Positions 1-64,000 of a stretch of 64,000 nt of DNA are shown piece after piece; the first letter of the stretch is position 1, and each line of letters starts with the position of its first letter. The position numbers and the translations under genes are program-made. The DNA comes from Rhodococcus sp. SGAir0479 (GTDB lineage: Bacteria > Actinomycetota > Actinomycetes > Mycobacteriales > Mycobacteriaceae), in the NCBI RefSeq assembly GCF_005484805.1, contig NZ_CP039432.1, positions 1,240,001-1,304,000 of the forward strand, written 5' to 3'. The notes under the pieces were generated by a model. It saw nothing but the letters and a program-made list of their open reading frames with translations. It was not told the DNA's origin and did not search any database.

Positions 1-1
1 C

Positions 2-334
2 CAGGCCGAGCAGATTCGCGTGGCCGAGAACGTCCTCGAGGGCCAGGGCGTCGGTGCGTGGCCGGTGTGTGGCCAGTACCTGACCGGCGGCAGCACCGCC
101 GTCGCCGACGCCGAGCCGGTCGCCGAGGCGGCCCCGGCACCGCAGGCGTCGGTCTACGAGCAGCCGGTCACCGAGTGGGCGCAGGACGTCAGCGCGCAGG
201 TCGGCACCTACGTGGTCCAGCTCGGCGACACGCTCTCGGGTATCGCCGCCGCGAACGGTGTCTCGCTGGCCGACCTCGCCGCGCAGGTCCAGAACCCCGA
301 CCTGATCTTCCCCGGACAGACGCTGTCGTTCTGA
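2..334 (+). CDS. Rpf-like transglycosylase with LysM domain, C-terminal part
   Basis: The gene enters from the left edge, so its N-terminus is missing. The first visible residues (AEQIRVAENVLEGQG, then GAWPVCG) match the end of a resuscitation-promoting-factor catalytic fold, a secreted lytic transglycosylase that opens peptidoglycan. A low-complexity Ala/Pro/Glu linker follows. The last 45 or so residues form a LysM module (TYVVQLGDTLSGIAAANGV, ending PGQTL) that binds the glycan chain. The protein therefore probably acts outside the membrane on cell wall and may promote regrowth from dormancy. Which rpf paralogue it is cannot be told from this fragment. A strong hairpin follows the stop codon. 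Confidence 0.85.
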   Translation, partial: QAEQIRVAENVLEGQGVGAWPVCGQYLTGGSTAVADAEPVAEAAPAPQASVYEQPVTEWAQDVSAQVGTYVVQLGDTLSGIAAANGVSLADLAAQVQNPDLIFPGQTLSF

Positions 335-359
335 CCCGCAGGCCTCGGCCACACACTCA

Positions 360-393
360 CAGCCCCGCCGGTGATCCCCTCCCGGCGGGGCTG
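360..393 (+). terminator. Hairpin terminator after the Rpf-LysM gene
   Basis: A perfect 12-bp stem, CAGCCCCGCCGG (360-371) pairing with 382-393, encloses a 10-nt loop and begins 25 nt after the stop codon. It is followed by a T-rich stretch (TGGTTCTTCT). This is the expected shape of an intrinsic terminator, although the T-tract is imperfect. Confidence 0.75.
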
Positions 394-534
394 TGGTTCT
401 TCTCGATCCGGGCGACGCGGGACGTAACGCCGGTGCGCCTCGGCGCGACATCCCCCTCGACCGGTTCGGTGACGGGAGGGGCGACGATGGGACTGACGGT
501 GGGACTGGACGGGCGACGGACGGGGGGACGCAGG

Positions 535-813
535 ATGCGACGTGTCGGCGCAGTGCTCGGTGCCGTGGCGGCGCCGTTGGTGATCGCCTCGACGATCGGC
601 GCCGGTGCCGCGGACGCGCAACCGTGGAAGCTCGGCCCGCTGTACCGGTCGGAGTTCTCGGGTGAGAGCGCCGAGTACCTGTGCAACAAGGCGCTCCTGC
701 TCGAGAAGGCGTGGGGCGCCACCGTCCTGCAGCCGTGCACCTACGACCCCGCCGAGGGTGTCTGGGCCCGGGTGATGTGGAGCACGACGGCCGGGTTCGG
801 CAGTAGCTTCTGA
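535..813 (+). CDS. Small secreted protein of unknown function
   Basis: Predicted 92-residue protein. The start at 535 is preferred because a purine-rich GGGGGGACGCAGG lies just before it and translation opens with a typical signal peptide: two Arg, a hydrophobic core (VGAVLGAVAAPLVIAST), then a cleavage-like AGAADA-QP. An in-frame ATG at 487 would add 16 polar residues in front and is less likely. The mature part of about 65 residues has only two cysteines (in YLCNKA and QPCTY), which could form one disulfide outside the cell. Many small actinobacterial secreted proteins look like this. I recognise no family and assign no function. Confidence 0.6.
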   Translation: MRRVGAVLGAVAAPLVIASTIGAGAADAQPWKLGPLYRSEFSGESAEYLCNKALLLEKAWGATVLQPCTYDPAEGVWARVMWSTTAGFGSSF

Positions 814-859
814 TCCGCTTGCGCCGCTCCAAAGGTAAAGACGATCGGCGCGACTACAC

Positions 860-887
860 TGATAGGTATGCCTGATGGTGCCTATCA
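860..887. promoter_or_regulatory. Palindrome over the oxyR start codon, probable OxyR autoregulatory site
   Basis: TGATAGG (860-866) and CCTATCA (881-887) form perfect 7-bp arms separated by 14 nt. The oxyR ATG at 868 lies inside. A -10-like TACACT ends at 860, which would place transcription start close to the ATG, so the mRNA could be leaderless; no convincing Shine-Dalgarno is present. The ATAG/CTAT arms resemble OxyR half-sites, and LysR-type regulators commonly bind their own promoters. Binding is inferred. Confidence 0.45.
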
Positions 888-1797
888 GCCGACGTTGTCA
901 CAGCTGCGCGCCTTCGTCGCGGTGGCCGAATACCGTCATTTCGGGACGGCAGCCGCGCGACTGAAAGTCAGTCAGCCGACGCTCTCCCAGGCGCTCGCGT
1001 CGCTCGAGAGCGGTCTGGGTGTCCAGTTGATCGAGCGCAGCACGCGCCGCGTACTGGTGACGGCCGCGGGGGAGCAGCTGCTCACCCAGGCCAAGCTCAT
1101 TCTCGATGCCGCCGACGGGTTCGTCGCGGCGGCGGCCGGTGTGGGCGACGGCCTCGCCGGAGCCCTTCGGATCGGTCTGATCCCGACGGTCGCGCCGTAC
1201 GTGCTGCCGCCGCTGCTTCCCGAACTGCGGGCCGAGATGCCGGCGTTGGTGCCGCAGGTCATCGAGGACCAGACCGCGCGGCTGCTCGAGTCGCTGCGTG
1301 CCGGTGCCATCGATGTCGCGGTGATCGCCCTGCCGTCGGAGACACCGGGCCTGGTGGAGATCCCGCTCTACACCGAGGACTTCGTGATGGTGCTGCCGCA
1401 CGGTCACGCTCTCGCCGGGCGCGGCGACCTACCGCTCGACGTCCTCGACGAGTTGCCGCTGTTGCTGCTCGACGAGGGGCACTGCCTGCGGGACCAGACG
1501 CTGGACCTGTGTCGGTCGGTGGACGCGCATCCGTTGTCGGGTGACACGCGGGCGACGTCGCTGGCGACCGTCGTGCAGTGCGTCGCGGGCGGCCTGGGCG
1601 TGACGCTGGTGCCGGAGTCGGCCGTCGACGTCGAGATGAGACGCGGCGACCTCACCACGGCCCGGTTCGCGCACCCGACGCCCGGACGCACGATCGGGCT
1701 GGTCTTCCGGGCATCGAGCGGGCGGGCCGAGGGCTACCGGCAGTTGGCCGAGCTGTTGCGTTCGGCCGCCCCCGCCGGCGTGCGTGTGGCGGGCTGA
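868..1797 (+). CDS. oxyR: Hydrogen-peroxide-sensing LysR-type regulator OxyR
   Basis: The 309-residue protein has the LysR layout: an N-terminal winged helix-turn-helix (about residues 8-66, PTLSQLRAFVAVAEYRHFGTA) and an effector domain. The decisive feature is the segment GHCLRDQTLDLC, with Cys206 and Cys215 nine residues apart. This matches the redox pair Cys199/Cys208 of E. coli OxyR, which form a disulfide when peroxide rises and switch on antioxidant genes. In mycobacteria oxyR usually sits beside ahpCD; here neither neighbour is an antioxidant gene, so its targets lie elsewhere. It is convergent with the next gene, and both stop codons fall inside a small GCTGAC/GTCAGC hairpin (1793-1809). 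Confidence 0.93.
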   Translation: MPDGAYQPTLSQLRAFVAVAEYRHFGTAAARLKVSQPTLSQALASLESGLGVQLIERSTRRVLVTAAGEQLLTQAKLILDAADGFVAAAAGVGDGLAGALRIGLIPTVAPYVLPPLLPELRAEMPALVPQVIEDQTARLLESLRAGAIDVAVIALPSETPGLVEIPLYTEDFVMVLPHGHALAGRGDLPLDVLDELPLLLLDEGHCLRDQTLDLCRSVDAHPLSGDTRATSLATVVQCVAGGLGVTLVPESAVDVEMRRGDLTTARFAHPTPGRTIGLVFRASSGRAEGYRQLAELLRSAAPAGVRVAG

Positions 1798-1804
1798 CGC
1801 AAGG

Positions 1805-2566
1805 TCAGCGGCGTTTGCGCCCACCGGGCTTGGACTTGCCGCCGGACTTCGCGCTGCGCCGCGCCTCCTGGCCGCGCGGCTTGCTCGTCTTGGCGGCACT
1901 CCTGGGGGCGGACGGCGTGCGGGTCTGGGTCTTGGTCTTCGGCGTCTCGTGCGGGTTCCGCCCACGGGAGCTGTTCGCGGTGCGTCCGCGGACGATTCCG
2001 ATGAATTCGTCGACGAGGTCGGTGGTGCGCTCCTCGGCCCACGACAGTGCCACCCGGGATTCGGGGGCGGCGGCCACGGGGCGGTACGTCAGGTCCTTGC
2101 GGTGATGCAGCCGGGCCAGGGACATCGGCACCACCACGACTCCGACCCCGGCCGCGACCAGTTCGATCGCCTCCGCGGTGGTGGCGGGCCGGTCCAGCGC
2201 CGCCCGGCCGGGAAGCATGTCCCACACCAGCGGGACGTCGAGCGGATCGAGAACCAGTTCGTCCGCCAGATCGGACAACGCGATCTCGTCGGTGGCGGTG
2301 AACACGTGGTCCTTGGGGACCACGACCACCGGGATCTCCTCGTAGAGCGGGATGACGCTCAGTCCGTCGCGGTCGATCGGCAGCCGCAGCAGCGCGGCGT
2401 CGGCCCGATCCTCGCGCAGGGCCGTGGGCGCGTCGACGGCATCGACGGCGACCAGTTCCAGCGGGGTGTCGGTCACGCGCTCACCCCAGATGCGGACCCA
2501 CTTCGCGGGTGTGACGCCGGGGACGTACGCGAGCCGGAACGGTCGGGATGCAGTCGCCTCGGTCAC
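1805..2566 (-). CDS. HTH-less LysR substrate-binding-domain protein with basic tail
   Basis: The 253-residue product starts at a GTG. Residues 9-192 match the periplasmic-binding-like effector domain of LysR regulators (RLAYVPGVTPAKWV near the start, then alternating strand and helix segments ending DLVDEFIGIVRG), but no helix-turn-helix precedes it. Residues 193-253 are instead a Lys/Arg/Ser/Thr/Pro-rich tail ending GGKSKPGGRKRR that could touch nucleic acid or another protein. Stand-alone domains of this type are common in Rhodococcus and Mycobacterium and their role is unknown to me. It may bind a small molecule or pair with a full LysR protein such as the adjacent OxyR. It is divergent from the DUF5997 gene, with 73 nt between them. 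Confidence 0.8.
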   Translation of the reverse strand: MTEATASRPFRLAYVPGVTPAKWVRIWGERVTDTPLELVAVDAVDAPTALREDRADAALLRLPIDRDGLSVIPLYEEIPVVVVPKDHVFTATDEIALSDLADELVLDPLDVPLVWDMLPGRAALDRPATTAEAIELVAAGVGVVVVPMSLARLHHRKDLTYRPVAAAPESRVALSWAEERTTDLVDEFIGIVRGRTANSSRGRNPHETPKTKTQTRTPSAPRSAAKTSKPRGQEARRSAKSGGKSKPGGRKRR

Positions 2567-2639
2567 TCGGTCAGGCTACCCGCAGGCTCTCGGTCACCAC
2601 CGGTGCGGCCGCGCCGTGCGTGCTCGCTACCCTTGACCC

Positions 2640-3071
2640 ATGACGTCGCAGAAGACCCCCCAGACGATGAAGCCCGCCACCGCGGCCAAGAAGCTGGGTG
2701 TGTACCTCCAGGCCACTCCCGCCGAATTCCGGGACGGTGTGGTCTCGCGCGACGAATTGAACGAATGGCAGACCAATCCGCCGGAGTGGCTCGTCGCGCT
2801 CCGGAAGGACGGGCCGCACCCGAAGGACGTCGTGGCCGCGAAGCTCGGCGTCTCCATTGCCGGTCTCGCGCGTGGCGGCGTGTCGGACGCCCTCACCACC
2901 GCACAGATCGACGAATTGCTCGCCGATCAGCCCGACTGGCTGGTCGCCGAGCGCGCCAGCCTCGTCGAGGTACGCAAGGACGAGAAGCGAATTCGGGAGC
3001 AGCAGGCCGCCAGGCGCGAGCAGTCCAACCGCCGGCCCCGCAGCGCCGGGCCGTTCAAGCCGCAGGCGTAA
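2640..3071 (+). CDS. DUF5997 family protein
   Basis: A 143-residue soluble protein matching the actinobacterial DUF5997 family as I know it: KPATAAKKLGVYLQATPAEF near the N-terminus, a central PPEWLVALRKDGPHPKDVVA segment, and a charged C-terminus rich in Arg/Lys/Gln. The sequence looks mostly helical, with no signal peptide and no membrane segment, and the middle resembles a small DNA- or RNA-binding helical bundle. That reading is speculative. It is transcribed away from the HTH-less LysR-like gene out of a shared 73-nt spacer, an arrangement typical of a regulator and its target. Biochemical function is not known to me. Confidence 0.75.
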   Translation: MTSQKTPQTMKPATAAKKLGVYLQATPAEFRDGVVSRDELNEWQTNPPEWLVALRKDGPHPKDVVAAKLGVSIAGLARGGVSDALTTAQIDELLADQPDWLVAERASLVEVRKDEKRIREQQAARREQSNRRPRSAGPFKPQA

Positions 3072-3119
3072 TCGCGCCGAGAACGTCGCCGCTCGGCACG
3101 CCGTGCGCGCCCGGTGCCC

Positions 3120-3419
3120 TCAGCGAGCGCTGTAGGTGAGGCACCGGGCGGCGTGTTCCCCCGATCCCGCACCGACGCGGATCTCGCTCGCGGTGCACTC
3201 GAGGTCGCGGTTGTGCACGCAGTCGGCGCGCTGGCACGCGCCCACCATGCTTGTCACGGTCTCCAGGCCGCCCTTGGTCGACAACGGGATGAAGGTCCCG
3301 CAGTCGGCGCTGCCGTTGCTGCCGGCGACGTTGATCGCGTAGGCGTGGCAGCCGTCGTGGTTGTACGAGCAGTCGGTAACCGTGCAATCGGTGACGTGCG
3401 GCATTTCCATCGTGGTCAT
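3120..3419 (-). CDS. DUF1540 cysteine-rich protein
   Basis: Start placed at 3419 because GGGAGGG lies five bases upstream of that ATG; an upstream in-frame start at 3443 lacks such a site. The 99-residue product holds two copies of the short Cys pattern of DUF1540: first CTVTDCSYNHDGCHAYAI with a later Cys, then a degenerate second copy (ACQRADCVHNRDLECTASEI). Each copy probably binds a metal ion, most likely zinc. No signal peptide or membrane segment is seen. Such proteins are widespread in Firmicutes and Actinobacteria without an assigned role. It is a single-gene unit downstream of and convergent with the DUF5997 gene. Confidence 0.8.
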   Translation of the reverse strand: MTTMEMPHVTDCTVTDCSYNHDGCHAYAINVAGSNGSADCGTFIPLSTKGGLETVTSMVGACQRADCVHNRDLECTASEIRVGAGSGEHAARCLTYSAR

Positions 3420-3560
3420 ACGGCCCTCCCAATATCGGAACATTTCGACAGTGGACTCGTGCCCTCACCGTATCCGCGGTGTAGCGCCGTGACCAGCAAG
3501 GATGGGCTGCCCTAAACCCGCGCCGAGGAGGCCCGGCCGCGGCGCGGACCCCCGATCGGC

Positions 3561-6080
3561 TCAGCCCTCGGCCACCTCGAACTCGTCGAAGATCACCTCG
3601 CCGGCGGCGTCGGACTCGGCCAGGTTGACCTCGCCGAGCAACGCCCACCCGTGGTCGCCGGCGGGATCGTCGAGGACTTGCCGGACCCGCCACAGCGTCG
3701 GCTCGACGGTCACCTGGAACAACAGCGGGCCGCGCGCGGCCGGCCCGGTGCCGATCTCGTCGTACTCGTCGAAGTACAGCTCCATGAGGTCGGCCCAGTC
3801 GTCGGCGTCGAGGCCGTCGCCCAGATCGGCGAGCTCGTTCCACCGCTGCCGCGCCGCCAGATCGACGCGCCGGAACATCGCGTTGCGGACCATGACCTTG
3901 AACGCGCGAGTGTTCGCGGTGATCGGCCGCGGCGTGTCGGCGCCGAACGCGACCTGCTGGTCGTCGGACTCGACGCCGGGATTGGTGAGCTGTTCCCACT
4001 CGTCGAGCAGGCTCGAATCCACCTGGCGGATGAGTTCCCCGAGCCACTCGATGAGGTCCTCGAGCTCCTCGGTGCGGGCCTCCGCCGGAACCGTCTGGCG
4101 CAGAGCGCGATACGCGTCGGCGAGGTACCGCAGCACCAGGCCCTCCGAGCGGGCGAGCCCGTAGTGGCTGACCAGTTCGGCGAACGTCATGGACCGCTCG
4201 ACCATGTCGCGGACGACGGACTTGGGGGAGAGGGTGAACTCGTTCATCCACGGATGTCCCGCACGGTACGTCTCGAAGGCCGGAAACAGCAGGTCCGCCA
4301 ACGGCTTCGGCCAGGTGATCTCCTCGAGGAGTTCCATCCGCTCCTCGTACTCGATCCCGTCGGCCTTCATCTGGCCCACCGCCTCGCCGCGCGCCGCGTG
4401 CTGCTGCGCCATCAGGATCTGCCGCGGGTCGTCGAGTGTCGATTCGATCACCGACACGACGTCGAGTGCATAGCTGGGGGAGTCGACGTCGAGCAGTTCG
4501 AGCGAGGCGAGGGCGAACGGCGACAACGGCTGGTTGAGCGCGAAGTCGCGTTGCAGGTCCACCGTGAGACGGGCCATGCGCCCGTACTCGTCCGGCTCGT
4601 CGAGTTGCTGGACGATGCCCGCCTGCAGCAGTCCGCGGTACAGGCGGATCGCCTTGAGGATGTGCCGGCGCTGCGCCGGCCGCGTCTCGTGGTTGTCCTC
4701 GAGAAGATGACGCATCGCCTGGAAGCAGTTGCCGGGCCGAGCGATCACGTTCAGCAGCATCGAGTTGCTCACCGAGAACCGTGACGTGAGCGGTTCCGGC
4801 GACGCGGCGATCAGCTTGTCGAACGTGCCCTCACCCCAGGACACGAATCCCTCCGGTGGCTTCTTGCGCTGGACCTTGCGGCGCTTCTTGGGGTCGTCGC
4901 CGGCCTTCGCCAGCGCGCGCACGTTCTCGATGTCGTGCTCGGGGGCCTGCACGACGACGTTGCCGTACGTGTCGTAACCGGCCCGTCCGGCGCGCCCCGC
5001 GATCTGGTGGAACTCCCGCGCCCGCAGCTGCCGGGTGCGGGTGCCGTCGAACTTCGTCAGGCCGGTGAGCAGCACGGTACGAATGGGCACGTTGATACCG
5101 ACGCCGAGAGTGTCGGTGCCGCAGATGACCTTGAGCAGACCGTCCTGGGCGAGCCGCTCGACGAGCCGCCGATACTTCGGCAGCATTCCGGCGTGGTGCA
5201 CGCCGATGCCGTGACGGACCAGGCGCGAGAGCGTCTTTCCGAAACCGGTGGTGAACCGGAAGGATCCGATCGCCTCGGCGATCGCGTCCTTCTCGGCGCG
5301 ACTGCACAGGTTCACGCTCGTGAGCGCCTGGGCGCGCTCGAGCGCCGCGGCCTGCGTGAAGTGCACCACGTACACCGGTGCCTGGTGCGTGGTGACGAGC
5401 TCCTCGATCTCCTCGCCGATCGGCGTCTGCGAGTACGAGAAGTGCAGCGGCACCGGGCGCTCGGAGCCCGACACCTCCGTCGTCGGCCGTCCGGTCCGGC
5501 GGGTGAGGTCCTCGCGCAGGTTCGTCACGTCGCCGAGCGTCGCCGACATCAGCAGGAACTGCGCCTGCGGCAACTCGATCAGCGGCACCTGCCACGCCCA
5601 GCCACGGTCGGGCTCGGAGTAGAAGTGGAACTCGTCCATCACGATCTGTCCGATGTCGGAGCCCGGACCCTCCCGCAGTGCGAGATTCGCGACGATCTCG
5701 GCCGTCGCGCAGATGATGGGTGCCGACGAGTTCACCGACGCGTCGCCGGTCATCATGCCGACCTTGTCGGCCCCGAACACGTCACACAGGGCGAAGAACT
5801 TCTCGCTCACCAAAGCCTTGATCGGCGCCGTGTAGAACGTGCGCCGGCCCTCGGCCAGGGCGAAGAAGTGCGCGCCGATCGCGACCATCGACTTGCCGGA
5901 TCCGGTCGGTGTCGCCAGCACGACGTTGGCCCCCGAGACCAACTCCATGAGCGCCTCTTCCTGCGCCGGATACAGCTGCAGCCCGCGGTCGCTCGTCCAC
6001 GACGTGAACGCGTCGAAGAGGGCGTCGGGGTCGGCGCCGTGGGAATCGACGGTCTCGGGGAGCAGATCGGGAAGCAGCAC
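3561..6080 (-). CDS. DEAD/DEAH-box superfamily 2 helicase with C-terminal DUF3516
   Basis: An 839-residue Ski2-like helicase. Visible motifs are a Q-motif-like YPAQEEAL (38-45), Walker A ATPTGSGKS (56-64), the DEAD-type box DEFH (149-152), SAT (179-181) and, in the second RecA lobe, a motif VI region QIAGRAGRAGYD. The second half, after about residue 400, matches DUF3516, found almost only in actinobacterial helicases. It should use ATP to unwind RNA or remodel RNA-protein complexes, since Ski2/Mtr4-type proteins act on RNA; substrate and partners are unknown here. The gene stands alone, about 56 bp downstream of the hydrolase gene on the same strand, so it could share that transcript. Confidence 0.88.
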   Translation of the reverse strand: MLLPDLLPETVDSHGADPDALFDAFTSWTSDRGLQLYPAQEEALMELVSGANVVLATPTGSGKSMVAIGAHFFALAEGRRTFYTAPIKALVSEKFFALCDVFGADKVGMMTGDASVNSSAPIICATAEIVANLALREGPGSDIGQIVMDEFHFYSEPDRGWAWQVPLIELPQAQFLLMSATLGDVTNLREDLTRRTGRPTTEVSGSERPVPLHFSYSQTPIGEEIEELVTTHQAPVYVVHFTQAAALERAQALTSVNLCSRAEKDAIAEAIGSFRFTTGFGKTLSRLVRHGIGVHHAGMLPKYRRLVERLAQDGLLKVICGTDTLGVGINVPIRTVLLTGLTKFDGTRTRQLRAREFHQIAGRAGRAGYDTYGNVVVQAPEHDIENVRALAKAGDDPKKRRKVQRKKPPEGFVSWGEGTFDKLIAASPEPLTSRFSVSNSMLLNVIARPGNCFQAMRHLLEDNHETRPAQRRHILKAIRLYRGLLQAGIVQQLDEPDEYGRMARLTVDLQRDFALNQPLSPFALASLELLDVDSPSYALDVVSVIESTLDDPRQILMAQQHAARGEAVGQMKADGIEYEERMELLEEITWPKPLADLLFPAFETYRAGHPWMNEFTLSPKSVVRDMVERSMTFAELVSHYGLARSEGLVLRYLADAYRALRQTVPAEARTEELEDLIEWLGELIRQVDSSLLDEWEQLTNPGVESDDQQVAFGADTPRPITANTRAFKVMVRNAMFRRVDLAARQRWNELADLGDGLDADDWADLMELYFDEYDEIGTGPAARGPLLFQVTVEPTLWRVRQVLDDPAGDHGWALLGEVNLAESDAAGEVIFDEFEVAEG

Positions 6081-6136
6081 CGTTACAGGCTAGAGCGTAC
6101 CGAGACCAGCACGGCATTCCGGACCGTCGGCTCGGC

Positions 6137-7174
6137 TCAGGTGGCGCTGCGCTCGTCCGAGCCCATCGCGTCGAGCACCGCCATACGGGTCTCGGGACCG
6201 CCGGTGATCGCGCCCTCGCCGACGCCGTTGGTCAGCAGGTCCCGCCAGCGATTCTCGTCGAACTCGAGCGGCGCGGTGGACTGCAGGAACTCCTCGACGA
6301 CGGTGAGGAACCGGAGCGGATCGTCCCGGAAGGGGAAGTGGCCGGCGTCGTCGAACACGTCCAGCCGCGACCCCGGCATGGCGGAGTGCGCGAGGTGGGC
6401 GTGCGCGACCGGGATCACCGAGTCGCGGGCGCCCCAGACGAGCTGGACGGGCAGGTTCTCGGTGAGATAACAGCGGTCCAGCATGGTCACGACCTGCCCG
6501 CGCCAGTCGACCACCGAACGCAGGGTCCGCAGGTAGGCCTCGTACGCGGTCGGGTCGGGGAGATCGGCCAGGACGCGCAGCAGGTCGGGGGTGTCGTGCA
6601 GCATCGCACCCGGCCGCAGCGGCGAGCCGTGCACGCGCGAGACCACCCCGCCCACCGCGCGGACCGCGGTCATCGCGCCCGGCAACCGCAGGAGCTTGAG
6701 CGCCTCGTTGACGACCGGCATGGTGATGAGCCGCAACAGCGGGTGGACGTCCTTGGTCACCCCACCCGCGGACACCAGCACGAGACGGTCGACCATGTGC
6801 GGGAACTGGTACGCGAACTGCATCGCCACGCCGCCGCCGAGCGAGTGCCCGACCACCGTCACCTTGTCGATCCCGAGTACCGACAGCAGATCGCGCATCC
6901 CGTTGGCGTACGCCGCCACCGAGTAGTCCGCCCGCGGCTTGTCGGAGCGGCCGTGCCCCAGCAGGTCCGGCGCGATGACGGTGTGGTTCTGCGCGAGGTG
7001 CGGGATGATCTCGCTCCACGTGGAGGAGTTGTCGCCGATTCCGTGGATCAGCAGGATCGCCGGGCCCTCACCGGCGAGACGGAAGGCGCGGCGGTAGCCG
7101 TGGATGGTGCGGAAGACGAGCCGGGGCTCGGTGTCCGGGACCGGGCGCAGCATCCTGGTACGGGGGTCGCTCAT
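6137..7174 (-). CDS. Alpha/beta hydrolase (Rv2715-like)
   Basis: Start set at 7174, where AGGAGG lies five bases upstream; an in-frame start at 7210 is not supported. The 345-residue protein has an alpha/beta-hydrolase fold: an oxyanion region LLIHGIGDNSSTW, the nucleophile elbow GHSLGGG with the catalytic Ser, an acid Asp in LVWGARDSVIP and the His in DAGHFPF. The family includes C-C hydrolases, esterases and haloperoxidase-like enzymes, and the substrate cannot be read from sequence. It looks like the counterpart of M. tuberculosis Rv2715, which also sits beside a PAC2-domain gene (Rv2714). No signal peptide is present. Confidence 0.87.
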   Translation of the reverse strand: MSDPRTRMLRPVPDTEPRLVFRTIHGYRRAFRLAGEGPAILLIHGIGDNSSTWSEIIPHLAQNHTVIAPDLLGHGRSDKPRADYSVAAYANGMRDLLSVLGIDKVTVVGHSLGGGVAMQFAYQFPHMVDRLVLVSAGGVTKDVHPLLRLITMPVVNEALKLLRLPGAMTAVRAVGGVVSRVHGSPLRPGAMLHDTPDLLRVLADLPDPTAYEAYLRTLRSVVDWRGQVVTMLDRCYLTENLPVQLVWGARDSVIPVAHAHLAHSAMPGSRLDVFDDAGHFPFRDDPLRFLTVVEEFLQSTAPLEFDENRWRDLLTNGVGEGAITGGPETRMAVLDAMGSDERSAT

Positions 7175-7347
7175 ATCGCCTCCTGAAGCCGCTGCCCCGA
7201 ACACGGGCACCGCTCAGACATCGATCGTTCGAGTATATCCGTGCACCGAGAGCGTAGGTGGCGCAATTGTCTTTGGTGTGACTTCGGATAACGTAAAGGT
7301 TTCGTTATCCCCACCATACCTGGACGAACGACCGACCGAAAGGTGCC

Positions 7348-8295
7348 TCAGGCGTCCCGGCCGCGCTCGTCCTCGTCCTCGATCCGCGCCTGCTCGGCCA
7401 GGAACCGCTCGAACTCGGCGCCCAGCTCTTCCCCGCTCGGGAGCTCCTCGTCGGTCGCGAGCAGCGTCGACTGCTGCTCCTGAGCCGCGACGTACGAGTC
7501 GTACTGGTTCTCCAGGGCGTGGACCACGGCCTGAACCTCCTCGTTCGCCGCGATGTGCTCGTCGATCTGCTCCCGCACCCGCGCGGACGCCTCACCGAGT
7601 GCCGCGAGCGGCAGCTGCAGATCCGCGATCTCCATGACGTTCTCGAGAAGCGTCTCGGCGGCCGCCGGGTAGTCCGTCTGGGCCAGGTAGTGCGGGACGT
7701 GCACCGAGAAGCCCACCGACTCGTGCCCGTGCTGACTCATCCGCAGCTCGAGCAGCGACGACGCGCTTCCCGGCACCTGCAGCTCACCCGCCCAGCGGTG
7801 GTGATCCTGGATCAGATCCTTGTTGGTCGAGTGCGCGGTCACGCTCAGCGGCCGCGTGTGCGGGATGGCCATGGGGATGGCATTGATGCCGATGGTGCGG
7901 CGCACCCCCAGTTGCTCGGCGAGCAGCCGCACCGCGGTGGTGAACCGCTCCCAGCGCAGGTCCGGTTCCATTCCGGCGAGGAGCAGGAACGGCGTACCGG
8001 CGGTGTCGCGCACGGCATACAGGTTGAGCTGCGGCGTCTCGAAGTCGGAGAAGTGGTCGGCCTTGAACGTCATCGTGGGACGCCGCGACCGGTAGTCGAT
8101 CAGCTCGTCCACGGCGAACGACGCGACCAGCTCGGTCTCGAGGCTCTCGCGCAGGTGCGTGGTGGCCAGCTTCACCGCATGCCCCGCGTCGGAGAATCCC
8201 TCGAGGCCGTGAACCAGCACCGGGCCCAGGCCGTCGGCGGAGGACAGATGCGGTGCCGGGAACTCCAGCTCGTACATCTTCGACTGCTCGTCCAT
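7348..8295 (-). CDS. PAC2 family protein (Rv2714-like)
   Basis: Start chosen at 8295 (MDEQSKMYELEFPAP) because AAAGGAG lies just upstream; the open frame extends further to 8412 but that part lacks family-like sequence. The 315-residue protein matches the PAC2 (proteasome assembly chaperone 2) family: VLVHGLEGFSDAGHAVKLA near the N-terminus, then a conserved PFLLLAGMEPDLRWERF block. Actinobacterial PAC2 proteins form trimers, and some have been proposed to help proteasome assembly, but this is not settled. The C-terminal 80 residues are Glu/Gln-rich and helical. It precedes the hydrolase gene in the same orientation, 173 bp apart, as in M. tuberculosis. Confidence 0.87.
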   Translation of the reverse strand: MDEQSKMYELEFPAPHLSSADGLGPVLVHGLEGFSDAGHAVKLATTHLRESLETELVASFAVDELIDYRSRRPTMTFKADHFSDFETPQLNLYAVRDTAGTPFLLLAGMEPDLRWERFTTAVRLLAEQLGVRRTIGINAIPMAIPHTRPLSVTAHSTNKDLIQDHHRWAGELQVPGSASSLLELRMSQHGHESVGFSVHVPHYLAQTDYPAAAETLLENVMEIADLQLPLAALGEASARVREQIDEHIAANEEVQAVVHALENQYDSYVAAQEQQSTLLATDEELPSGEELGAEFERFLAEQARIEDEDERGRDA

Positions 8296-8503
8296 GACGG
8301 CTCCTTTTCCTTCGAACGTCTGCTTCCAGTGTTCCTTACCACCGTTGCGAAATCCGAAACGGGAGGAACGACCGCATCCGCATCGACGCGGATCGCCGAC
8401 GGAAGCCTCCACCGAACGAACACCGGATCGGCGCCCACGATTCCCGCGTCGGGTGTGTCACGCTGTCGGGGTACGGATCGGCGGCACGGAGGGAGGCCCG
8501 GGT

Positions 8504-9205
8504 ATGCCGCTGCGCAGTCGCGTCACGTCCGCGCTGGTGCTCACCGCCGTGCTGGTCGGAGCCGGGGGAGCGGCGGCGGGCTGCTCGGGTCCGGTCGACG
8601 GTACGGCGCGCCCGGTCGCGGAGCAGTTGTCGGACACCCGGCCGCTCTCGGAGTTGCTGTTGGAGCCGTCCGCCTTCCCGCCGCAGTACCCCGCGGTGAT
8701 CCTGCCGCCGCAGGCCGTCGCGCAGGCAGCGCCCGACCTGACCGGTGTACCGCCGGGGGCCCGGGTCGAGCCCGCCGGCTGCAAGCCGCCGCCTCAGGAC
8801 TACGGGCCGGACGGTACGGCCATGGTGGTCGGCACCGACAACTCGAATCGATCGACCATCACCGTCGAGCTGCTCCGCGTCGACACCCCGCTCGCGGAAC
8901 TGGGTGCACAGATCGACCAGTGCGGCACGGTGACCACCACGCGCGACGGTGTCGCTGCCGTGGTCACGACCACTCTCACGCCGCCACCGCCGATCGACGC
9001 CGACGACACGCTGGCGCTGCGGCGCACGGTCGCCTCCGGTTCGGGCGAGCAGGAGGTCATGCAGGCGATGCTCACGCTCGTCGCGCAGATCGACGACGTG
9101 CGCGTGCAGGCGACGTACATGTCCTTCGGCGCCGACACCGCGGTCGACACCGAGACACTCGACGGCCTGTTCACCGCGGCGGTCCTGAAGGTGCACGGGA
9201 ACTGA
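8504..9205 (+). CDS. Secreted lipoprotein of unknown function
   Basis: The 233-residue product starts at 8504 behind GGAGGGAGG. It begins with a lipoprotein-like signal (RSRVTSALVLTAVLVGA) ending at AAAG-Cys27, so it is probably anchored to the outer face of the membrane. The mature part has two cysteines (AGCKPPP and DQCGTV) that likely pair. It resembles the sensor-like or DUF5642-type domains of many mycobacterial lipoproteins, but I cannot assign it to one with certainty. Neighbours (PAC2 protein upstream on the opposite strand, DUF4192 gene downstream) give no clue to its role. Confidence 0.65.
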   Translation: MPLRSRVTSALVLTAVLVGAGGAAAGCSGPVDGTARPVAEQLSDTRPLSELLLEPSAFPPQYPAVILPPQAVAQAAPDLTGVPPGARVEPAGCKPPPQDYGPDGTAMVVGTDNSNRSTITVELLRVDTPLAELGAQIDQCGTVTTTRDGVAAVVTTTLTPPPPIDADDTLALRRTVASGSGEQEVMQAMLTLVAQIDDVRVQATYMSFGADTAVDTETLDGLFTAAVLKVHGN

Positions 9206-9354
9206 CGCCTCGGTGCAGCACGGGGGTCCGACACGATCGCCGACTGCGGCGGCCGGCCGGCCGGTAGTCCACAGCCGCAGCCGCCATCCACAGCTTCGCT
9301 GAATGCCCTTGTCGCGTCGTCGGTGGTCGCAGCCCCACGCGAGACCGTCGGACC

Positions 9355-10515
9355 ATGACGACACCAGCCTCCTCACACGACTCGCACTTTCCGCCGGACG
9401 CGTCCTGGGACGGCGCCGCAGACCGGCAGTCCCGCGTCCGGATCTCCGACCCGGGTGCGCTGATCAGTTCGGTACCGGCGCTCCTCGGCTTCCACCCACA
9501 CCGCTCGCTCGTGGCGATCTGCCTGAGCGGCACACGCGTCGGAGCGGTGATGCGCCACGACCTGGTACTGGGCGGCGGCGCCGACGGCCGGGTGATGGAC
9601 CTCGTGCTCGAACAGTTCGCCGCCGTCGCCGCCCGGGAGGAAGCGGACCGCATGCTCGCGGTCATGGTGGACGACCGGATTCCGGTGCGCGCCCGCGACG
9701 CCGATCTGGAGCCCTACGCGGGCGTGGCCGCGCGGCTGCGGGACGCGCTCGGCCGCAGCGCAATCGCGCTGGCAGCGGTGCACGTCTGCCGCCGGATCGA
9801 AACCGGCGCTGCGTGGCAGGATCTGACCGGCACGAGCCGTGGAACCGTCCCGGACCCCACGGCGTCACAGGTCGCCGCAGCCCAGGTGATCGGCGGGCGC
9901 GCGATACGCGGGTCACGCGAGGAGCTCGAGGCCGTGATCGAACCCGCCCCGCTGCGCGAACAGGCCCGAGTCGCCGCGCTCGTCGACCGTGCGCGCGAGG
10001 ACGGCCTGCGGGAGCCGACCCGGTCGTGTGCGGTCGCCGACCCGCTGAGGGCGGACCGCGTGAGCCTCGAAGGAGTGCTGGCCGAGATCGCACGGTTCGA
10101 ATCCGACGACGAGCCGCCGTCACCACACGAATGCGCGCGACTGGCGCTGGCGCTCGAGATCCCGCGCGTGCGCGACTCCCTGCTCGCGCTGGCCGCCGGC
10201 AGCCACGCGGGAGCCGCCGAGCAGCTCTGGATACACCTGGCGCGCGTGCTGCCCGATCCCGAACGCGCCGAGCCGCTCTCACTTCTCGGCTACAGCGCCT
10301 ACGTGCGTGGGGACGGACCGATGGCGGGGGTGGCGCTGTACGCCGCGCTGGCCGCGGACCCGTGCCACCGGCTGGCGAATCTGCTGGACGACGCGCTGCA
10401 GGCCGGACTCCGGCCCGACCTCCTCCGCGACCTCGCGGTCATCGGCCACCAGGTGGCGGAGGAGATCGGAGTGCAGCTGCCACCGCTCGATCCGCTATCG
10501 ACGGGCGGCGTGTGA
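9355..10515 (+). CDS. DUF4192 domain-containing protein
   Basis: A 386-residue cytoplasmic protein matching DUF4192, an actinobacterial family: [29 protein letters not shown] at its start and a helical C-terminal half with TPR-like spacing ([45 protein letters not shown]). No catalytic motif, signal peptide or membrane segment is visible. The C-terminal part is a known feature of the family and suggests a protein-interaction role, which is inference. Its last 21 bases overlap the end of galE on the opposite strand. Confidence 0.82.
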
Positions 10516-11490
10516 CCGATCCCCGAGGTCCTGCAGGTACGCCCACGCGTCGGCGACGATCTCGTCGAGATCGGTGTGCGCCGGTCGCCAACCCAGCTCG
10601 CCGATCGCCCGGTCGCTCGACGCGATGAGGACGGCGGGGTCACCGGCCCGGCGGGGTGCGTCCTCGGCGGCGATCGGCAGCCCTGTCACGCGTTCGCACG
10701 CCGAAATGACCTCACGGACAGAGAAACCGGCGCCGCTGCCGAGGTTGTAGATCCGGTGGTGGCCCGGCGTGGACGACTCGAGCGCCAGCAGGTGGGCTTC
10801 GGCGAGGTCGAGCACGTGGATGTAGTCGCGTACCGCGGTGCCGTCCTTGGTGGGCCAGTCGGTACCGAACACCGAGATCTTCTCGCGCTGGCCGAGCGCG
10901 ACCTGCAGCACGAGCGGGATGAGATGCGTTTCCACCACCCGGTTCTCGCCGGCACCCCGGTACGCGCCCGCGACGTTGAAGTACCGCAGACTCGTGGCGG
11001 CCAGCGCGTGCGCGTGCGCATACGACGTGATCGCGTGGTCGATCGCGAGTTTGGTGGCGCCGTACGGGTTGGTCGGACGCGTCGGATCGTCCTCGGTGAT
11101 GGGTGTGCGCTCCGGCTCGCCGTACGTGGCGGCCGTGGACGAGAACACCAGACGTGGTGTGCCGGACAGGCGCATCGCCTCGAGCAGTGCGAGCGTCGTG
11201 ACGACGTTGCCCTGCCAGTACTGCTCGGGGCGCTCCACGGATTCGCCGACGAGCGACTGCGCCGCGAAGTGCAGGACACCGTCGAAACGAGGTGCGCCGC
11301 CGCCGGATCCGAGAACGGATCCGGCGACGGCGGCGATGTCGCCCTCGATGAACTCGGCACCGGCGGGAACCGCGTCGGCGTTTCCGGTCGACAGGTCGTC
11401 GACGACGACGACGTCGTGTCCACGCTCGAGCAGCACCGTGCTGCACACGCTGCCGACGTAGCCGGCGCCGCCGGTCACCAGAAGTTTCAC
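10495..11490 (-). CDS. galE: UDP-glucose 4-epimerase
   Basis: A 331-residue short-chain dehydrogenase/reductase of the extended type. The N-terminal NAD-binding motif is TGGAGYVGS, the catalytic pair is in YGATKLAID (Tyr and Lys), and [10 protein letters not shown] supplies the Ser/Thr of the triad. The enzyme interconverts UDP-glucose and UDP-galactose, supplying galactose for the arabinogalactan of the mycolate cell wall. Length is normal for GalE. It lies just downstream of ideR on the same strand, about 40 bp apart, so the two may be co-transcribed. Confidence 0.92.
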
Positions 11491-11530
11491 CGCTTGTCTC
11501 CTCGCTCGCCGAGCCGGCGGAGCGAGGACA

Positions 11531-12217
11531 TCAGACCTGCTTCACCTGGACGGCGTGGGCCATTTCCTCGGGAAGTTCGAATTCGTCGTGGCCGGACGCG
11601 GTGATGGTCACCGAGCCGGGCCTGGTCTCGACTGTAACCCGAGCGTCGGGCACCACGCCTGCTTCACGCAACTGCGCGATCAGCTCGGGATCCGACTGCA
11701 CGTGCTCGGCCAGCCGACGCACCACCACCGCGGTGGGCTTGCCGGCCGGGACGTCGGTGAGCCGCACGAGCGTCTCCGCGTTGCCGATCGGGCGCTCGAG
11801 GCCCAGCTCGGCGAGGCCCGGGATGGGGTTGCCGTACGGCGACGTCGTCGGGTTCTGCAACACCTCCACGAGGCGTCGTTCGACGTCCTCACTCATCACG
11901 TGCTCCCAGCGGCACGCCTCCGCGTGCACCTGATCCCAGTCCAGCCCGATGACGTCGACGAGCAACCGCTCGGCGAGCCGGTGCTTGCGCATCACCGCGA
12001 CCGCGAGGCTGCGGCCCTTCTCGGTGAGCTCCAGGTGCCGGTCGCCCGCCACCTGCAACAGCCCGTCACGCTCCATGCGCGCCACCGTCTGGCTGACCGT
12101 CGGCCCGCTCTGCTCGAGCCTCTCGGCGATCCGTGCGCGGAGCGGGACGACGCCCTCTTCTTCCAAGTCGTAGATCGTCCGGAGATACATCTCCGTGGTG
12201 TCGACCAGATCCTTCAC
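11531..12217 (-). CDS. ideR: Iron-dependent transcriptional regulator IdeR (DtxR family)
   Basis: Start placed at GTG 12217: AAGGGG sits seven bases upstream, whereas the GTG at 12223 is only one base from it. With this start the metal ligands match M. tuberculosis IdeR numbering (Met10, and Cys102, Glu105 and His106 in EACRWEH). The 228-residue protein has the N-terminal winged helix ([24 protein letters not shown]), the dimer/metal domain, and a C-terminal SH3-like domain ([23 protein letters not shown]). With ferrous iron bound it represses siderophore uptake genes and activates iron storage. A matching operator is seen in this same window near 53.76 kb. Confidence 0.95.
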
Positions 12218-12371
12218 TCTCACACCCCTTCGTCTGCCGAGATTCTACCGGTCGAAGTTCGTTCCCGGTTCCCCTCCGCGACCTGGCGCGTTGCCGCCCG
12301 GAATCGGCGCGCCGGCGGCCGAGTCGCGGCGCCGGTCGCGCAGGTGGCTCGGCGCGAAGTAACTTGAGTCC

Positions 12372-13646
12372 ATGACCGCGCCGACAGGTCCCGCCCCGGG
12401 CACCCGAGCTTCCGGAACCGACCGTGTCGTGGTGTGGAGCCCGGACTACCTCAGTTACCGGTGGAGCCCGCAGCATCCGATGAATCCCACCCGGCTCGAA
12501 CTCACGATGGACCTGGCCCGAGGCCTCGGACTCGTCGAGGGGGCGGAGGTCGTCCGGCCGGACGCTGCGTCGGACGCCGAACTGCTCCGCATCCACACCC
12601 CGGCCTACCTCGATGCCGTCAAACGGGCCGGCGCCACACCGAACGACGACCTCCCGGCGGAGATCGAGACCCGGCACGGCCTCGGCACCGAGGACAACCC
12701 TGTGTTCCCGCGCATGCACGAGGCGAGTGCCATCCTCGCCGGCGGAACGCTCGCGGCGGCACGGGAGATCGCGTCGGGCCGAGCGCGCCGCGCAGTGAGC
12801 ATCGGTGGTGGCATGCATCACGCGATGGCGGACTGGGCGTCGGGCTTCTGTGTCTACAACGACGCCGCGATCGCGATCTCGTGGTTGCTGGACAACGGTT
12901 TCGACCGCATCGCCTACATCGACATCGACGCCCATCACGGCGACGGGGTGCAGCACGCCTTCCTCGGCGACCCCCGGGTGCTGACGGTCTCGGTGCACCA
13001 GCATCCGGCGACGCTCTGGCCCAACACCGGGTGGTCGAGCGAGGTCGGGGTGGGCGCGGCCGAGGGCACCGCCGTCAATCTGCCGGTGTTGCCGGGCACG
13101 TCGGATGCGTTGTGGCTACGCGGCTTCCACGCCGTCGTGCCGGCCGCCGTCGCCGCGTTCCGTCCGCAGATCGTGGTCAGCCAGTGCGGAGCCGACAATC
13201 ACCGAGAGGATCCGCTGGCGGATCTCGCTCTTACCGTCGACGGCCAACGTGCGGCGTACCTGGCGATGCGTGACCTCGCGGACCGGTACGCGGAGGGCCG
13301 CTGGCTCGCGGTCGGCGGCGGCGGGTACGGACTGGTGCGGGTGGTCCCGCGGTCCTGGACGCACCTCATCGCGGCAGCTCTCGACCGGGAGATCGATCCG
13401 GCCACCGCCACCCCGGACTCGTGGCGTGAGAAGGCGCACACGCTCGCTCCCGCCGTCGATCTGCCGACGACGATGGGGGAGGGCGGCGACACGTCGTTCC
13501 TGCGCTGGGACGGTCCCGGAGGCACCCCCGAGACCGGGGTCGCCTCACTCGACCGGGCTCTCACCCGGATCGACACGGCGATCATCGCCACCCGCCGCGC
13601 CACCTTCCCGCTGCTCGGACTCGATCCGGAGGACCCCCGTGACTGA
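12372..13646 (+). CDS. acuC: Acetoin utilization protein AcuC, class I HDAC-like protein deacetylase
   Basis: A 424-residue arginase/deacetylase-fold enzyme. All active-site groups are visible: the His pair H149-H150, zinc ligands D186 and H188 in DIDAHHGD and D275 in CGADNH, and the transition-state Tyr319 in GGGGYG. Such enzymes remove acetyl groups from lysines; in Bacillus AcuC reactivates acetyl-CoA synthetase. Here the stop codon overlaps by eight bases the start of a gene encoding a GNAT acetyltransferase fused to an acyl-CoA-ligase-like region, so writer and eraser of lysine acetylation would be made from one mRNA. Assignment of acetyl-CoA synthetase as target is inference. Confidence 0.9.
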   Translation: MTAPTGPAPGTRASGTDRVVVWSPDYLSYRWSPQHPMNPTRLELTMDLARGLGLVEGAEVVRPDAASDAELLRIHTPAYLDAVKRAGATPNDDLPAEIETRHGLGTEDNPVFPRMHEASAILAGGTLAAAREIASGRARRAVSIGGGMHHAMADWASGFCVYNDAAIAISWLLDNGFDRIAYIDIDAHHGDGVQHAFLGDPRVLTVSVHQHPATLWPNTGWSSEVGVGAAEGTAVNLPVLPGTSDALWLRGFHAVVPAAVAAFRPQIVVSQCGADNHREDPLADLALTVDGQRAAYLAMRDLADRYAEGRWLAVGGGGYGLVRVVPRSWTHLIAAALDREIDPATATPDSWREKAHTLAPAVDLPTTMGEGGDTSFLRWDGPGGTPETGVASLDRALTRIDTAIIATRRATFPLLGLDPEDPRD

Positions 13647-16353
13647 CGGAACGGCCAACGACACCAAGGACTCCAAGGAAGCCGCCGCGCTCGAGCGGGC
13701 GCGGAACTTCCCGCGCCACTGGCTCGCCGACGTGCTCGCCTCCGACGGCGGTGTCGTACACCTGCGGCCGATCGTGCCCGACGACGCCGAGAAGCTCGTC
13801 GCCTTCCACGGCAAGCTCTCCGAGCGCACCCGGTATCTGCGCTACTTCGGGCCGTACCCGACGATGTCGAAGCGCGACGTCGTCAACTTCACCACCGTCG
13901 ACCACCGCAACCGGGTGGCGTTCGTGGCGGTCCTCGGCGACGAGATCATCGCGGTCGGGCGCTACGAGCGGCTGCTCGACGTGGGCGACGGCCGTTCGGC
14001 CGAGGTCGCTTTCGTGGTGGCGGACGCCCATCAGGGCCGCGGGCTGGGACCGATCCTGCTCGAACACCTCGCGGGCGCGGCGGCGGAGAACGGCCTCAAC
14101 ATGTTCGTCGCCGAGGTGCTGGCCGAGAACCGGAACATGGTCTCGGTGTTCCGGGAGGCCGGATACCAGGTCAGTCGCAGCTTCGACGGGGGCGTGCTGC
14201 GCCTCGAATTCGCGATCGACCCCACCGAAGCGCTTCTGTCCGTGCGCAATTCGCGGGAGCGGGCGGCGGAGGCGCGCAGTGTGCGCAACGTGCTGAGCCC
14301 GCGGTCGGTCGCGGTGATCGGTGCCTCCACCGACAGCTCCAAGGTGGGCAACGCGGTACTGGTGAACCTGCTGCGCGGCAACTTCTCCGGGCCCGTCTAC
14401 CCGGTCAACGCCGAACACCGCGCGGTGCGGGGCGTGCGCGCCTACGAGACGGTCCGCGACATCCCCGACGAGGTCGACCTCGCGGTGGTGGCGGTGCCGG
14501 CCGAGTCCATCGACGCCGTCCTCGACGACTGCCTCGCCAAGGGGGTCAAGGCCCTCGTCGTCGTGTCCGCGGGATTCAGCGAATCCGGTCCCCACGGGCG
14601 CGATTCCGAGCGTCGGCTGGTGCACGCCGCCCGCGCGCACGGGATGCGTCTCATCGGGCCGAACGCGCTCGGGGTCGCGAACAACGACGTCGCGGTGTCG
14701 CTCAACGCGACGCTGGCGCCGGTGCTGCCGACGCCCGGCAAGGTCGGCTTCTTCTGCCAGTCGGGCGCACTCGGGATCGCGATCCTCGACCAGGCCGCGA
14801 AACGGCACCTCGGATTGTCGACGTTCGTCTCCGCCGGCAACCGCGCCGACGTGTCCGGCAACGATCTGCTCCAGTACTGGGACACCGACCCCGAGACCGA
14901 GGTCGTGTTGCTGTACCTGGAGAGCTTCGGCAACCCCCGCAAGTTCTCCCGGATCGCGCGGCGCGTGGCCCGCAACAAGCCGATCGTCGCCGTCAAGAGC
15001 GGGCGGCACGCGGTCCCGCCGGCGCTCGCGGCCACCGGTGTCGGCGTCGAGATGGACGACTCCATCGTGCGGGCACTGTTCGAGCAGGCCGGGGTGGTCC
15101 AGGTCGGCTCGATCTCGCAGCTGTTCGACTGCGCGATGCTGTTCGGCTACCAGCCGTTGCCGGCCGGCCCGCGGGTCGCGGTGGTGGGCAACTCCACCGC
15201 GCTCGGCGTCCTGGCCGCCGACGCCGCGCGCCGCGAGGGGCTGCAGGTCGGCGAGCCCGTGGACCTCGGCGCCCAGGCGACGCCGGAGGTGTTCGCCGAC
15301 GCCGTCAAGGCGGCGCTGGCGTCCTTCGACGTGGACGCGGTGATCGTGGTGTTCGCGCCGCCGGTCGCGGTGGCCGTCGAACCGTACGCCCAGGCGCTGC
15401 GGGAAGCGGTGGTGGACGCCGACAAGCCGATCCTCACCACGTTCCTGGCCGCCGAGGGCATCCCGGACGTGTTGGCGGTGCGCGGTCCCGACGGGAACCC
15501 GACACGCGGGTCGGTGCCGTCGTTCCCGGGCCCCGAACGCGCCGCACTGGCCCTCGCGCGCGCCTGGCGCTACGCCGCCTGGCGCGGCCGGCCCGTCTCG
15601 AAGGTCGTCCGTCCCAACGGCATCGACCCCGACCGGGCCCGGCAGCTGGTCGAGGGCTGGCTGGGCGAGTCGAACGGTCGTTGGCTCTCGGACTTCGAGG
15701 CCGCGCAGCTGCTCGAGTGCTACGGCGTGCAGGTCGTCGAGTTCCGGGCGGCCACCACCGAGGACGAGGCGGTCGAGGCCGCGAACGAGTTGGGCTACCC
15801 GGTGGCGGTCAAGGCCACCGGCGAGCTGTGGCGGCACCGCCCCGACCTCGGGGGCGTGCGGCTCGACCTGGTGGGGCCGGAGTCGGTGCGACTGGCGTAC
15901 CGGGATCTGGCGGCCGCGTCCGGCGAACCGCTGCTGCACGTGCAGAAGATGGCGACCAAGGGCATCGGGTGTGTCGTCGGCGTCCAGGACGACCCCTCGT
16001 TCGGCTCGCTGATCTCGTTCGGACTCGCCGGCGTCATCTCGGATCTGCTGGGCGACCGCGCGTTCCGGGTGCTCCCGCTCACCGAGGACGAGGCGGCCGA
16101 ACTGATCGACGCGCCCAAGGCGGCGCCACTGCTGTCGGGCTACCGCAGCGCGGTGCCGGTGAACAAGAAGGCGCTCGTCGATCTGGTGCAGCGCGTGTCG
16201 GCGCTGGCGGACGACCTACCGGAGGTGCGCTCGCTGGCCTGCGAACCAGTCCTGGCGTCGGCCGAGGGGGCGCAGATCACCGACGCCCGTGTCCGGATCG
16301 GGCCGGAGCCGAGCGTGGCCGACCAGGGTCCGCGACGCCTGCGCGAGTGGTGA
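13639..16353 (+). CDS. GNAT acetyltransferase fused to ADP-forming acyl-CoA ligase-like region (Pat type)
   Basis: Start is GTG 13639 behind GGAGGACCCCC, overlapping the acuC stop. The 904-residue protein begins with a GNAT domain (about residues 38-200; acetyl-CoA loop HQGRGLG). The rest follows acetate-CoA ligase (ADP-forming) order: CoA-binding VAVIGASTDSSKVGN, ligase FFCQSGALG, then an ATP-grasp part ending near residue 900. In active ligases a phospho-histidine lies in SSHTG; the aligned segment here is LAATG, with Ala465 at that place. Ligase activity is therefore unlikely, and the region probably senses a metabolite, as in protein acetyltransferase Pat of Salmonella, which has the two parts in the other order. 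The acuC partner fits this. Confidence 0.88.
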   Translation: MTDGTANDTKDSKEAAALERARNFPRHWLADVLASDGGVVHLRPIVPDDAEKLVAFHGKLSERTRYLRYFGPYPTMSKRDVVNFTTVDHRNRVAFVAVLGDEIIAVGRYERLLDVGDGRSAEVAFVVADAHQGRGLGPILLEHLAGAAAENGLNMFVAEVLAENRNMVSVFREAGYQVSRSFDGGVLRLEFAIDPTEALLSVRNSRERAAEARSVRNVLSPRSVAVIGASTDSSKVGNAVLVNLLRGNFSGPVYPVNAEHRAVRGVRAYETVRDIPDEVDLAVVAVPAESIDAVLDDCLAKGVKALVVVSAGFSESGPHGRDSERRLVHAARAHGMRLIGPNALGVANNDVAVSLNATLAPVLPTPGKVGFFCQSGALGIAILDQAAKRHLGLSTFVSAGNRADVSGNDLLQYWDTDPETEVVLLYLESFGNPRKFSRIARRVARNKPIVAVKSGRHAVPPALAATGVGVEMDDSIVRALFEQAGVVQVGSISQLFDCAMLFGYQPLPAGPRVAVVGNSTALGVLAADAARREGLQVGEPVDLGAQATPEVFADAVKAALASFDVDAVIVVFAPPVAVAVEPYAQALREAVVDADKPILTTFLAAEGIPDVLAVRGPDGNPTRGSVPSFPGPERAALALARAWRYAAWRGRPVSKVVRPNGIDPDRARQLVEGWLGESNGRWLSDFEAAQLLECYGVQVVEFRAATTEDEAVEAANELGYPVAVKATGELWRHRPDLGGVRLDLVGPESVRLAYRDLAAASGEPLLHVQKMATKGIGCVVGVQDDPSFGSLISFGLAGVISDLLGDRAFRVLPLTEDEAAELIDAPKAAPLLSGYRSAVPVNKKALVDLVQRVSALADDLPEVRSLACEPVLASAEGAQITDARVRIGPEPSVADQGPRRLREW

Positions 16354-16372
16354 CGACCCGTACAGACGAGAA

Positions 16373-16420
16373 CCCGGCCGGGTTCGGATACCGAGGGGGA
16401 GGGATCCGAACCCGGCCGGG
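16373..16420. terminator. Bidirectional hairpin terminator between pat-like gene and sigB
   Basis: A perfect 17-bp inverted repeat: CCCGGCCGGGTTCGGAT (16373-16389) pairs with 16404-16420 across a 14-nt loop. It lies between two convergent genes, 20 bases after one stop and 19 before the other, so it can end both transcripts. No T-tract is present, which is common in actinobacteria. Confidence 0.75.
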
Positions 16421-16438
16421 AGCCGGGGTGGTCGACGA

Positions 16439-17407
16439 TCAGCTGGCGTAGGCGCGGAGACGGTCGGCGCGCTCACCCTGCCGGAGCTTGCCCATCACCT
16501 CGCGCTCGATCTGCCGGACGCGCTCGCGCGAGAGACCGAACAGCTTGCCGATCTGGTCGAGCGTGCGCGGCTGGCCGTCGTCGAGGCCGTAGCGCAGGCG
16601 GATCACCTGCTGCTCCCGCTCGTCCAGAGTGGCCAGGACGCTGCGCACGTCGCTGTGCAGCAGACCGGCGATGACGGCGCTCTCCGCGGACGTGGCCTCG
16701 GAGTCCTCGATGAAGTCGCCGAGCGGGGCCTCCTCGTCGTTGCCGACGGGCATGTCCAGGCTCACCGGGTCACGGCTGTGGTCGAGCAGATCCGCGATCT
16801 TGTGTTCGGGGATGCCCGACTCCTGCGACAGCTCCTCGTCGGTGGCCTCGCGGCCGAGCTGCTGATGCAGTTCACGCTTGATCCGGGCGAGCTTGTTGAC
16901 CTGCTCCACCAGGTGGACGGGGAGCCGGATCGTGCGGCTCTGATCGGCCATGCCGCGGGTGATCGCCTGACGGATCCACCACGTCGCGTACGTCGAGAAC
17001 TTGAAGCCCTTGGCGTAGTCGAACTTCTCCATGGCGCGGATCAGGCCGAGGTTGCCCTCCTGGATGAGGTCGAGCAGCGGCATGCCGCGGCCGGTGTAAC
17101 GCTTCGCGAGCGAGACGACCAGACGCAGGTTCGCCTCGAGCAGGTGGCGCCGGGCCGCCTCGCCGTCGCGCACGATGGCCGCCAGGTCGCTCTTCTTCGC
17201 CGCCGAGAGCCGCTTCTTGGTTTCGAGCAGGTGCGCCGCGTACAACCCAGCTTCGATCCGCCGCGCCAGATCCACTTCGTCCGCAGCGGTCAACAGTGCG
17301 GTGCGGCCGATCCCGTTCAGGTAGACGCGAACGAGATCCGCGGCCGGGCTCTGGCCGTCCAGATCGGAGTCGATGATGCGGGGTCGAGTGGTGCTGGGGC
17401 TTGTCAT
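16439..17407 (-). CDS. sigB: RNA polymerase sigma factor SigB (group 2)
   Basis: A 322-residue principal-like sigma factor, close to the M. tuberculosis SigB length (323). Region 1.2 ([16 protein letters not shown]), region 2 ([17 protein letters not shown] through [12 protein letters not shown]), region 3 and region 4 ([19 protein letters not shown]) are complete; it lacks the long Lys-rich N-terminus of SigA. SigB directs RNA polymerase to stress and stationary-phase promoters. A SigE/SigH-like promoter precedes it. Its position two operons from ideR matches the sigB-ideR neighbourhood of M. tuberculosis (Rv2710-Rv2711), though here genes have been inserted between them. Confidence 0.94.
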
Positions 17408-17442
17408 GACGGTCCTCCTCGTCGGGGTGTCTCATATGCCTC

Positions 17443-17469
17443 AACGCTCCGACGGTCCGGGAAAGTTCC
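17443..17469 (-). promoter_or_regulatory. SigE/SigH-type promoter of sigB
   Basis: Read on the minus strand, GGAAC (17469-17465) is followed after 18 nt by CGTT (17446-17443). This matches the GGAAC/CGTT pattern of stress-responsive ECF sigma factors SigE and SigH, which are known to drive sigB in mycobacteria. It lies 36 nt upstream of the sigB start codon. The motif is seen; use of it here is inferred. Confidence 0.6.
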
Positions 17470-17570
17470 CGACAAGTTTCGACCCGGTGGTCGGTGACCT
17501 GCGGGTTTCCGCCGCTACCCCTGAGAAGTTCCTGAGAAGGCGGCGGGCGGGAACCGGCAGGCGGCCGGGG

Positions 17571-19049
17571 TCACACCGGTTCGATCAGCCCGTGACGCAC
17601 CAGCGAGTGCACCAGCGGGACGGCCGTGGCGGAGAGCGACTCCTCGTCCTCGTCGTGGGCGAAGGCGAGAAGCGTGACGAGTTCTTCCAACGGCAATCCG
17701 TCCGCGCGCATTCCCGCCAGCAGCGCGGCGGCGAGATCGTCGACCTCGTGCTGCCACTGCGGCCCGTTCCCGCGGTGCACACGCGCGACCACCTGGTTCC
17801 ACCCGTCCTCGCCGGGCAGGTACACCCGCTCGAGTGCGGTCTCGGGGCGCACCGCGAACCGCGCCGTGCGCACGTCGTGCTCACGCAGCCACGCCACCCG
17901 CTCGAAGTAGGCGAGCGCCTCGTCGCCGAGGGGGTCGTCGAAGCCGTGACGCAGGTCCTCGCACAGCACGTCCGACGGCTGGTCGGTGCGGCGCAGGTAC
18001 ACGAACCCGAAGCCGACGCCGGCGACGTCCGCCTCCGCGAGGCGGTCGAGCCACGCATCGGCGCGGGCGGCAGTCGCGGGATCTCGTGGATCGGCCCCGC
18101 CGTCGCGCAGCCACGTCCCGACGTACAGCGCGGGGTCGGCAACGTCGCGCTGGACGATCCACGCGTCGACACCGTGGGCCGGCAGCCACGACGCGACCCG
18201 CTGCCGCCAGTCCTGCCCCTCGACGTGCAACCACGACGCGAGCATCGCGGCGGTCCCACCGGGGACGAGGTGGTCGGTGGCGGTCGAGATCATCAGCTCG
18301 CTGGCCCCGTCGAGATCCAGTCCGGAATCGCGGTAGCTGTGGGTGACCCGCGCCTCGCCGACGACGAACGGCGGATTGGCCACCACCTGGTCGAACTGCC
18401 GGCCGGCGACGGGTTCGAACCACGAGCCCTCGAGGATTTCGAAGTCGAGCCCGTTGAGGGCGGCGGTGGCCGCGGTCAGCGTCAGCGCGCGCGGGTTGAT
18501 GTCCGTCACGGTGATCTTGTCGGCGTAGTCGGCGGCCCGCAGCGCCTGGATGCCGCAACCGGTGCCGACGTCGAGCACGGTCCCGACCGGCCGAGTGGGG
18601 GTTCCCCGCAGAAGCGACATCGAGGCCTGGCCCACGCCGATGACGTGATCGTCGGCGGTCGGACGCGGGTGCAGCGAGCCGTCGAGATCCGACAGTGCCC
18701 ACCGGGTGCCGGAACCCAGGTCCAGCGGACGCAGGTCCAGCTCCGCGCGCACGGTGTCACCGTCGCGGGAGAGCAGGCCGGCGGCCACGGCGGCGTCGAG
18801 GCCGAGAGGGGCGAGGGCTGTGGCCACGGCAGCGGCCGGGCAGGGGTCCCCGAGGAGGAACAGACGGACCAGCTGTCCGAGGTCGCCGCCGTCCGCGGTC
18901 GCGCGGCGGGCCGGGACCGGTTCGTGCCGCCCCAACGCGGCGTGGGCGTCGACACCCAGGAGGTCGACGATCGCGTCGATGTCGTATCGGACGCGCGTCA
19001 GTGCCTCACGCAGCGGGCCGCAGATGGACAGCAGGAGCTCACGGTTCAC
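17571..19049 (-). CDS. Class I SAM-dependent methyltransferase with NPPF motif
   Basis: A 492-residue protein. After a helical N-terminal domain of about 130 residues comes a Rossmann methyltransferase core: SAM-binding VLDVGTGCG (158-166), the acidic loop VTDINPRAL, and the catalytic-type NPPF (225-228). NPPF/NPPY is shared by enzymes that methylate amide or ring nitrogen (PrmC, RsmC, RlmG and DNA N6 types). The C-terminal third is unassigned. Release factor, ribosomal RNA or another nucleic acid are all possible substrates, and I cannot choose. It lies upstream of sigB on the same strand, 163 bp apart. Confidence 0.82.
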   Translation of the reverse strand: MNRELLLSICGPLREALTRVRYDIDAIVDLLGVDAHAALGRHEPVPARRATADGGDLGQLVRLFLLGDPCPAAAVATALAPLGLDAAVAAGLLSRDGDTVRAELDLRPLDLGSGTRWALSDLDGSLHPRPTADDHVIGVGQASMSLLRGTPTRPVGTVLDVGTGCGIQALRAADYADKITVTDINPRALTLTAATAALNGLDFEILEGSWFEPVAGRQFDQVVANPPFVVGEARVTHSYRDSGLDLDGASELMISTATDHLVPGGTAAMLASWLHVEGQDWRQRVASWLPAHGVDAWIVQRDVADPALYVGTWLRDGGADPRDPATAARADAWLDRLAEADVAGVGFGFVYLRRTDQPSDVLCEDLRHGFDDPLGDEALAYFERVAWLREHDVRTARFAVRPETALERVYLPGEDGWNQVVARVHRGNGPQWQHEVDDLAAALLAGMRADGLPLEELVTLLAFAHDEDEESLSATAVPLVHSLVRHGLIEPV

Positions 19050-19094
19050 CCGAGCATTGTTGCAGCCGCCGACCGGAGTGCGGCCGGGCGCAGG

Positions 19095-19451
19095 TCAGCC
19101 CTCGATGGTGCGGTGGTCCCTCGCCTCGAGCGCGCGGGCGTCGTCCCGCCGGTCGTACCGGCTGGGCTCGTCCTTGGTACGCGGCGGCCGGTCGTTCGCG
19201 ATGAGCACGGCGATCCAGGGCAGCGGAATCGACAGTCCGATGATGCCGACCGAGATCCAGGGGTTGCCGAACGCTCCGTACGCGATCGCCGCGAGAATCA
19301 GCGCGGGGATGCGGAACGACATGATCGTCAGGTACTTCCGCACACGGGCCCGGTGCTGGTCCTCGATCGACTGCGCGGCCTCGGTGATGAGGGCCGGATT
19401 GCGGGGCGTACCACTCTCGGCGGACTCGCCGGACCCCGATGTTCTCGCCAT
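19095..19451 (-). CDS. DUF3099 family membrane protein (Rv2709-like)
   Basis: Start taken at 19451 (MARTSGSGESAESG); the open frame runs further but would overlap the divergent DUF3039 gene. The 118-residue protein has a short Ser/Glu-rich N-terminus, the conserved block ALITEAAQSIEDQHRARVRKYL, two membrane-spanning segments (IPALILAAIAYGAFG and WISVGIIGLSIPLPWIAVLIA) and a charged tail. It matches DUF3099, found beside DUF3039 and YihY genes in mycobacteria. Function is unknown. No strong Shine-Dalgarno precedes this start, so the exact N-terminus is uncertain. Confidence 0.8.
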   Translation of the reverse strand: MARTSGSGESAESGTPRNPALITEAAQSIEDQHRARVRKYLTIMSFRIPALILAAIAYGAFGNPWISVGIIGLSIPLPWIAVLIANDRPPRTKDEPSRYDRRDDARALEARDHRTIEG

Positions 19452-19511
19452 GGGTTCCACTGTTCCACTCTCGGGCGGCAAATGCACACGCCGGTGCGGC
19501 ATCATTGACCC

Positions 19512-19754
19512 GTGAGCACTTTGACGAAGGAACGTCCCGACACCACCACCGACGAGACCACCGACGACGACACCCCCAAGTTCTTCCACTACGTGAAGAA
19601 GGACAAGATCGCCGAGAGCGCGGTCATGGGCACGCACGTCGTCGCGCTCTGCGGGGAGGTCTTTCCGGTCACCCGCTCGGCCAAGCCCGGTTCACCCGTG
19701 TGCCCCGAGTGCAAGAAGGTCTACGACCGGTTGCGCAAGGGCGGAGGCGAGTGA
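19512..19754 (+). CDS. DUF3039 family protein (Rv2708c-like)
   Basis: An 80-residue protein starting at GTG. It is acidic and Thr-rich for the first 20 residues, then carries the DUF3039 block: FFHYVKKDKIAESAVMGTHVVALCGEVFPVTR and CPECKKVYDRL. The CxxC pair plus the upstream Cys could bind zinc. No signal or membrane segment is visible. It is divergent from the DUF3099 gene with 60 nt between them, and its last 34 bases overlap the end of the convergent YihY gene. No function is known to me. Confidence 0.87.
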   Translation: MSTLTKERPDTTTDETTDDDTPKFFHYVKKDKIAESAVMGTHVVALCGEVFPVTRSAKPGSPVCPECKKVYDRLRKGGGE

Positions 19755-20851
19755 ACCCCGGTTCGCTCCGGCTCCGTGGGGGGCGCGGCATCGTCGTCCG
19801 CGTCCGCCGCACCGGGGGGTGAGGGCTGCTCGGGCTGTGACCGATCCGACCCCGATCGGATGGGTCCGGTCGCCAGCCGCCGGGTCAGCGTCGTCACGCG
19901 GCCGGCCTCGTCCGGGGTGTCCGCGGTCTGCGCGGCGAGCCAGTCCCGGACCTGCTCCACGCGCGTGGCGCGCGCGGGCCAGAACTCCTGGATGGTCGCG
20001 TTGAACTCGGCGCCGAGAACGATCGCGAACCCGAGGAAAAACGTGAACAGCAGGAACGCGATCGGCGTGGCCAGCGCTCCGTAGGTGTACCCGGTGCCGG
20101 CGATGGCGCTCAGGTACCAGCGCAGCACCGTGCTGGCCGCCATGAAGAAGACACCCGCGAGCAGCGCTCCGCAGAGCAGTCGGTGCCACGGCAGCGACTT
20201 CGGCAACGCCACCTTGTACAGCGTCGTCAGTCCGATGATGAGCAGCAGACCTACGGCCGGGTAGTAGAACGCGTCGACCATCTCGGTGCCGACCGCATGC
20301 CACGATTCCGGCAGTGCGCGGCCGATCATGGTCGGGCCGAGGGCCACGAGCGGCAGCGTGAACACGGCCAGGGCGAGAAACCCGACGTAGAGCAGCAGCG
20401 CGAACACCCGCTGCCAGACCGGGTGCCGGGCGTCCTGCTGGCCGTGCGCCTCGACGATCGAGTCGACGAACGTCGAGATCGCCGACGACCCCGCCCACAG
20501 CGACAGCAGGAAGCCGACCGAGATGATCTCCGGCCGGCCGCGTCCGAGCACGTCCCCGACCGTCGGCTGGATGATCTGGTCGACGACGTTCTCGCTGAAG
20601 ACGCTGTGGCTGAACGTGATGATCTTCGACTGGATGATCTCCACGGTGTTCGGCCCGAACCATCCCCCGACGTAGCCCAGGCTGCCCAGCAGGCCCAGCA
20701 GCAGCGGGGGCAACGACAGCGTCTGCCAGAACGCGGCGGTGGCCGACTTGCCGAAGATCGAATCGTTCCACGCCTTGACCGCCGTGCGCGAGACCAGTTG
20801 CGCAGCCCGACGGAACGGGTGGCGTTCGGTACGGGTCGGCGTCTCGCTCAT
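19721..20851 (-). CDS. YihY/BrkB family inner membrane protein (Rv2707-like)
   Basis: Start placed at 20851 (MSETPTRTERHPF), since the longer open frame adds 25 residues unlike the family. The 376-residue protein has about six membrane helices in the YihY/virulence factor BrkB pattern: TAAFWQTLSLPPLLLGLLG, FLLSLWAGSSAISTF, VFALLLYVGFLALAVF, ALGPTMIG and the closing TPIAFLLFTFFLGFAIVLGAEFNATIQE. An older name, ribonuclease BN, is wrong for this family. Transport or envelope function is suspected but unproven. The soluble Pro/Ala/Asp-rich tail (about 80 residues) overlaps DUF3039 at the DNA level. Confidence 0.87.
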   Translation of the reverse strand: MSETPTRTERHPFRRAAQLVSRTAVKAWNDSIFGKSATAAFWQTLSLPPLLLGLLGSLGYVGGWFGPNTVEIIQSKIITFSHSVFSENVVDQIIQPTVGDVLGRGRPEIISVGFLLSLWAGSSAISTFVDSIVEAHGQQDARHPVWQRVFALLLYVGFLALAVFTLPLVALGPTMIGRALPESWHAVGTEMVDAFYYPAVGLLLIIGLTTLYKVALPKSLPWHRLLCGALLAGVFFMAASTVLRWYLSAIAGTGYTYGALATPIAFLLFTFFLGFAIVLGAEFNATIQEFWPARATRVEQVRDWLAAQTADTPDEAGRVTTLTRRLATGPIRSGSDRSQPEQPSPPGAADADDDAAPPTEPERTGVHSPPPLRNRS

Positions 20852-21094
20852 GGTGATTCCAGGATTCCTGACGACGCGTTGGGATGCCCGGCGCGGCGCG
20901 CCGCGGTGCCGGACCGATTCTGCCACCCGCGGCCGCCGCCGGCCGGGCCGCGTGGCACCGGCTCGCCCGCCGCGCCCGCGGCTGATGCGCGCGGCGTCGG
21001 CATCGGACGCTAGGCTCCTCGGGGTCGTCGCCGGACCCCGTCCCGGGTCCGGACGGCCCGAATCCCGTCAGCGAAGCAAGGAGTGGGAACGACT

Positions 21095-21124
21095 GTGCGT
21101 AGCCTGTGGCGAGGTGCGAAGTGA
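21095..21124 (+). CDS. Possible nine-codon leader reading frame of the helicase gene
   Basis: GTG at 21095 opens a frame reading MRSLWRGAK and stopping at 21122-21124, where the stop overlaps the helicase GTG (sequence GTGA). An AAGGAG is at 21078-21083, eleven bases upstream, which is somewhat far. The arrangement would couple translation of the helicase to a short leader. There is no attenuator hairpin and no run of codons for one amino acid, so it may be chance. Confidence 0.25.
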   Translation: MRSLWRGAK

Positions 21125-22857
21125 GCGCTGACCCCGGAAGTATCGACCGTGCGCCTGCTCCCACCGGCTCTCTCCGTGCGTGGCAGCGACGCGCACTCAC
21201 CAGGTATTTGGCGACCAAACCGCGGGACTTCCTCGCGGTCGCGACGCCCGGGGCCGGCAAGACGACCTTCGCGCTGCGGGTCGCGTCGGAACTCCTCCGG
21301 GACCGCACGGTCGATCAGGTGACCGTGGTCGCCCCGACCGAGCACCTCAAGCACCAGTGGGCCGAGGCGGCCGCGCGGATCGGTATCGCGCTGGACTCGT
21401 ACTTCTCCAACTCGACGGGCCAGACGTCGGCCGACTACCACGGTGTCGTCGTCACGTACGCGCAGGTCGCGTCGCACCCGTTCAAGCACCGCGCCCGCAC
21501 CGACGCGCGGCGCACCCTCGTGATTCTCGACGAGATCCACCACGGCGGCGACGCCAAGAGCTGGGGTGACGCGATCCGCGAGGCGTACGGGGACGCCACC
21601 CGGCGCCTCGCGCTCACCGGTACCCCGTTCCGCAGCGACGACAGCCCGATCCCGTTCGTGACGTACGAACCGGACAACGAGGGGCACCAGCGGTCGAAGG
21701 CCGACCACACGTACGGGTACTCGGACGCGCTCGCCGACGGTGTCGTGCGGCCGGTCGTGTTCCTGGCGTACTCGGGCGAGGCGCGCTGGCGCAACAGCGC
21801 GGGCGAGGAGTTCGCCGCCCGCCTGGGGGAGCCGCTGAGCGCCGAGCAGACCGCCCGTGCGTGGCGCACGGCGCTCGACCCCGCCGGTGACTGGATCCCG
21901 TCCGTGCTCACGGCCGCCAACACCCGCCTCGGCCAGCTGCGCGCCGGCGGCATGCCCGACGCCGGGGGTCTCGTGATCGCGACGGACCAGACGGTGGCCC
22001 GCGCGTACGCCAAGCAGCTCGAGGCGATCACCGGGGAGGCGCCCGCGCTGATCCTGTCCGACGACCCCACCGCGTCCAAGCGGATCGCCGAGTTCGCGGC
22101 CAGCACACAGCCGTGGATGGTCGCGGTGCGCATGGTGTCCGAGGGCGTCGACGTGCCTCGGCTCGCGGTCGGTGTGTACGCGACCAGCGCATCGACGCCG
22201 CTGTTCTTCGCGCAGGCCATCGGACGCTTCGTGCGCCTGCGGACCAAGGGCGAGACCGCGAGCGTGTTCCTGCCGTCCGTGCCGGTCCTGCTGGACCTGG
22301 CGAGCCAGCTCGAGGCCCAGCGCGACCACATCCTCGGCAAGCCGCACCGCGAGAAGGACGGCCTCGACGACGACCTGCTGGCCGACGCGAACAAGCAGAA
22401 GGACGAACCCGGCGAGGAGGAGAAGGCGTTCACCTCGCTCGGCGCCGATGCCGAACTGGACCAGGTCATCTACGACGGATCGTCCTTCGGTACCGCGACG
22501 TTCTCCGGATCGGACGAGGAGGCCGACTACCTGGGCCTGCCGGGCCTGCTCGACGCCGAACAGATGCGGGCCCTGCTCCGCCAGCGCCAGCAGAAGCAGT
22601 TGGACAAGCCCGCGGCCGAACCGGCACCGGTGCCGCAGCCGGTACCGCAGACCGTGACCGAGCGGGTCGCCGCGGCCGGACAGCTGGCCAACCTGCGCCG
22701 CGAACTGAATTCGCTGGTCGCGATGCACCACCACCGCACCGGCAAGCCCCACGGCGTCATCCACGGCGACCTGCGCCGCATGTGCGGCGGCCCGCCCACG
22801 GCCATCGCGACCGTCGAACAGCTCACCGACCGCATCGCGATGCTCCGCCAGTGGTGA
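21121..22857 (+). CDS. DEAD/DEAH-box helicase, XPB/RadD-like
   Basis: A 578-residue superfamily 2 helicase. Walker A is ATPGAGKT (41-48), the DEAH-type box is DEIHH (137-141), motif III is LTGTPFR, and a motif VI-like QAIGRFVRL closes the second lobe. A helical tail (about residues 440-578) carries a Gln/Pro-rich linker and a conserved LANLRRELNSLVAMHHHRTGKPHGVIHGDLR element. It should be an ATP-driven DNA or RNA translocase. Start at GTG 21121 is preferred; another in-frame GTG is at 21106. A nine-codon reading frame with its own AAGGAG ends at this start (GTGA overlap), hinting at translational coupling. Confidence 0.85.
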   Translation: MSADPGSIDRAPAPTGSLRAWQRRALTRYLATKPRDFLAVATPGAGKTTFALRVASELLRDRTVDQVTVVAPTEHLKHQWAEAAARIGIALDSYFSNSTGQTSADYHGVVVTYAQVASHPFKHRARTDARRTLVILDEIHHGGDAKSWGDAIREAYGDATRRLALTGTPFRSDDSPIPFVTYEPDNEGHQRSKADHTYGYSDALADGVVRPVVFLAYSGEARWRNSAGEEFAARLGEPLSAEQTARAWRTALDPAGDWIPSVLTAANTRLGQLRAGGMPDAGGLVIATDQTVARAYAKQLEAITGEAPALILSDDPTASKRIAEFAASTQPWMVAVRMVSEGVDVPRLAVGVYATSASTPLFFAQAIGRFVRLRTKGETASVFLPSVPVLLDLASQLEAQRDHILGKPHREKDGLDDDLLADANKQKDEPGEEEKAFTSLGADAELDQVIYDGSSFGTATFSGSDEEADYLGLPGLLDAEQMRALLRQRQQKQLDKPAAEPAPVPQPVPQTVTERVAAAGQLANLRRELNSLVAMHHHRTGKPHGVIHGDLRRMCGGPPTAIATVEQLTDRIAMLRQW

Positions 22858-22872
22858 GCCGTCCCGGAAACG

Positions 22873-22912
22873 CCGAAGCGGGCGACCACCTCCAGGTGGT
22901 CGCCCGCTTCGG
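22873..22912. terminator. Long hairpin terminator downstream of the helicase gene
   Basis: A perfect 19-bp inverted repeat, CCGAAGCGGGCGACCACCT (22873-22891) with its complement 22894-22912, begins 16 nt after the helicase stop and lies in front of the end of the convergent DUF7455 gene. It can serve both directions. The central two bases cannot form a loop alone, so the top pair or two will be open. Confidence 0.8.
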
Positions 22913-22951
22913 GACGAGGGACGGTTGTCGTCCGCCCGGTGTGCTGACCCG

Positions 22952-23146
22952 CTACACCGTCGCTTCGGAGTCGCTGACGATGGTCGCGTTCATCTCGCGA
23001 AGGCGATCGGCGTGCTCGTTCGCGTGATGCTGGCAGAAGAGAAGCTCTCCTCCGCTTTCGAGCACTGCGCGCACGCGGGCTGCTGCGCTGCACCGGTCGC
23101 AACGGTCGGCAGCGGTCAACGGGGGACTGGTCAGGGTTCCGGGCAT
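22952..23146 (-). CDS. DUF7455 small zinc-finger-like protein
   Basis: Start set at 23146, four bases downstream of GGAGG; the open frame extends upstream without family-like sequence. The 64-residue product has LTAADRCDRCSAAARVRAVL, then LLFCQHHANEHADRLREM. Its CxxC and CxHH groups would make a single zinc site. This short actinobacterial family (DUF7455) is highly conserved and usually monocistronic. No function is established to my knowledge. The gene is divergent from the DUF952 gene with 247 nt between them and convergent with the helicase gene. Confidence 0.85.
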   Translation of the reverse strand: MPGTLTSPPLTAADRCDRCSAAARVRAVLESGGELLFCQHHANEHADRLREMNATIVSDSEATV

Positions 23147-23261
23147 GACTCCTCCGAACTGGCTGCGGGCTCGCACCCGACGCCTGGGGTCTTCCGCCGC
23201 GTCGGGGGTGACGCGGTAGGTCCACTCTGTCAGACGTTCGACTTGCTCGGGTTGTTCCCGA

Positions 23262-23290
23262 TTGCCCCCGGGTGTGTCGTCTCTTACAGT
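23262..23290 (+). promoter_or_regulatory. Housekeeping-type promoter for the DUF952 gene
   Basis: TTGCCC (23262-23267) and TACAGT (23285-23290) are separated by 17 nt, a good fit to a SigA-type -35/-10 pair in a GC-rich genome. It would give a 5' leader of roughly 95 nt before the ATG at 23394. No other clear signal is seen in the rest of the 247-nt spacer. Confidence 0.4.
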
Positions 23291-23393
23291 GAGGCCCCTG
23301 ATCTCGGACGATGGCCCTCGGGGCGAGGCGGGTGTTCGCTCACAGCTGACGTTTCCCGCCGGTTCGGGAAGCTGCCGACGAGGAGGAGGGTGC

Positions 23394-23762
23394 ATGTCCG
23401 ACGCGACGCCGGGAACCGGTGACCGACTGCTGCACATGTGCTCGCGCGAGGAGTGGCGGGCCGCGCAGCGCGACGGTGTGCGGGTCCCGGACGGATTCGC
23501 GGCCGACGGGTTCGTGCACTTGTCGACGCCCGCCCAGGTGCACCTGCCCGCCAATCGGCTGTTCGCCGGACGGCGGGACCTGGTACTGCTGGAGCTGGAC
23601 CCGGCCCGGCTGAGCGACGAGGTCCGGTGGGAGCCCGGCGTGCCCTCCGACCCGGCATCCATGCGGTTCCCGCACCTGTACGGACCGTTGCCGGTGGCAG
23701 CGGTGGTGCGGGTGCAGGACTACCTCCCCGACCCCTCCGGAGCCTTCCCTCCGCTCGGGTGA
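23394..23762 (+). CDS. DUF952 family protein
   Basis: A 122-residue protein with AGGAGGAGGG directly upstream. It matches DUF952: LLHMCSREEWRAAQRDG at the start, then DGFVHLSTPAQVHLPANRLFAG, VLLELDPARLSDEVRWEP and FPHLYGPLPVAAVVRV. The conserved His of HLST and the Glu/His of the later block resemble the fold of glutathione- or ADP-ribose-modifying proteins of the ART-like class, but the activity is not established. It is soluble and cytoplasmic. It precedes the antiporter pair by 57 nt on the same strand and might share its transcript. Confidence 0.82.
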   Translation: MSDATPGTGDRLLHMCSREEWRAAQRDGVRVPDGFAADGFVHLSTPAQVHLPANRLFAGRRDLVLLELDPARLSDEVRWEPGVPSDPASMRFPHLYGPLPVAAVVRVQDYLPDPSGAFPPLG

Positions 23763-23819
23763 GGCAGCCGACGGGGGCGTCCGTGGTGGAGTGACGGTGC
23801 GTGGCGCTACCGTTGAGCC

Positions 23820-24302
23820 ATGAACGTGGAAGTGACGCCGCTGCCGGGTATCGGAGTCCGCAAGGATTTCGCGCTCGCGACGGGTCGACGCATCGGGGTG
23901 GTCACGCACCGCGACGGCCGCACCGATCTCATCGTCTCCAAGGTCGACGACCCCGACGCCTGCATGGCGTCGATCCCGCTCGATACCGAGGAGGCCTCGG
24001 TGCTGGCCAATCTGCTCGGTGCCCCGCAGCTGGTCGCACAGCTGCGCGAGGAGCATCGGGACCTGCCCGGCATCAGCACCCGGCAGTTGCCGATCACCGA
24101 GAACTCGCCGTGGGACGGTCGGACGCTGGGCGAGACCGCGATGCGCACCCGGACCGGGGTCTCCGTCGTGGCGGTGATGCGGGCGGGGCAGATCGCCCCC
24201 TCGCCCAACCCGGACTTCCTGTTCACCGAGGGTGATCTCCTGGTCGCCGTGGGCACGCAGGAAGGCCTCGAACAGGCCGCCAAGATCCTCGCGCACGGCT
24301 GA
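23820..24302 (+). CDS. Regulatory subunit of a cation/proton antiporter (KhtT-like, RCK_C domain)
   Basis: A 160-residue soluble protein. The first 70 residues resemble KhtT-type subunits (VEVTPLPGIGVRKDFALATGRRIGVV). Residues 90-158 form a TrkA-C/RCK_C domain (TLGETAMRTRTGVSVVAVMRAGQI, then FTEGDLLVAVGTQEGLEQ) that binds a nucleotide-type ligand and gates the transporter. In Bacillus KhtT controls the potassium/proton antiporter KhtU, and in several bacteria this domain binds c-di-AMP. The transporter gene starts 18 nt downstream, so the two form an operon. The ligand here is not known. Confidence 0.87.
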   Translation: MNVEVTPLPGIGVRKDFALATGRRIGVVTHRDGRTDLIVSKVDDPDACMASIPLDTEEASVLANLLGAPQLVAQLREEHRDLPGISTRQLPITENSPWDGRTLGETAMRTRTGVSVVAVMRAGQIAPSPNPDFLFTEGDLLVAVGTQEGLEQAAKILAHG

Positions 24303-24320
24303 TCCGGGTACCGCGATCAC

Positions 24321-25529
24321 GTGAGCGGAACTGCACTGGCACTCGTCGAACTCGGCGCTGTCTTCTTCGCGCTCGGCGTTCTCGGTCGTCTCGCCGGTCG
24401 CATCGGCATGTCCCCGATCCCGCTCTACCTGATCGGCGGACTGTGCTTCGGCCAGGGCGGCTTCATTCAACTCGGCGACATCGGGGAGTTCAGCCATCTC
24501 GCGAGCGAGATCGGTGTCGTGCTGCTGCTGTTGCTGCTCGGACTCGAGTACACCGCGTCCGAGCTGGTCACCGGACTGCGCCGATCGTGGCTGGCCGGCA
24601 TCGTCGACGTCGCGCTCAACGCCGCGCCCGGCGCGATCCTGGCGTTCGCGCTCGGGTGGGGCCCGGTGGGTGCCCTCACGCTGGGCGGTGTCACCTACAT
24701 CTCGTCGTCCGGCATCATTGCGAAAGTTCTCGGCGATCTCGGTCGGCTCGGTAACCGCGAGACCCCCGTCGTCCTGTCGATTCTCGTGTTCGAGGATCTC
24801 GCGATGGCGGTCTACCTGCCGATCCTCACCGCCGTCCTCGCGGGCGTGAGCTTCCTCGGCGGCCTGCAGGCGGTGGGGATCTCGTTCGCGGTCATCACCG
24901 TCGTCCTGGTCGTGGCGCTGCGCTACGGCAACGTCGTCTCCTCGCTGGTCGACAGCACCGACCGCGAGGTGTTCCTGCTGAAGCTGCTCGGCGCCGCGCT
25001 CCTGGTGGCCGGACTCGCGTCGTCGCTGCAGGTGTCCGCTGCGGTCGGGGCGTTCCTGCTCGGTATCGCGATCTCCGGCTCCACCGCGCGCAATGCCACC
25101 CGCCTGCTCGAGCCGCTGCGGGACCTGTTCGCCGCGATGTTCTTCGTCGTCTTCGGACTCAACACCGATCCGACGTCGATTCCGCCGGTTCTGCTGCCCG
25201 CCGTCGGTCTGGCCGTCGTCACGACCGCCACCAAGGTGCTCACGGGCTGGTGGGCGGCGCGCCGGCAGGGTATCGGCGTCATGGGCCGGGCGCGCGCCGG
25301 CGCCGCCCTGATCGCGCGTGGCGAATTCTCGATCGTCATCGCCGGACTCGCGGTGTCGGCGGGCGCCGTCGAGGGCGAGCTGGCCGCTCTCGCGACCGCG
25401 TACGTGCTGCTGATGGCCGTGCTGGGGCCCGTCGGCGCGCGCGTCGCCGAGCCGTTCGTGCGGTGGCTGCAACGACGTCCGCGCCCCGACGAGGAAGGCG
25501 CCCCCAAGGATCCCTTCCTCACCAGCTGA
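24321..25529 (+). CDS. Cation/proton antiporter of the CPA2 (Kef/KhtU) family
   Basis: A 402-residue membrane protein starting at GTG. It has about 11-12 membrane helices, including FFALGVLGRLAGRIGMSPIPLYLIGGL at the start, a central LVFEDLAMAVYLPILTAVL with the conserved Glu-Asp of the CPA2 fold, and GAALIARGEFSIVIAGLAVSAG. It lacks the C-terminal TrkA-N domain of KefB/KefC; regulation comes instead from the separate upstream subunit. It should exchange potassium or sodium for protons across the cell membrane, helping pH and osmotic balance. Which ion is moved cannot be read from sequence. Confidence 0.89.
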   Translation: MSGTALALVELGAVFFALGVLGRLAGRIGMSPIPLYLIGGLCFGQGGFIQLGDIGEFSHLASEIGVVLLLLLLGLEYTASELVTGLRRSWLAGIVDVALNAAPGAILAFALGWGPVGALTLGGVTYISSSGIIAKVLGDLGRLGNRETPVVLSILVFEDLAMAVYLPILTAVLAGVSFLGGLQAVGISFAVITVVLVVALRYGNVVSSLVDSTDREVFLLKLLGAALLVAGLASSLQVSAAVGAFLLGIAISGSTARNATRLLEPLRDLFAAMFFVVFGLNTDPTSIPPVLLPAVGLAVVTTATKVLTGWWAARRQGIGVMGRARAGAALIARGEFSIVIAGLAVSAGAVEGELAALATAYVLLMAVLGPVGARVAEPFVRWLQRRPRPDEEGAPKDPFLTS

Positions 25530-25576
25530 CCGGGGCGGGCCGGGTCCGACACGACGGCACCGCCCCCGGACAGAAC

Positions 25577-25611
25577 TGCGCCCCGACCCGCATGGTGCGG
25601 GCCGGGGCGCA
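25577..25611. terminator. Bidirectional terminator between antiporter gene and sigA
   Basis: TGCGCCCCG (25577-25585), one mismatched base, and CCCGCA (25587-25592) pair with TGCGGG (25596-25601) and CGGGGCGCA (25603-25611) around a 3-nt loop. The stem lies 15 nt before the end of convergent sigA and about 50 nt after the antiporter stop. Confidence 0.7.
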
Positions 25612-25626
25612 GATGCAGCCGGCGTG

Positions 25627-27000
25627 CTAGTCCAGGTAGTCCCGCAGTACCTGCGAACGTGACGGGTGGCGCAGCTTCGACATCGTCTTGGACTCGATCT
25701 GACGGATGCGCTCGCGGGTGACGCCGTACACCTGGCCGATCTCGTCTAAAGTGCGCGGCTGGCCGTCGGTGAGACCGAAGCGCAGACGCACCACGCCGGC
25801 CTCGCGCTCGGACAGCGTCTCGAGCACCGACTGCAGCTGATCCTGCAGCAGCGTGAAGCTCACGGCGTCGACGGCGACGACGGCCTCGGAGTCCTCGATG
25901 AAGTCGCCGAGCTGGCTGTCACCCTCGTCGCCGATGGTCTGATCCAGCGAGATGGGTTCACGCGCGTACTGCTGGATCTCCAGCACCTTCTCGGGCGTGA
26001 TGTCCATTTCCTTCGCGAGCTCCTCCGGGGTGGGCTCGCGGCCCAGGTCCTGCAGCAGCTCACGCTGGATACGGCCCAGCTTGTTGATGACCTCGACCAT
26101 GTGGACGGGGATGCGGATCGTGCGGGCCTGGTCGGCCATCGCGCGGGTGATCGCCTGGCGGATCCACCACGTGGCGTACGTCGAGAACTTGTAGCCCTTG
26201 GTGTAATCGAACTTCTCGACCGCGCGGATCAGACCGAGGTTGCCTTCCTGGATGAGGTCCAGGAACGCCATGCCGCGGCCTGTGTACCGCTTGGCCAGCG
26301 AGACCACGAGGCGCAGGTTCGCCTCGAGCAGGTGGTTCTTGGCGCGGTTGCCGTCGCGGGTGATCCAGTTCAGGTTCCGGCGGTCGGCGGGGGAGGGCTT
26401 CTCGCCCTTCTCGGCCATCTCCGTCATCTTGAACGTCGCGAACAGGCCGGCCTCGATGCGCTTGGCGAGTTCGACCTCCTCCTCGGCGTTGAGGAGCGCG
26501 ACCTTGCCGATCTGCTTGAGGTACGCGCGCACCGAGTCGGCGGACGCGGTGAGCTCGGCGTCCTTACGGGCCTGCCGCAGGGCCTCGGATTCCTCCTCGT
26601 CCCAGACGAAGTCGCCGGACGCCTTGTCCTTCTCGGACGGCTCGGCGGTCTCCTCGTCTTCCTCGACGACGACGTCCTCGACTTCTTCCTCCACGAGGTC
26701 GCCGGCGGCGACGTCGATGTCGGCAATGTCGATGTCGTCGTCCTCGACGATGTCCTCGCCACCCTTGGCCTTGCTGGTGGCCTTCTTGGTGGTCTTCTTC
26801 GCGGTGGTCTTCTTGACCGCCTTCTTCGCGGGTGCCTTCTTGGCCGCGGCCTTCTTGGCAGGTGCCTTCTTGGCGGCGGCCTTCTTCGCAGGGGCCTTCT
26901 TGGCGGCGGGCGCGCTACCGGTAGTCGCCTCGGCAGTGGATGCAGGAGTCGCAGACTCGGGTGTGGAGTCGGCGGTCTGACGCGTATCGGTGGCTGCCAC
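25627..27000 (-). CDS. sigA: Primary RNA polymerase sigma factor SigA
   Basis: Start set at GTG 27000 ([12 protein letters not shown]), six bases after AAAGGG. The 457-residue protein opens with a Lys/Ala-rich repeat ([17 protein letters not shown]) and a strongly acidic stretch, both typical of actinobacterial SigA, then regions 1.2, 2, 3 and 4. Region 2 contains [17 protein letters not shown] and [16 protein letters not shown]; region 4 contains [20 protein letters not shown]. It directs core polymerase to housekeeping promoters. Together with the paralogue sigB about 9 kb away it gives two copies of the same core, a likely old duplication. Confidence 0.96.
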
Positions 27001-27123
27001 GTACGCCCTTTCGTGACGGTGTCGTGCGGCGTCACGCCAGAGTGGATTTCCGGCGGAGAGGTCTGTCGGATTTCGCCGACTCACAGCCGGCCGCCATCCA
27101 TTGTAACGACAGCTCGGAAATTG

Positions 27124-27888
27124 TTACGGAGCGATGCCCGTTTCCTGCGGGTTCGCGGCGACGAGAGCGGCGCCGACGATCCCCGCGGTGTTGAGCAGCG
27201 CAGCCGGCACGACCGGGGTGCGGTTCTCCAGACGGGGGATCCACTTCTCGTGCTTGCGGCTGATGCCGCCGCCGGCGATGAACAGATCCGGCCACAACAG
27301 ATCCTCGAAGCGGCAGAGCACCCGGCTGACCTCCGCCGCCCACTCCTTGTAGGACAGGCCCTCGGTGTCCTTCACGGACGACGCGGCGCGGTGCTCGGCC
27401 TCCTTGCCGTCGACCTCCATGTGGCCGAACTCGGTGTTGGGCAGCAGCACCCCCCGGTGGATGACGGCCGAGCCGATGCCGGTCCCGAACGTCAGCAGGA
27501 CGACGAGCCCGTTCACGTCCCGCCCGGCGCCGTAGCGGTACTCCGCCAGCCCGGCGGCGTCCGCGTCGTTGAGGACGGTGACGTCGCGGCCACCGAGCGC
27601 GGTCGACAGGATGCTGCGGGCATCGGTCCCGATCCACGACGGGTCGATGTTCGCGGCCGTGCGCGCGACCCCGGCGGTCACGACGGCCGGCAGCGTGACA
27701 CCGACCGGCCCGTCCCACTGCGCGCGGGCGACGATCTCCGCCACCGTTGCCGCGACGGCGTCCGGGGTGGCGGGCCTGGGTGTCTCGATCTTGATGCGGT
27801 CCTCGACCAACTCCCCGGTGTCGAGGTCGACGATCGCGCCCTTGATACCGCTTCCTCCGACGTCCACACCGAACCCCAGTGCGCCCAC
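27124..27888 (-). CDS. ppgK: Polyphosphate glucokinase
   Basis: A 254-residue ROK-family sugar kinase. The phosphate loop is [12 protein letters not shown] near the N-terminus, the catalytic Asp is in LNDADAAG, and TFGTGIGSA is the second nucleotide-binding signature. In mycobacteria this enzyme phosphorylates glucose using polyphosphate or ATP. Its size fits the family. The gene is 123 bp upstream of sigA on the same strand and divergent from suhB, in the same order as Rv2701c-Rv2703 of M. tuberculosis. Confidence 0.93.
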
Positions 27889-28001
27889 AATCGTCCCCTT
27901 CCGCGAGATGACCGTCTGCGCCGAAACAGTAGTGGGTCGCGGTCCGTTCGGCTTCGCGGTACCGGTGGTGAGGGGCCGCGCGGATGTGGTGCGATACAGG
28001 C

Positions 28002-28958
28002 ATGCGTGCCACCGACAGTTCCACCGCAGGCCGATCCGTCCCGACCGATCCCGTCGTCCTCCGGGAGGTGGCGGTGACCGTCGCGGAGGCGGCCGCCGCG
28101 CTCGTGCGCGAGCGCCGACCCGAGGTGTTCGGCGAGATGGGGGCGCCGCGCCGCGGCTCGGACGCCGGGAATACCGGGGACGCTGCGAACGCCGGGGACT
28201 CCGAGAACGCTGCGGCCTCCGAGGACTCTGCGGTCCGGAGCAAGTCCACGCCCACCGACCCCGTGACCGTCGTCGACACCGAGGCCGAGCACTTCGTTCG
28301 GGCGCGCCTGGCGTACCTGCGGCCGCACGACGGCATCCTGGGCGAGGAGGGCGGGGGCGACGAGGCCGTCGAGGGCGTGCGGTGGGTGGTCGATCCGATC
28401 GACGGCACCGTGAACTTCCTGTACGGCATCCCCGCCTACGCGGTGTCGGTCGCGGCGCAGGTGGACGGGATCTCGGTGGCCGGAGCGGTCGTCGACGTCG
28501 CGGCCGGGGTCACGTACTCGGCGGCGGTGGGCGAGGGCGCGTCCTACACGGGCGCCGACGGCAGTTCCGGTGTGCTGTCGTGCAACCCGGTGACCGACGC
28601 GTCCTTCACGCTGCTCGCGACGGGGTTCGCGTACGACGCCGAACGGCGGCGGCAACAGGGCCGGCTGATCGGTGCGTTGCTGCCGCACGTCCGCGACATC
28701 CGCCGCATCGGGTCCGCGGCGCTGGACCTGTGCATGGTGGCGTCCGGCCGGGTGGACGCGCATTTCGAGCACGGGCTCAATCCGTGGGACTGGGCGGCCG
28801 GTGCGCTCATCGCGCAGGAGGCGGGAGCGCGGGTGCACGTGCCGGCGCCGGACACCCGCGGCGACGCGGGAGCCGTCGTGATCGCGATGGCACCGGGAAT
28901 CGCCGACGAATTCGAGGCGGTCTTCCGGTCCGTGGGCGGGTTCGACCCGATCCGCTGA
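28002..28958 (+). CDS. suhB: Inositol-1-monophosphatase (SuhB family)
   Basis: A 318-residue magnesium-dependent phosphatase. Metal ligands are visible in GEEGG and in DPIDGTVNF (Asp131, Asp134), with the C-terminal [15 protein letters not shown]. It hydrolyses inositol-1-phosphate (and possibly fructose-1,6-bisphosphate or NADP-type substrates), giving inositol for phosphatidylinositol and mycothiol. Start at 28002 is taken over ATG 27984, without strong evidence. Unusual: residues 51-80 are a low-complexity insert of Gly/Asn/Ala/Asp/Ser/Glu ([20 protein letters not shown]) encoded by degenerate repeats, in a surface position just before the first metal-binding strand. Confidence 0.9.
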
Positions 28959-28976
28959 GCCGGGCGGCCGACCCGC

Positions 28977-29660
28977 TCAGCAGCGGGCGGTGCGAGCGGC
29001 GCTCAGCAACCCCGGGTCGAGGGGCGCGGGCGTGCTGCTCGGGACCGCGTCCTTCAGCGCGCTGAGCACCTCCTCGGCGTCGGCGTTGGGCGTGATGCTC
29101 TTCGCGAAGTACGTGCCGAGCGCGAGGTCGACGGTGTCGTCGGGGCGTGCGTCCTGGACCAGCTCGGCGCACGGCGCCACCAGCCAGAGCGCGCTCGCGG
29201 CCGCCGTGCCTGCCGCGCCGAACCGGATCTGACCGTGGCACTGCAGGTTCTGGTCGACGTAGACGGGATCGTTGCCCACCTGGACGTCCGGCGCGCTGGC
29301 GAAGCCGTAGTCGCGCAGCTGCGTGGCCACGTCGGCGGCCTGGCCACGCTCACCGTTCGCGTTGAAGACGCGCACCTTGGTCGCCGACAGCGGGGCCGGC
29401 TGGACGTCGAGCAGGGTGTCCCGGCTCATCACCTCCCCGGGTGGCTGTGGGGTGGGCGCATCCGGCGCCTTGGGCATGACCGGTGGATTGCAGTCCACCG
29501 TCGTCGCGTACGCCTCGGGCTCGGTCAGGATCCGCACCCACAGCACGCCGCCGAGAACGGCGAGGACAGCGATCAACGCGATCACCGGGACGGCGCGGCG
29601 GCGGCGGAACGGGCGGCCGCCGGCGTCGGTCGAACTCCCATCGGTGATCAGTGAAACCAC
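28977..29660 (-). CDS. cei: Envelope integrity protein Cei-like, LytR C-terminal domain
   Basis: Start placed at GTG 29660, where AAAGG lies upstream. The 227-residue protein has a short cytoplasmic Arg-rich stretch, one membrane segment (VPVIALIAVLAVLGGVLWVRIL), and an outer LytR_C domain (VRVFNANGERGQAADVATQLRDYGF; QIRFGAAGTAAASALWLVAPCAEL) followed by a Ser/Pro tail. In M. tuberculosis the counterpart (Rv2700, Cei) is needed for normal cell envelope. Three extracellular Cys (CNPP, QCHG, PCAE) plus the final Cys could form disulfides. It is convergent with suhB and divergent from DUF4193, as in M. tuberculosis. Confidence 0.85.
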   Translation of the reverse strand: MVSLITDGSSTDAGGRPFRRRRAVPVIALIAVLAVLGGVLWVRILTEPEAYATTVDCNPPVMPKAPDAPTPQPPGEVMSRDTLLDVQPAPLSATKVRVFNANGERGQAADVATQLRDYGFASAPDVQVGNDPVYVDQNLQCHGQIRFGAAGTAAASALWLVAPCAELVQDARPDDTVDLALGTYFAKSITPNADAEEVLSALKDAVPSSTPAPLDPGLLSAARTARC

Positions 29661-30149
29661 GGTGTGTCGACCTTTCGATCGGGCGCGCGGGATCGGGGCC
29701 CGCGGGGAGGCAAGGAAAAGGATCGGTGTGGTTCCGGCCACGATTGCCCCGGCCGCGTCCGTCCCGCCGCCAACTGTAGATCCCTGCCCCGCAGCCGTCC
29801 GTCACATGGCCGGCGCAGGAGTGTCTCGAGTTGCTCTGGACGCGGTGACGATTGTCGGACACTTTTCGGCGGTGTCCGGTTCGGTTGCCACTTTCGTCGA
29901 TGCGTCGGCTATTGTCTGGCGGCCCCAGTCGTGAGAACACACGATTTCGTGAGGGTCCGGAGGAAACAGAAGTGAGGTGTAGGTCATGTGTTCGGCTAGC
30001 TGGTCCGGGCACTTTCCGGTGACCTGAGGCGTTGTCACTGCCACAGGAATGGATCTACACCACTGTCGGTTTCCGTGGATCGCCGTCACCGATCGGTTTC
30101 GGAGGCCCGGATACCGGGGATACACGCAAGAGGACGAGGGGAAGAGGAA
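29661..30149. other. Long non-coding spacer between divergent cei and DUF4193 genes
   Basis: This 489-nt stretch is the longest gap in the window. Reading frames inside it show no family-like sequence or supporting ribosome site. A possible promoter toward DUF4193 is listed separately. A second candidate, GGTTT (30095-30099) then 16 nt and GGGGAT, is a weak SigF/SigB-like match. No tRNA, riboswitch or clear terminator was recognised. A long 5' leader for the DUF4193 gene is likely. Confidence 0.5.
29885..29915 (+). promoter_or_regulatory. Possible SigA-type promoter upstream of DUF4193
   Basis: TTGCCA (29885-29890), a 19-nt spacer and TATTGT (29910-29915) resemble a housekeeping promoter, spacer slightly long. 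Transcription from here would give a leader of roughly 230 nt before the start at 30150. Confidence 0.3.
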
Positions 30150-30452
30150 ATGGCTACCGACTACGACGCACCCAGGCGGTCCGAAACCGACGAGGTTTCG
30201 GAGGATTCACTCGAAGAACTGAAGGCACGACGCAACGAGGCGCAGTCGGCGGTCGTCGACGTCGACGAGTCCGACACCGCGGAGTCGTTCGAACTCCCCG
30301 GTGCGGACCTCTCGGGCGAGGAACTGTCGGTACGGGTGGTGCCCAAGCAGGCGGACGAGTTCACCTGTGCGAGCTGCTTCCTGGTGCACCACCGCAGCCG
30401 TCTCGCGAGTGAGGAGAACGGCGTCATGATCTGCATGGACTGCGCCGCCTGA
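30150..30452 (+). CDS. DUF4193 family protein (Rv2699c-like)
   Basis: A 100-residue acidic protein with GAAGAGGAA just before its ATG. It matches DUF4193: [25 protein letters not shown] at the N-terminus and a zinc-ribbon-like C-terminus with [13 protein letters not shown] and CMDCAA (two CxxC pairs). Such small zinc-ribbon proteins in actinobacteria often touch RNA polymerase or ribosomes, but no role is demonstrated for this one to my knowledge. It follows a 489-nt non-coding spacer, longer than usual here, which suggests strong or complex transcriptional control. Confidence 0.9.
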
Positions 30453-30474
30453 CGCCGACGGCGCAGATGACGGA

Positions 30475-30981
30475 CTAGCCGCCGGAGGCAGTCCCGCGGC
30501 CGATGGCGGCCAGCAACTCCGCTGGCCGCCTCGTGCTGACCAACCAATACGGTGTGGGGTCCTCGGGATCGTCGAGGACGATCAGGACGGTGTCCTTGAC
30601 CCACGACCGATTCTGAACGAATGCCGCCGGATCGAGTTGACGACCGAGGGCGGCGCTCTTCGCCGACGGCGGAATCGCCGCGGTCCGAGCGACCACCGAC
30701 AGCGGCAGATGGGCCCGGCCGACTCTCAGTTCGGCGTCCGGGCCGTCGAACACCTCCACGCGAACACGCGACACCCACAGCAGCGCCCACACCGGGAACG
30801 GGAACAGCAGGACGTACGGGAGCCAGGCGCGGACACCGGGAGATCCCATGTGGATCTCCGCGGCGAGCAGACCGGCGATGAGCAAACCGGCGGGCCACCA
30901 CCACAACGGGACCCAGAGACGCTCGGAGTAGATCGGCGCTCGGGTGTCGGTGGTTGCTGCGGGCTGAGACGATTCGGGCAC
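30475..30981 (-). CDS. DUF3093 family membrane protein (Rv2698-like)
   Basis: Start placed at GTG 30981; the open frame continues upstream through the dut start region. The 168-residue protein has two membrane segments ([23 protein letters not shown] and [19 protein letters not shown]) and then a soluble part of about 100 residues with [22 protein letters not shown] and [27 protein letters not shown]. This matches DUF3093, an actinobacterial family of unknown function. The divergent dut start lies only 24 nt away, so the two share a very short promoter region. Confidence 0.87.
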
Positions 30982-31005
30982 GGTTCCAGAGTAGTCTCGG
31001 TGCAC

Positions 31006-31542
31006 GTGAGCGATCTTCCTGCCATCGCGCTGAAGCGACTGGACCCCGGTATCCCGTTGCCCCAGCGGGCACACCACGGCGACGCCGGAGTCGACCTGTG
31101 CACCACGACCGACGTGACCATCGAACCCGGACGCCGTGTTCTGGTCGGGACGGGTATCGCGGTCGCACTACCGATCGGGACGGTGGGCCTCGTGCACCCG
31201 CGGTCCGGACTGGCCGCCAAGACCGGTCTGTCCGTCGTGAACACGCCCGGCACCATCGACGCCGGCTACCGCGGTGAGATCAAGGTCTGCCTGATCAACC
31301 ACGACCTCGAGAGTCCCATCGTGCTGCGGCGCGGGGACCGCATCGCGCAGCTGGTGGTGCAGAAGGTGGAGCTCGTCGACTTCGTGGAGGTCGATTCTCT
31401 CGACGAAACCGCCCGCGGCGCAGGTGGTTACGGGTCCAGTGGTGGGCACGAGAGTCTCGTGGCGCACAATGCCGATCAGGATGTCGACGGTACGGAAGGC
31501 CGCCCGCACGAGTTGACGCGGCTGCCGAGGGAAGGGGCCTGA
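31006..31542 (+). CDS. dut: Deoxyuridine 5'-triphosphate nucleotidohydrolase
   Basis: A trimeric dUTPase with all five family motifs: [37 protein letters not shown] and GAGGYGSSG. It cleaves dUTP to dUMP and diphosphate, keeping uracil out of DNA and feeding dTMP synthesis. Start is GTG 31006. Length is 178 residues, about 24 more than M. tuberculosis Dut (154): the extra part follows motif 5 and reads as a hydrophilic tail ([19 protein letters not shown]). The DUF3710 gene starts 4 nt after the stop, so the two are co-transcribed, as in mycobacteria. Confidence 0.95.
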
Positions 31543-31546
31543 TCGC

Positions 31547-32386
31547 ATGTTCGGACGTCGCAAGAAGAACGAGGCCGCGCCGGAATCGGCCGTCGAACCG
31601 GTCGAGGCCGGCTCGGAGGTCGACCGGGACGTGGACGAGGACGCCGCGCTCGACACGCCCGTGGGCGCCGTCGACGGCGGCCCGTACGACGTGAGTGAGC
31701 TGGACGAGGACGAGGCGGAGCTGGCGTCCGGCCGGCTCGACCTGGGCTCGGTGCTGCTGCCGATTCCGGACGGCGCCCAGCTGCAGGTCGAGATGTCCCA
31801 GGAGGGTGCGCCCCAGGCGGTGCACCTGGTCACCCAGTTCGGGCGTATCACCGTCTCGGCGTACACGGCGCCCAAGTCTCCCGGCCAGTGGCGCGAGGTG
31901 GCCTCCGAGTTGGCCGACTCGCTGCGCGGCGACAACGCCGAGGTCAGTGTCGAGAGCGGACCGTGGGGGCGCGAGGTGCTCGGCGTGACCCCCAACGCGG
32001 ATCTGCGGTTCATCGGCGTCGACGGGGCCCGCTGGATGGTCCGCTGTGTCGTCGCCGGCCCGACCGGCAACGTCGCGGCAGGGTCGCCGCTCGTCGAGAT
32101 CGCCCGGGCCGTCCTGCGCGGCACCATCGTCAAGCGCGGTACCGAGCCGCATCCGGTGCGGACGCCGCTGCCGATCGTGCTGCCGCAGGTCCTCGTCGAA
32201 CAGCTCATGGCGGCCCACCAGCAGCAGCTGGCCCAGCAGCAGGCTGCCGCGCAACAGGCGGCCCAGCAGCAGGACGCCCCACAGGGAGCGCAGCAGCAGA
32301 CGCAGCCTCAGCCGCCGTCGTCGAACGGGTCGGAGCCGCCGCGGCGCGGCGAGTCCGGGTCGGCGATGCAGCAGCTCGGACTGTAG
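31547..32386 (+). CDS. DUF3710 family protein (Rv2696c-like)
   Basis: A 279-residue protein matching DUF3710. An N-terminal charged stretch (MFGRRKKNEAAPES) leads to an acidic region, then the conserved core DLGSVLLPIPDGAQLQVEMSQ, then VHLVTQFGRITVSAYTAPKSPG and WREVASELADSLRGDNAEVSVE. The C-terminal 65 residues are Gln-rich (HQQQLAQQQAAAQQAAQQQ) and probably disordered. No catalytic motif, signal peptide or membrane segment is seen. It always follows dut in related genomes, so a link with nucleotide or envelope maintenance has been guessed but not shown. Function unknown. Confidence 0.88.
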   Translation: MFGRRKKNEAAPESAVEPVEAGSEVDRDVDEDAALDTPVGAVDGGPYDVSELDEDEAELASGRLDLGSVLLPIPDGAQLQVEMSQEGAPQAVHLVTQFGRITVSAYTAPKSPGQWREVASELADSLRGDNAEVSVESGPWGREVLGVTPNADLRFIGVDGARWMVRCVVAGPTGNVAAGSPLVEIARAVLRGTIVKRGTEPHPVRTPLPIVLPQVLVEQLMAAHQQQLAQQQAAAQQAAQQQDAPQGAQQQTQPQPPSSNGSEPPRRGESGSAMQQLGL

Positions 32387-32565
32387 CTCCGCGCGGCGGC
32401 CGTTACCTCCGGGGTAATCGACACCGCGCCCTCTCCTACGCAGGCTCGGACATCACACCGAACCGCACCCGTACGAGAGGCGCAGGCCCGTGCACATCGC
32501 CACCGCACCACTGACGAACGCGACCGGCTGGTCGCCACCGCGACGGCCACCGGTCGCCTCTTCGG

Positions 32566-32600
32566 CTGACGGCGGACGGCGCCCCGTCGGCCGCCGTCAG
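32566..32600. terminator. Hairpin between the DUF3710 and hydrolase genes
   Basis: CTGACGGCGG (32566-32575) pairs perfectly with CCGCCGTCAG (32591-32600), leaving a GC-rich 15-nt loop. It lies between convergent genes and covers the hydrolase stop codon at 32597. The 180-nt spacer before it shows no gene. Confidence 0.55.
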
Positions 32601-33301
32601 AGGACGCGCTCGAGAGCGGTGAGGGTCGCCCTGCCCAGTGCAGCCGGATCGGCACCGATCTCGTCGAGCGTCAATTCGCACATCGCCGCGCGCGGCAACG
32701 CGGCCGTCCACTCCTTCGCCACCGTCAGCGGGTGGACGGCGTCGTCCACCGCGGCAGCCACTCCGACGGGCACGCGCAGGCCGGCGAGCATGTCGGTACC
32801 CGGGGCGTGGTACGCGGCCGCTTCCTCCAGCGCGGACGGCAGATCCGGCCACTGCGCGCGCCACGACCGGGCCAGCTCGTCGGCGAGCCACGGCGGACTC
32901 GACGCCGTCATCTCGGCGGTGACGGCGTCGAGTCCGTGGGCGCGCAGCTGCGTCGCGGTGAAGACGGCGCTCGCGGCAGCCGGTGCGTCGACCGGCGAAC
33001 CCGTCCACGCGGGCAGCGCGGCCAGCACCGCCGCCACCCGGTCGGGATTCGCACACGCCCACTCGAGCGCGACGGCCGCGCCGATCGACACCCCGCCGAC
33101 GACGATCCGCCCGTGGCGGTCGGCCGCCCGATCCATGGCGTCCCGATAGCTGCCGACCACCCGGCGCGGGTCGGGTTCGACCGCGACCGTATCCACTCCG
33201 ACCTGCGCCAATGCCGTTCGGAAGGCGCGATCGGCGAAGTTTGCGTCGGAGCCGGTTCCGGGAAGGACGACGGCCGAAGCGGGCCACGTGCGCTGTTGCA
33301 T
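32597..33301 (-). CDS. Alpha/beta hydrolase (Rv2695-like)
   Basis: A 234-residue cytoplasmic protein with an alpha/beta-hydrolase core: an early strand VVLPGTGSDANFADRAF, the nucleophile elbow GGVSIGAA with Ser, then a late GVAAAVDDAVHP segment for the Asp. A clear catalytic His is less obvious near the C-terminus, and the family is divergent. It matches the M. tuberculosis gene of the same place (Rv2695). The substrate is unknown. It is convergent with DUF3710 and divergent from the OB-fold gene. Confidence 0.82.
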   Translation of the reverse strand: MQQRTWPASAVVLPGTGSDANFADRAFRTALAQVGVDTVAVEPDPRRVVGSYRDAMDRAADRHGRIVVGGVSIGAAVALEWACANPDRVAAVLAALPAWTGSPVDAPAAASAVFTATQLRAHGLDAVTAEMTASSPPWLADELARSWRAQWPDLPSALEEAAAYHAPGTDMLAGLRVPVGVAAAVDDAVHPLTVAKEWTAALPRAAMCELTLDEIGADPAALGRATLTALERVL

Positions 33302-33355
33302 GAGTCGATCTTGCCCGGTCGGGTGGAGGCCGACACCACACGGCTGTGGTTGTCA

Positions 33356-33379
33356 GGTCACTTTGGGGTTACAGTGACC
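33356..33379. promoter_or_regulatory. Palindrome GGTCACT-N10-AGTGACC upstream of the OB-fold gene
   Basis: Perfect 7-bp arms (33356-33362 and 33373-33379) enclose ten bases, and a -10-like TACAGT (33370-33375) overlaps the right arm. A repressor bound here would block transcription of the OB-fold/DUF3159 genes; the hydrolase gene starts 54 nt away on the other side. It does not match the LexA, IdeR, KstR or OxyR patterns I know. Confidence 0.45.
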
Positions 33380-33479
33380 AACAGATAGACCATCAGATCC
33401 ACCGAGAAGGGCCCCGACAGCCCTCGTGAAGTCTTACCGTGCAGCGCATCCCGCGCTGCCAGTTGTCCAGGAGCGCGCT

Positions 33480-33857
33480 ATGGCCCCCGCCGCCGCAGGT
33501 TACTTTCGTCGGCTGACTCGCAAACTCACCGAGGATCTCGAGCAGCTCGATGCCGAGGAGATGGTGGAGACGGCGCAGGCCTCGGGCGCCACGCGGGCCT
33601 GCGACTGCACGCGCGGCGAAGAAGTCACGATGCTCGGCCGGTTGCGTAGCGTCGAGGCGTGTCCCAAGGCCGCCAACGCCAGCGTCCGGGCCGAGTTCTT
33701 CGACGGCACCGACCCGGTCACGCTGGTGTGGATCGGCCGCCGGCGCATTCCGGGCATCGAGCCCGGCAAGACCCTGCTGGTGCGTGGTCGCGTGGGGGAC
33801 AGCGACGGCCAGAAGGTCATCTTCAACCCGTACTACGAGCTTCGCGGCGAATCCTGA
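33480..33857 (+). CDS. OB-fold nucleic-acid-binding-type protein (Rv2694c-like)
   Basis: Start set at 33480, where AGGAG lies seven bases upstream. The 125-residue protein has a short helical lead (YFRRLTRKLTEDLEQLDAEE), a CDC pair (ACDCTRG) and then five strands in OB-fold order: EEVTMLGRLRSVEA, ASVRAEFFDGTDPVTLVWIGRRRIPGI, KTLLVRGRVGDSDGQKVIFNPYYEL. This is the pattern of stand-alone OB-fold proteins in actinobacteria. Whether it binds single-stranded DNA, RNA or another protein is unknown. A DUF3159 gene follows 52 nt downstream on the same strand. Confidence 0.85.
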   Translation: MAPAAAGYFRRLTRKLTEDLEQLDAEEMVETAQASGATRACDCTRGEEVTMLGRLRSVEACPKAANASVRAEFFDGTDPVTLVWIGRRRIPGIEPGKTLLVRGRVGDSDGQKVIFNPYYELRGES

Positions 33858-33909
33858 CCGCCGAGCCCTGCTCGGGACGCCCGCGTCCCGGATGTGGCAC
33901 TCTCGTCGC

Positions 33910-34590
33910 GTGACCGAAACGAAGCAGCAGACGATCCTCGAGCAGCTCGGGGGCCTCAGTGGGCTGGTCTACTCGACGCTGCCGATCATCGCCTTCGTTC
34001 CGGCGAACAGCATCTGGGGCCTGGCCCCGGCCGTGTGGATCGCGCTCGGCGTCGCCGCGGCCATCCTGGTGTGGCGCGTCGTCCGGCGCGGCGCCATCCA
34101 GCCCGCGATCTCCGGCTTCCTGGGTGTGGGCGTGTGCGCGTTCATCGCATACCGGACCGGTGATGCCAAGGGGTACTTCCTCTTCGGCATCTACACCAGC
34201 CTCGTGTACGCCGCCGTCTTCGTGCTCTCGATCGTCGTGCGCCGCCCCCTCGTGGGTGTGGCCTGGGGTTACCTCAACGGGCACCGCAACGCGTGGCGCG
34301 CACACCCGGGGGCCGTCCGCGCGTACGACATCGCGACCGTCGCGTGGGCGCTGGTGTTCGGTGCCCGCTACCTCGTCCAGTCCCAGCTCTACGACGCGGA
34401 CCAGACGGGCTGGCTGGCCGTTTCCCGCATCGGCATGGGGTGGCCGCTCACCGGCCTCGCGCTGCTGGTGACCGTGTGGGCCGTGCGCCGGGCGGACCGG
34501 ATCGTCGAGCCCGCGCCGGACCCGGCCGAACTCGAACCCGGTACGACCGGTGAGGTCGACCCCGGTTCAGATGTCGACCGCGGCGCGTAG
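33910..34590 (+). CDS. DUF3159 family membrane protein (Rv2693c-like)
   Basis: Start at GTG 33910 (VTETKQQTILEQLGG). The 226-residue protein has five to six membrane helices matching DUF3159: LVYSTLPIIAFVPANSIWG, PAVWIALGVAAAILVWRVV, ISGFLGVGVCAFIAYRTG, IYTSLVYAAVFVLSIVV, VAWALVFGARYLVQ and WPLTGLALLVTVWAVRRADR. Related proteins occur next to OB-fold and TrkA genes throughout mycobacteria. No transport or enzyme role is shown. Its end overlaps the end of the convergent TrkA gene by 24 bases. Confidence 0.88.
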   Translation: MTETKQQTILEQLGGLSGLVYSTLPIIAFVPANSIWGLAPAVWIALGVAAAILVWRVVRRGAIQPAISGFLGVGVCAFIAYRTGDAKGYFLFGIYTSLVYAAVFVLSIVVRRPLVGVAWGYLNGHRNAWRAHPGAVRAYDIATVAWALVFGARYLVQSQLYDADQTGWLAVSRIGMGWPLTGLALLVTVWAVRRADRIVEPAPDPAELEPGTTGEVDPGSDVDRGA

Positions 34591-35232
34591 CTCGTCCTCG
34601 ACCTCGACGGCCGCGACGAACAGCAGCTCGTCGCCGCCCTCGAGCGGGTCGTCCGGCTGCGGCACGATCACCCGGCCGCCGCGCAGGATCGTCACCAGCG
34701 CGACGTCGCGCGGAAGCCGGATCTTGCGGACCGGCTTGCCCGCCAGACCGGTGTCGTCGGGCAGGGTGATCTCGACGAGGTTCGCCTGCCCCTGACGGAA
34801 CGTCATCAAACGCACCAGGTCGCCGACCGTGACCGCTTCCTCGACGAGCGAGGCGAGCATCCGGGGGGTCGACACGGCGACGTCGACGCCCCACGAGTCG
34901 TCGAACAGCCATTCGTTGCGGGGGTCGTTGACCCGGGCCACGACGCGGGGCGCGCCGAACTCCGTCTTGGCGAGCAGGCTCAGCACGATGTTGGCCTTGT
35001 CGTCGCCGGTCGCGGCGATCACGACGTCGTACGTCTCCAGGTGCGCCGCCTCGAGCAGGCTCAGCTCGCACGCGTCGGCGTGCACCCACTCGGCCTGGGG
35101 GATGACCTCGGGTTCGACGTGCTCGAGCTTGCGCTCGAGCAGCATGACGTGGTGGTCGCTGCGGACGAGCTCACGGGCGATGGAGCGGCCTACGGCGCCG
35201 GCTCCTGCGATGGCCACTCTCATCGGAGGCAT
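34567..35232 (-). CDS. TrkA family potassium-uptake regulatory protein (Rv2692/CeoC-like)
   Basis: A 221-residue protein with an N-terminal Rossmann domain (MRVAIAGAGAVGRSIA, dinucleotide motif GAGAVG) and a C-terminal TrkA-C domain (NLVEITLPDDTGLAGKPVRKIRLPRD). It binds NAD(H) or a nucleotide and controls a potassium channel or transporter. The start could be ATG 35232 or ATG 35223 (MRVAIAG); neither has a strong ribosome site. A second TrkA gene is just upstream on the same strand, 45 nt away, the same tandem pair (ceoB-ceoC) as in M. tuberculosis. No Trk/Ktr membrane subunit is nearby. Confidence 0.9.
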   Translation of the reverse strand: MPPMRVAIAGAGAVGRSIARELVRSDHHVMLLERKLEHVEPEVIPQAEWVHADACELSLLEAAHLETYDVVIAATGDDKANIVLSLLAKTEFGAPRVVARVNDPRNEWLFDDSWGVDVAVSTPRMLASLVEEAVTVGDLVRLMTFRQGQANLVEITLPDDTGLAGKPVRKIRLPRDVALVTILRGGRVIVPQPDDPLEGGDELLFVAAVEVEDELRAAVDI

Positions 35233-35277
35233 CCAATCGGGTAGTCGATCGAGAAGGGGGACATGAGCGGCGCGAGA

Positions 35278-35943
35278 TCAGTCGTCGGACGGCGGCGGGT
35301 TGCCGGCGAGGGCCACGGCCTCGGCGACGGTCCCCGAGACGGCCGCGACGTACACCTGGTCCTGCGCCTGGATGACGGTCTTGCGGTCGGGCAGGATGCC
35401 GGAGCCGAAGCGGATGACGAACGACACCCGCGACGACGTCGCGGCCTCGAGTTCGGTGATGCTGCGCCCGACCCAGTCCTCGTGCAGCGACAACTCGGTG
35501 ACGACGACGGTGCCCGAGGGATCCCGCCATTTCGCCATCTGGTCGTCCTGGGCCAGTGCCAGCATGAAGCGGTCGGTGGTCCACGGCACGGTCGCGATCG
35601 TCGGGATGCCGAGGCGCTCGTAGACGGCGGCGCGCTTGGCGTCGTAGATGCGGGCGACGACACGCTCGACGCCGAACGTCTCGCGCGAGACCCGCGCGGA
35701 GATGATGTTGGAGTTGTCGCCGGACGACACGGCGGCGAAGGCCTGCGCCCGCTCGATGCCGGCGCGGACGAGCACGTCCCGGTCGAAGCCCATGCCCACG
35801 ACGGTGTGGCCGGAGAAGTCGGGGCCCAGGCGGAGGAAGGCACTGGGGTCGCGATCGATGACGGCCACCTCGTGGCCGATCCGGCTCAGTGCGGTAGCGA
35901 GGGACGAGCCGACGCGGCCACACCCCATGACGACTACGTACAC
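35278..35943 (-). CDS. TrkA family potassium-uptake regulatory protein (Rv2691/CeoB-like)
   Basis: Start placed at GTG 35943 (VYVVVMGCGRVGSS) behind CGGAG. The 221-residue protein has a dinucleotide-binding GCGRVG and Rossmann fold, then a TrkA-C domain (VVVTELSLHEDWVGRSITELEAAT, ending QAQDQVYVAAVSGTVAEAV). It is one half of a tandem pair with the next gene. Both subunits probably form a mixed ring that gates a potassium transporter encoded elsewhere. It is divergent from an APC permease gene. Confidence 0.9.
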   Translation of the reverse strand: MYVVVMGCGRVGSSLATALSRIGHEVAVIDRDPSAFLRLGPDFSGHTVVGMGFDRDVLVRAGIERAQAFAAVSSGDNSNIISARVSRETFGVERVVARIYDAKRAAVYERLGIPTIATVPWTTDRFMLALAQDDQMAKWRDPSGTVVVTELSLHEDWVGRSITELEAATSSRVSFVIRFGSGILPDRKTVIQAQDQVYVAAVSGTVAEAVALAGNPPPSDD

Positions 35944-36130
35944 CCGGCACTCCGTTCCTTGCGCAGCGGCCGACGGGGTGCCGTCGGCGTCGAATCGAAC
36001 CGTACAGCGCGAATCGTCGGAGCGGGCACAGCGGTGGCGGCGGGGTCGGACGCGGAGCAAGGAATCGGAAAAATCGCCCACGACGCCGCCCTGCTGCCTG
36101 CGTTGCGTCCGGACGGCTTACGCTTTGGCG

Positions 36131-38125
36131 GTGTCGAAGGTTTCCACCGCTGCGAAGCGGCTGATTCTGGGGCGACCGTTCCGTAGCGACAAGCTCGGGC
36201 ACACGCTTCTCCCCAAGCGGATCGCGCTCCCGGTGTTCGCGTCGGACGCGATGTCGTCGGTCGCCTACGCACCGGAAGAAATCTTCCTGGTGTTGTCGGT
36301 CGCCGGCATCTCCGCCTACGCCTACACCCCGTGGATCGGCCTGGCCGTCGCCGTGGTCATGGCGGTGGTCGTCGCCAGCTACCGGCAGAACGTGCACGCC
36401 TATCCCTCCGGGGGCGGGGACTACGAGGTGGCCACCGTCAACATCGGGCCCAACGCCGGGTTGACCGTCGGCAGCGCGCTGATGGTCGACTACGTGCTCA
36501 CGGTGGCGGTGTCGATCTCCTCGGCCGCGTCGAACATCGGGTCCGCCGTGCCGTTCGTCGCCGAGCACAAGGTGCTGTTCGCGGTCGCCGCGATCGCGCT
36601 GTTGACCGCGATCAACCTGCGCGGGATCCGCGAGTCCGGAACCGCATTCGCGATCCCGACCTACGCCTTCATCGTCGGCATGCTGCTCATGCTCGTGTGG
36701 GGCTTCGTCCGGATCTACGCGTTCGGGGACGACGTCCACGCCGAGTCGTCGTCGTTCGAGCTCAACGCCGAGGACTCGCACCTGTACGGCATCGCCTTCG
36801 CGTTCCTGATCGCCCGTGCGTTCTCGTCCGGCTGCGCGGCCCTGACCGGTGTCGAGGCGATCAGCAACGGTGTCCCGGCGTTCCGGAAGCCCAAGTCGCG
36901 CAACGCCGCCACGACGCTGCTGCTGCTGGGTACCTTCGCCATCACGCTGCTGATGGGCATCATCGTCCTGGCCCAGAAGATCGGCATCGTCTACGCGCAC
37001 GACCCGGCCACCCAGCTCGTCGGGGCGCCGGAGGGCTACCACCAGAAGACGCTGATCGCCCAGCTCGCCGAGGCGGTGTTCTCGGGCTTCCCGGTGGGAT
37101 TCTTCTTCATCGCGATCGTGACCGCACTCATCCTGGTGCTCGCGGCGAACACCGCGTTCAACGGGTTCCCGGTGCTGGCGTCCGTCCTCGCGCAGGATCG
37201 ATACCTGCCCCGTCAGCTGCACACTCGCGGTGACCGGTTGGCGTTCAGCAACGGCATCCTGTTCCTCTCGGGTGCCGCCATGGCCTTCGTCGTCGTCTTC
37301 GGCGCCGAGGTCACCAAACTGATCCAGCTCTACATCGTCGGCGTGTTCGTCTCGTTCGTGCTCAGCCAGACCGGCATGATCCGGCACTGGACCCGGCACC
37401 TGCGCTCGGAGACCGATCCCGCGCAACGCAATCGGATGAAGCGCTCGCGGGTGATCAACTCGATCGGGCTGGCGATGACCGGCGCCGTGCTGGTGATCGT
37501 GCTGCTCACCAAGTTCGCGGCCGGCGCGTGGATCGCGATCGTCGCGATGATCGCGATCTTCATCGTGATGAAGTCGATCCGCCGCCACTACGACGGTGTC
37601 GCCGCCGAGCTCGACGATCAGGAGTGGGACGGCGTGCTGCCGAGCCGGACCCACTCGATCGTGCTGGTCTCCAAGATGCACATGCCCACGATGCGGGCGC
37701 TGGCCTACGCACGCGCCACGCGGCCCGACACGCTCGAGGCCGTCACCGTGAACGTCGACGAGCCGGATACCCGCGCACTCGTGCGGGAATGGGAGAAGAG
37801 CGACATCACCGTGCCGCTCAAGGTGATCGAATCCCCGTACCGCGAGATCACGAAGCCGGTGCTCGAATACGTGCGGCGGGTGCGCCGCGATTCGCCCCGG
37901 GACGTCGTGACGGTGTTCATCCCCGAGTACGTCGTCGGACACTGGTGGGAGCAGCTGCTCCACAACCAGAGTGCGCTGCGCCTCAAGAGCCGGCTGCTGT
38001 TCCAGCCCGGGGTGATGGTCACGAGTGTGCCGTGGCAGCTGAGTTCGTCCGAACGGGTCAAGCGTGAAAGGGTCGACAACGCGCCCGGCGCGACCCGGCG
38101 TGGATTCGATGTGGAAGGCAAGTGA
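36131..38125 (+). CDS. APC superfamily amino acid permease (Rv2690c-like)
   Basis: Start at GTG 36131 (VSKVSTAAKRLILGRPF). The 664-residue protein has twelve predicted membrane helices in the APC pattern, beginning VFASDAMSSVAYAPEEIFLVLSVAG, plus a cytosolic C-terminal domain of about 200 residues (RTHSIVLVSKMHMPTMRALAYARAT; LRLKSRLLFQPGVMV) like that of KUP/APC relatives in actinobacteria. The long soluble tail and the neighbouring TrkA regulators suggest an ion or amino-acid uptake system; the substrate is unknown. The RNA methyltransferase gene begins 7 nt after its stop, so they are co-transcribed. Confidence 0.87.
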   Translation: MSKVSTAAKRLILGRPFRSDKLGHTLLPKRIALPVFASDAMSSVAYAPEEIFLVLSVAGISAYAYTPWIGLAVAVVMAVVVASYRQNVHAYPSGGGDYEVATVNIGPNAGLTVGSALMVDYVLTVAVSISSAASNIGSAVPFVAEHKVLFAVAAIALLTAINLRGIRESGTAFAIPTYAFIVGMLLMLVWGFVRIYAFGDDVHAESSSFELNAEDSHLYGIAFAFLIARAFSSGCAALTGVEAISNGVPAFRKPKSRNAATTLLLLGTFAITLLMGIIVLAQKIGIVYAHDPATQLVGAPEGYHQKTLIAQLAEAVFSGFPVGFFFIAIVTALILVLAANTAFNGFPVLASVLAQDRYLPRQLHTRGDRLAFSNGILFLSGAAMAFVVVFGAEVTKLIQLYIVGVFVSFVLSQTGMIRHWTRHLRSETDPAQRNRMKRSRVINSIGLAMTGAVLVIVLLTKFAAGAWIAIVAMIAIFIVMKSIRRHYDGVAAELDDQEWDGVLPSRTHSIVLVSKMHMPTMRALAYARATRPDTLEAVTVNVDEPDTRALVREWEKSDITVPLKVIESPYREITKPVLEYVRRVRRDSPRDVVTVFIPEYVVGHWWEQLLHNQSALRLKSRLLFQPGVMVTSVPWQLSSSERVKRERVDNAPGATRRGFDVEGK

Positions 38126-38132
38126 CCGGTAG

Positions 38133-39398
38133 GTGAGTGAGAACTGGGCCGGACGCCGGCTCGAGGTGGTGCTGGGCAATCCCGGCCACGGCGGCTTCTG
38201 TGTCGCGCGTCACGAGGGGCGCGTGCTCTTCGTCCGGCACGGGCTGCCGGGGGAGAAGGTCGTCGCGGTCGTCACCGAGGACCGTGGCGGATCGTTCTGC
38301 CGCGCCGACGCCGTCGAGATCCTCGAGGCGTCCGCCGATCGCGTGGCGCCGCTGTGTCCCATCTCGGGTCCGGGCGGCGGCGGTTGCTGCGACTACTCCC
38401 ATGCGACCCTCGCGGCGCAGCGGGCGATGAAGTCGTCGGTCGTCGCCGAGCAGTTGCGCCGCGTCGCAGGCCTCGACATGGACGTCGCCGTCGAGGAACT
38501 GCCCGGCACGGGGAACGGGACGGGCTGGCGCTCGCGGGTGCGGCTCGCGGTCGACTCCGCGGGACGTCCGGGATTCCACCACTTCCGCAGCACCGACATC
38601 GAGACCTTTCTGGCCTGCCCGCAGATCGAGCCGGACGCCTACAGCGGTCTGGCGGACCGGACCTGGCAGCCCGGCGCCGAGGTGCAGGTGGTGCTGGACG
38701 CCGCCGGCGAGCGGCACGTGGTGGAGATTGCGCCGCCCAAGGTGTCCCGGACCGGGCGCCGCAGCCCGGGTCGCCGCGGGGCGACCGCCCGTCGGGCAGC
38801 GGCCGCGGGCAGCCGCGCCGAGCGGGTCGTCATCGGGTCCGGACGGGCCGTCGAGCGGGTCGCCGACCGGCAGTGGACGCTGTCGGCGACCGGCTTCTGG
38901 CAGGCTCACCGCGGCGCCGCCGCGACGTACTCGTCGGTGGTCGGGGAGTGGGCGCAGGCATCGGCCGGTGCGCGTGTGTGGGATCTGTACGGCGGCGTCG
39001 GCGTGTTCGCGGCCACGCTGGCCGACCAGGTGGGCCCCACCGGTCGTGTCGATTCCGTCGAGTTCTCCCGGCGCGCGGCCGCGGAGGGCGCGGCCGCGCT
39101 GGCAGACCTGCCGCAGGTGCACCTGCACGCCGCCCGGGTCGAACACGCTCTGGCCGAGCTGCCGGCGCCCGAGGTGGTGGTGCTCGACCCGCCGCGGGCC
39201 GGCGCCGGCCGCGACGTCGTGGCCGCGGTCGCGGCGGCGGGTGCGGAGCGGATCGTGCACATCGGGTGTGACCCGGCGTCGTTCGCCCGGGACGTGGCGC
39301 TGTACCGGGAGCACGGCTTCCGGCTCGCCCAGGTCCGAGCCTTCGACGCCTTCCCCCTCACACACCACTTGGAGAGCCTCGCGCTGCTGACGCGCTGA
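38133..39398 (+). CDS. TrmA/RumA-type RNA uridine methyltransferase (Rv2689c-like)
   Basis: A 421-residue class I SAM methyltransferase. It has an N-terminal TRAM-type domain (LEVVLGNPGHGGFCVARHEGRVLFVRHGLPGE), a middle part with the CPxSGPGGGGCCDYSH Cys group, the SAM core (VWDLYGGVGVFAATLAD), and the catalytic end VVLDPPRAG and HIGCDPASFARD (nucleophile Cys). This family makes 5-methyluridine in tRNA or rRNA. The exact target is not known here. An insert rich in Arg/Ala (about residues 210-240) interrupts the fold. The gene starts 7 nt after the permease stop. Confidence 0.88.
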   Translation: MSENWAGRRLEVVLGNPGHGGFCVARHEGRVLFVRHGLPGEKVVAVVTEDRGGSFCRADAVEILEASADRVAPLCPISGPGGGGCCDYSHATLAAQRAMKSSVVAEQLRRVAGLDMDVAVEELPGTGNGTGWRSRVRLAVDSAGRPGFHHFRSTDIETFLACPQIEPDAYSGLADRTWQPGAEVQVVLDAAGERHVVEIAPPKVSRTGRRSPGRRGATARRAAAAGSRAERVVIGSGRAVERVADRQWTLSATGFWQAHRGAAATYSSVVGEWAQASAGARVWDLYGGVGVFAATLADQVGPTGRVDSVEFSRRAAAEGAAALADLPQVHLHAARVEHALAELPAPEVVVLDPPRAGAGRDVVAAVAAAGAERIVHIGCDPASFARDVALYREHGFRLAQVRAFDAFPLTHHLESLALLTR

Positions 39399-39496
39399 GC
39401 CCCCGGGAGTGGATCTCGCCACAGTGCCATGCGACGAGATCGACGTTTCCGCAGGTCAAAACCCTCGAAGTTCGGTATGTCGGTTTTGCGAAGTAA

Positions 39497-39550
39497 TTGC
39501 TTGACGTACGCAACTATGTCTATAGTTGCGTTCTGCAAGTAATTCACTTG
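39497..39550. promoter_or_regulatory. AT-rich promoter and palindromic operator of the marR-MFS operon
   Basis: TTGCTT (39497-39502), 18 nt, then TATAGT (39521-39526) form a likely promoter. ACGCAACTAT (39508-39517) and ATAGTTGCGT (39522-39531) are perfect 10-bp arms with a 4-nt spacer, covering the spacer and -10. A second palindrome, CAAGT-N5-ACTTG, is at 39536-39550. MarR proteins bind such sites and block transcription; this one probably controls its own operon. Confidence 0.6.
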
Positions 39551-39577
39551 GGACCATTCGAGGATTCGGGGTATCCG

Positions 39578-40060
39578 ATGGCTGTTCAGGCCGATACCGC
39601 GCAGGCCCTGGTCGACGCCATCTTTCTCTTCGGCCGTTCCTTGAGGAACGCGCTCGCGAGTGCGGCGGACGATCCGATTGCGCCGGCGCTCGTCGTCGTG
39701 CTCGTGGCGCTGTCGGCACGTGGCTCGTGCCGACAGAACGAGCTCGCGTCGGCTCTGTGCGTGAGCCAATCGGCGCTCAGCCGGCAGATGACCGAGTTGG
39801 TCGACGCCGGACTCGTCGAACGACATCCGGACCCGGACGACAAACGGGCATTCCGTGTCCAGGTCTCGGAGAAGGGGCACGAGGTACTGCACACCACCAA
39901 GGAGGGCAGGTCGGCGCGACTACGGGACCTGCTCGGTGGCTGGAGCCAGGAGGAGGCGGCGGTCGCGTTGACCACGATCGAGCGCCTCACCGACACCCTG
40001 ACACCACGCTCCGAATCCTTGTCTCTAACAGCCGATCAATGTGGGAGAGCACTTCGATGA
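39578..40060 (+). CDS. MarR family transcriptional regulator
   Basis: Start at ATG 39578 (MAVQADTAQALVDAIFLFGRS). The 160-residue protein carries the MarR winged helix: helical dimer arm, SCRQNELASALCVSQSALSRQMTELVDAGLVERHPDPDDKRAFRVQVSEKG. Cys residues at SCRQ and ALCVSQ could give redox sensitivity, which is speculative. MarR proteins repress drug exporters and let go when a ligand binds. Its stop overlaps the MFS start by ATGA, so both genes are translated together, and the palindromes just upstream are its probable operator. It is not part of the mycobacterial gene order recalled for this region and looks like a local insertion. Confidence 0.88.
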   Translation: MAVQADTAQALVDAIFLFGRSLRNALASAADDPIAPALVVVLVALSARGSCRQNELASALCVSQSALSRQMTELVDAGLVERHPDPDDKRAFRVQVSEKGHEVLHTTKEGRSARLRDLLGGWSQEEAAVALTTIERLTDTLTPRSESLSLTADQCGRALR

Positions 40061-41658
40061 CGACACCAGTGGGGGAGAGCCGGGCAGGCACCGGTGACGA
40101 GGCGATGACCCATCGCCAGATTCTCGAGGTCCTTGCCGGCCTCATCGCGGCGCTGTTCACGGCGCTACTCAGTTCGACGATCGTCTCGACGGCGCTGCCG
40201 ACGATCATCGGCGACCTGAAGGGCAACCAGACCCAGTACGCGTGGGTGATCACCACCGCGCTGCTGGCCAACGCGGCGTCCACCCCCATCTGGGGCAAGC
40301 TCGCCGACCTGTTCAACAAGAAGATTCTCGTCCAGACGTCGATCGTGATCTTCGTGATCGGTTCGGTCATCGCCGGTTTCGCGCACAACGTGCCGGTTCT
40401 GCTGGCCGCCCGCGTGGTGCAGGGCATCGGCATGGGCGGCCTGACCGCCCTGGTGGTCGCGATCATCGGCAGCATCATCCCGCCGCGCGACCGCGGTCGG
40501 TACTCCGGCTACATGGGTGCCGCGATGGCCGTGTCGATGTCGGGTGGCCCGATCCTCGGCGGCGTCATCGTCGACAGCCCGCTGGGGTGGCGCTGGTGCT
40601 TCTTCGTGTGCGTGCCGATCGCCGTGATCGCCCTGTTCCTGCTGCAGCGCACGCTGCACATCGCCACCGAGCGCAAGTCCGACGTCTCCATCGACTGGCT
40701 GGGTGCGACGCTGCTGACCGCCGGCGTCAGCGTCCTGCTGATCTGGGTGTCGTTCGCCGGCAAGGCCGACTACTACGACTGGATCTCGAAGGAATCGGCA
40801 CTGTACGTCGGTGCCGGCGTCCTGCTGCTGATCGCGACCGTGATCGTCGAATCCAAGGTGAAATCGCCGATCATCCCGCTCGCCATCATCACCGAGCGGA
40901 CCACGGGCCTGGCCATCATCGCCTCCATCGCGGTCGGTGTCGGCATGTTCGGCGCCACGACGTTCCTGGGCCAGTACTTCCAGACCGCCCGCGGGCACAC
41001 CCCGACGATCGCCGGTGTGCTGACCATCCCGATGGTGATGGGCATGCTGGTCTCCTCGGTGGTCTCCGGCCAGCTCATCTCACGGTTCGGTAAGTGGAAG
41101 CCGTTCATCATCGGCGGTGCGGTGCTGCTCGTCATCGGGTTCGGGTTGCTCGGCACGATCGACCACGAGACGAGCCTGTGGCTCATCGGCGTGTACATCG
41201 CCATCGTCGGCGTCGGCGTCGGCAGCCTGATGCAGAACCTCGTGCTGGCCGTGCAGAACACCGTGAGCGTGCACAACATCGGTGCAGCGAGTAGTTCGGT
41301 CGCCTTCTTCCGGACGTTCGGCGGCGCGATCGGCGTGTCGGTCCTGGGCTCGGTCCTGGCCACCCGCGTCACGACGCTGTCGGCCGAGGGATTCGCGAAG
41401 GTCGGCATCGACACGCACTCGCCCGGCAGCGGCGGGAACCTGGACCTGAACGCACTTCCGGGGCCCATCGCGGAGATCGTCCGCGGCGCCTACGGTGACG
41501 CGACCGGTCTGCTGTTCACGATCGCCGCGATCGTCGCGCTGATCACGCTGGTGTGTGTGATCTTCGTTCCCAACACCCCGCTGCGGAAGACGATCGACAT
41601 CCAGAAGCCGGAGGACGACACGGCGGCCGAGGCGGTCGTCGAGGAGGCCAAGGCGTAG
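40057..41658 (+). CDS. DHA2 family (14-helix) drug/proton MFS exporter
   Basis: A 533-residue major facilitator protein. The first segment (LAGLIAALFTALLSSTIVSTALPTIIGDL) and the motif LADLFNKK, followed by RVVQGIGMGGL, match 14-helix DHA2 exporters. A large loop precedes the last helix (VGIDTHSPGSGGNLDLNALPG), and the C-terminus is acidic. It should pump drugs or lipophilic cations out in exchange for protons. It overlaps the marR start/stop codon and is followed by a strong terminator. The substrate is unknown. Confidence 0.9.
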   Translation: MTTPVGESRAGTGDEAMTHRQILEVLAGLIAALFTALLSSTIVSTALPTIIGDLKGNQTQYAWVITTALLANAASTPIWGKLADLFNKKILVQTSIVIFVIGSVIAGFAHNVPVLLAARVVQGIGMGGLTALVVAIIGSIIPPRDRGRYSGYMGAAMAVSMSGGPILGGVIVDSPLGWRWCFFVCVPIAVIALFLLQRTLHIATERKSDVSIDWLGATLLTAGVSVLLIWVSFAGKADYYDWISKESALYVGAGVLLLIATVIVESKVKSPIIPLAIITERTTGLAIIASIAVGVGMFGATTFLGQYFQTARGHTPTIAGVLTIPMVMGMLVSSVVSGQLISRFGKWKPFIIGGAVLLVIGFGLLGTIDHETSLWLIGVYIAIVGVGVGSLMQNLVLAVQNTVSVHNIGAASSSVAFFRTFGGAIGVSVLGSVLATRVTTLSAEGFAKVGIDTHSPGSGGNLDLNALPGPIAEIVRGAYGDATGLLFTIAAIVALITLVCVIFVPNTPLRKTIDIQKPEDDTAAEAVVEEAKA

Positions 41659-41684
41659 GAAGAAACTTCCGCACCTTCGACACC

Positions 41685-41719
41685 ACAGTGGCCCGCAACC
41701 GACGGTTGCGAGCCACTGT
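41685..41719. terminator. Terminator after the MFS gene
   Basis: ACAGTGGC (41685-41692), a mismatched base, CGCAACC (41694-41700), loop GAC, GGTTGCG (41704-41710), a mismatch and GCCACTGT (41712-41719) make a 15-bp stem with one mismatch. It also stands at the end of the convergent ABC operon 34 nt further on. Confidence 0.75.
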
Positions 41720-41753
41720 CGTGTCCGGTGCTCGGGTGCCGCCGAGCGGACGC

Positions 41754-42584
41754 CTAGGTCTTGCGGTTGTACAGCCGCATCGTCAGCGGGCCGAACACGA
41801 CGATGAACCCGGCACACCACATCAGCACGACGGAGAGCTGACCGAACTCGAACGAGCCCTCGGACAGTGACCGTAGCGTGGTCACCAGGTGGCTGATGGG
41901 ATTGACCTCGACGAAGGCCTGGAGCCAGCCGGGCATCGTCGACGGATCGACGAAGATGTTGCTGGCGAAGGTGAGCGGGAACAAGATGAACATCGACACG
42001 CCCATGACGGCCTGCTCGGTGCGCAGGAGCATCGCGAACATCGTCCACACCCACGACAGGCTGAACGAGAACAGCAGGAGCAGCAGCACCGAGACGACCA
42101 CCCCGGGCACGCCGCCGGCCGGCCGGAACCCGAGGATCAGCCCCAGGACGAGCACGATCACCGACGCGATGGTGTAGCGGACGATGTCGCCGAACAACGC
42201 GCCCACGAGCGGTGAGGGGCGCCAGATCGGCAACGACCGGAACCGGTCGAACACGCCCTTCTCGATGTCCTTGTTGAGCGTCAGACCCGTGTACATCGTG
42301 ATCATGACGACGGTCTGCACGAGGATGCCCGGAATCAGGAACTGCACGTAGGCGCCGGTCGAACCCGCGAGCGCACCTCCGAACAGGAACGTGAACATCA
42401 ACGTGAACATGATCGGGAACATGGTCACGTCGAACAGTTGCTCGGGCACGTGCTTGATCTTCAGCAGCGCCCGCCAGCCGAACGACAGGGACGTCGACAA
42501 CGCGTTGGGCCGTGCCGGGCGGGGACCCGGCATCTGCAGGACGTCGCCGACGCTCCGGGCCGAGGTGGTGATGGTGTCGGTCAT
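41754..42584 (-). CDS. ABC-2 type multidrug/daunorubicin-like permease
   Basis: A 276-residue membrane protein of the DrrB/ABC2 family with six helices, including [62 protein letters not shown] and [25 protein letters not shown]. The DRFRSLPI segment is a family signature. Paired with the ATPase gene upstream (4-base ATGA overlap) it forms a one-operon exporter for a drug or lipid. The counterpart in M. tuberculosis (Rv2687c/Rv2686c) lies in the same order. No ligand can be named. Confidence 0.88.
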
Positions 42585-43570
42585 GACGCGGTCTCCTGGA
42601 AGGTGTCGGTGTCGTCGGTCGACTCGGCGCCGTGCCCGGTCAGCGCCAGGAACACCTCGTCGAGGCTCGGCTGGCCCAGGGCGAACGTCGTGACCGCGAG
42701 GTTCTCGTCGTCGAGCGCGGCCAGGGCGCGCGCGACCCGCTGCGGGTCGGCGATCCGGGCGGTGAGCGCCGCCGGATCGGATTCCAGCGTCACCGGCACC
42801 CCGAGGGCGCGCTCGAGCGTGACGGCGGCGTCGGCGCGCCGTGCGGGCTCGGCCACGCGGACGTGCAGTGCCCCCGATCCGACCGACGCCTTGAGCTCGC
42901 CGGTGGTGCCCTCGGCGATGACCTTGCCGTGGTCGATGACGGCGATCCGGTCGGCGAGCTGGTCGGCCTCGTCGAGGTACTGCGTCGTGAGCAGCACGGT
43001 GGTGCCGCCCGCGACGAGCGCGCGGACGATCTCCCACACCTGGTTGCGACTGCGCGGGTCGAGGCCGGTGGTGGGCTCGTCGAGGAAGATCAGTTCGGGG
43101 GTGACGATGATGCTGGCGGCGATGTCGATGCGCCGCCGCATCCCGCCGGAGTACGTCTTGACCTGCCGTCCGCCCGCGTCCCGGAGCCCGAACGCGTCCA
43201 GCAGCTGTTCGCAGCGGGAACGGGCCGCAGCGCGCGAGTAGCCGTACAGGCGCCCGAGCAGCAGCAGGTTCTCGACGCCGGTGAGATCCTCGTCGAGCGA
43301 CGCGAACTGCCCGGTGAGCGACACCTTGCTGCGCACGGTCTCGGGCTCGGCGGTGACATCGTGCCCGAGCACGCGCGCGGAGCCGCCGTCGATCGGGAGC
43401 AGGGTCGCGAGCATGCGGATCGTGGTCGTCTTCCCGGCGCCGTTGGGGCCGAGCACGCCGTACACGCCGCCGGTCGGGACCGCCAGGTCGACGCCGTCGA
43501 CGGCGGTGTTCGAGCCGAACCGTTTGATCAGTCCGGTGGTGTGGATGGCCAGTGCGCTGTCAGGTTTCAT
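42581..43570 (-). CDS. ABC transporter ATPase, DrrA-like
   Basis: Start set at 43570, six bases after GGGGA. The 329-residue ATPase has Walker A GPNGAGKT (41-48), signature SGGMRRR (from 141), Walker [12 protein letters not shown] (161-171) and a DrrA-type C-terminal extension of about 100 residues ending TDTFQETAS. It drives the ABC-2 permease encoded just downstream. The family exports antibiotics or cell-envelope lipids and confers self-protection. It is divergent from the glycosyltransferase gene with 169 nt between, no clear promoter seen in that gap. Confidence 0.9.
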
Positions 43571-43739
43571 CAGGTCCCCGGTGGTGGTGTGGTCGATGGC
43601 ACAACGCGATCGTCGTTTCAGCCTGTCGGATCGCCCGACCCCGCGCAATCGATTTCGCCGACCGCTCGCACCCGGCCGGCGCCGCGATTCCCGCAGAGCT
43701 CGCGTTGAGTACGAACGGACTGTCCCGTATACACGGAGA

Positions 43740-44603
43740 GTGCCTTCCGAACTCACCCTGTCCGTGGTCGTGCCCGTCTTCGACGAGGAGAACTACATCG
43801 GTGCCTGCCTCGACGCCCTGATCGGCCAGAAGGACGACATCCACGAGATCGTGGTCGTCGACAACAACTCGACCGACCGCACCGTCGAGATCGTCGAGAA
43901 GGTGGCCGCCGAGCATCCGTTCGTCCGGGTGGTGCGGGAACCGGTGCCGGGCGCGGTGCATGCCCGCAACACCGGCTTCGACGCCGCGACCGGGGACGTG
44001 CTGGGCCGCATCGACGCCGACACCCAGATCGGGCCGGGCTGGGCGCGCGCGGTCCTGGACTTCCTCGGCCGTGCCGAGAACCGGGACGTGGGTGCGGTGT
44101 GCGGCCTCAACAACTCGTACGACTCGCCCTACCGCGCGCTCAAGGGCCGATACGTCCGATGGATGGTCGGCCGCGGCAAGCTCGGCGGCGGAATGCGGAT
44201 CGCGAACCTGCACGGCGCCAACATGGCGATCCGCCGATCCACGTGGGAAGCAGTGCGCGAGGCCACCAGTTCGGAACTGGACGTCCACGAGGACGTCGAT
44301 CTGGCGCTGTGTGCGGTCCGGCGGAAGATCCAGATCGCGCAGCTGACCGAGATGTTCGTCGAGTTGTCCCCGCGCCGCGCCGCGACACCGCCGCGGGAGT
44401 TCACGCGCTACGTCGCCGCCGGGGCGAACACGTACGAGCGGCACGGGGTGATGAGCGCCCGCATCCGGTTGCTGCTCTGGCTGCACTGGCTCGGCCACGC
44501 CGCGGTGTACCTCGCGTACCGGCCGTACGACCCCGATCGTGGCCGCTTCACCGTGCGCCGGCTCGTGTTCGGCGGCCCCGCGCGCTCGCTGCCGGTCTCC
44601 TGA
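43740..44603 (+). CDS. GT2 family glycosyltransferase
   Basis: Start at GTG 43740; the CGGAGA just before it is rather close, so an alternative start is possible. The 287-residue enzyme has a GT-A fold: [24 protein letters not shown], the base-binding VVVDNNSTD, and the metal-binding DAD at 92-94 ([12 protein letters not shown]). The final 60 residues contain one possible membrane-associated helix ([21 protein letters not shown]). It should move a sugar from a nucleotide-sugar donor to a lipid, protein or polysaccharide; the acceptor is unknown. Its end is 13 bp from the convergent glutaminase gene. Confidence 0.85.
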
Positions 44604-44616
44604 AACCGCCGGGGAG

Positions 44617-46440
44617 TCAGATCCGGCCGCGCTGCTCGAACGTGCTCAGCAGCATCTCCAACTGGCCGTAGGCCACCGCGGCGAGCCGTTCGAGGATCGC
44701 CGACTTGACCTCCGGTGCGATGGCGGTGAGCCGCGCGAACCCCGCCGGGGACAGGACCGCCATGGTGACGGTGGTGTCGGCGCGGACGTCGTTGAGGTAC
44801 GTCGAGCCGAGCAGCGTGGGCATCTCGCCGAAGGACATTCCGGCGCCGAGCGTGGTGATGCGGTGCACCGTGCCGTCCTCGCCCGTCACCGTCGTGCTCG
44901 CCCGCCCGGACAGGATCAGGTGAATGCCCGACGCCGGGCCGCCGCGCCGGGCGATGACCTCGCCGCGCGCCGCCGTGCGCGGTTCGAGTTCGTCGGTGAA
45001 CCGTTCGAACTGCTCGGAGGTGAGGTCGGACAGCAGCGGATGCTCTTCGAGGGTGATCGAGTCGGGAGGCCGCTCGGCGACGCAGTGGCGGTTCAACAGC
45101 ACCTCCTCGCACCAGCGCGTCGCCGTGTCCGCGTCGACGAACACCCGGCCCTGCGGATCCTCCGCGGTCAGGCTCGACACGGTGTGCCCGAACACCCCGT
45201 CGGGGTCCACCAGCGCGGTCCGGCACCCGGCCGCCACGAGGTCGGCCGCGAGCGCCTCGAACATGCGCCGGGCGATGTCGCTGACCTCGTCGACGCGGCG
45301 GACGTCGACCACGACCGCCTCGAGGTCGTCCCGCTCGCGCTCGATCTCCCGGACCGCGGTCTCGGCCCCGGTGAACAGCAGGTCGCCGTGCAGTTCGAAG
45401 ATGCGGCCGCGGTCACCGAACGTGTCGAGCGCGTTCTGTTCGGCCTCGCTGCGGCGGGTGCGGGACCGCACCGCCGCGACGGTGTACCGGGCCCGGATGG
45501 CCGAGCGGGCCGCGCGGGTGACGTGCAGGAAGTGCAGCTCCAGGATGCGGGACAGTTCCCGGCACGCGCGGACGCCGCGGACGCTGTTGCCGTGGCGGTT
45601 CAGCCGGGGCGAATACACGGCGATGCCCAGCTGCCCGGGCAGGACGGCGAGCACCCCGCCGCCCACCCCGCTCTTGGCGGGGAGCCCGACGTCGGTGACC
45701 CACTCGCCCGCGGAGTCGTACATCCCGCACGTGGTCATCACGCTGAGCACGCGCTCGACCAGGGACGGATCGAGTACCCGGTCCCGCGTGTGCGGGTGGG
45801 TGCCGTTGTTGGCGAGCGTGACCGCCATCATCGCCAGGTCGCGGCACGTGACGTCGATCGAGCACTGCCGGAAGTACAGGTCCACGGCCTCGTCGGGGTC
45901 GCCCGTCACGACGTCGAACGAGCGCAGCATGTAGCCGATCGCGCGATTGCGGTGCCCGGTCCGGGCCTCGGACGTGTAGACCGCCTCGTCGAGGTGCAGC
46001 TGCCGGCCGGCGCAACGCGAGTACAGCGACCGGATACGTGCGAAGCGGTTCTGCGGATCGGACCCGGCGACCAGCGAGGCGGCCGTGATCGCTCCCGCAT
46101 TGATCATCGGGTTGCGAGGCCGCTCGGTGCCGGGATCGAGACTGATCTCGTTGAACGGCTCCCCGGAGGGCTCGAGGTCGATCTTCTCCGCAACCGCTTC
46201 CACTCCGCGGTCGGCGAGCGCCAGCGCGTACGTGAAGGGTTTGGAGATCGACTGGATGCTGAACGCCGCCGCGGTGTCGCCCACCTCGTAGAGATGTCCG
46301 TCGCCGGTCGCGACCACGATTCCGAACAGGTCGGGGTCCACCGCCGCGAGTTCGGGTATGTAGTCGGCGACCGCGCCGCCGCGGTCGGCGCGGACCGTCT
46401 CGAACACCTGCGTGACCAAGTCGTCGACGACGTTCCCCAT
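44617..46440 (-). CDS. glsA: Glutaminase fused to STAS and cyclic-nucleotide-binding domains
   Basis: A 607-residue protein with three parts. Residues 1-310 are a serine-dependent glutaminase with SxxK (S64-Ile-Ser-K67, in SIQSISKPF) and conserved NPMINAGAI and GLPAKSGVGGG. Residues about 350-460 form a STAS-like domain (GRIFELHGDLLFTGAET; DLEAVVVDVRRVDEVSDIARRMFEAL). Residues about 480-600 form a cyclic-nucleotide-binding fold (ISLRG-type AARGEVIARRGGPASGIHLILSGRAS; SFGEMPTLLGS). The enzyme makes glutamate and ammonia from glutamine; the added domains should tie activity to a nucleotide signal and partner protein. Divergent from dxs. Confidence 0.9.
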   Translation of the reverse strand: MGNVVDDLVTQVFETVRADRGGAVADYIPELAAVDPDLFGIVVATGDGHLYEVGDTAAAFSIQSISKPFTYALALADRGVEAVAEKIDLEPSGEPFNEISLDPGTERPRNPMINAGAITAASLVAGSDPQNRFARIRSLYSRCAGRQLHLDEAVYTSEARTGHRNRAIGYMLRSFDVVTGDPDEAVDLYFRQCSIDVTCRDLAMMAVTLANNGTHPHTRDRVLDPSLVERVLSVMTTCGMYDSAGEWVTDVGLPAKSGVGGGVLAVLPGQLGIAVYSPRLNRHGNSVRGVRACRELSRILELHFLHVTRAARSAIRARYTVAAVRSRTRRSEAEQNALDTFGDRGRIFELHGDLLFTGAETAVREIERERDDLEAVVVDVRRVDEVSDIARRMFEALAADLVAAGCRTALVDPDGVFGHTVSSLTAEDPQGRVFVDADTATRWCEEVLLNRHCVAERPPDSITLEEHPLLSDLTSEQFERFTDELEPRTAARGEVIARRGGPASGIHLILSGRASTTVTGEDGTVHRITTLGAGMSFGEMPTLLGSTYLNDVRADTTVTMAVLSPAGFARLTAIAPEVKSAILERLAAVAYGQLEMLLSTFEQRGRI

Positions 46441-46594
46441 GGAGCAACAGTAGGATGAGCGGACAGTCTGGGATGTGTGTTCGGACGGTATGTGCGCACC
46501 GACCCCCGGTGCCGCGCAGCCCGTCGTCCGACGGCCGTAGACTTGCCGGGTTGTCACGCGACAGCCCGTGAACCTGCCGGAGGGAGCGATCTCG

Positions 46595-48538
46595 TTGGGT
46601 GTCCTTGCCCGCATTCAGACGCCTGACGATCTGCGTCGGCTCGATGCCGCGGAGATGAAGGAACTCGCCGCGGAGATCCGCGAGTTCCTGGTCCAGAAGG
46701 TGTCCGCCACCGGGGGCCACCTCGGCCCCAACCTGGGCGTCGTCGAACTGACGCTCGCGCTGCACCGGGTGTTCGATTCGCCGACCGATCCGATCATCTT
46801 CGACACCGGTCATCAGGCCTACGTGCACAAGATCCTCACCGGGCGCAAGGATGCGTTCGATTCGCTGCGCAAGCAGGGCGGCCTGTCCGGCTACCCGTCG
46901 CGCGCCGAGAGCGAGCACGACTGGGTCGAGTCGTCGCACGCGTCGGCGGCGCTGTCGTACGCAGACGGCCTGGCCAAGGCGTTCGAGCTGTCCGGTCGAC
47001 GCGATCGCCACGTCGTGGCGGTGGTCGGCGACGGCGCGCTCACCGGCGGCATGTGCTGGGAGGCTCTCAACAACATCGCCGCGGGCAAGGACCGCTCGGT
47101 GGTCATCGTCGTCAACGACAACGGTCGCTCCTACGCGCCCACGATCGGCGGACTGGCGGATCACCTCGCGTCCCTGCGGCTGCAGCCCGGCTACGAGCGG
47201 ATGCTCGACAACGGCCGCCGGATGGTCAAGCGGATGCCGTGGGTGGGACGCGCCGCGTACCAGCTGCTGCACGGGATGAAGGCCGGCCTCAAGGACGCCG
47301 TCAGCCCGCAGGTGATGTTCACCGATCTCGGGGTCAAGTACCTCGGTCCGGTCGACGGCCACGACGAGGCCGCGATGGAATCGGCGCTGCGCCGGGCGAA
47401 GGCGTTCGGTGGGCCGGTGATCGTGCACGCCGTCACCCGCAAGGGCATGGGCTACGCACCCGCGGAGAACCACGTAGCCGACCAGATGCACGCGACGGGA
47501 GTGATCGACCCGCTCACCGGCCGGGCGCGCAGCACCTCGGCCCCCGACTGGACGTCGGTGTTCTCGGCCGAACTGATCGAGCAGGCCGCGAACCGCGATG
47601 ACGTCGTCGCGATCACTGCGGCCATGCCGGGGCCGACCGGACTCACGGCGTTCGGGGAACGATTCCCGGAGCGGATGTTCGACGTCGGCATCGCCGAGCA
47701 GCACGCGGTCACCTCCGCAGCCGGGCTGGCGCTCGGGGGGATGCATCCCGTCGTGGCCATCTACTCGACGTTCCTCAACCGCGCGTTCGATCAACTACTC
47801 ATGGACGTCGCGCTGTTGAAGCAGCCGGTGACGATCGTGCTCGACCGGTCCGGTGTCACCGGTGCCGACGGCGCCAGCCACAACGGCATGTGGGACCTGT
47901 CGCTGCTCGGCATCGTGCCGGGGATCCGGGTGGCCGCGCCGCGCGACGCCGCCACGTTGCGGGAGGAACTGCGCGAGGCGCTCGCGGTCGACGACGGCCC
48001 GACCGTCATCCGCTTCCCCAAGGGCGCCGTCGGCGAGGACATTCCCGCCGCGCGGCGGCTCGACGGGGTGGTGGACGTCCTGCAGATGCCCGAGGGCGAC
48101 CACGGCGACGTGCTGTTCGTGGCGGTCGGGTCGTTCGCGTCCGTCGCGATGGAGGCCGCGCAGCGGCTGTCGCAGCACGGCATCACCGCCGCGGTGATCG
48201 ATCCGCGGTGGGTGCTGCCGGTGCCCGAGTCGCTCGTCAAGCTCGCCGAGAACTTCCGAATGGTCGTCACGCTCGAGGACAGCGGCCTGCACGGGGGAAT
48301 CGGCTCGACGGTGTCGGCGGCGTTGCGCGCGTCCGGGGTGGACGTTCCGTGCCGGGATCTCGGTGTGCCGCAACAGTTCCTCGATCACGCCTCGCGCGAG
48401 CAGGTGCATCGCGACCTGGGGCTGACGGCGCAGGACATCACCCGCCAGGTCACCGGCTGGGTCGTGGGTCTCGACCGCTCCGACACCAGCGGCGGGCTCG
48501 GCAAGGGCGTGGACGAGTCGAACCCGAGCGTCGGGTAG
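46595..48538 (+). CDS. dxs: 1-deoxy-D-xylulose-5-phosphate synthase
   Basis: First enzyme of the MEP pathway: joins pyruvate and glyceraldehyde-3-phosphate with thiamine diphosphate. The 647-residue protein shows [17 protein letters not shown] with the thiamine motif, HxxSEAHD-like regions ([29 protein letters not shown]) and the transketolase second half ([24 protein letters not shown]). Start at TTG 46595 is preferred: GGGAGCG lies upstream and the product begins ([13 protein letters not shown]) where M. tuberculosis Dxs begins; GTG 46568 lacks a ribosome site. Convergent with the oleate hydratase gene, 6 nt apart. Confidence 0.94.
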
Positions 48539-48544
48539 CGGCTG

Positions 48545-50140
48545 TCACCGGAACGCCGCCTCGAGAGCGCCGACACCGACCTTCGGGTCCAGGAGGCCGT
48601 GGTAAATCGGCGGGATCGGCCGGTCCACGCCCAGCAGCGTGTAGACGGCGTGCATCGCGCCGTGCACCGAGTACTCGACGGTGAAGACCACATCCTCGGG
48701 CAGGGACGTGAATTGGCCGAGGAACGCGAAGTTCCGGGCGCCGTCGGGGACCACCCGGGGACGGTCCTCCGGCACGCGCCGGCTGAACAGGGCCGAGGCG
48801 TACGGCATCATCACGGTCGTGACGTCGGTGGTGGCGAGGACCTCGTCGAGGATGTCCTCGAATCCGTACTGGTGGATCAACTCGGTGAGGATCTCCTTCC
48901 CGGTCGCCTGCGACATCTTCTTCCGCACGTAGTCGCCCTCGTTGTCGATGTCGAATCCGTACCCCCACAGGGTGCGGACGTCCCTCGGTTGCTGGGGGAA
49001 GTGCGGTTGGTACGGGACCACCGTCGACAGGTGCCAACCCGACTCGAACCAGGTTGTCAGCGCGCCGGTTCCGGGCTCGTTGCCGGTGTACTCGGTGATC
49101 CGGCGCAGCAGCGTGTCGCCGCGCATCGTGAGCGTGAACGACTCCCACTTGTTCTCGTCGATGTTGCCGTAGAACGTGTTGGGTCGGCCGAAATCCGGTG
49201 CCTTTCCGGCGATCTGCTCCCACAGCGACCAACTCTTGTCGGCCCGGTCGCGGATCAGCGGCGGCACGTCGTCGTTGCCGCCGTACGTGGTGTCCGCCGT
49301 GATCGATCCGAGGGTCGCGAACAGGAAATCGTGCTCACCCAGATCGATCGTCGACGTGCCCTGCGCGTTGTCGACGTGCAGGCGGATCGCGCGCCGGGGC
49401 TGGCCGGCGGGTGCGAAGTCGATGTCGACGACCCGGGTGGCGAACCGCACGTCGACGCCGCGCGTCCACATCCAGCGCTGCAGCGGCACGACCATCGAGT
49501 CGTACTGGTTGTAGACCGTTCGACGCACTCCCGAGAGCGTGTGGATCCGGGGAAACTCCTGGACGAACCGCAGGAAGTAGCGCCGTAGCTCGGCCGCCGA
49601 GTGCCAGTGCTGGAACGCGAACGTGGTGCGCCACATCTGCCAGAAGTTGGTGGTGAAGAAGTGCGCGCCGAACATCTCGTCGATCCGCCGTGCCCCGAGC
49701 GCTCGTTCGGGCAGCCCCAGCAGCCGCATCATCTCGAGTCGGTCCCGGTTGCCCAGGCCGAGCTCGGACGCGTCGATGATCCGGTGCCGCGAATCGATCA
49801 GCCGCGCTTTGTCGTTCGTTCGCACCTTCTCGTTGAAGTCGACGATCTCCTGCCGGACGCTGATGTCCGGATCGTCGAGGGACGGGATGGAGTCGAACAG
49901 ATCCCAGGTGCACCGGTAGGCCTCCTCCTCGAGCATCCGTCCGCCGCGGGTGACCCAGCCGTCGGTGACCGCGGGGGAGCGGGCGCCGTCGAGCGAACCG
50001 CCCTCGACGTCGAGCTGCTCGAGGATGTGCACGTGCTCACCCGGCACCCCGGCGTCGCGGATCGCGAACGCCGCGGCGGCCATCCCGGCGATGCCACCGC
50101 CGACGATCCAGAGATGGGTTCGCTCGAGGTCGACTCGCAT
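48545..50140 (-). CDS. ohyA: Oleate hydratase (FAD-dependent)
   Basis: A 531-residue flavoprotein starting behind GGAGGAACC. The FAD-binding GGGIAGM (14-20) opens the Rossmann fold, with EGGSLDG in the second glycine loop and conserved FFTTNFWQMWRTTFAFQHWHSAAELRRY in the middle. Such enzymes add water to the cis-9 double bond of oleic and other unsaturated fatty acids, giving 10-hydroxystearate, and can detoxify host or plant fatty acids. FAD has a structural role. Its place between dxs and a pentapeptide gene is not operonic (opposite strands). Family call is firm; the physiological substrate is inference. Confidence 0.9.
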   Translation of the reverse strand: MRVDLERTHLWIVGGGIAGMAAAAFAIRDAGVPGEHVHILEQLDVEGGSLDGARSPAVTDGWVTRGGRMLEEEAYRCTWDLFDSIPSLDDPDISVRQEIVDFNEKVRTNDKARLIDSRHRIIDASELGLGNRDRLEMMRLLGLPERALGARRIDEMFGAHFFTTNFWQMWRTTFAFQHWHSAAELRRYFLRFVQEFPRIHTLSGVRRTVYNQYDSMVVPLQRWMWTRGVDVRFATRVVDIDFAPAGQPRRAIRLHVDNAQGTSTIDLGEHDFLFATLGSITADTTYGGNDDVPPLIRDRADKSWSLWEQIAGKAPDFGRPNTFYGNIDENKWESFTLTMRGDTLLRRITEYTGNEPGTGALTTWFESGWHLSTVVPYQPHFPQQPRDVRTLWGYGFDIDNEGDYVRKKMSQATGKEILTELIHQYGFEDILDEVLATTDVTTVMMPYASALFSRRVPEDRPRVVPDGARNFAFLGQFTSLPEDVVFTVEYSVHGAMHAVYTLLGVDRPIPPIYHGLLDPKVGVGALEAAFR

Positions 50141-50365
50141 GGCGGTTCCTCCGACCGGGTGGGTGGGCCCCGGCGCCCGGGCGGTGGAGCGGCGCCCGGT
50201 GCGGGGGTGCACGACCAGTGTCGGCCGGTCCGTTCGCGACCGTCAACCGCCCGACGCGCGGGCGCCCGGATCGGTCGTCGCGAGCAGCACTGTCCGACAA
50301 TTGATTTGCGCGCATGGTCCCGTTCGTGGGGAAATGATCATCCCTCGTTCCGTCAGGAGGACTCG

Positions 50366-51181
50366 GTGCCGGAGCCGATCGTGTCGCCCGAACTGGTCTC
50401 GCAGTGCGCGAGCTGTTTCGGGCTGTGTTGTGTGGCGTTACCGTTCGCGGCGTCGAGCGACTTCGCCGTGGACAAGGCCGGGGGGGTGCCCTGTACCAAC
50501 CTGCTGGCCGACTTCCGGTGCGGGATCCACTCGGGGCTGCGCGAGCGCGGGTACGCGGGGTGCACGGTCTACGACTGTTTCGGGGCCGGTCAGAAGGTCT
50601 CACAGCAGACGTTCGCCGGACGGGACTGGCGCCGGAACCCCGCGACGGCGCACCGCATGTTCGACGCGTTCGCGGTGATGCGGCAGTTGCACGAGCTGCT
50701 GTGGTATCTGGACGAAGCGCTGCGGCTCGGCGCCGCCCGGCGGGTGCACTCCGATCTCGCGCGGTTGCGGACCGAGACGGCCGCGCTCACCGACTCCGAC
50801 GCCGCGACGCTGGCCGGCCTGGACGTGGCGGGCCACCGCGAGCGGGTGAACCGGCTGCTGCTGGCGGCCAGCGAAGCGGTGCGGGCCTCGGCCCCGGGAC
50901 GGCGGCGCAACCATCGCGGAGCCGATCTGATCGGTGCCGCGATGGCCGGCCGCGACCTGCGCGGGGCGAACCTGCGCGGGGCGTGGCTGATCGGCGCCGA
51001 TCTGCGGCGCGCCGACCTGCGCCTCGCGGACCTGATCGGAGCGGATCTGCGCGGCGCCGACCTGCGCGGTGCCGACCTCTCGGATGCGTTGTTCCTCACT
51101 CAGTTCCAGGTGAACGCGGCCCGAGGCGACGCACGGACCGCGCTGCCGGCCGCACTCACCCGACCCGCGCGCTGGTCGTGA
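50366..51181 (+). CDS. Cys-rich pentapeptide-repeat protein
   Basis: Start at GTG 50366, five bases after AGGAGG. The 271-residue protein has three parts: an N-terminal Cys cluster with Cys14, 17, 21, 22, 43, 52, 66 and 71 (CxxCxxxCC, then separated Cys); a helical middle (residues 90-175, RMFDAFAVMRQLHELLWYLDEAL); and about twelve pentapeptide repeats, A(D/N)LxxA (residues 183-242, ANLRGAWLIGADLRRADLRL). Pentapeptide proteins form a right-handed beta-helix that mimics DNA in Qnr and MfpA. The Cys region could hold a metal or iron-sulfur centre. Function unknown; it ends one base before the convergent sugar-porter gene. Confidence 0.8.
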   Translation: MPEPIVSPELVSQCASCFGLCCVALPFAASSDFAVDKAGGVPCTNLLADFRCGIHSGLRERGYAGCTVYDCFGAGQKVSQQTFAGRDWRRNPATAHRMFDAFAVMRQLHELLWYLDEALRLGAARRVHSDLARLRTETAALTDSDAATLAGLDVAGHRERVNRLLLAASEAVRASAPGRRRNHRGADLIGAAMAGRDLRGANLRGAWLIGADLRRADLRLADLIGADLRGADLRGADLSDALFLTQFQVNAARGDARTALPAALTRPARWS

Positions 51182-51182
51182 C

Positions 51183-52619
51183 TCAGCCGGCCTCCTCGAG
51201 GGTGCGTCCGCGCGTCTCTGTGACGAAACGGGCCACGAAGACGATCGAGACGAGGGCCATCACGGCGTAACCACCGTAGGTGAGCGAGAGGTTCCAGTCC
51301 GCGAGCGACGGGAAGGTGGCCGACACCAGGAAGTTGGCGACCCAGTTCGACGCGGTCGCGATGCCGACCGCCGCGGCGCGGACCCGATTGGGGAACAGTT
51401 CGCTGATGAGGACCCACACGACCGGTCCCCACGACAGCGCGAAGAAGAACACGAACGCGTTGGCCGCCACGAGCGCGACCGTGCCATTGGCGCCGGACAG
51501 CGTCGCGACCGACTCGCCGACCTCGTTGCGGGTGATCGTTGCCGAGTGGAAACAGACCGCCGCGGTCCCGAGCGAGACCGCCATTCCCACCGACCCGATC
51601 AGCAGCAACGGCTTGCGTCCGATCCGGTCGATGACCGCGATCGCGACGAACGTACCGACGATGTTGACGAGCGCACTGACGACGCTGATGAGCAGCGAGC
51701 GGTCCTCGCCGAAACCGACCGCCTGCCACAGCGTGCTGGAGTAGTAGAAGATCACGTTGATGCCGACGAACTGCTGCAGCGCGGCCAACGCCATTCCCAC
51801 CCACACGAGCGCGGCGACGCCGGTGGACTTGGAGAACAACGCTCGCACGCCGACCCCGCGGCGCTCGGCTCCCAGCGACGCCCGGATCTCCGCGATCCGG
51901 TTGGAGACGACCTCCGGGTCGCCGCCCTCGAGTTCGCCGATGATCGTGCGTGCCTCGTCCTCGCGGCCGGAGCGCACGAGGTGACGGGGCGACTCCGGAA
52001 TCGTGAACGTCATGACGAGATAGAGCACTGCGGGCACGGCCTCGACCGCGAGCATCCACTGCCACGCCTCGATGCCCATGAGTTCGCCGCGCCCGCCGCC
52101 GGCGGACGACGAGATCGCGTAGTTGACCAGCTGCGAGATGGCGATGCCCAGCACGATCGCGAGCTGGTACATGGAGCCGAGTCGGCCCCGGATCGCGGCC
52201 GGGGCGATCTCCGCGATGTAGGCGGGAGCGATCACCGACGCGAAACCGACTGCGACACCGCCCACGACACGCCAGAGCGTGAGGTCGACGATGCCGAAGG
52301 GGAAGGCCGATCCCAACGCGCCGATCACGAAGAGGACCGCCGCGATCTGCATCACCCGGATGCGGCCGAGCCGGTCGGCGATGCTGCCCGCGACCCACGC
52401 GCCGAGCGCGGCGCCGAGCAGCGTGAGCGACACCGACAGTCCGGTTGCGCCGGCACCGATGTCGTAGCGGTCGCGGATCGCGCCGACTGCACCGTTGATG
52501 ACGGCGGTGTCGTAGCCGAAGAGGAAGCCGCCGAGTGCGGCGGCCGACGAGAACAGCACGGCCAGACCGACGGCCGCGCGTGCGGCCGAGGGCTGGCCGG
52601 TGGTGTCGAGGTTCGACAT
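51183..52619 (-). CDS. Sugar porter (MFS), sugar/proton symporter
   Basis: A 478-residue 12-helix major facilitator protein of the sugar porter family. Family signatures are visible: GFLFGYDTAVINGAVG, RLGRIRV for the first loop, RVVGGVAVGFASVIAPAYIAEIAPA with the conserved Pro-Ala pair, PESPRHLV and GRKPLLLIG. It should bring in a hexose or pentose with protons. The substrate is not clear. It is convergent with the pentapeptide gene and stands alone, about 90 nt from the iron-binding lipoprotein gene. Confidence 0.88.
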   Translation of the reverse strand: MSNLDTTGQPSAARAAVGLAVLFSSAAALGGFLFGYDTAVINGAVGAIRDRYDIGAGATGLSVSLTLLGAALGAWVAGSIADRLGRIRVMQIAAVLFVIGALGSAFPFGIVDLTLWRVVGGVAVGFASVIAPAYIAEIAPAAIRGRLGSMYQLAIVLGIAISQLVNYAISSSAGGGRGELMGIEAWQWMLAVEAVPAVLYLVMTFTIPESPRHLVRSGREDEARTIIGELEGGDPEVVSNRIAEIRASLGAERRGVGVRALFSKSTGVAALVWVGMALAALQQFVGINVIFYYSSTLWQAVGFGEDRSLLISVVSALVNIVGTFVAIAVIDRIGRKPLLLIGSVGMAVSLGTAAVCFHSATITRNEVGESVATLSGANGTVALVAANAFVFFFALSWGPVVWVLISELFPNRVRAAAVGIATASNWVANFLVSATFPSLADWNLSLTYGGYAVMALVSIVFVARFVTETRGRTLEEAG

Positions 52620-52711
52620 AGGTGACTCCGTCCGAAATATCCTTCAGGCGGCACGCTACGCCGAATCCGCGGGCTGCGGGGATCAGGCGGAACGCGCTGC
52701 GCGCCCGCCGA

Positions 52712-53728
52712 TCACACGGCCTTCTTCGCTGCCTCCGACAACTGCGGCGTGATCTTGTCGATCACCCACGGGGTGGCGAGCACCCCGGTGCGGCTCAGGC
52801 CGGCGATCACCTGGGTGTCGGACAGGGTGACGGCGCTGCCCCGCTGGACGGCTCCGAGCGACGTGTACGTCGGGTTCTTCGCGGCCTCGGCGTCGTCCGG
52901 GACGAACGCGATCACGACGTCGGCGTCCACCTCGCCCAGACGCTCGGCGGAGATCGTGGCGAAGAAGCTGTCGGGATCGCTGTCCGCAGCGATCTTCTCG
53001 ACGCCGGGCGAGTCCACGAAACCGAGCTGGGTGAGAACCTGCACCCGCGGGTCGGTCGGTTTGTAGACGTTCACCTGTCCGTTGGTGGTGTCGAGGTTGA
53101 TCACCGACAGTGTCTTGCCGGCGAACTCGGGGTGCGCGGCCGCGGTGTCGGCGAGCATCGTGTCCATGCTGTCGATGAGGCGGGCGGCGTCGTCGGACTT
53201 GCCCATGGCCTGCCCGATGATGGTGGTCTGGTCCTGCCAGCTCGTCTGCCACGCCTTGCCCGGGTACGCGACGGTCGGTGCGAGCGCCGACAGCTGGCCG
53301 TAGGTGGCCTGATCGAAGCCCTCGTACGGAGCCAGGATCGCGTCCGGGCCGAGCGCGGCGATCGCCTCGACGGGGGTCGACGCGGTCGCGTCGAGGAGCG
53401 TGGTGGCACTCGCGTCGAACTTGTCCGTCAGCCACGGCATGACACCGTTCGGCTCGGCGCCGTAGGAGTTCTTCGGCATCCCGACCGGGGTCCCGCCGAG
53501 CGCGTAGACGATGTCCTCGGCGTTCCAGCCGAGGGTGACGATCCGCTCCGGGGCCGTGTCGATCGTGGTGGAGCCGAACGTGTTCGCGATCGTCACCGGG
53601 AAGGCGCCGTCGGACGGGGCTGCCGACGACGAGTCCGAGTCGGACGACGAGCACGACGCCAGCAGGGCCGTCGCGCTCAGGGCGGCAACGGCCGTCGCGA
53701 CCTTGCGGCGGGTGGTGAGAGCGAACAC
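52712..53728 (-). CDS. Iron-siderophore ABC transporter substrate-binding lipoprotein
   Basis: Start at GTG 53728, eight bases after AAGGAG. The 338-residue protein has a lipoprotein signal ending LLAS-Cys26, a Ser/Asp-rich linker, and a periplasmic-binding fold of the FecB/FhuD/BtuF class (TAPERIVTLGWNAEDIVYALGG; DAILAPYEGFD; ADVVIAFVPDD). It should catch a ferric siderophore outside the cell and hand it to an ABC importer, although no permease or ATPase gene is nearby. An IdeR operator lies just upstream, in agreement with control by iron. Confidence 0.88.
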   Translation of the reverse strand: MFALTTRRKVATAVAALSATALLASCSSSDSDSSSAAPSDGAFPVTIANTFGSTTIDTAPERIVTLGWNAEDIVYALGGTPVGMPKNSYGAEPNGVMPWLTDKFDASATTLLDATASTPVEAIAALGPDAILAPYEGFDQATYGQLSALAPTVAYPGKAWQTSWQDQTTIIGQAMGKSDDAARLIDSMDTMLADTAAAHPEFAGKTLSVINLDTTNGQVNVYKPTDPRVQVLTQLGFVDSPGVEKIAADSDPDSFFATISAERLGEVDADVVIAFVPDDAEAAKNPTYTSLGAVQRGSAVTLSDTQVIAGLSRTGVLATPWVIDKITPQLSEAAKKAV

Positions 53729-53753
53729 CGATGAGCTCCTTCACGGTCGGGTA

Positions 53754-53772
53754 GAAGGTGAGCCTAACCTAG
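53754..53772. promoter_or_regulatory. IdeR/DmdR iron box upstream of the siderophore-binding gene
   Basis: The 19-mer read on the minus strand, CTAGGTTAGGCTCACCTTC, agrees with the iron-box consensus TTAGGTTAGGCTAACCTAA at 15 of 19 positions, with the core AGGTTAGGCT intact. It lies 26 nt upstream of the start codon at 53728. The iron-loaded IdeR encoded at 12.2 kb is the expected binder; binding itself is inferred. Confidence 0.75.
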
Positions 53773-53965
53773 CGGCGCCCTGCGCGAGGACGGTGGGTGT
53801 AGACCGTGGCCGCCCGCCGGGGCCGTACTCGTCCCCATTGCGCCGATCGGGAAATCCCCTGGTGGCGAGTATCGACGATCTTCTCTCGGTCGGACCGGCG
53901 GCTGAGTATGGTCGCGGCAGATCGAGCATGTCGGGGTGCCCCGTTCCACGAGCCCAGGGAGCGCC

Positions 53966-55249
53966 ATGAACGCCGGCTTTCCGACCTTCCGAATCCTGCG
54001 CGCGCGGGTGGTCGACCTCACCGGGGTGCTGGCGGTGACGGCGCTGCTGCTGGCCGGTGGCGTGTCGATGCCCGCGGTCGCCGCACCGGCGCGCATCGAC
54101 CAGTACCTGAACGTGCCGATGAGCAACCGGGATGCGGCGCACGGCCCGGGGGGTGTCGCTCCGCAGCTACCCACCGACCGGGCGATCCTTGCCGACGTGC
54201 TCGACGCGGCCCGGTCCGGGGGCGCGGATCCGCACGCCTACCAGGCGCTGCTGTACCAGTACTGGCTGGTCGAGGCCACCGGCGCCGCGGGGATCGACCT
54301 GGCCACGTGGGACCCCCGCGCCGGGGTGGCCGCCAATCGGGAGAATCTGGCCAAGTCCTACCGCTACTACGAGGACCTGCAGCTGGCGCACCGCGAACTG
54401 CAGTGGGCCGGGATGGGCGGCCTGGTCGGCGCCGACTTCGGCGGCGGGCTCATCGATTTCGAACTCGTGACCGACGCCTACGATCTTCCGGCGATCCAGC
54501 AGTCGGCGCGGGCAGTGGTGGCGGCCGCTCGCGACGTGGCGGGACCGGCCATGGTCGAGTCGCTCCCGGACGGCCTGCGGGCACTCGCCGACGCCGCCAG
54601 CGACATCACCGGCGACGACCTGCATTTCATCCTCGGCGCGATTCTGGTGATGCAGAAGAACATCTTCTCGGACCTCATGCCGATGCACCACGCCTACGTC
54701 ACGGCCGGGCTCCCCGCCCTCGCGGAGATGCAGCGCGCGGGACTCTTCGGTGAGGACGTCATGGCGGCCTGGCGCGACATCGCGTCGGGGCACCCGGATC
54801 GGATCGCGAGCGGGAACGCCGTGCTGCTGCAACGGGAGCAGGGGGTGATCATCCGTCGGCAGTGGGACGAGGTGCGCGCGTACAAGGGTGCGGTCGGCCG
54901 CGCGGTCACGTATCTGGCGACGGTGGCCGGATCACCGTCGGTGGCCGGCGTGGTGCCGCCGCGGTCCTACCGCCCGATCGAGGTCGGCTCACCCCTGCCG
55001 GACGGCCGCACGGCGACGCTGACCACTCCGTTGCCGGCCTGGAACTGGTCGGTGTACGACGATCGATGGAACTACATCACCGCGGAGCTGCTGCCGAAAT
55101 ACCGGACTCTCGTCGAAACGGACTGGCCCCGACTGGAATCCGACCTGAGAGTGCCCTACGAGACGCAACTCGAGACACACCGTCCACTTCTCGGTCTCCC
55201 GCAGATCATGCAGTCCGCGCTCGCCGACACGAGGGTGACGGTGTCGTGA
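53966..55249 (+). CDS. Secreted protein of unknown function
   Basis: Start at ATG 53966, a few bases after AGGGAG. The 427-residue protein begins with a long signal-type stretch (about residues 1-45, with LAVTALLLAGGVSMPAVAAPA) and a probable cleavage near AAPA. The mature part is mainly helical, with conserved-looking elements NRENLAKSYRYYEDLQLAHRELQWAGMGG, DLHFILGAILVMQKNIFSDLMPMHHAYVTAGL and WNWSVYDDRWNYITAELLPKYRTLVETDWPRLE. No cysteines or known catalytic motif stand out. I do not recognise the family with confidence; relatives appear limited to actinobacteria. A hairpin terminator follows. Confidence 0.65.
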   Translation: MNAGFPTFRILRARVVDLTGVLAVTALLLAGGVSMPAVAAPARIDQYLNVPMSNRDAAHGPGGVAPQLPTDRAILADVLDAARSGGADPHAYQALLYQYWLVEATGAAGIDLATWDPRAGVAANRENLAKSYRYYEDLQLAHRELQWAGMGGLVGADFGGGLIDFELVTDAYDLPAIQQSARAVVAAARDVAGPAMVESLPDGLRALADAASDITGDDLHFILGAILVMQKNIFSDLMPMHHAYVTAGLPALAEMQRAGLFGEDVMAAWRDIASGHPDRIASGNAVLLQREQGVIIRRQWDEVRAYKGAVGRAVTYLATVAGSPSVAGVVPPRSYRPIEVGSPLPDGRTATLTTPLPAWNWSVYDDRWNYITAELLPKYRTLVETDWPRLESDLRVPYETQLETHRPLLGLPQIMQSALADTRVTVS

Positions 55250-55251
55250 TA

Positions 55252-55295
55252 CGCCGAGAGGAGCGCACCCCGCGGGGGACGCGCTCCTCTCGGCG
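55252..55295. terminator. Bidirectional terminator between the secreted-protein gene and fadB
   Basis: A perfect 15-bp stem: CGCCGAGAGGAGCGC (55252-55266) with 55281-55295, enclosing a 14-nt loop that itself can fold (CCCC/GGGG). It begins 3 nt after one stop and ends 12 nt before the other gene's stop. Confidence 0.8.
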
Positions 55296-55306
55296 ACGCT
55301 GGGGGA

Positions 55307-57412
55307 TCAGACGCTCGCGACACCCTTGGCCAGGAACGGCGCACCGTTCACGGCCTCCGAGGTGCCGGTGCGGTCCAGGTACGGCGTGATGCCGCCGTTC
55401 CAGAAGCCGAACCCACCGCCCAGGATCAGGCACAGGTCGATGTCCTCGGGAGCGGCGACGACGCCCTCGTCCAGCATGATCCGGATCTCCTCGGCGAACG
55501 CGCGCCGGGTGCGCTCCAGCACCTCCTCGGACGTCGACGGGTTGTCGCCCTGCTGCCAGAGCTCCGCGACCTCGGGATCGACGACCTGGCCCTGGTCGGT
55601 CCACGTCCACACGCCGGGCTTGCGAGCCTCGACGATCGCCTCGAGCCCCGGCGACGGCTTGAACCGTTCCGGGTACGCGGCGTGGAGGGTCTCACCGGTG
55701 TGCAGCGCGATGGCCGGACCGACGAGCGCGAGCAGCGTGAACGGGGTCATCGGCATGCCGAGCTCTGCGATCGCGTTGTCGGCCACCTCGAACGGGGTGC
55801 CCTCGTCGACCGCGTTCATGACCTCGCCCAATGCGCGGATGAGCAGGCGGTTGAACACGAAGCCGGGCAGATCGGCAGAGCCGACGGCCGACTTCTTGAG
55901 CGCCTTCGCGGTCGCGAATGCCGTTGCGAGCGTGGCGTCGTCGGTCTTCTCGCCCTTGATGACCTCGAGCAGCGGGAGCACCGCGACCGGGTTGAAGAAG
56001 TGGAAGCCCACGACCCGCTCCGGGTGCTGCAGGTCCGCGGCCATCTCGGTGATCGACAGCGACGACGTGTTGGTGGCCAGCACGGTCTCGGGGGAGACGT
56101 GCTCTTCGAGCTCCGCGAAGACCTTCTTCTTGACGTCCATGTTCTCGAACACGGCCTCGATCACGAAGTCGGTGTTCGCGAACGCGGCCTTGTCGAGCGA
56201 GCCGGTCACCAGGGCCTTGAGCCGGTTGGCGCCGTCCGGGGACAGGCGGCCCTTGGCGAGCAGCTTGTCGATCTCGCCGTGGACGTAGCCGACGCCCTTG
56301 TCGATGCGCTCCTGGTCGATGTCGGTGAGGATCACCGGCACCTTGAGCTGCTTGACGAACAGCATCGCCAGCTGGCTGGCCATGAGGCCGGCACCGACGA
56401 TGCCGACACCGGAGATCTTGCGTGCCAACGACTTGTCCGGCGCGCCGGCCGGCCGCTTGGCTCGCTTGTTCACCAGGTCGAACGCGTACAGCCCGGCGCG
56501 AAGCTCGTCGGTCATGAGCAGGTCGGCCAGGGCCTCGTCCTCGGCGGCGAAACCGGCGTCGAGGGACTGCGCGTCGGTGATGTCGGTGTCACGGGCCAGC
56601 TCCAGCAGCTCCACCGCGCGCACCGCACCGGGCGCGTTGTTCTTGGTCTTGCCCTCGACGATCGCCTTGGCGCGGGCGATGGCCTCGTCCCAGCCGGCGC
56701 CGCGGTCGATCTCCGGGCGCGCCGGGGTGATGTCACCGGCGACCACCTGCGCCGCCCACGCGAGGGACTGCTCGATGAAGTCGGCCGACCCCAGCACGAC
56801 ATCGGCGATGCCGAGCTCGAGCGCCTTCTTCGCGTTGATCACCTTGCCGTTGTTGAGCGGGTTCTCGATCGCGACGGTGACCGCGTTCGACGGACCGATC
56901 AGGTTGGGCAGCAACTGGGTTCCACCCCAGCCCGGCACCAGACCGAGCATCGCCTCGGGCAACCCCAGGGCGCCGACGTTGTCGGCGTAGGTGCGGTAGT
57001 GGCAGTGCAGCCCCACCTCGAGGCCGCCGCCGAGCGCGACACCGTTGACGAACGCGAACGTCGGAACCGACGACTCGCGCAGACGGCGGAACACCTTGTG
57101 GCCGAGGCGACCGAGCTCGAGGCCCTGCTCGCGGGAGGTGATCGAGGGGACGCCCTTGAGGTCGGCGCCGGCGGCGAAGATGAACGGCTTGCCGGTCACG
57201 GCGATCGCCGCGGGCTTCGCCTCGAAGGCCTCGTCGAGCGCCTTGTCGAACGACTGCAGTCCGCGCGGACCGAAGGAGTTCGGCTTGGTGTGATCGAAGC
57301 CGTTGTCGAGGGTGATGAGCGCGACCGGGCCGTCGATGCCCGGGACCGAGATCAGCTTGGTGTAGGCATTGGTGACGACCTCGTCGGCGAATGCGGTTGC
57401 GATGTCGGTCAT
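55307..57412 (-). CDS. fadB: Fatty-acid beta-oxidation multienzyme: enoyl-CoA hydratase/3-hydroxyacyl-CoA dehydrogenase
   Basis: A 701-residue two-part enzyme. Residues 1-300 are an enoyl-CoA hydratase/isomerase (AGADLKGVPS oxyanion loop; GLPEAMLGLVPGWGGTQLLP, with Glu). Residues 330-700 are a 3-hydroxyacyl-CoA dehydrogenase (GVGIVGAGLMASQLA NAD loop; FHFFNPVAVLPLLEVI with His-Glu charge relay). Together they hydrate and oxidise the acyl chain in the middle two steps of beta-oxidation. It forms an operon with fadA (no gap, fadB start follows the thiolase stop), like Rv0859-Rv0860 in M. tuberculosis. Confidence 0.94.
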   Translation of the reverse strand: MTDIATAFADEVVTNAYTKLISVPGIDGPVALITLDNGFDHTKPNSFGPRGLQSFDKALDEAFEAKPAAIAVTGKPFIFAAGADLKGVPSITSREQGLELGRLGHKVFRRLRESSVPTFAFVNGVALGGGLEVGLHCHYRTYADNVGALGLPEAMLGLVPGWGGTQLLPNLIGPSNAVTVAIENPLNNGKVINAKKALELGIADVVLGSADFIEQSLAWAAQVVAGDITPARPEIDRGAGWDEAIARAKAIVEGKTKNNAPGAVRAVELLELARDTDITDAQSLDAGFAAEDEALADLLMTDELRAGLYAFDLVNKRAKRPAGAPDKSLARKISGVGIVGAGLMASQLAMLFVKQLKVPVILTDIDQERIDKGVGYVHGEIDKLLAKGRLSPDGANRLKALVTGSLDKAAFANTDFVIEAVFENMDVKKKVFAELEEHVSPETVLATNTSSLSITEMAADLQHPERVVGFHFFNPVAVLPLLEVIKGEKTDDATLATAFATAKALKKSAVGSADLPGFVFNRLLIRALGEVMNAVDEGTPFEVADNAIAELGMPMTPFTLLALVGPAIALHTGETLHAAYPERFKPSPGLEAIVEARKPGVWTWTDQGQVVDPEVAELWQQGDNPSTSEEVLERTRRAFAEEIRIMLDEGVVAAPEDIDLCLILGGGFGFWNGGITPYLDRTGTSEAVNGAPFLAKGVASV

Positions 57413-58645
57413 TTACTTGGCTCCCGGCTCTTGGATCGACGCAGCGTAGTCGGCATGGTTGGGGTTCTCCCAGATGACGGATCCGCCCATGCCCAGACCG
57501 ATGCACATCGTGGTCAGGCCGTAGCGGACGTCGGGGTTCTGGGCGAACTGGTGCGAGAGCTGCGTCATCAGGCGCACACCCGAGGATGCGAGCGGGTGGC
57601 CGCACGCGATGGCGCCGCCCCACTGGTTGACACGCGGATCGTCGTCGGCGATGCCGAAGTGCTCGAGGAACGCGAGCACCTGGACGGCGAACGCCTCGTT
57701 GATCTCGAACAGTCCGATGTCCTCGATCTTCAGGCCCGTCCGTGCCAGCAACTTCTCGGTCGCGGGGACCGGGCCGATGCCCATGACGGCCGGGTCGACG
57801 CCCTGGAACGCGAAACCGACCATCCGCATGCCGATCGGCAGGCCCAGCTCGGTGGCGGTGTCCTCGCCCGCGAGGATCGCGGCGGTGGCGCCGTCGTTGA
57901 GGCCCGCGGCGTTACCGGCGGTGATCCGGCCGGCCGGGCGGAACGGGGTCTTGAGCTTCGCGAGGTCCTCGAGCGTGGTGCCGGGGCGCGGCGGCTCGTC
58001 CTCGGTGGCGAGGCCCCAGCCCGCCGCCGAGCGGGTCGCGACGGGCACCAGCGTGTCGCCGATGTACCCGGCCTTCTTGGCGGCCTCGTACTTGTTCTGC
58101 GACGCCACGGCGTAGGCGTCCGTGCGCTCCTTGGTGATCGACGGGAACCGGTCGTGCAGGTTCTCGGCGGTGTTGCCCATCACCAGCGCACTCGGGTCGA
58201 CCAGGCGATCGGCCAGGAAACGCGGGTTCGGATCGGCGCCCTCGCCCATCGGGTGGCGTCCCATGTGCTCGACGCCACCGGCGACGACGACGTCGTACTG
58301 ACCGAAACCGATGCCCGAGGCCGTGGTGGTCACGGCGGTCATGGCACCGGCGCACATGCGGTCGATCGCGAATCCGGGCACCGTCTCGGGCAGGCCCGCG
58401 AGGATCGCGGACGTGCGGCCGATCGTCAGGCCCTGGTCGCCGGTCTGGGTGGTCGCGGCGATCGCGACCTCGTCGATCTTGGCGGGGTCCAGCTGGGGAT
58501 TGCGGCGCAGCAACTCGCGGATGGCCTTGACGACCAGGTCGTCGGCGCGGGTCTCGGCGTACATGCCCTTGGGGCCGGCCTTGCCGAACGGCGTGCGGAT
58601 GCCGTCGACGAAGACGACGTTTCTCTGACTAGCGGAAGCAGCCAC
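57413..58645 (-). CDS. fadA: Acetyl-CoA acyltransferase (thiolase)
   Basis: A 410-residue thiolase starting at GTG behind AGGAGGAATCC. The acylated Cys98 is in DRMCAGAM, the GHP box (ACGHPLASSG) and the second Cys in MCIGLGMGGS are complete. It cleaves 3-ketoacyl-CoA in the last step of beta-oxidation, with the fadB product as its partner in the same operon; in mycobacteria the two form an alpha2beta2 trifunctional complex. A short palindrome, TTACT-N4-AGTAA, lies about 75 nt upstream. Confidence 0.94.
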   Translation of the reverse strand: MAASASQRNVVFVDGIRTPFGKAGPKGMYAETRADDLVVKAIRELLRRNPQLDPAKIDEVAIAATTQTGDQGLTIGRTSAILAGLPETVPGFAIDRMCAGAMTAVTTTASGIGFGQYDVVVAGGVEHMGRHPMGEGADPNPRFLADRLVDPSALVMGNTAENLHDRFPSITKERTDAYAVASQNKYEAAKKAGYIGDTLVPVATRSAAGWGLATEDEPPRPGTTLEDLAKLKTPFRPAGRITAGNAAGLNDGATAAILAGEDTATELGLPIGMRMVGFAFQGVDPAVMGIGPVPATEKLLARTGLKIEDIGLFEINEAFAVQVLAFLEHFGIADDDPRVNQWGGAIACGHPLASSGVRLMTQLSHQFAQNPDVRYGLTTMCIGLGMGGSVIWENPNHADYAASIQEPGAK

Positions 58646-58719
58646 GCTGGATTCCTCCTGGCGGGAAAGATGCGGTCACGGCGGGTGCAATGACCCGACA
58701 CGCACCACTGTAGCGCTAA

Positions 58720-58733
58720 TTACTCGCCAGTAA
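58720..58733. promoter_or_regulatory. Short palindrome upstream of fadA, possible TetR-type operator
   Basis: TTACT (58720-58724), four bases, AGTAA (58729-58733) in an AT-rich patch of a GC-rich region. It lies upstream of fadA on one side and 34 nt beyond the end of the RNase D gene on the other. The shape fits TetR-type repressors that control beta-oxidation operons. The regulator is not identified. Confidence 0.4.
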
Positions 58734-58766
58734 CATGCGGGGCGCCAGTTGGTCGGTTTGCGCCGC

Positions 58767-59993
58767 TCAGGGCTGTGCCTTGACGGCCTCCGCGAGGATC
58801 GGGACCGTCAGCTCCCGCTGCCACGGGCGCGCGCCGGCGTCCGCGAGGACCGCGTCGATCGCCGCGGGCGTGCCGTCGCTCGGCGGCGTCCAGCACACTC
58901 GTCGGACCAGGTCCGGGCTCAGCAGATTCTCGACGGGCACGCGGACCCGCTCGCCGAGCTCGGCCATCGCCGTCTTCGCGGCGGCCAGCCGCGCGGCCGC
59001 CTCGGGGTCGCGCTTGGCCCAGCGGCTGGGCGGCGGCGGGCCGGTGAAGGGCTGCGTCACCGGCGGCAGCTCGCTCTGGGGCAACGTGCGCGCCCGCTCG
59101 AGCGCCGCGAGCCACAGGCGGGACGACCGTCGTTGGCGCGGCCCCCCGAACACCGGGAGAGCCCGCAGCGTCTCGATGCTCTTGGGATCGGCGCTCGCGG
59201 CGGTGACGATCGCCGAGTCGGGGAGGATGCGGCTGGGGGAGATGTCGCGCTTGCGGGCGATCTCGTCGCGAGCGGTCCACAGTTCCCGGACCGCGGCGAG
59301 CTGTCGCGGGCTCTTGAGGCTGTGGATCTGTGAGGTCCTGCGCCAGCGGTCCGGTTTGGGTTGCGGCGGACCGGCCAGCCGGACGTGCTCGAACTCCTGC
59401 GCCGCCCACTCCGACTTGTCCTGCGCGGCAAGCTCCTTCGCCATGGCGTCGCGCAGTTCCAGCAGGACCTCGACGTCCAGTGCCGCGTAGTTGAGCCACG
59501 CGTCCGGCAGCGGGCGGGTGGACCAGTCGGCGGCGCCGTGGCCCTTGCGCAGCTCGAATCCGAGCATGCGTTCGACGATCGCGGCGAGCCCGACGCGTTC
59601 GAACCCCGCGAGCCGGCCGGCCAGCTCGGTGTCGAAGAGGGCGGCCGGCCTCAGGCCCAGTTCGGCCAGACACGGCAGGTCCTGATCGGCCGAATGCAGA
59701 ACCCATTCGAGGTCGTTGATCGCCTCGGCCAGCGGCGTGAGGTCGCCGACGGTCGGAATCGGATCGAGCAGGAACGTGCCTGCACCGGCCCGCCGCAGCT
59801 GCACGAGGTACGCGCGGGAGGAGTAGCGGAATCCGGAAGCACGTTCGGCGTCGACGGCGAGCGGCCCGGTGCCGGCAGCGAGGCGCCGTGCGGCGTCGCG
59901 GACGCCGTCCGCCGTCTCGATCACCGGCGGCACTCCGTCGGCCGGGACCAGGAGCGGTACGGGGGCGGCGGCGGGCTCGGTCGTGTCTGACAT
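58767..59993 (-). CDS. rnd: Ribonuclease D family 3'-5' exonuclease with HRDC domain (Rv2681-like)
   Basis: A 408-residue protein with a DEDD nuclease core: DAE (48-50, in LAVDAERAS), the Asp of HSADQDLPCL, DTELAGRLAG, and the final Tyr-Asp pair in NYAALDVEVLL. An HRDC domain follows at about residues 225-300 (RQLAAVRELWTARDEIARKRDISPSRILPD). It trims RNA 3' ends, including tRNA precursors, with two metal ions. In M. tuberculosis it directly follows the DUF3000 gene; here a 3.7-kb lipid-gene block lies between. Its length is typical for the actinobacterial family. Confidence 0.9.
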   Translation of the reverse strand: MSDTTEPAAAPVPLLVPADGVPPVIETADGVRDAARRLAAGTGPLAVDAERASGFRYSSRAYLVQLRRAGAGTFLLDPIPTVGDLTPLAEAINDLEWVLHSADQDLPCLAELGLRPAALFDTELAGRLAGFERVGLAAIVERMLGFELRKGHGAADWSTRPLPDAWLNYAALDVEVLLELRDAMAKELAAQDKSEWAAQEFEHVRLAGPPQPKPDRWRRTSQIHSLKSPRQLAAVRELWTARDEIARKRDISPSRILPDSAIVTAASADPKSIETLRALPVFGGPRQRRSSRLWLAALERARTLPQSELPPVTQPFTGPPPPSRWAKRDPEAAARLAAAKTAMAELGERVRVPVENLLSPDLVRRVCWTPPSDGTPAAIDAVLADAGARPWQRELTVPILAEAVKAQP

Positions 59994-60151
59994 AAGGGAA
60001 AACTCTACGTGGCCACCGGAGGGGGACGTCCGATATCGGCCGTTGACAGACGGTCGGTTCTTGGCAAGGGTGACCAGAACGGACGACGGCGCCTGCCGGC
60101 GGACCCGGCGCGCGGCGCAGGCCGATCCTCGGATCGGGAAGGCGGTAGTCG

Positions 60152-61009
60152 ATGCTCAACATCACGGGCGCGGTCGCGCCGGTCGGCACCCTGCCGCCCG
60201 GCTCGATGGTGGAACTGCCGGGGCGCGGCGCCACCTACGTCGTCGACACCGATGCCGGGGCCGGCGGGGCCCGCGACGGCCGGCCGACGCTGGTGTTGTT
60301 GCACGCCCTGGCGTGCACCGGCGCGTTGACCTGGTATCCGGCCATCGAACAGCTCGCGCGGAAGGCGCGCGTCGTCGTCCTGGACCAGCGCTGGCACGGA
60401 CGCGGCATCCGTTCCGACCGGTTCACCCTCGAGGACTGCGCGGACGACGTCGTCGCGCTGGCCGACGTGCTGGGCATCGACCGGGTGGTCCCGGTCGGCT
60501 ACTCGATGGGCTCCCTCGTCTCGCAGCTCGTGTGGCAGCGGCATCGGGACCGGGTGAGCGGGTTGGTCCTCTGCGCTGCGGCAGCGCACTTCCGGCGGAA
60601 CTCCCGGGAACGGGTGGCGCTCGGCTCGCTCAGCGCCGGACTCGGCGCGCTCGAGCTGCGGCCCGGACCGGTCCCCGCCGGTCGTGGTCACGGCGGCAGC
60701 GACCGAGCGTGGGCGTACACCCAGTTCCGGGAGACGAGCTACGGCGCGATCTGCCGGGCTACCGCCGAGATCGGCAAGTTCGACTCCACCGCGTGGGTCG
60801 GCGACATCGACGTGCCCACCGCCGTCGTGGTGCCCGCGCGAGACCTGATCATCCCGCCGCGACGCCAGCGCTGGCTCGGACGCCAGATCACCGGCGCCGC
60901 GACGTACGAGGTGGACGGCGGTCACCTCTCGTGCGTCATGAACGCCGCAGCGTTCACCGAGGGGCTGTCCGCTGCTTCTGCGTCGGTGCTTGCGCGCGCG
61001 CAGCGGTGA
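60152..61009 (+). CDS. Alpha/beta hydrolase
   Basis: A 285-residue cytoplasmic alpha/beta-hydrolase. Visible are the oxyanion segment LVLLHALACTGALTWYP, the nucleophile elbow GYSMGS with Ser118, an acid near VVPARDLIIPPRRQ and the His in DGGHLSCVMN. Proteins of this type cleave esters, lactones or C-C bonds; the substrate is unknown. Its C-terminal 56 bases overlap those of the WS/DGAT gene on the opposite strand, an uncommon tail-to-tail overlap for genes of this length. Neighbour genes suggest a lipid-linked role, which is inference. Confidence 0.85.
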   Translation: MLNITGAVAPVGTLPPGSMVELPGRGATYVVDTDAGAGGARDGRPTLVLLHALACTGALTWYPAIEQLARKARVVVLDQRWHGRGIRSDRFTLEDCADDVVALADVLGIDRVVPVGYSMGSLVSQLVWQRHRDRVSGLVLCAAAAHFRRNSRERVALGSLSAGLGALELRPGPVPAGRGHGGSDRAWAYTQFRETSYGAICRATAEIGKFDSTAWVGDIDVPTAVVVPARDLIIPPRRQRWLGRQITGAATYEVDGGHLSCVMNAAAFTEGLSAASASVLARAQR

Positions 61010-62381
61010 CGAGCTCGTCGAGGGCCGCCGGGAAGGCATCCGCCAGTTCCCACAACTTGGGCGCCAGCTCCTGGCACGAGACGAGTCCCACGTCCAACCG
61101 GCCCTCGAGCGACATCGCGGTGACGTTGAGTCCGGCGCCGTGGAAGACCGGGCCCAACGGGTACATCTGCTTGATCCGCGCGCCCAGGAAGTACAGCGGC
61201 AGCGGCGGGCCGGGGATGTTCGAGACGACGAGGTTGTGCACCACCGGGTGACGTTCTGCCAACCTCAGCTTGGCGTACACACGCATCGCGCTGCCGAAGG
61301 TCGCCGGGGCCGCGAACTGGGCCCAGTCCTGCAGCAGGGTCGCGCCGAGCGCCTCGTTGTGGTGGTCCTTGTTGATCGCGTTGTGCTCGGCGATGAAGTG
61401 CAGCCGCTCGACCGGGTCGGCGATGTCGGTGCCCAACTGGGTGAACATCACCGAGATCTGGTTGGTCCCGGGCCGGTCGGACTTGTCGTGGACCGAGACC
61501 GGAACCGTCGCGACCAGCGAGCTGTCTGGTAGCTCGTCGCGGCTCTCGAGGTATCGGCGGAGCGCGCCGGCGCACAGCGTCAGCACGACGTCGTTCACCT
61601 TGACACCGAAGGCGTTCTTGACGAACTTGATGTCGTCGAGCGGCAGTTCCTGGTACGCGATCGAACGGTGCCCGGTGATCGCGCCGTTGAACGACGTGCG
61701 CGGCGCGGTGAACGGGGTCGGCATCGCCTCGCCCTTGCGGGCGCGGCCGATCCAGCGGGGCAGCAGCGTGACGCTCTCCGGCAGCAGCCGCACCATCTTG
61801 AGCGGACGCGAGGCGAAGGACAGCAGGCCGCCCACCGCGATGTCGAGTGCATTCCCGCGCCCGGCACCCTTCGGGAGCTGATCGAAGTCGGGCCGCGGCG
61901 CATCGGGTTCGAGGCTGCACAGCTGCGACATCAGGTTCGCGCCCGTCACGCCGTCGACGTTGGCGTGGTGCATCTTCGACATCACCGCGACCGAACCGTC
62001 CTCGAGGCCCTCGATCACGAACATCTCCCACAACGGTCGCGAACGGTCCATCGGCTGGCTCGCTATCGAACCGCACAGCTCGGACAGCTCGTCGCGGCCG
62101 CCTGGCGCCGGCACGGCGATCCGGTGGACGTGGCGATCGACGTCGAAGTCGGAGTCGTCGACCCACACGGGATGGTCGAGATTGAAGCGGCTGTCCTGGA
62201 GGCGGCGCCTGAAGTTGGGCATCGCTTTCACGCGAACCGCGAGTTCGTCACGGAGCTTCGCGAAAGAATAGCCACCCGGGATCGTGGAGCCGTCAAGGAT
62301 GATGAGGCCGCACACATGGAGCATCTGCGTCGGGGTTTCGAGGTAGAGGAAGCTGGCATCCATTCCACTGAGTCTCTCCAT
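60954..62381 (-). CDS. Wax ester synthase/acyl-CoA:diacylglycerol acyltransferase (WS/DGAT)
   Basis: Start set at ATG 62381 (MERLSGMDASFLYLETP), matching how family members begin; no Shine-Dalgarno is present. The 475-residue enzyme has the acyltransferase motif HHANVDG with His138, His139 and Asp143, plus the later PLYFLGARI and the C-terminal domain LNVTAMSLEGRLDVGLVSCQ. It joins acyl-CoA to diacylglycerol or fatty alcohol, making stored triacylglycerol or wax ester at the membrane or lipid droplet. -35 TTGTCA (62429-62424) and -10 TAGAAC (62406-62401) lie 17 nt apart, with a KstR-type palindrome over the -10. Confidence 0.9.
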   Translation of the reverse strand: MERLSGMDASFLYLETPTQMLHVCGLIILDGSTIPGGYSFAKLRDELAVRVKAMPNFRRRLQDSRFNLDHPVWVDDSDFDVDRHVHRIAVPAPGGRDELSELCGSIASQPMDRSRPLWEMFVIEGLEDGSVAVMSKMHHANVDGVTGANLMSQLCSLEPDAPRPDFDQLPKGAGRGNALDIAVGGLLSFASRPLKMVRLLPESVTLLPRWIGRARKGEAMPTPFTAPRTSFNGAITGHRSIAYQELPLDDIKFVKNAFGVKVNDVVLTLCAGALRRYLESRDELPDSSLVATVPVSVHDKSDRPGTNQISVMFTQLGTDIADPVERLHFIAEHNAINKDHHNEALGATLLQDWAQFAAPATFGSAMRVYAKLRLAERHPVVHNLVVSNIPGPPLPLYFLGARIKQMYPLGPVFHGAGLNVTAMSLEGRLDVGLVSCQELAPKLWELADAFPAALDELVTAARAQAPTQKQRTAPR

Positions 62382-62392
62382 GCAGTTAACAG

Positions 62393-62406
62393 TAGAACCT
62401 GTTCTA
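62393..62406. promoter_or_regulatory. KstR-type operator between WS/DGAT and the esterase gene
   Basis: TAGAAC-CT-GTTCTA is a perfect palindrome that fits the KstR pattern TnnAACnnGTTnnA exactly. KstR is the TetR repressor of sterol catabolism genes in mycobacteria and rhodococci. The site covers the WS/DGAT -10 hexamer and lies 45 nt before the esterase start, so it could control both divergent genes. Confidence 0.6.
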
Positions 62407-62450
62407 GATTTCTGGGTGCGTTGTGACAAAACTCATGGTTAAATGGTTTT

Positions 62451-63710
62451 ATGTGGTTAAGTAACAGGTTCCTATTGCGACAGGTGGTTACCGCTGCTCT
62501 GGCGGCAAACGCGGTGCAACCGGTGCCCGGTATGCCGCTCTCGGTGCCGACGTTCCTGTCGGGATGGCTCACCGCCGAACTTGCCCCACAGTTGCTGGCG
62601 GCGACGGTGGCCGATGCCGGGATCCGTGTCGCGCGGGGACGCATCCGGTCCCGGGCAGACGTCGCCGGCCTCGCTCTGGCGGGGGTGTCGGCGACCGCGC
62701 TCACCGCGGTGGTCACGGCCGGGCGTGGCGCCCGCGCGGAGGTGGAGTCGGCGCTCACCGAAGCCCTCGGGTCCGACTGCCGCACGGTCGCGGACCGGCC
62801 GGCCTCCGACGGCGCCGTGCCCTGGCGTCAACTCGCCTGGCCGTTCCGGATGCGCCGCGCCGACGTCGTGCGGGTGCGCAACCTCGCCTATGCGCCGGGT
62901 GGGCGACGGTTCCGGATGGACGTCTACCACCGGCGGGACACGCCGACGAACGCCCCGGTCCTGCTGCAGATCCACGGCGGCGGCTGGGTCACCGGCAGCA
63001 AGGACCACCAGGGAGTCCCGCTGATGCTCGAGATGGCCTCGCGCGGATGGGTGGGCGCCGCGATCAACTACCCGCTGTCCCCGCGTTCGGTGTGGCCCGC
63101 CCACCTGATCGCGATCAAGCGGGCGGTGGCGTGGCTGCGGGAGAACGCCGCGACGTACGGCGGGGATCCCGACTTCATCGCGGTGACCGGCGGGTCGGCC
63201 GGCGGGCATCTCGCGGCGATGCTCGCGCTCACCGCGGGAGAGTCGGGGCTGCAGCCCGGATTCGAGGACGCGGACACCTCGGTGCAGGCGTGTGCCCCGC
63301 ACTACGGCGTCTACGACTTCGCCGGAGAGACCGGCATCAAGGCGGTGCGCCAGCGTGTGCAGTCGGGGCTCATGCCACTGGTACTCGGGAAGCAGGCGCG
63401 GTTCCCCGAGGACTACGAGGCCGCGTCCCCGCTGGCACATCTGCGTGCGGACGCTCCACCGTTCTTCGTCATCCACGGCACCAGCGATTCGTTCATTCCG
63501 GTCGCCGAGGCACGGGAGTTCGTGCGGCGGTTGCGCGCGGTCTCGGTCAACCCCGTCGCGTACGCCGAACTGCGGGGCGCCCAGCACGCCTTCGACATCT
63601 TCCCGTCGATCCGGAGCATCACCGTCGCCCGGGGCGTCGCGGACTTCCTGGACTGGGTGCACGCACCGCGTGGGCACGGCCGGGGCCGGGCGGACGCGGA
63701 CGCCGGGTAG
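62451..63710 (+). CDS. HSL-type esterase/lipase (alpha/beta hydrolase)
   Basis: A 419-residue protein. After about 130 mostly helical residues, possibly membrane-associated (LAANAVQPVPGMPLSVPTFLSGWLTAELAPQL), comes a hormone-sensitive-lipase catalytic domain: HGGGW (175-179), GGSAGGH with Ser249, an Asp in SDSFIP and the His in QHAFDIF. This resembles the mycobacterial Lip family of esterases that split acyl esters, perhaps stored or host lipid. It is divergent from the WS/DGAT gene, with a KstR-type palindrome between, so synthesis and breakdown of acyl esters are paired here. Actual substrate is unknown. Confidence 0.87.
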   Translation: MWLSNRFLLRQVVTAALAANAVQPVPGMPLSVPTFLSGWLTAELAPQLLAATVADAGIRVARGRIRSRADVAGLALAGVSATALTAVVTAGRGARAEVESALTEALGSDCRTVADRPASDGAVPWRQLAWPFRMRRADVVRVRNLAYAPGGRRFRMDVYHRRDTPTNAPVLLQIHGGGWVTGSKDHQGVPLMLEMASRGWVGAAINYPLSPRSVWPAHLIAIKRAVAWLRENAATYGGDPDFIAVTGGSAGGHLAAMLALTAGESGLQPGFEDADTSVQACAPHYGVYDFAGETGIKAVRQRVQSGLMPLVLGKQARFPEDYEAASPLAHLRADAPPFFVIHGTSDSFIPVAEAREFVRRLRAVSVNPVAYAELRGAQHAFDIFPSIRSITVARGVADFLDWVHAPRGHGRGRADADAG

Positions 63711-63743
63711 CGGAGATTCGCTGCAGCGGCCGGGGGAGCGCGC

Positions 63744-64000
63744 CTACCGGGAGCGCTTCCCGAGCTTGGTGACTCCGGCGGGTGGCAGCCCGGCCGCCGC
63801 GGCCAGGACGTCGCAGAACGCCTCGACATCGGAGGCGAGTGCGGTGGAGGTCGCCGTCCACGACGCGCGCAACTCGAGTTGGTGGGCCCGCGGGGGGCCG
63901 GCGATGTCGCCGTACCGCACCGAACTGGTGGCCGTCACGGTCCCGCCGAGCGCGACCACGTCGTCGGTCTTCTCGGTGAGCGCGTCCACCAGCCAACTCC
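63744..64000 (-). CDS. DUF3000 family protein, C-terminal part (Rv2680-like)
   Basis: The gene runs off the right edge; only the last 84 or so codons are visible. They read SWLVDALTEKTDDVVALGGTVTATSS followed by GDIAGPPRAHQLELRASWTA and EAFCDVLAAAAGLPPAGVTKLGKRSR, matching the C-terminus of DUF3000, an actinobacterial family of unknown function. In M. tuberculosis its counterpart lies directly upstream of the RNase D gene. Here it reads in the same direction as rnd but is separated from it by the hydrolase, WS/DGAT and esterase genes. Confidence 0.85.
   Translation of the reverse strand, partial: SWLVDALTEKTDDVVALGGTVTATSSVRYGDIAGPPRAHQLELRASWTATSTALASDVEAFCDVLAAAAGLPPAGVTKLGKRSR

Follow-up and report, generated by a model that had tools for sequence, protein, structure and literature searches.

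The locus described here raises the question of why a palindrome of the type bound by the sterol repressor KstR lies in the promoter region of a gene for a WS/DGAT acyltransferase, and which of the two divergent genes around it is controlled. The main features of the window, by which we mean the whole 64-kb stretch of DNA analysed, are listed in Table 1. The reading that we favour, with a probability of roughly 0.8, is that the palindrome is a genuine KstR operator and that the WS/DGAT gene is derepressed together with the sterol pathway, its product storing acyl-CoA, and possibly sterol, as neutral lipid. The site, its place in the promoter, the kstR gene and regulon of the genome, and the conservation were observed, while binding, derepression and lipid product are what we infer.

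Table 1. Coordinates of the acyltransferase locus and its predicted regulatory elements in the window.
Feature	Position	Strand	Basis or remark
WS/DGAT acyltransferase, 475 aa	60954..62381	-	TIGR02946 511 bits (cut-off 310); PF03007 + PF06974
Divergent LipQ-like alpha/beta-hydrolase, 419 aa	62451..63710	+	PF20434/PF07859; NF052354 LipQ 320 bits
Convergent alpha/beta-hydrolase at the 3' end of the WS/DGAT gene	60152..61009	+	PF00561; neighbour only
Putative KstR-type operator, palindrome TAGAAC-CT-GTTCTA	62393..62406		PWM 23.8 bits; 14th of 50 genomic motifs
Weak second AACnnGTT element (AGTAACAGGTTCCT)	62460..62473	+	Within esterase start; PWM 8.6
Likeliest -10, TACTGT (TANNNT)	62389..62394	-	7 nt before ATG; leaderless mRNA predicted
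TTGTCA, -35 of the preliminary description	62424..62429	-	17 nt before TAGAAC

The preliminary description, made from the sequence alone, was right in calling the gene a WS/DGAT, as its TIGR02946 score lies far above the cut-off; the HHxxxDG catalytic motif is intact as HHANVDG. The divergent hydrolase falls below the curated cut-off of 700 bits of the LipQ family (NF052354) and is therefore referred to as LipQ-like only. The convergent hydrolase gene is kept in Prescottella.

The 14-mer TAGAACCTGTTCTA is the sole match to TnnAACnnGTTnnA (TNNAACNNGTTNNA) in the window, where 0.12 matches are expected from dinucleotide shuffles; for TAGAACNNGTTCTA with up to two mismatches, 0.17 are expected. 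The exact fit to the consensus that had been claimed for this palindrome thus held, and at the same position. Its CT/AG core belongs to a minority among known KstR sites. The identical 14-mer bound KstR in EMSA at Rv3520c/Rv3521 of M. tuberculosis (Kendall 2007, PMC1995591, Table 3), although in the same study Rv0223c was EMSA-negative despite a good motif. The weak second element was rejected as another operator within the esterase start, since it scores low, is altered in several species and owes its conservation to coding (Asn-X-Phe).

Sites were scored with a weight matrix (PWM) built from 47 published mycobacterial KstR sites (PMC1995591, Table 3). In a pattern search of the 4.97-Mb genome (G000), 50 motif palindromes were found, against 11 for a reversed-pattern control. 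The genome encodes a KstR equivalog (NF033703, 335.7 bits, cut-off 280) at G000:C1:4714418-4714963, and the top-scoring motif (30.0) is that of the kstR promoter itself, with a gene for an acyl-CoA dehydrogenase on its other side. Motifs also precede the genes for 3-oxosteroid 1-dehydrogenase (kstD, PWM 22.3), steroid 3-ketoacyl-CoA thiolase (fadA5, with a divergent P450 gene, 19.7) and FadD8 (19.4), while others precede kshA-like, kshB-like and YrbE/MlaE-type permease genes. The names kshA, kshB and cyp125 come from our reading of the sequences, as no specific model confirmed any of them, and the ORFs near some motifs identify the neighbouring genes rather than their exact starts. The site before the WS/DGAT gene outscores those of fadA5/P450 and kstD. 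The genome thus has an autoregulatory kstR site and known sterol targets that carry the same motif. In the family as a whole, KstR is above cut-off in 236 of 301 genomes, the sampled operator bearers among them. Taken together with the EMSA-positive 14-mer and the conserved spacing described below, the top site at kstR and the motifs at sterol genes provide good computational support for the KstR-type identity originally proposed for the site.

The regulatory system resembles the KstR regulon of M. tuberculosis and M. smegmatis (PMC1995591) in its palindrome, its repressor family (NF033703), an operator over the core promoter, an autoregulated kstR and conserved sterol-catabolic targets. It differs in that neither the motif table nor the text of that study mentions acyltransferase, wax or triacylglycerol genes. 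In the open-access literature searched, we found no paper that describes a WS/DGAT as a KstR target. The WS/DGAT target and its lineage-specific distribution provisionally appear to be unreported, within a type of system that is itself known.

A comparison with close relatives, which had been suggested as a check, placed the operator at precisely -25 from the WS/DGAT start codon in each of the 14 genomes of the genus (one copy, being fragmented, was anchored manually), with 11 of its 14 positions invariant. Members of this genus include Prescottella equi and relatives, Rhodococcus spongiicola and R. xishaensis. Counting as an operator any match of more than 10 bits within the 70 nt that precede the best-matching gene, we found one in 49 of 77 other family genomes, from 11 further genus-level groups, mostly at -23 to -25, as against 10 of 8198 background 70-nt tiles (0.12%). 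Among the bearers are Antrihabitans, a Skermania, R. spelaei, R. tibetensis, R. marinonascens, R. aetherivorans and R. ruber. In contrast, no exact motif was found within 400 nt upstream of any of 16 WS/DGAT paralogs in the genus. The operator is also absent from all Mycobacterium, Mycolicibacterium and Mycobacteroides counterparts examined, which are 60-63% identical and have other neighbours, and from some KstR-bearing genera (g4, g10 and g13). R. oryzae and R. maanshanensis (loci L116 and L118, upstream of position 3001) have decayed operators, TAGAAGCGACTCTA and a shortened form; as both species encode KstR, they provide natural operator-loss controls. A metagenome-assembled genome labelled Jatrophihabitans (L126) has the WS/DGAT gene, an operator at -25 and a LipQ-like gene, and represents either a mislabelled bin or a horizontal transfer.

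The preliminary description had placed both divergent genes under KstR. An alternative of the same kind, which we consider unlikely, is that the operator acts mainly on the LipQ-like esterase gene, or to the same extent on the two genes as a turnover pair. The divergent arrangement is found in Prescottella, several Rhodococcus, Antrihabitans and Skermania, and the space between divergent genes is a frequent location of KstR motifs (PMC1995591). However, the distance of -23 to -25 to the WS/DGAT ATG is maintained even where no LipQ-like gene is adjacent, as in R. spongiicola, R. xishaensis, Antrihabitans stalagmiti, R. aetherivorans, R. ruber and R. sp. CH91 (esterase-less loci with operator: L107, L108, L114, L117, L119 and L160). 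Since the spacing to the acyltransferase gene is kept where the esterase was lost, the acyltransferase is the conserved target of the site. KstR control of the WS/DGAT gene is thus computationally well supported, by the spacing and by the paralogs that have no site. The esterase half of the claim did not fare as well, as the site outlives the esterase gene, whose start lies 44 nt beyond the operator; in this genome the esterase is a possible second KstR target, to which conservation lends no support. In R. spongiicola and R. xishaensis (L107 and L108) both flanking hydrolase genes are gone, and the retained operator has its core changed to CA.

It is still less probable that the main regulator is not KstR but a KstR-like TetR paralog responding to another acyl-CoA ligand, which would tie the WS/DGAT to fatty-acid or alkane-type substrates. 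Several TetR proteins of the genome share the recognition helix of KstR (GTLYRYFPSK), so that a related repressor might bind, and KstR has known paralogs in Rhodococcus and in environmental mycobacteria (PMC3388012). The core dinucleotide also drifts at orthologous WS/DGAT promoters, where CA, TC, AA and CC were seen, a range wider than Kendall's list. Among these TetR genes, however, only kstR has the motif in its own promoter, and none was found near the genes of the paralogs. Moreover, when 40 genomes were tested, the closest paralog (3740577-3741200) had no orthologue in 13 that bear the operator (G011, G013, G027, G038, G048, G053, G056, G087, G139, G155, G078, G263 and G152), all of which have KstR above cut-off. 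The absence of this paralog from so many operator-bearing genomes led us to reject it as the conserved regulator and, together with the presence of KstR and its autoregulatory motif, favours KstR. Finally, a chance palindrome arising from AT-rich promoter sequence and bound by no regulator was dismissed as extremely improbable: although chance may account for about 11 of the 50 motifs in the genome, the shuffles of the window, the genomic control and a position conserved across 12 genera all speak against it.

Upstream regions with an intact start codon were compared for 139 orthologues. A TANNNT hexamer precedes the start codon by 6-7 nt in 46 of 54 operator-bearing and 72 of 85 operator-less promoters. 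This makes TACTGT the most likely -10, and the WS/DGAT mRNA is probably leaderless, starting at the ATG. Leaderless steroid genes, such as kstD3, have been reported in R. ruber (PMC8228715). The overlap between operator and TACTGT is confined to the final TA of the palindrome; the operator is predicted to lie between -35 and -10 and to overlap the edge of the latter. A position just upstream of the -10 and sharing its TA agrees well with steric repression, the mode suggested by Kendall et al. for kstR (PMC1995591). Previously, the operator had been placed over the -10 box of TTGTCA-N17-TAGAAC. This arrangement is indeed present on the minus strand, but the comparison of the 139 regions makes TAGAAC a less likely -10 than the TANNNT at the 3' edge of the operator. 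The TTTGTCACA block lies 29 nt from the preferred -10 and is nearly invariant in the genus; given this conservation of TTGTCA, a second promoter or another element may be located there. Between the two genes (window positions 62406-62440), the TTTGTCACA and CATGA blocks remain nearly invariant in the genus even where the esterase has been lost.

According to the mechanism that we propose, KstR would bind as a dimer between the -35 and -10 elements in the WS/DGAT promoter and block transcription of the leaderless mRNA. Uptake of sterol and activation of its side chain would generate a CoA thioester inducer that removes KstR, in keeping with the known KstR ligands, CoA thioesters formed early in the breakdown of the cholesterol side chain (PMC8228715). 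The acyltransferase would then be produced alongside the enzymes of sterol degradation and would park surplus acyl-CoA from growth on sterol as neutral lipid, possibly storing the sterol itself as well (triacylglycerol, wax ester or steryl ester). Sterol breakdown would in this way be linked to storage-lipid synthesis.

As for the lipid product, R. jostii RHA1 has 14 WS/DGATs, of which Atf11 (ro06855, 464 aa) is encoded beside a lipase/esterase gene, ro06856 (PMC2667194). The orthologues in large-genome Rhodococcus likewise have 464 aa, an intact HHxxxDG motif, an adjacent esterase gene and the operator. On the basis of length, motif and context, the WS/DGAT is a putative orthologue of Atf11. 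Atf11 appears once in the open-access literature searched, which gives neither its function nor its regulation. In RHA1 cultures that grow on cholesterol with limiting nitrogen, triacylglycerol and cholesteryl esters build up to as much as 7% of dry weight (Holert et al. 2020, as cited in PMC8401914). The conditions resemble those considered here in combining sterol growth with a storage product of the acyltransferase type, while the passage that reports them in PMC8401914 names no enzyme or regulator. Given this accumulation and the match to Atf11, the WS/DGAT would be a natural candidate for the formation of steryl esters. The more specific idea that Atf11-type WS/DGATs act as bacterial sterol O-acyltransferases during sterol growth and nitrogen limitation, with the adjacent LipQ-like esterase releasing the sterol again, is possible but doubtful. 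A parallel is offered by M. tuberculosis tgs1, a WS/DGAT gene whose transcript is also raised by cholesterol (PMC8196197); unlike here, the response goes through PrpR, and tgs1 belongs to the DosR regulon and not to that of KstR. The different route for tgs1 and the Mycobacterium counterpart that has no KstR site suggest separately evolved solutions to one problem.

A KstR-type site on a WS/DGAT promoter in twelve genus-level groups suggests a coupling of sterol use to the storage of lipid, possibly in esterified form. Rhodococcal WS/DGATs are many and their individual roles mostly obscure; the repressor site would assign one of them to the sterol regulon, and so indicate when the enzyme is used and on which substrate it may act. 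The site further yields a concrete prediction about the fate of surplus acyl-CoA and sterol in actinobacteria that degrade sterols, among them the horse pathogen genus Prescottella.

Several other motifs of the genome have neighbours of their own interest. Two KstR-type motifs (17.7 and 20.8 bits, at G000:C1:964274 and 965319, locus L012) flank a 326-aa ORF with no Pfam match and precede cysD, which encodes the small subunit of sulfate adenylyltransferase, an unexpected place for a sterol operator. The motif TGAAACAGGTTCTA at G000:C1:2216272 (L048) lies upstream of a gene for an NDMA-dependent alcohol dehydrogenase, which is itself located directly downstream of two tandem WS/DGAT paralogs. 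Another motif, scoring 29.6, at G000:C1:4090173 (L065), precedes a SnoaL-like gene; a double-TetR ORF that resembles Mce3R lies about 0.7 kb away.
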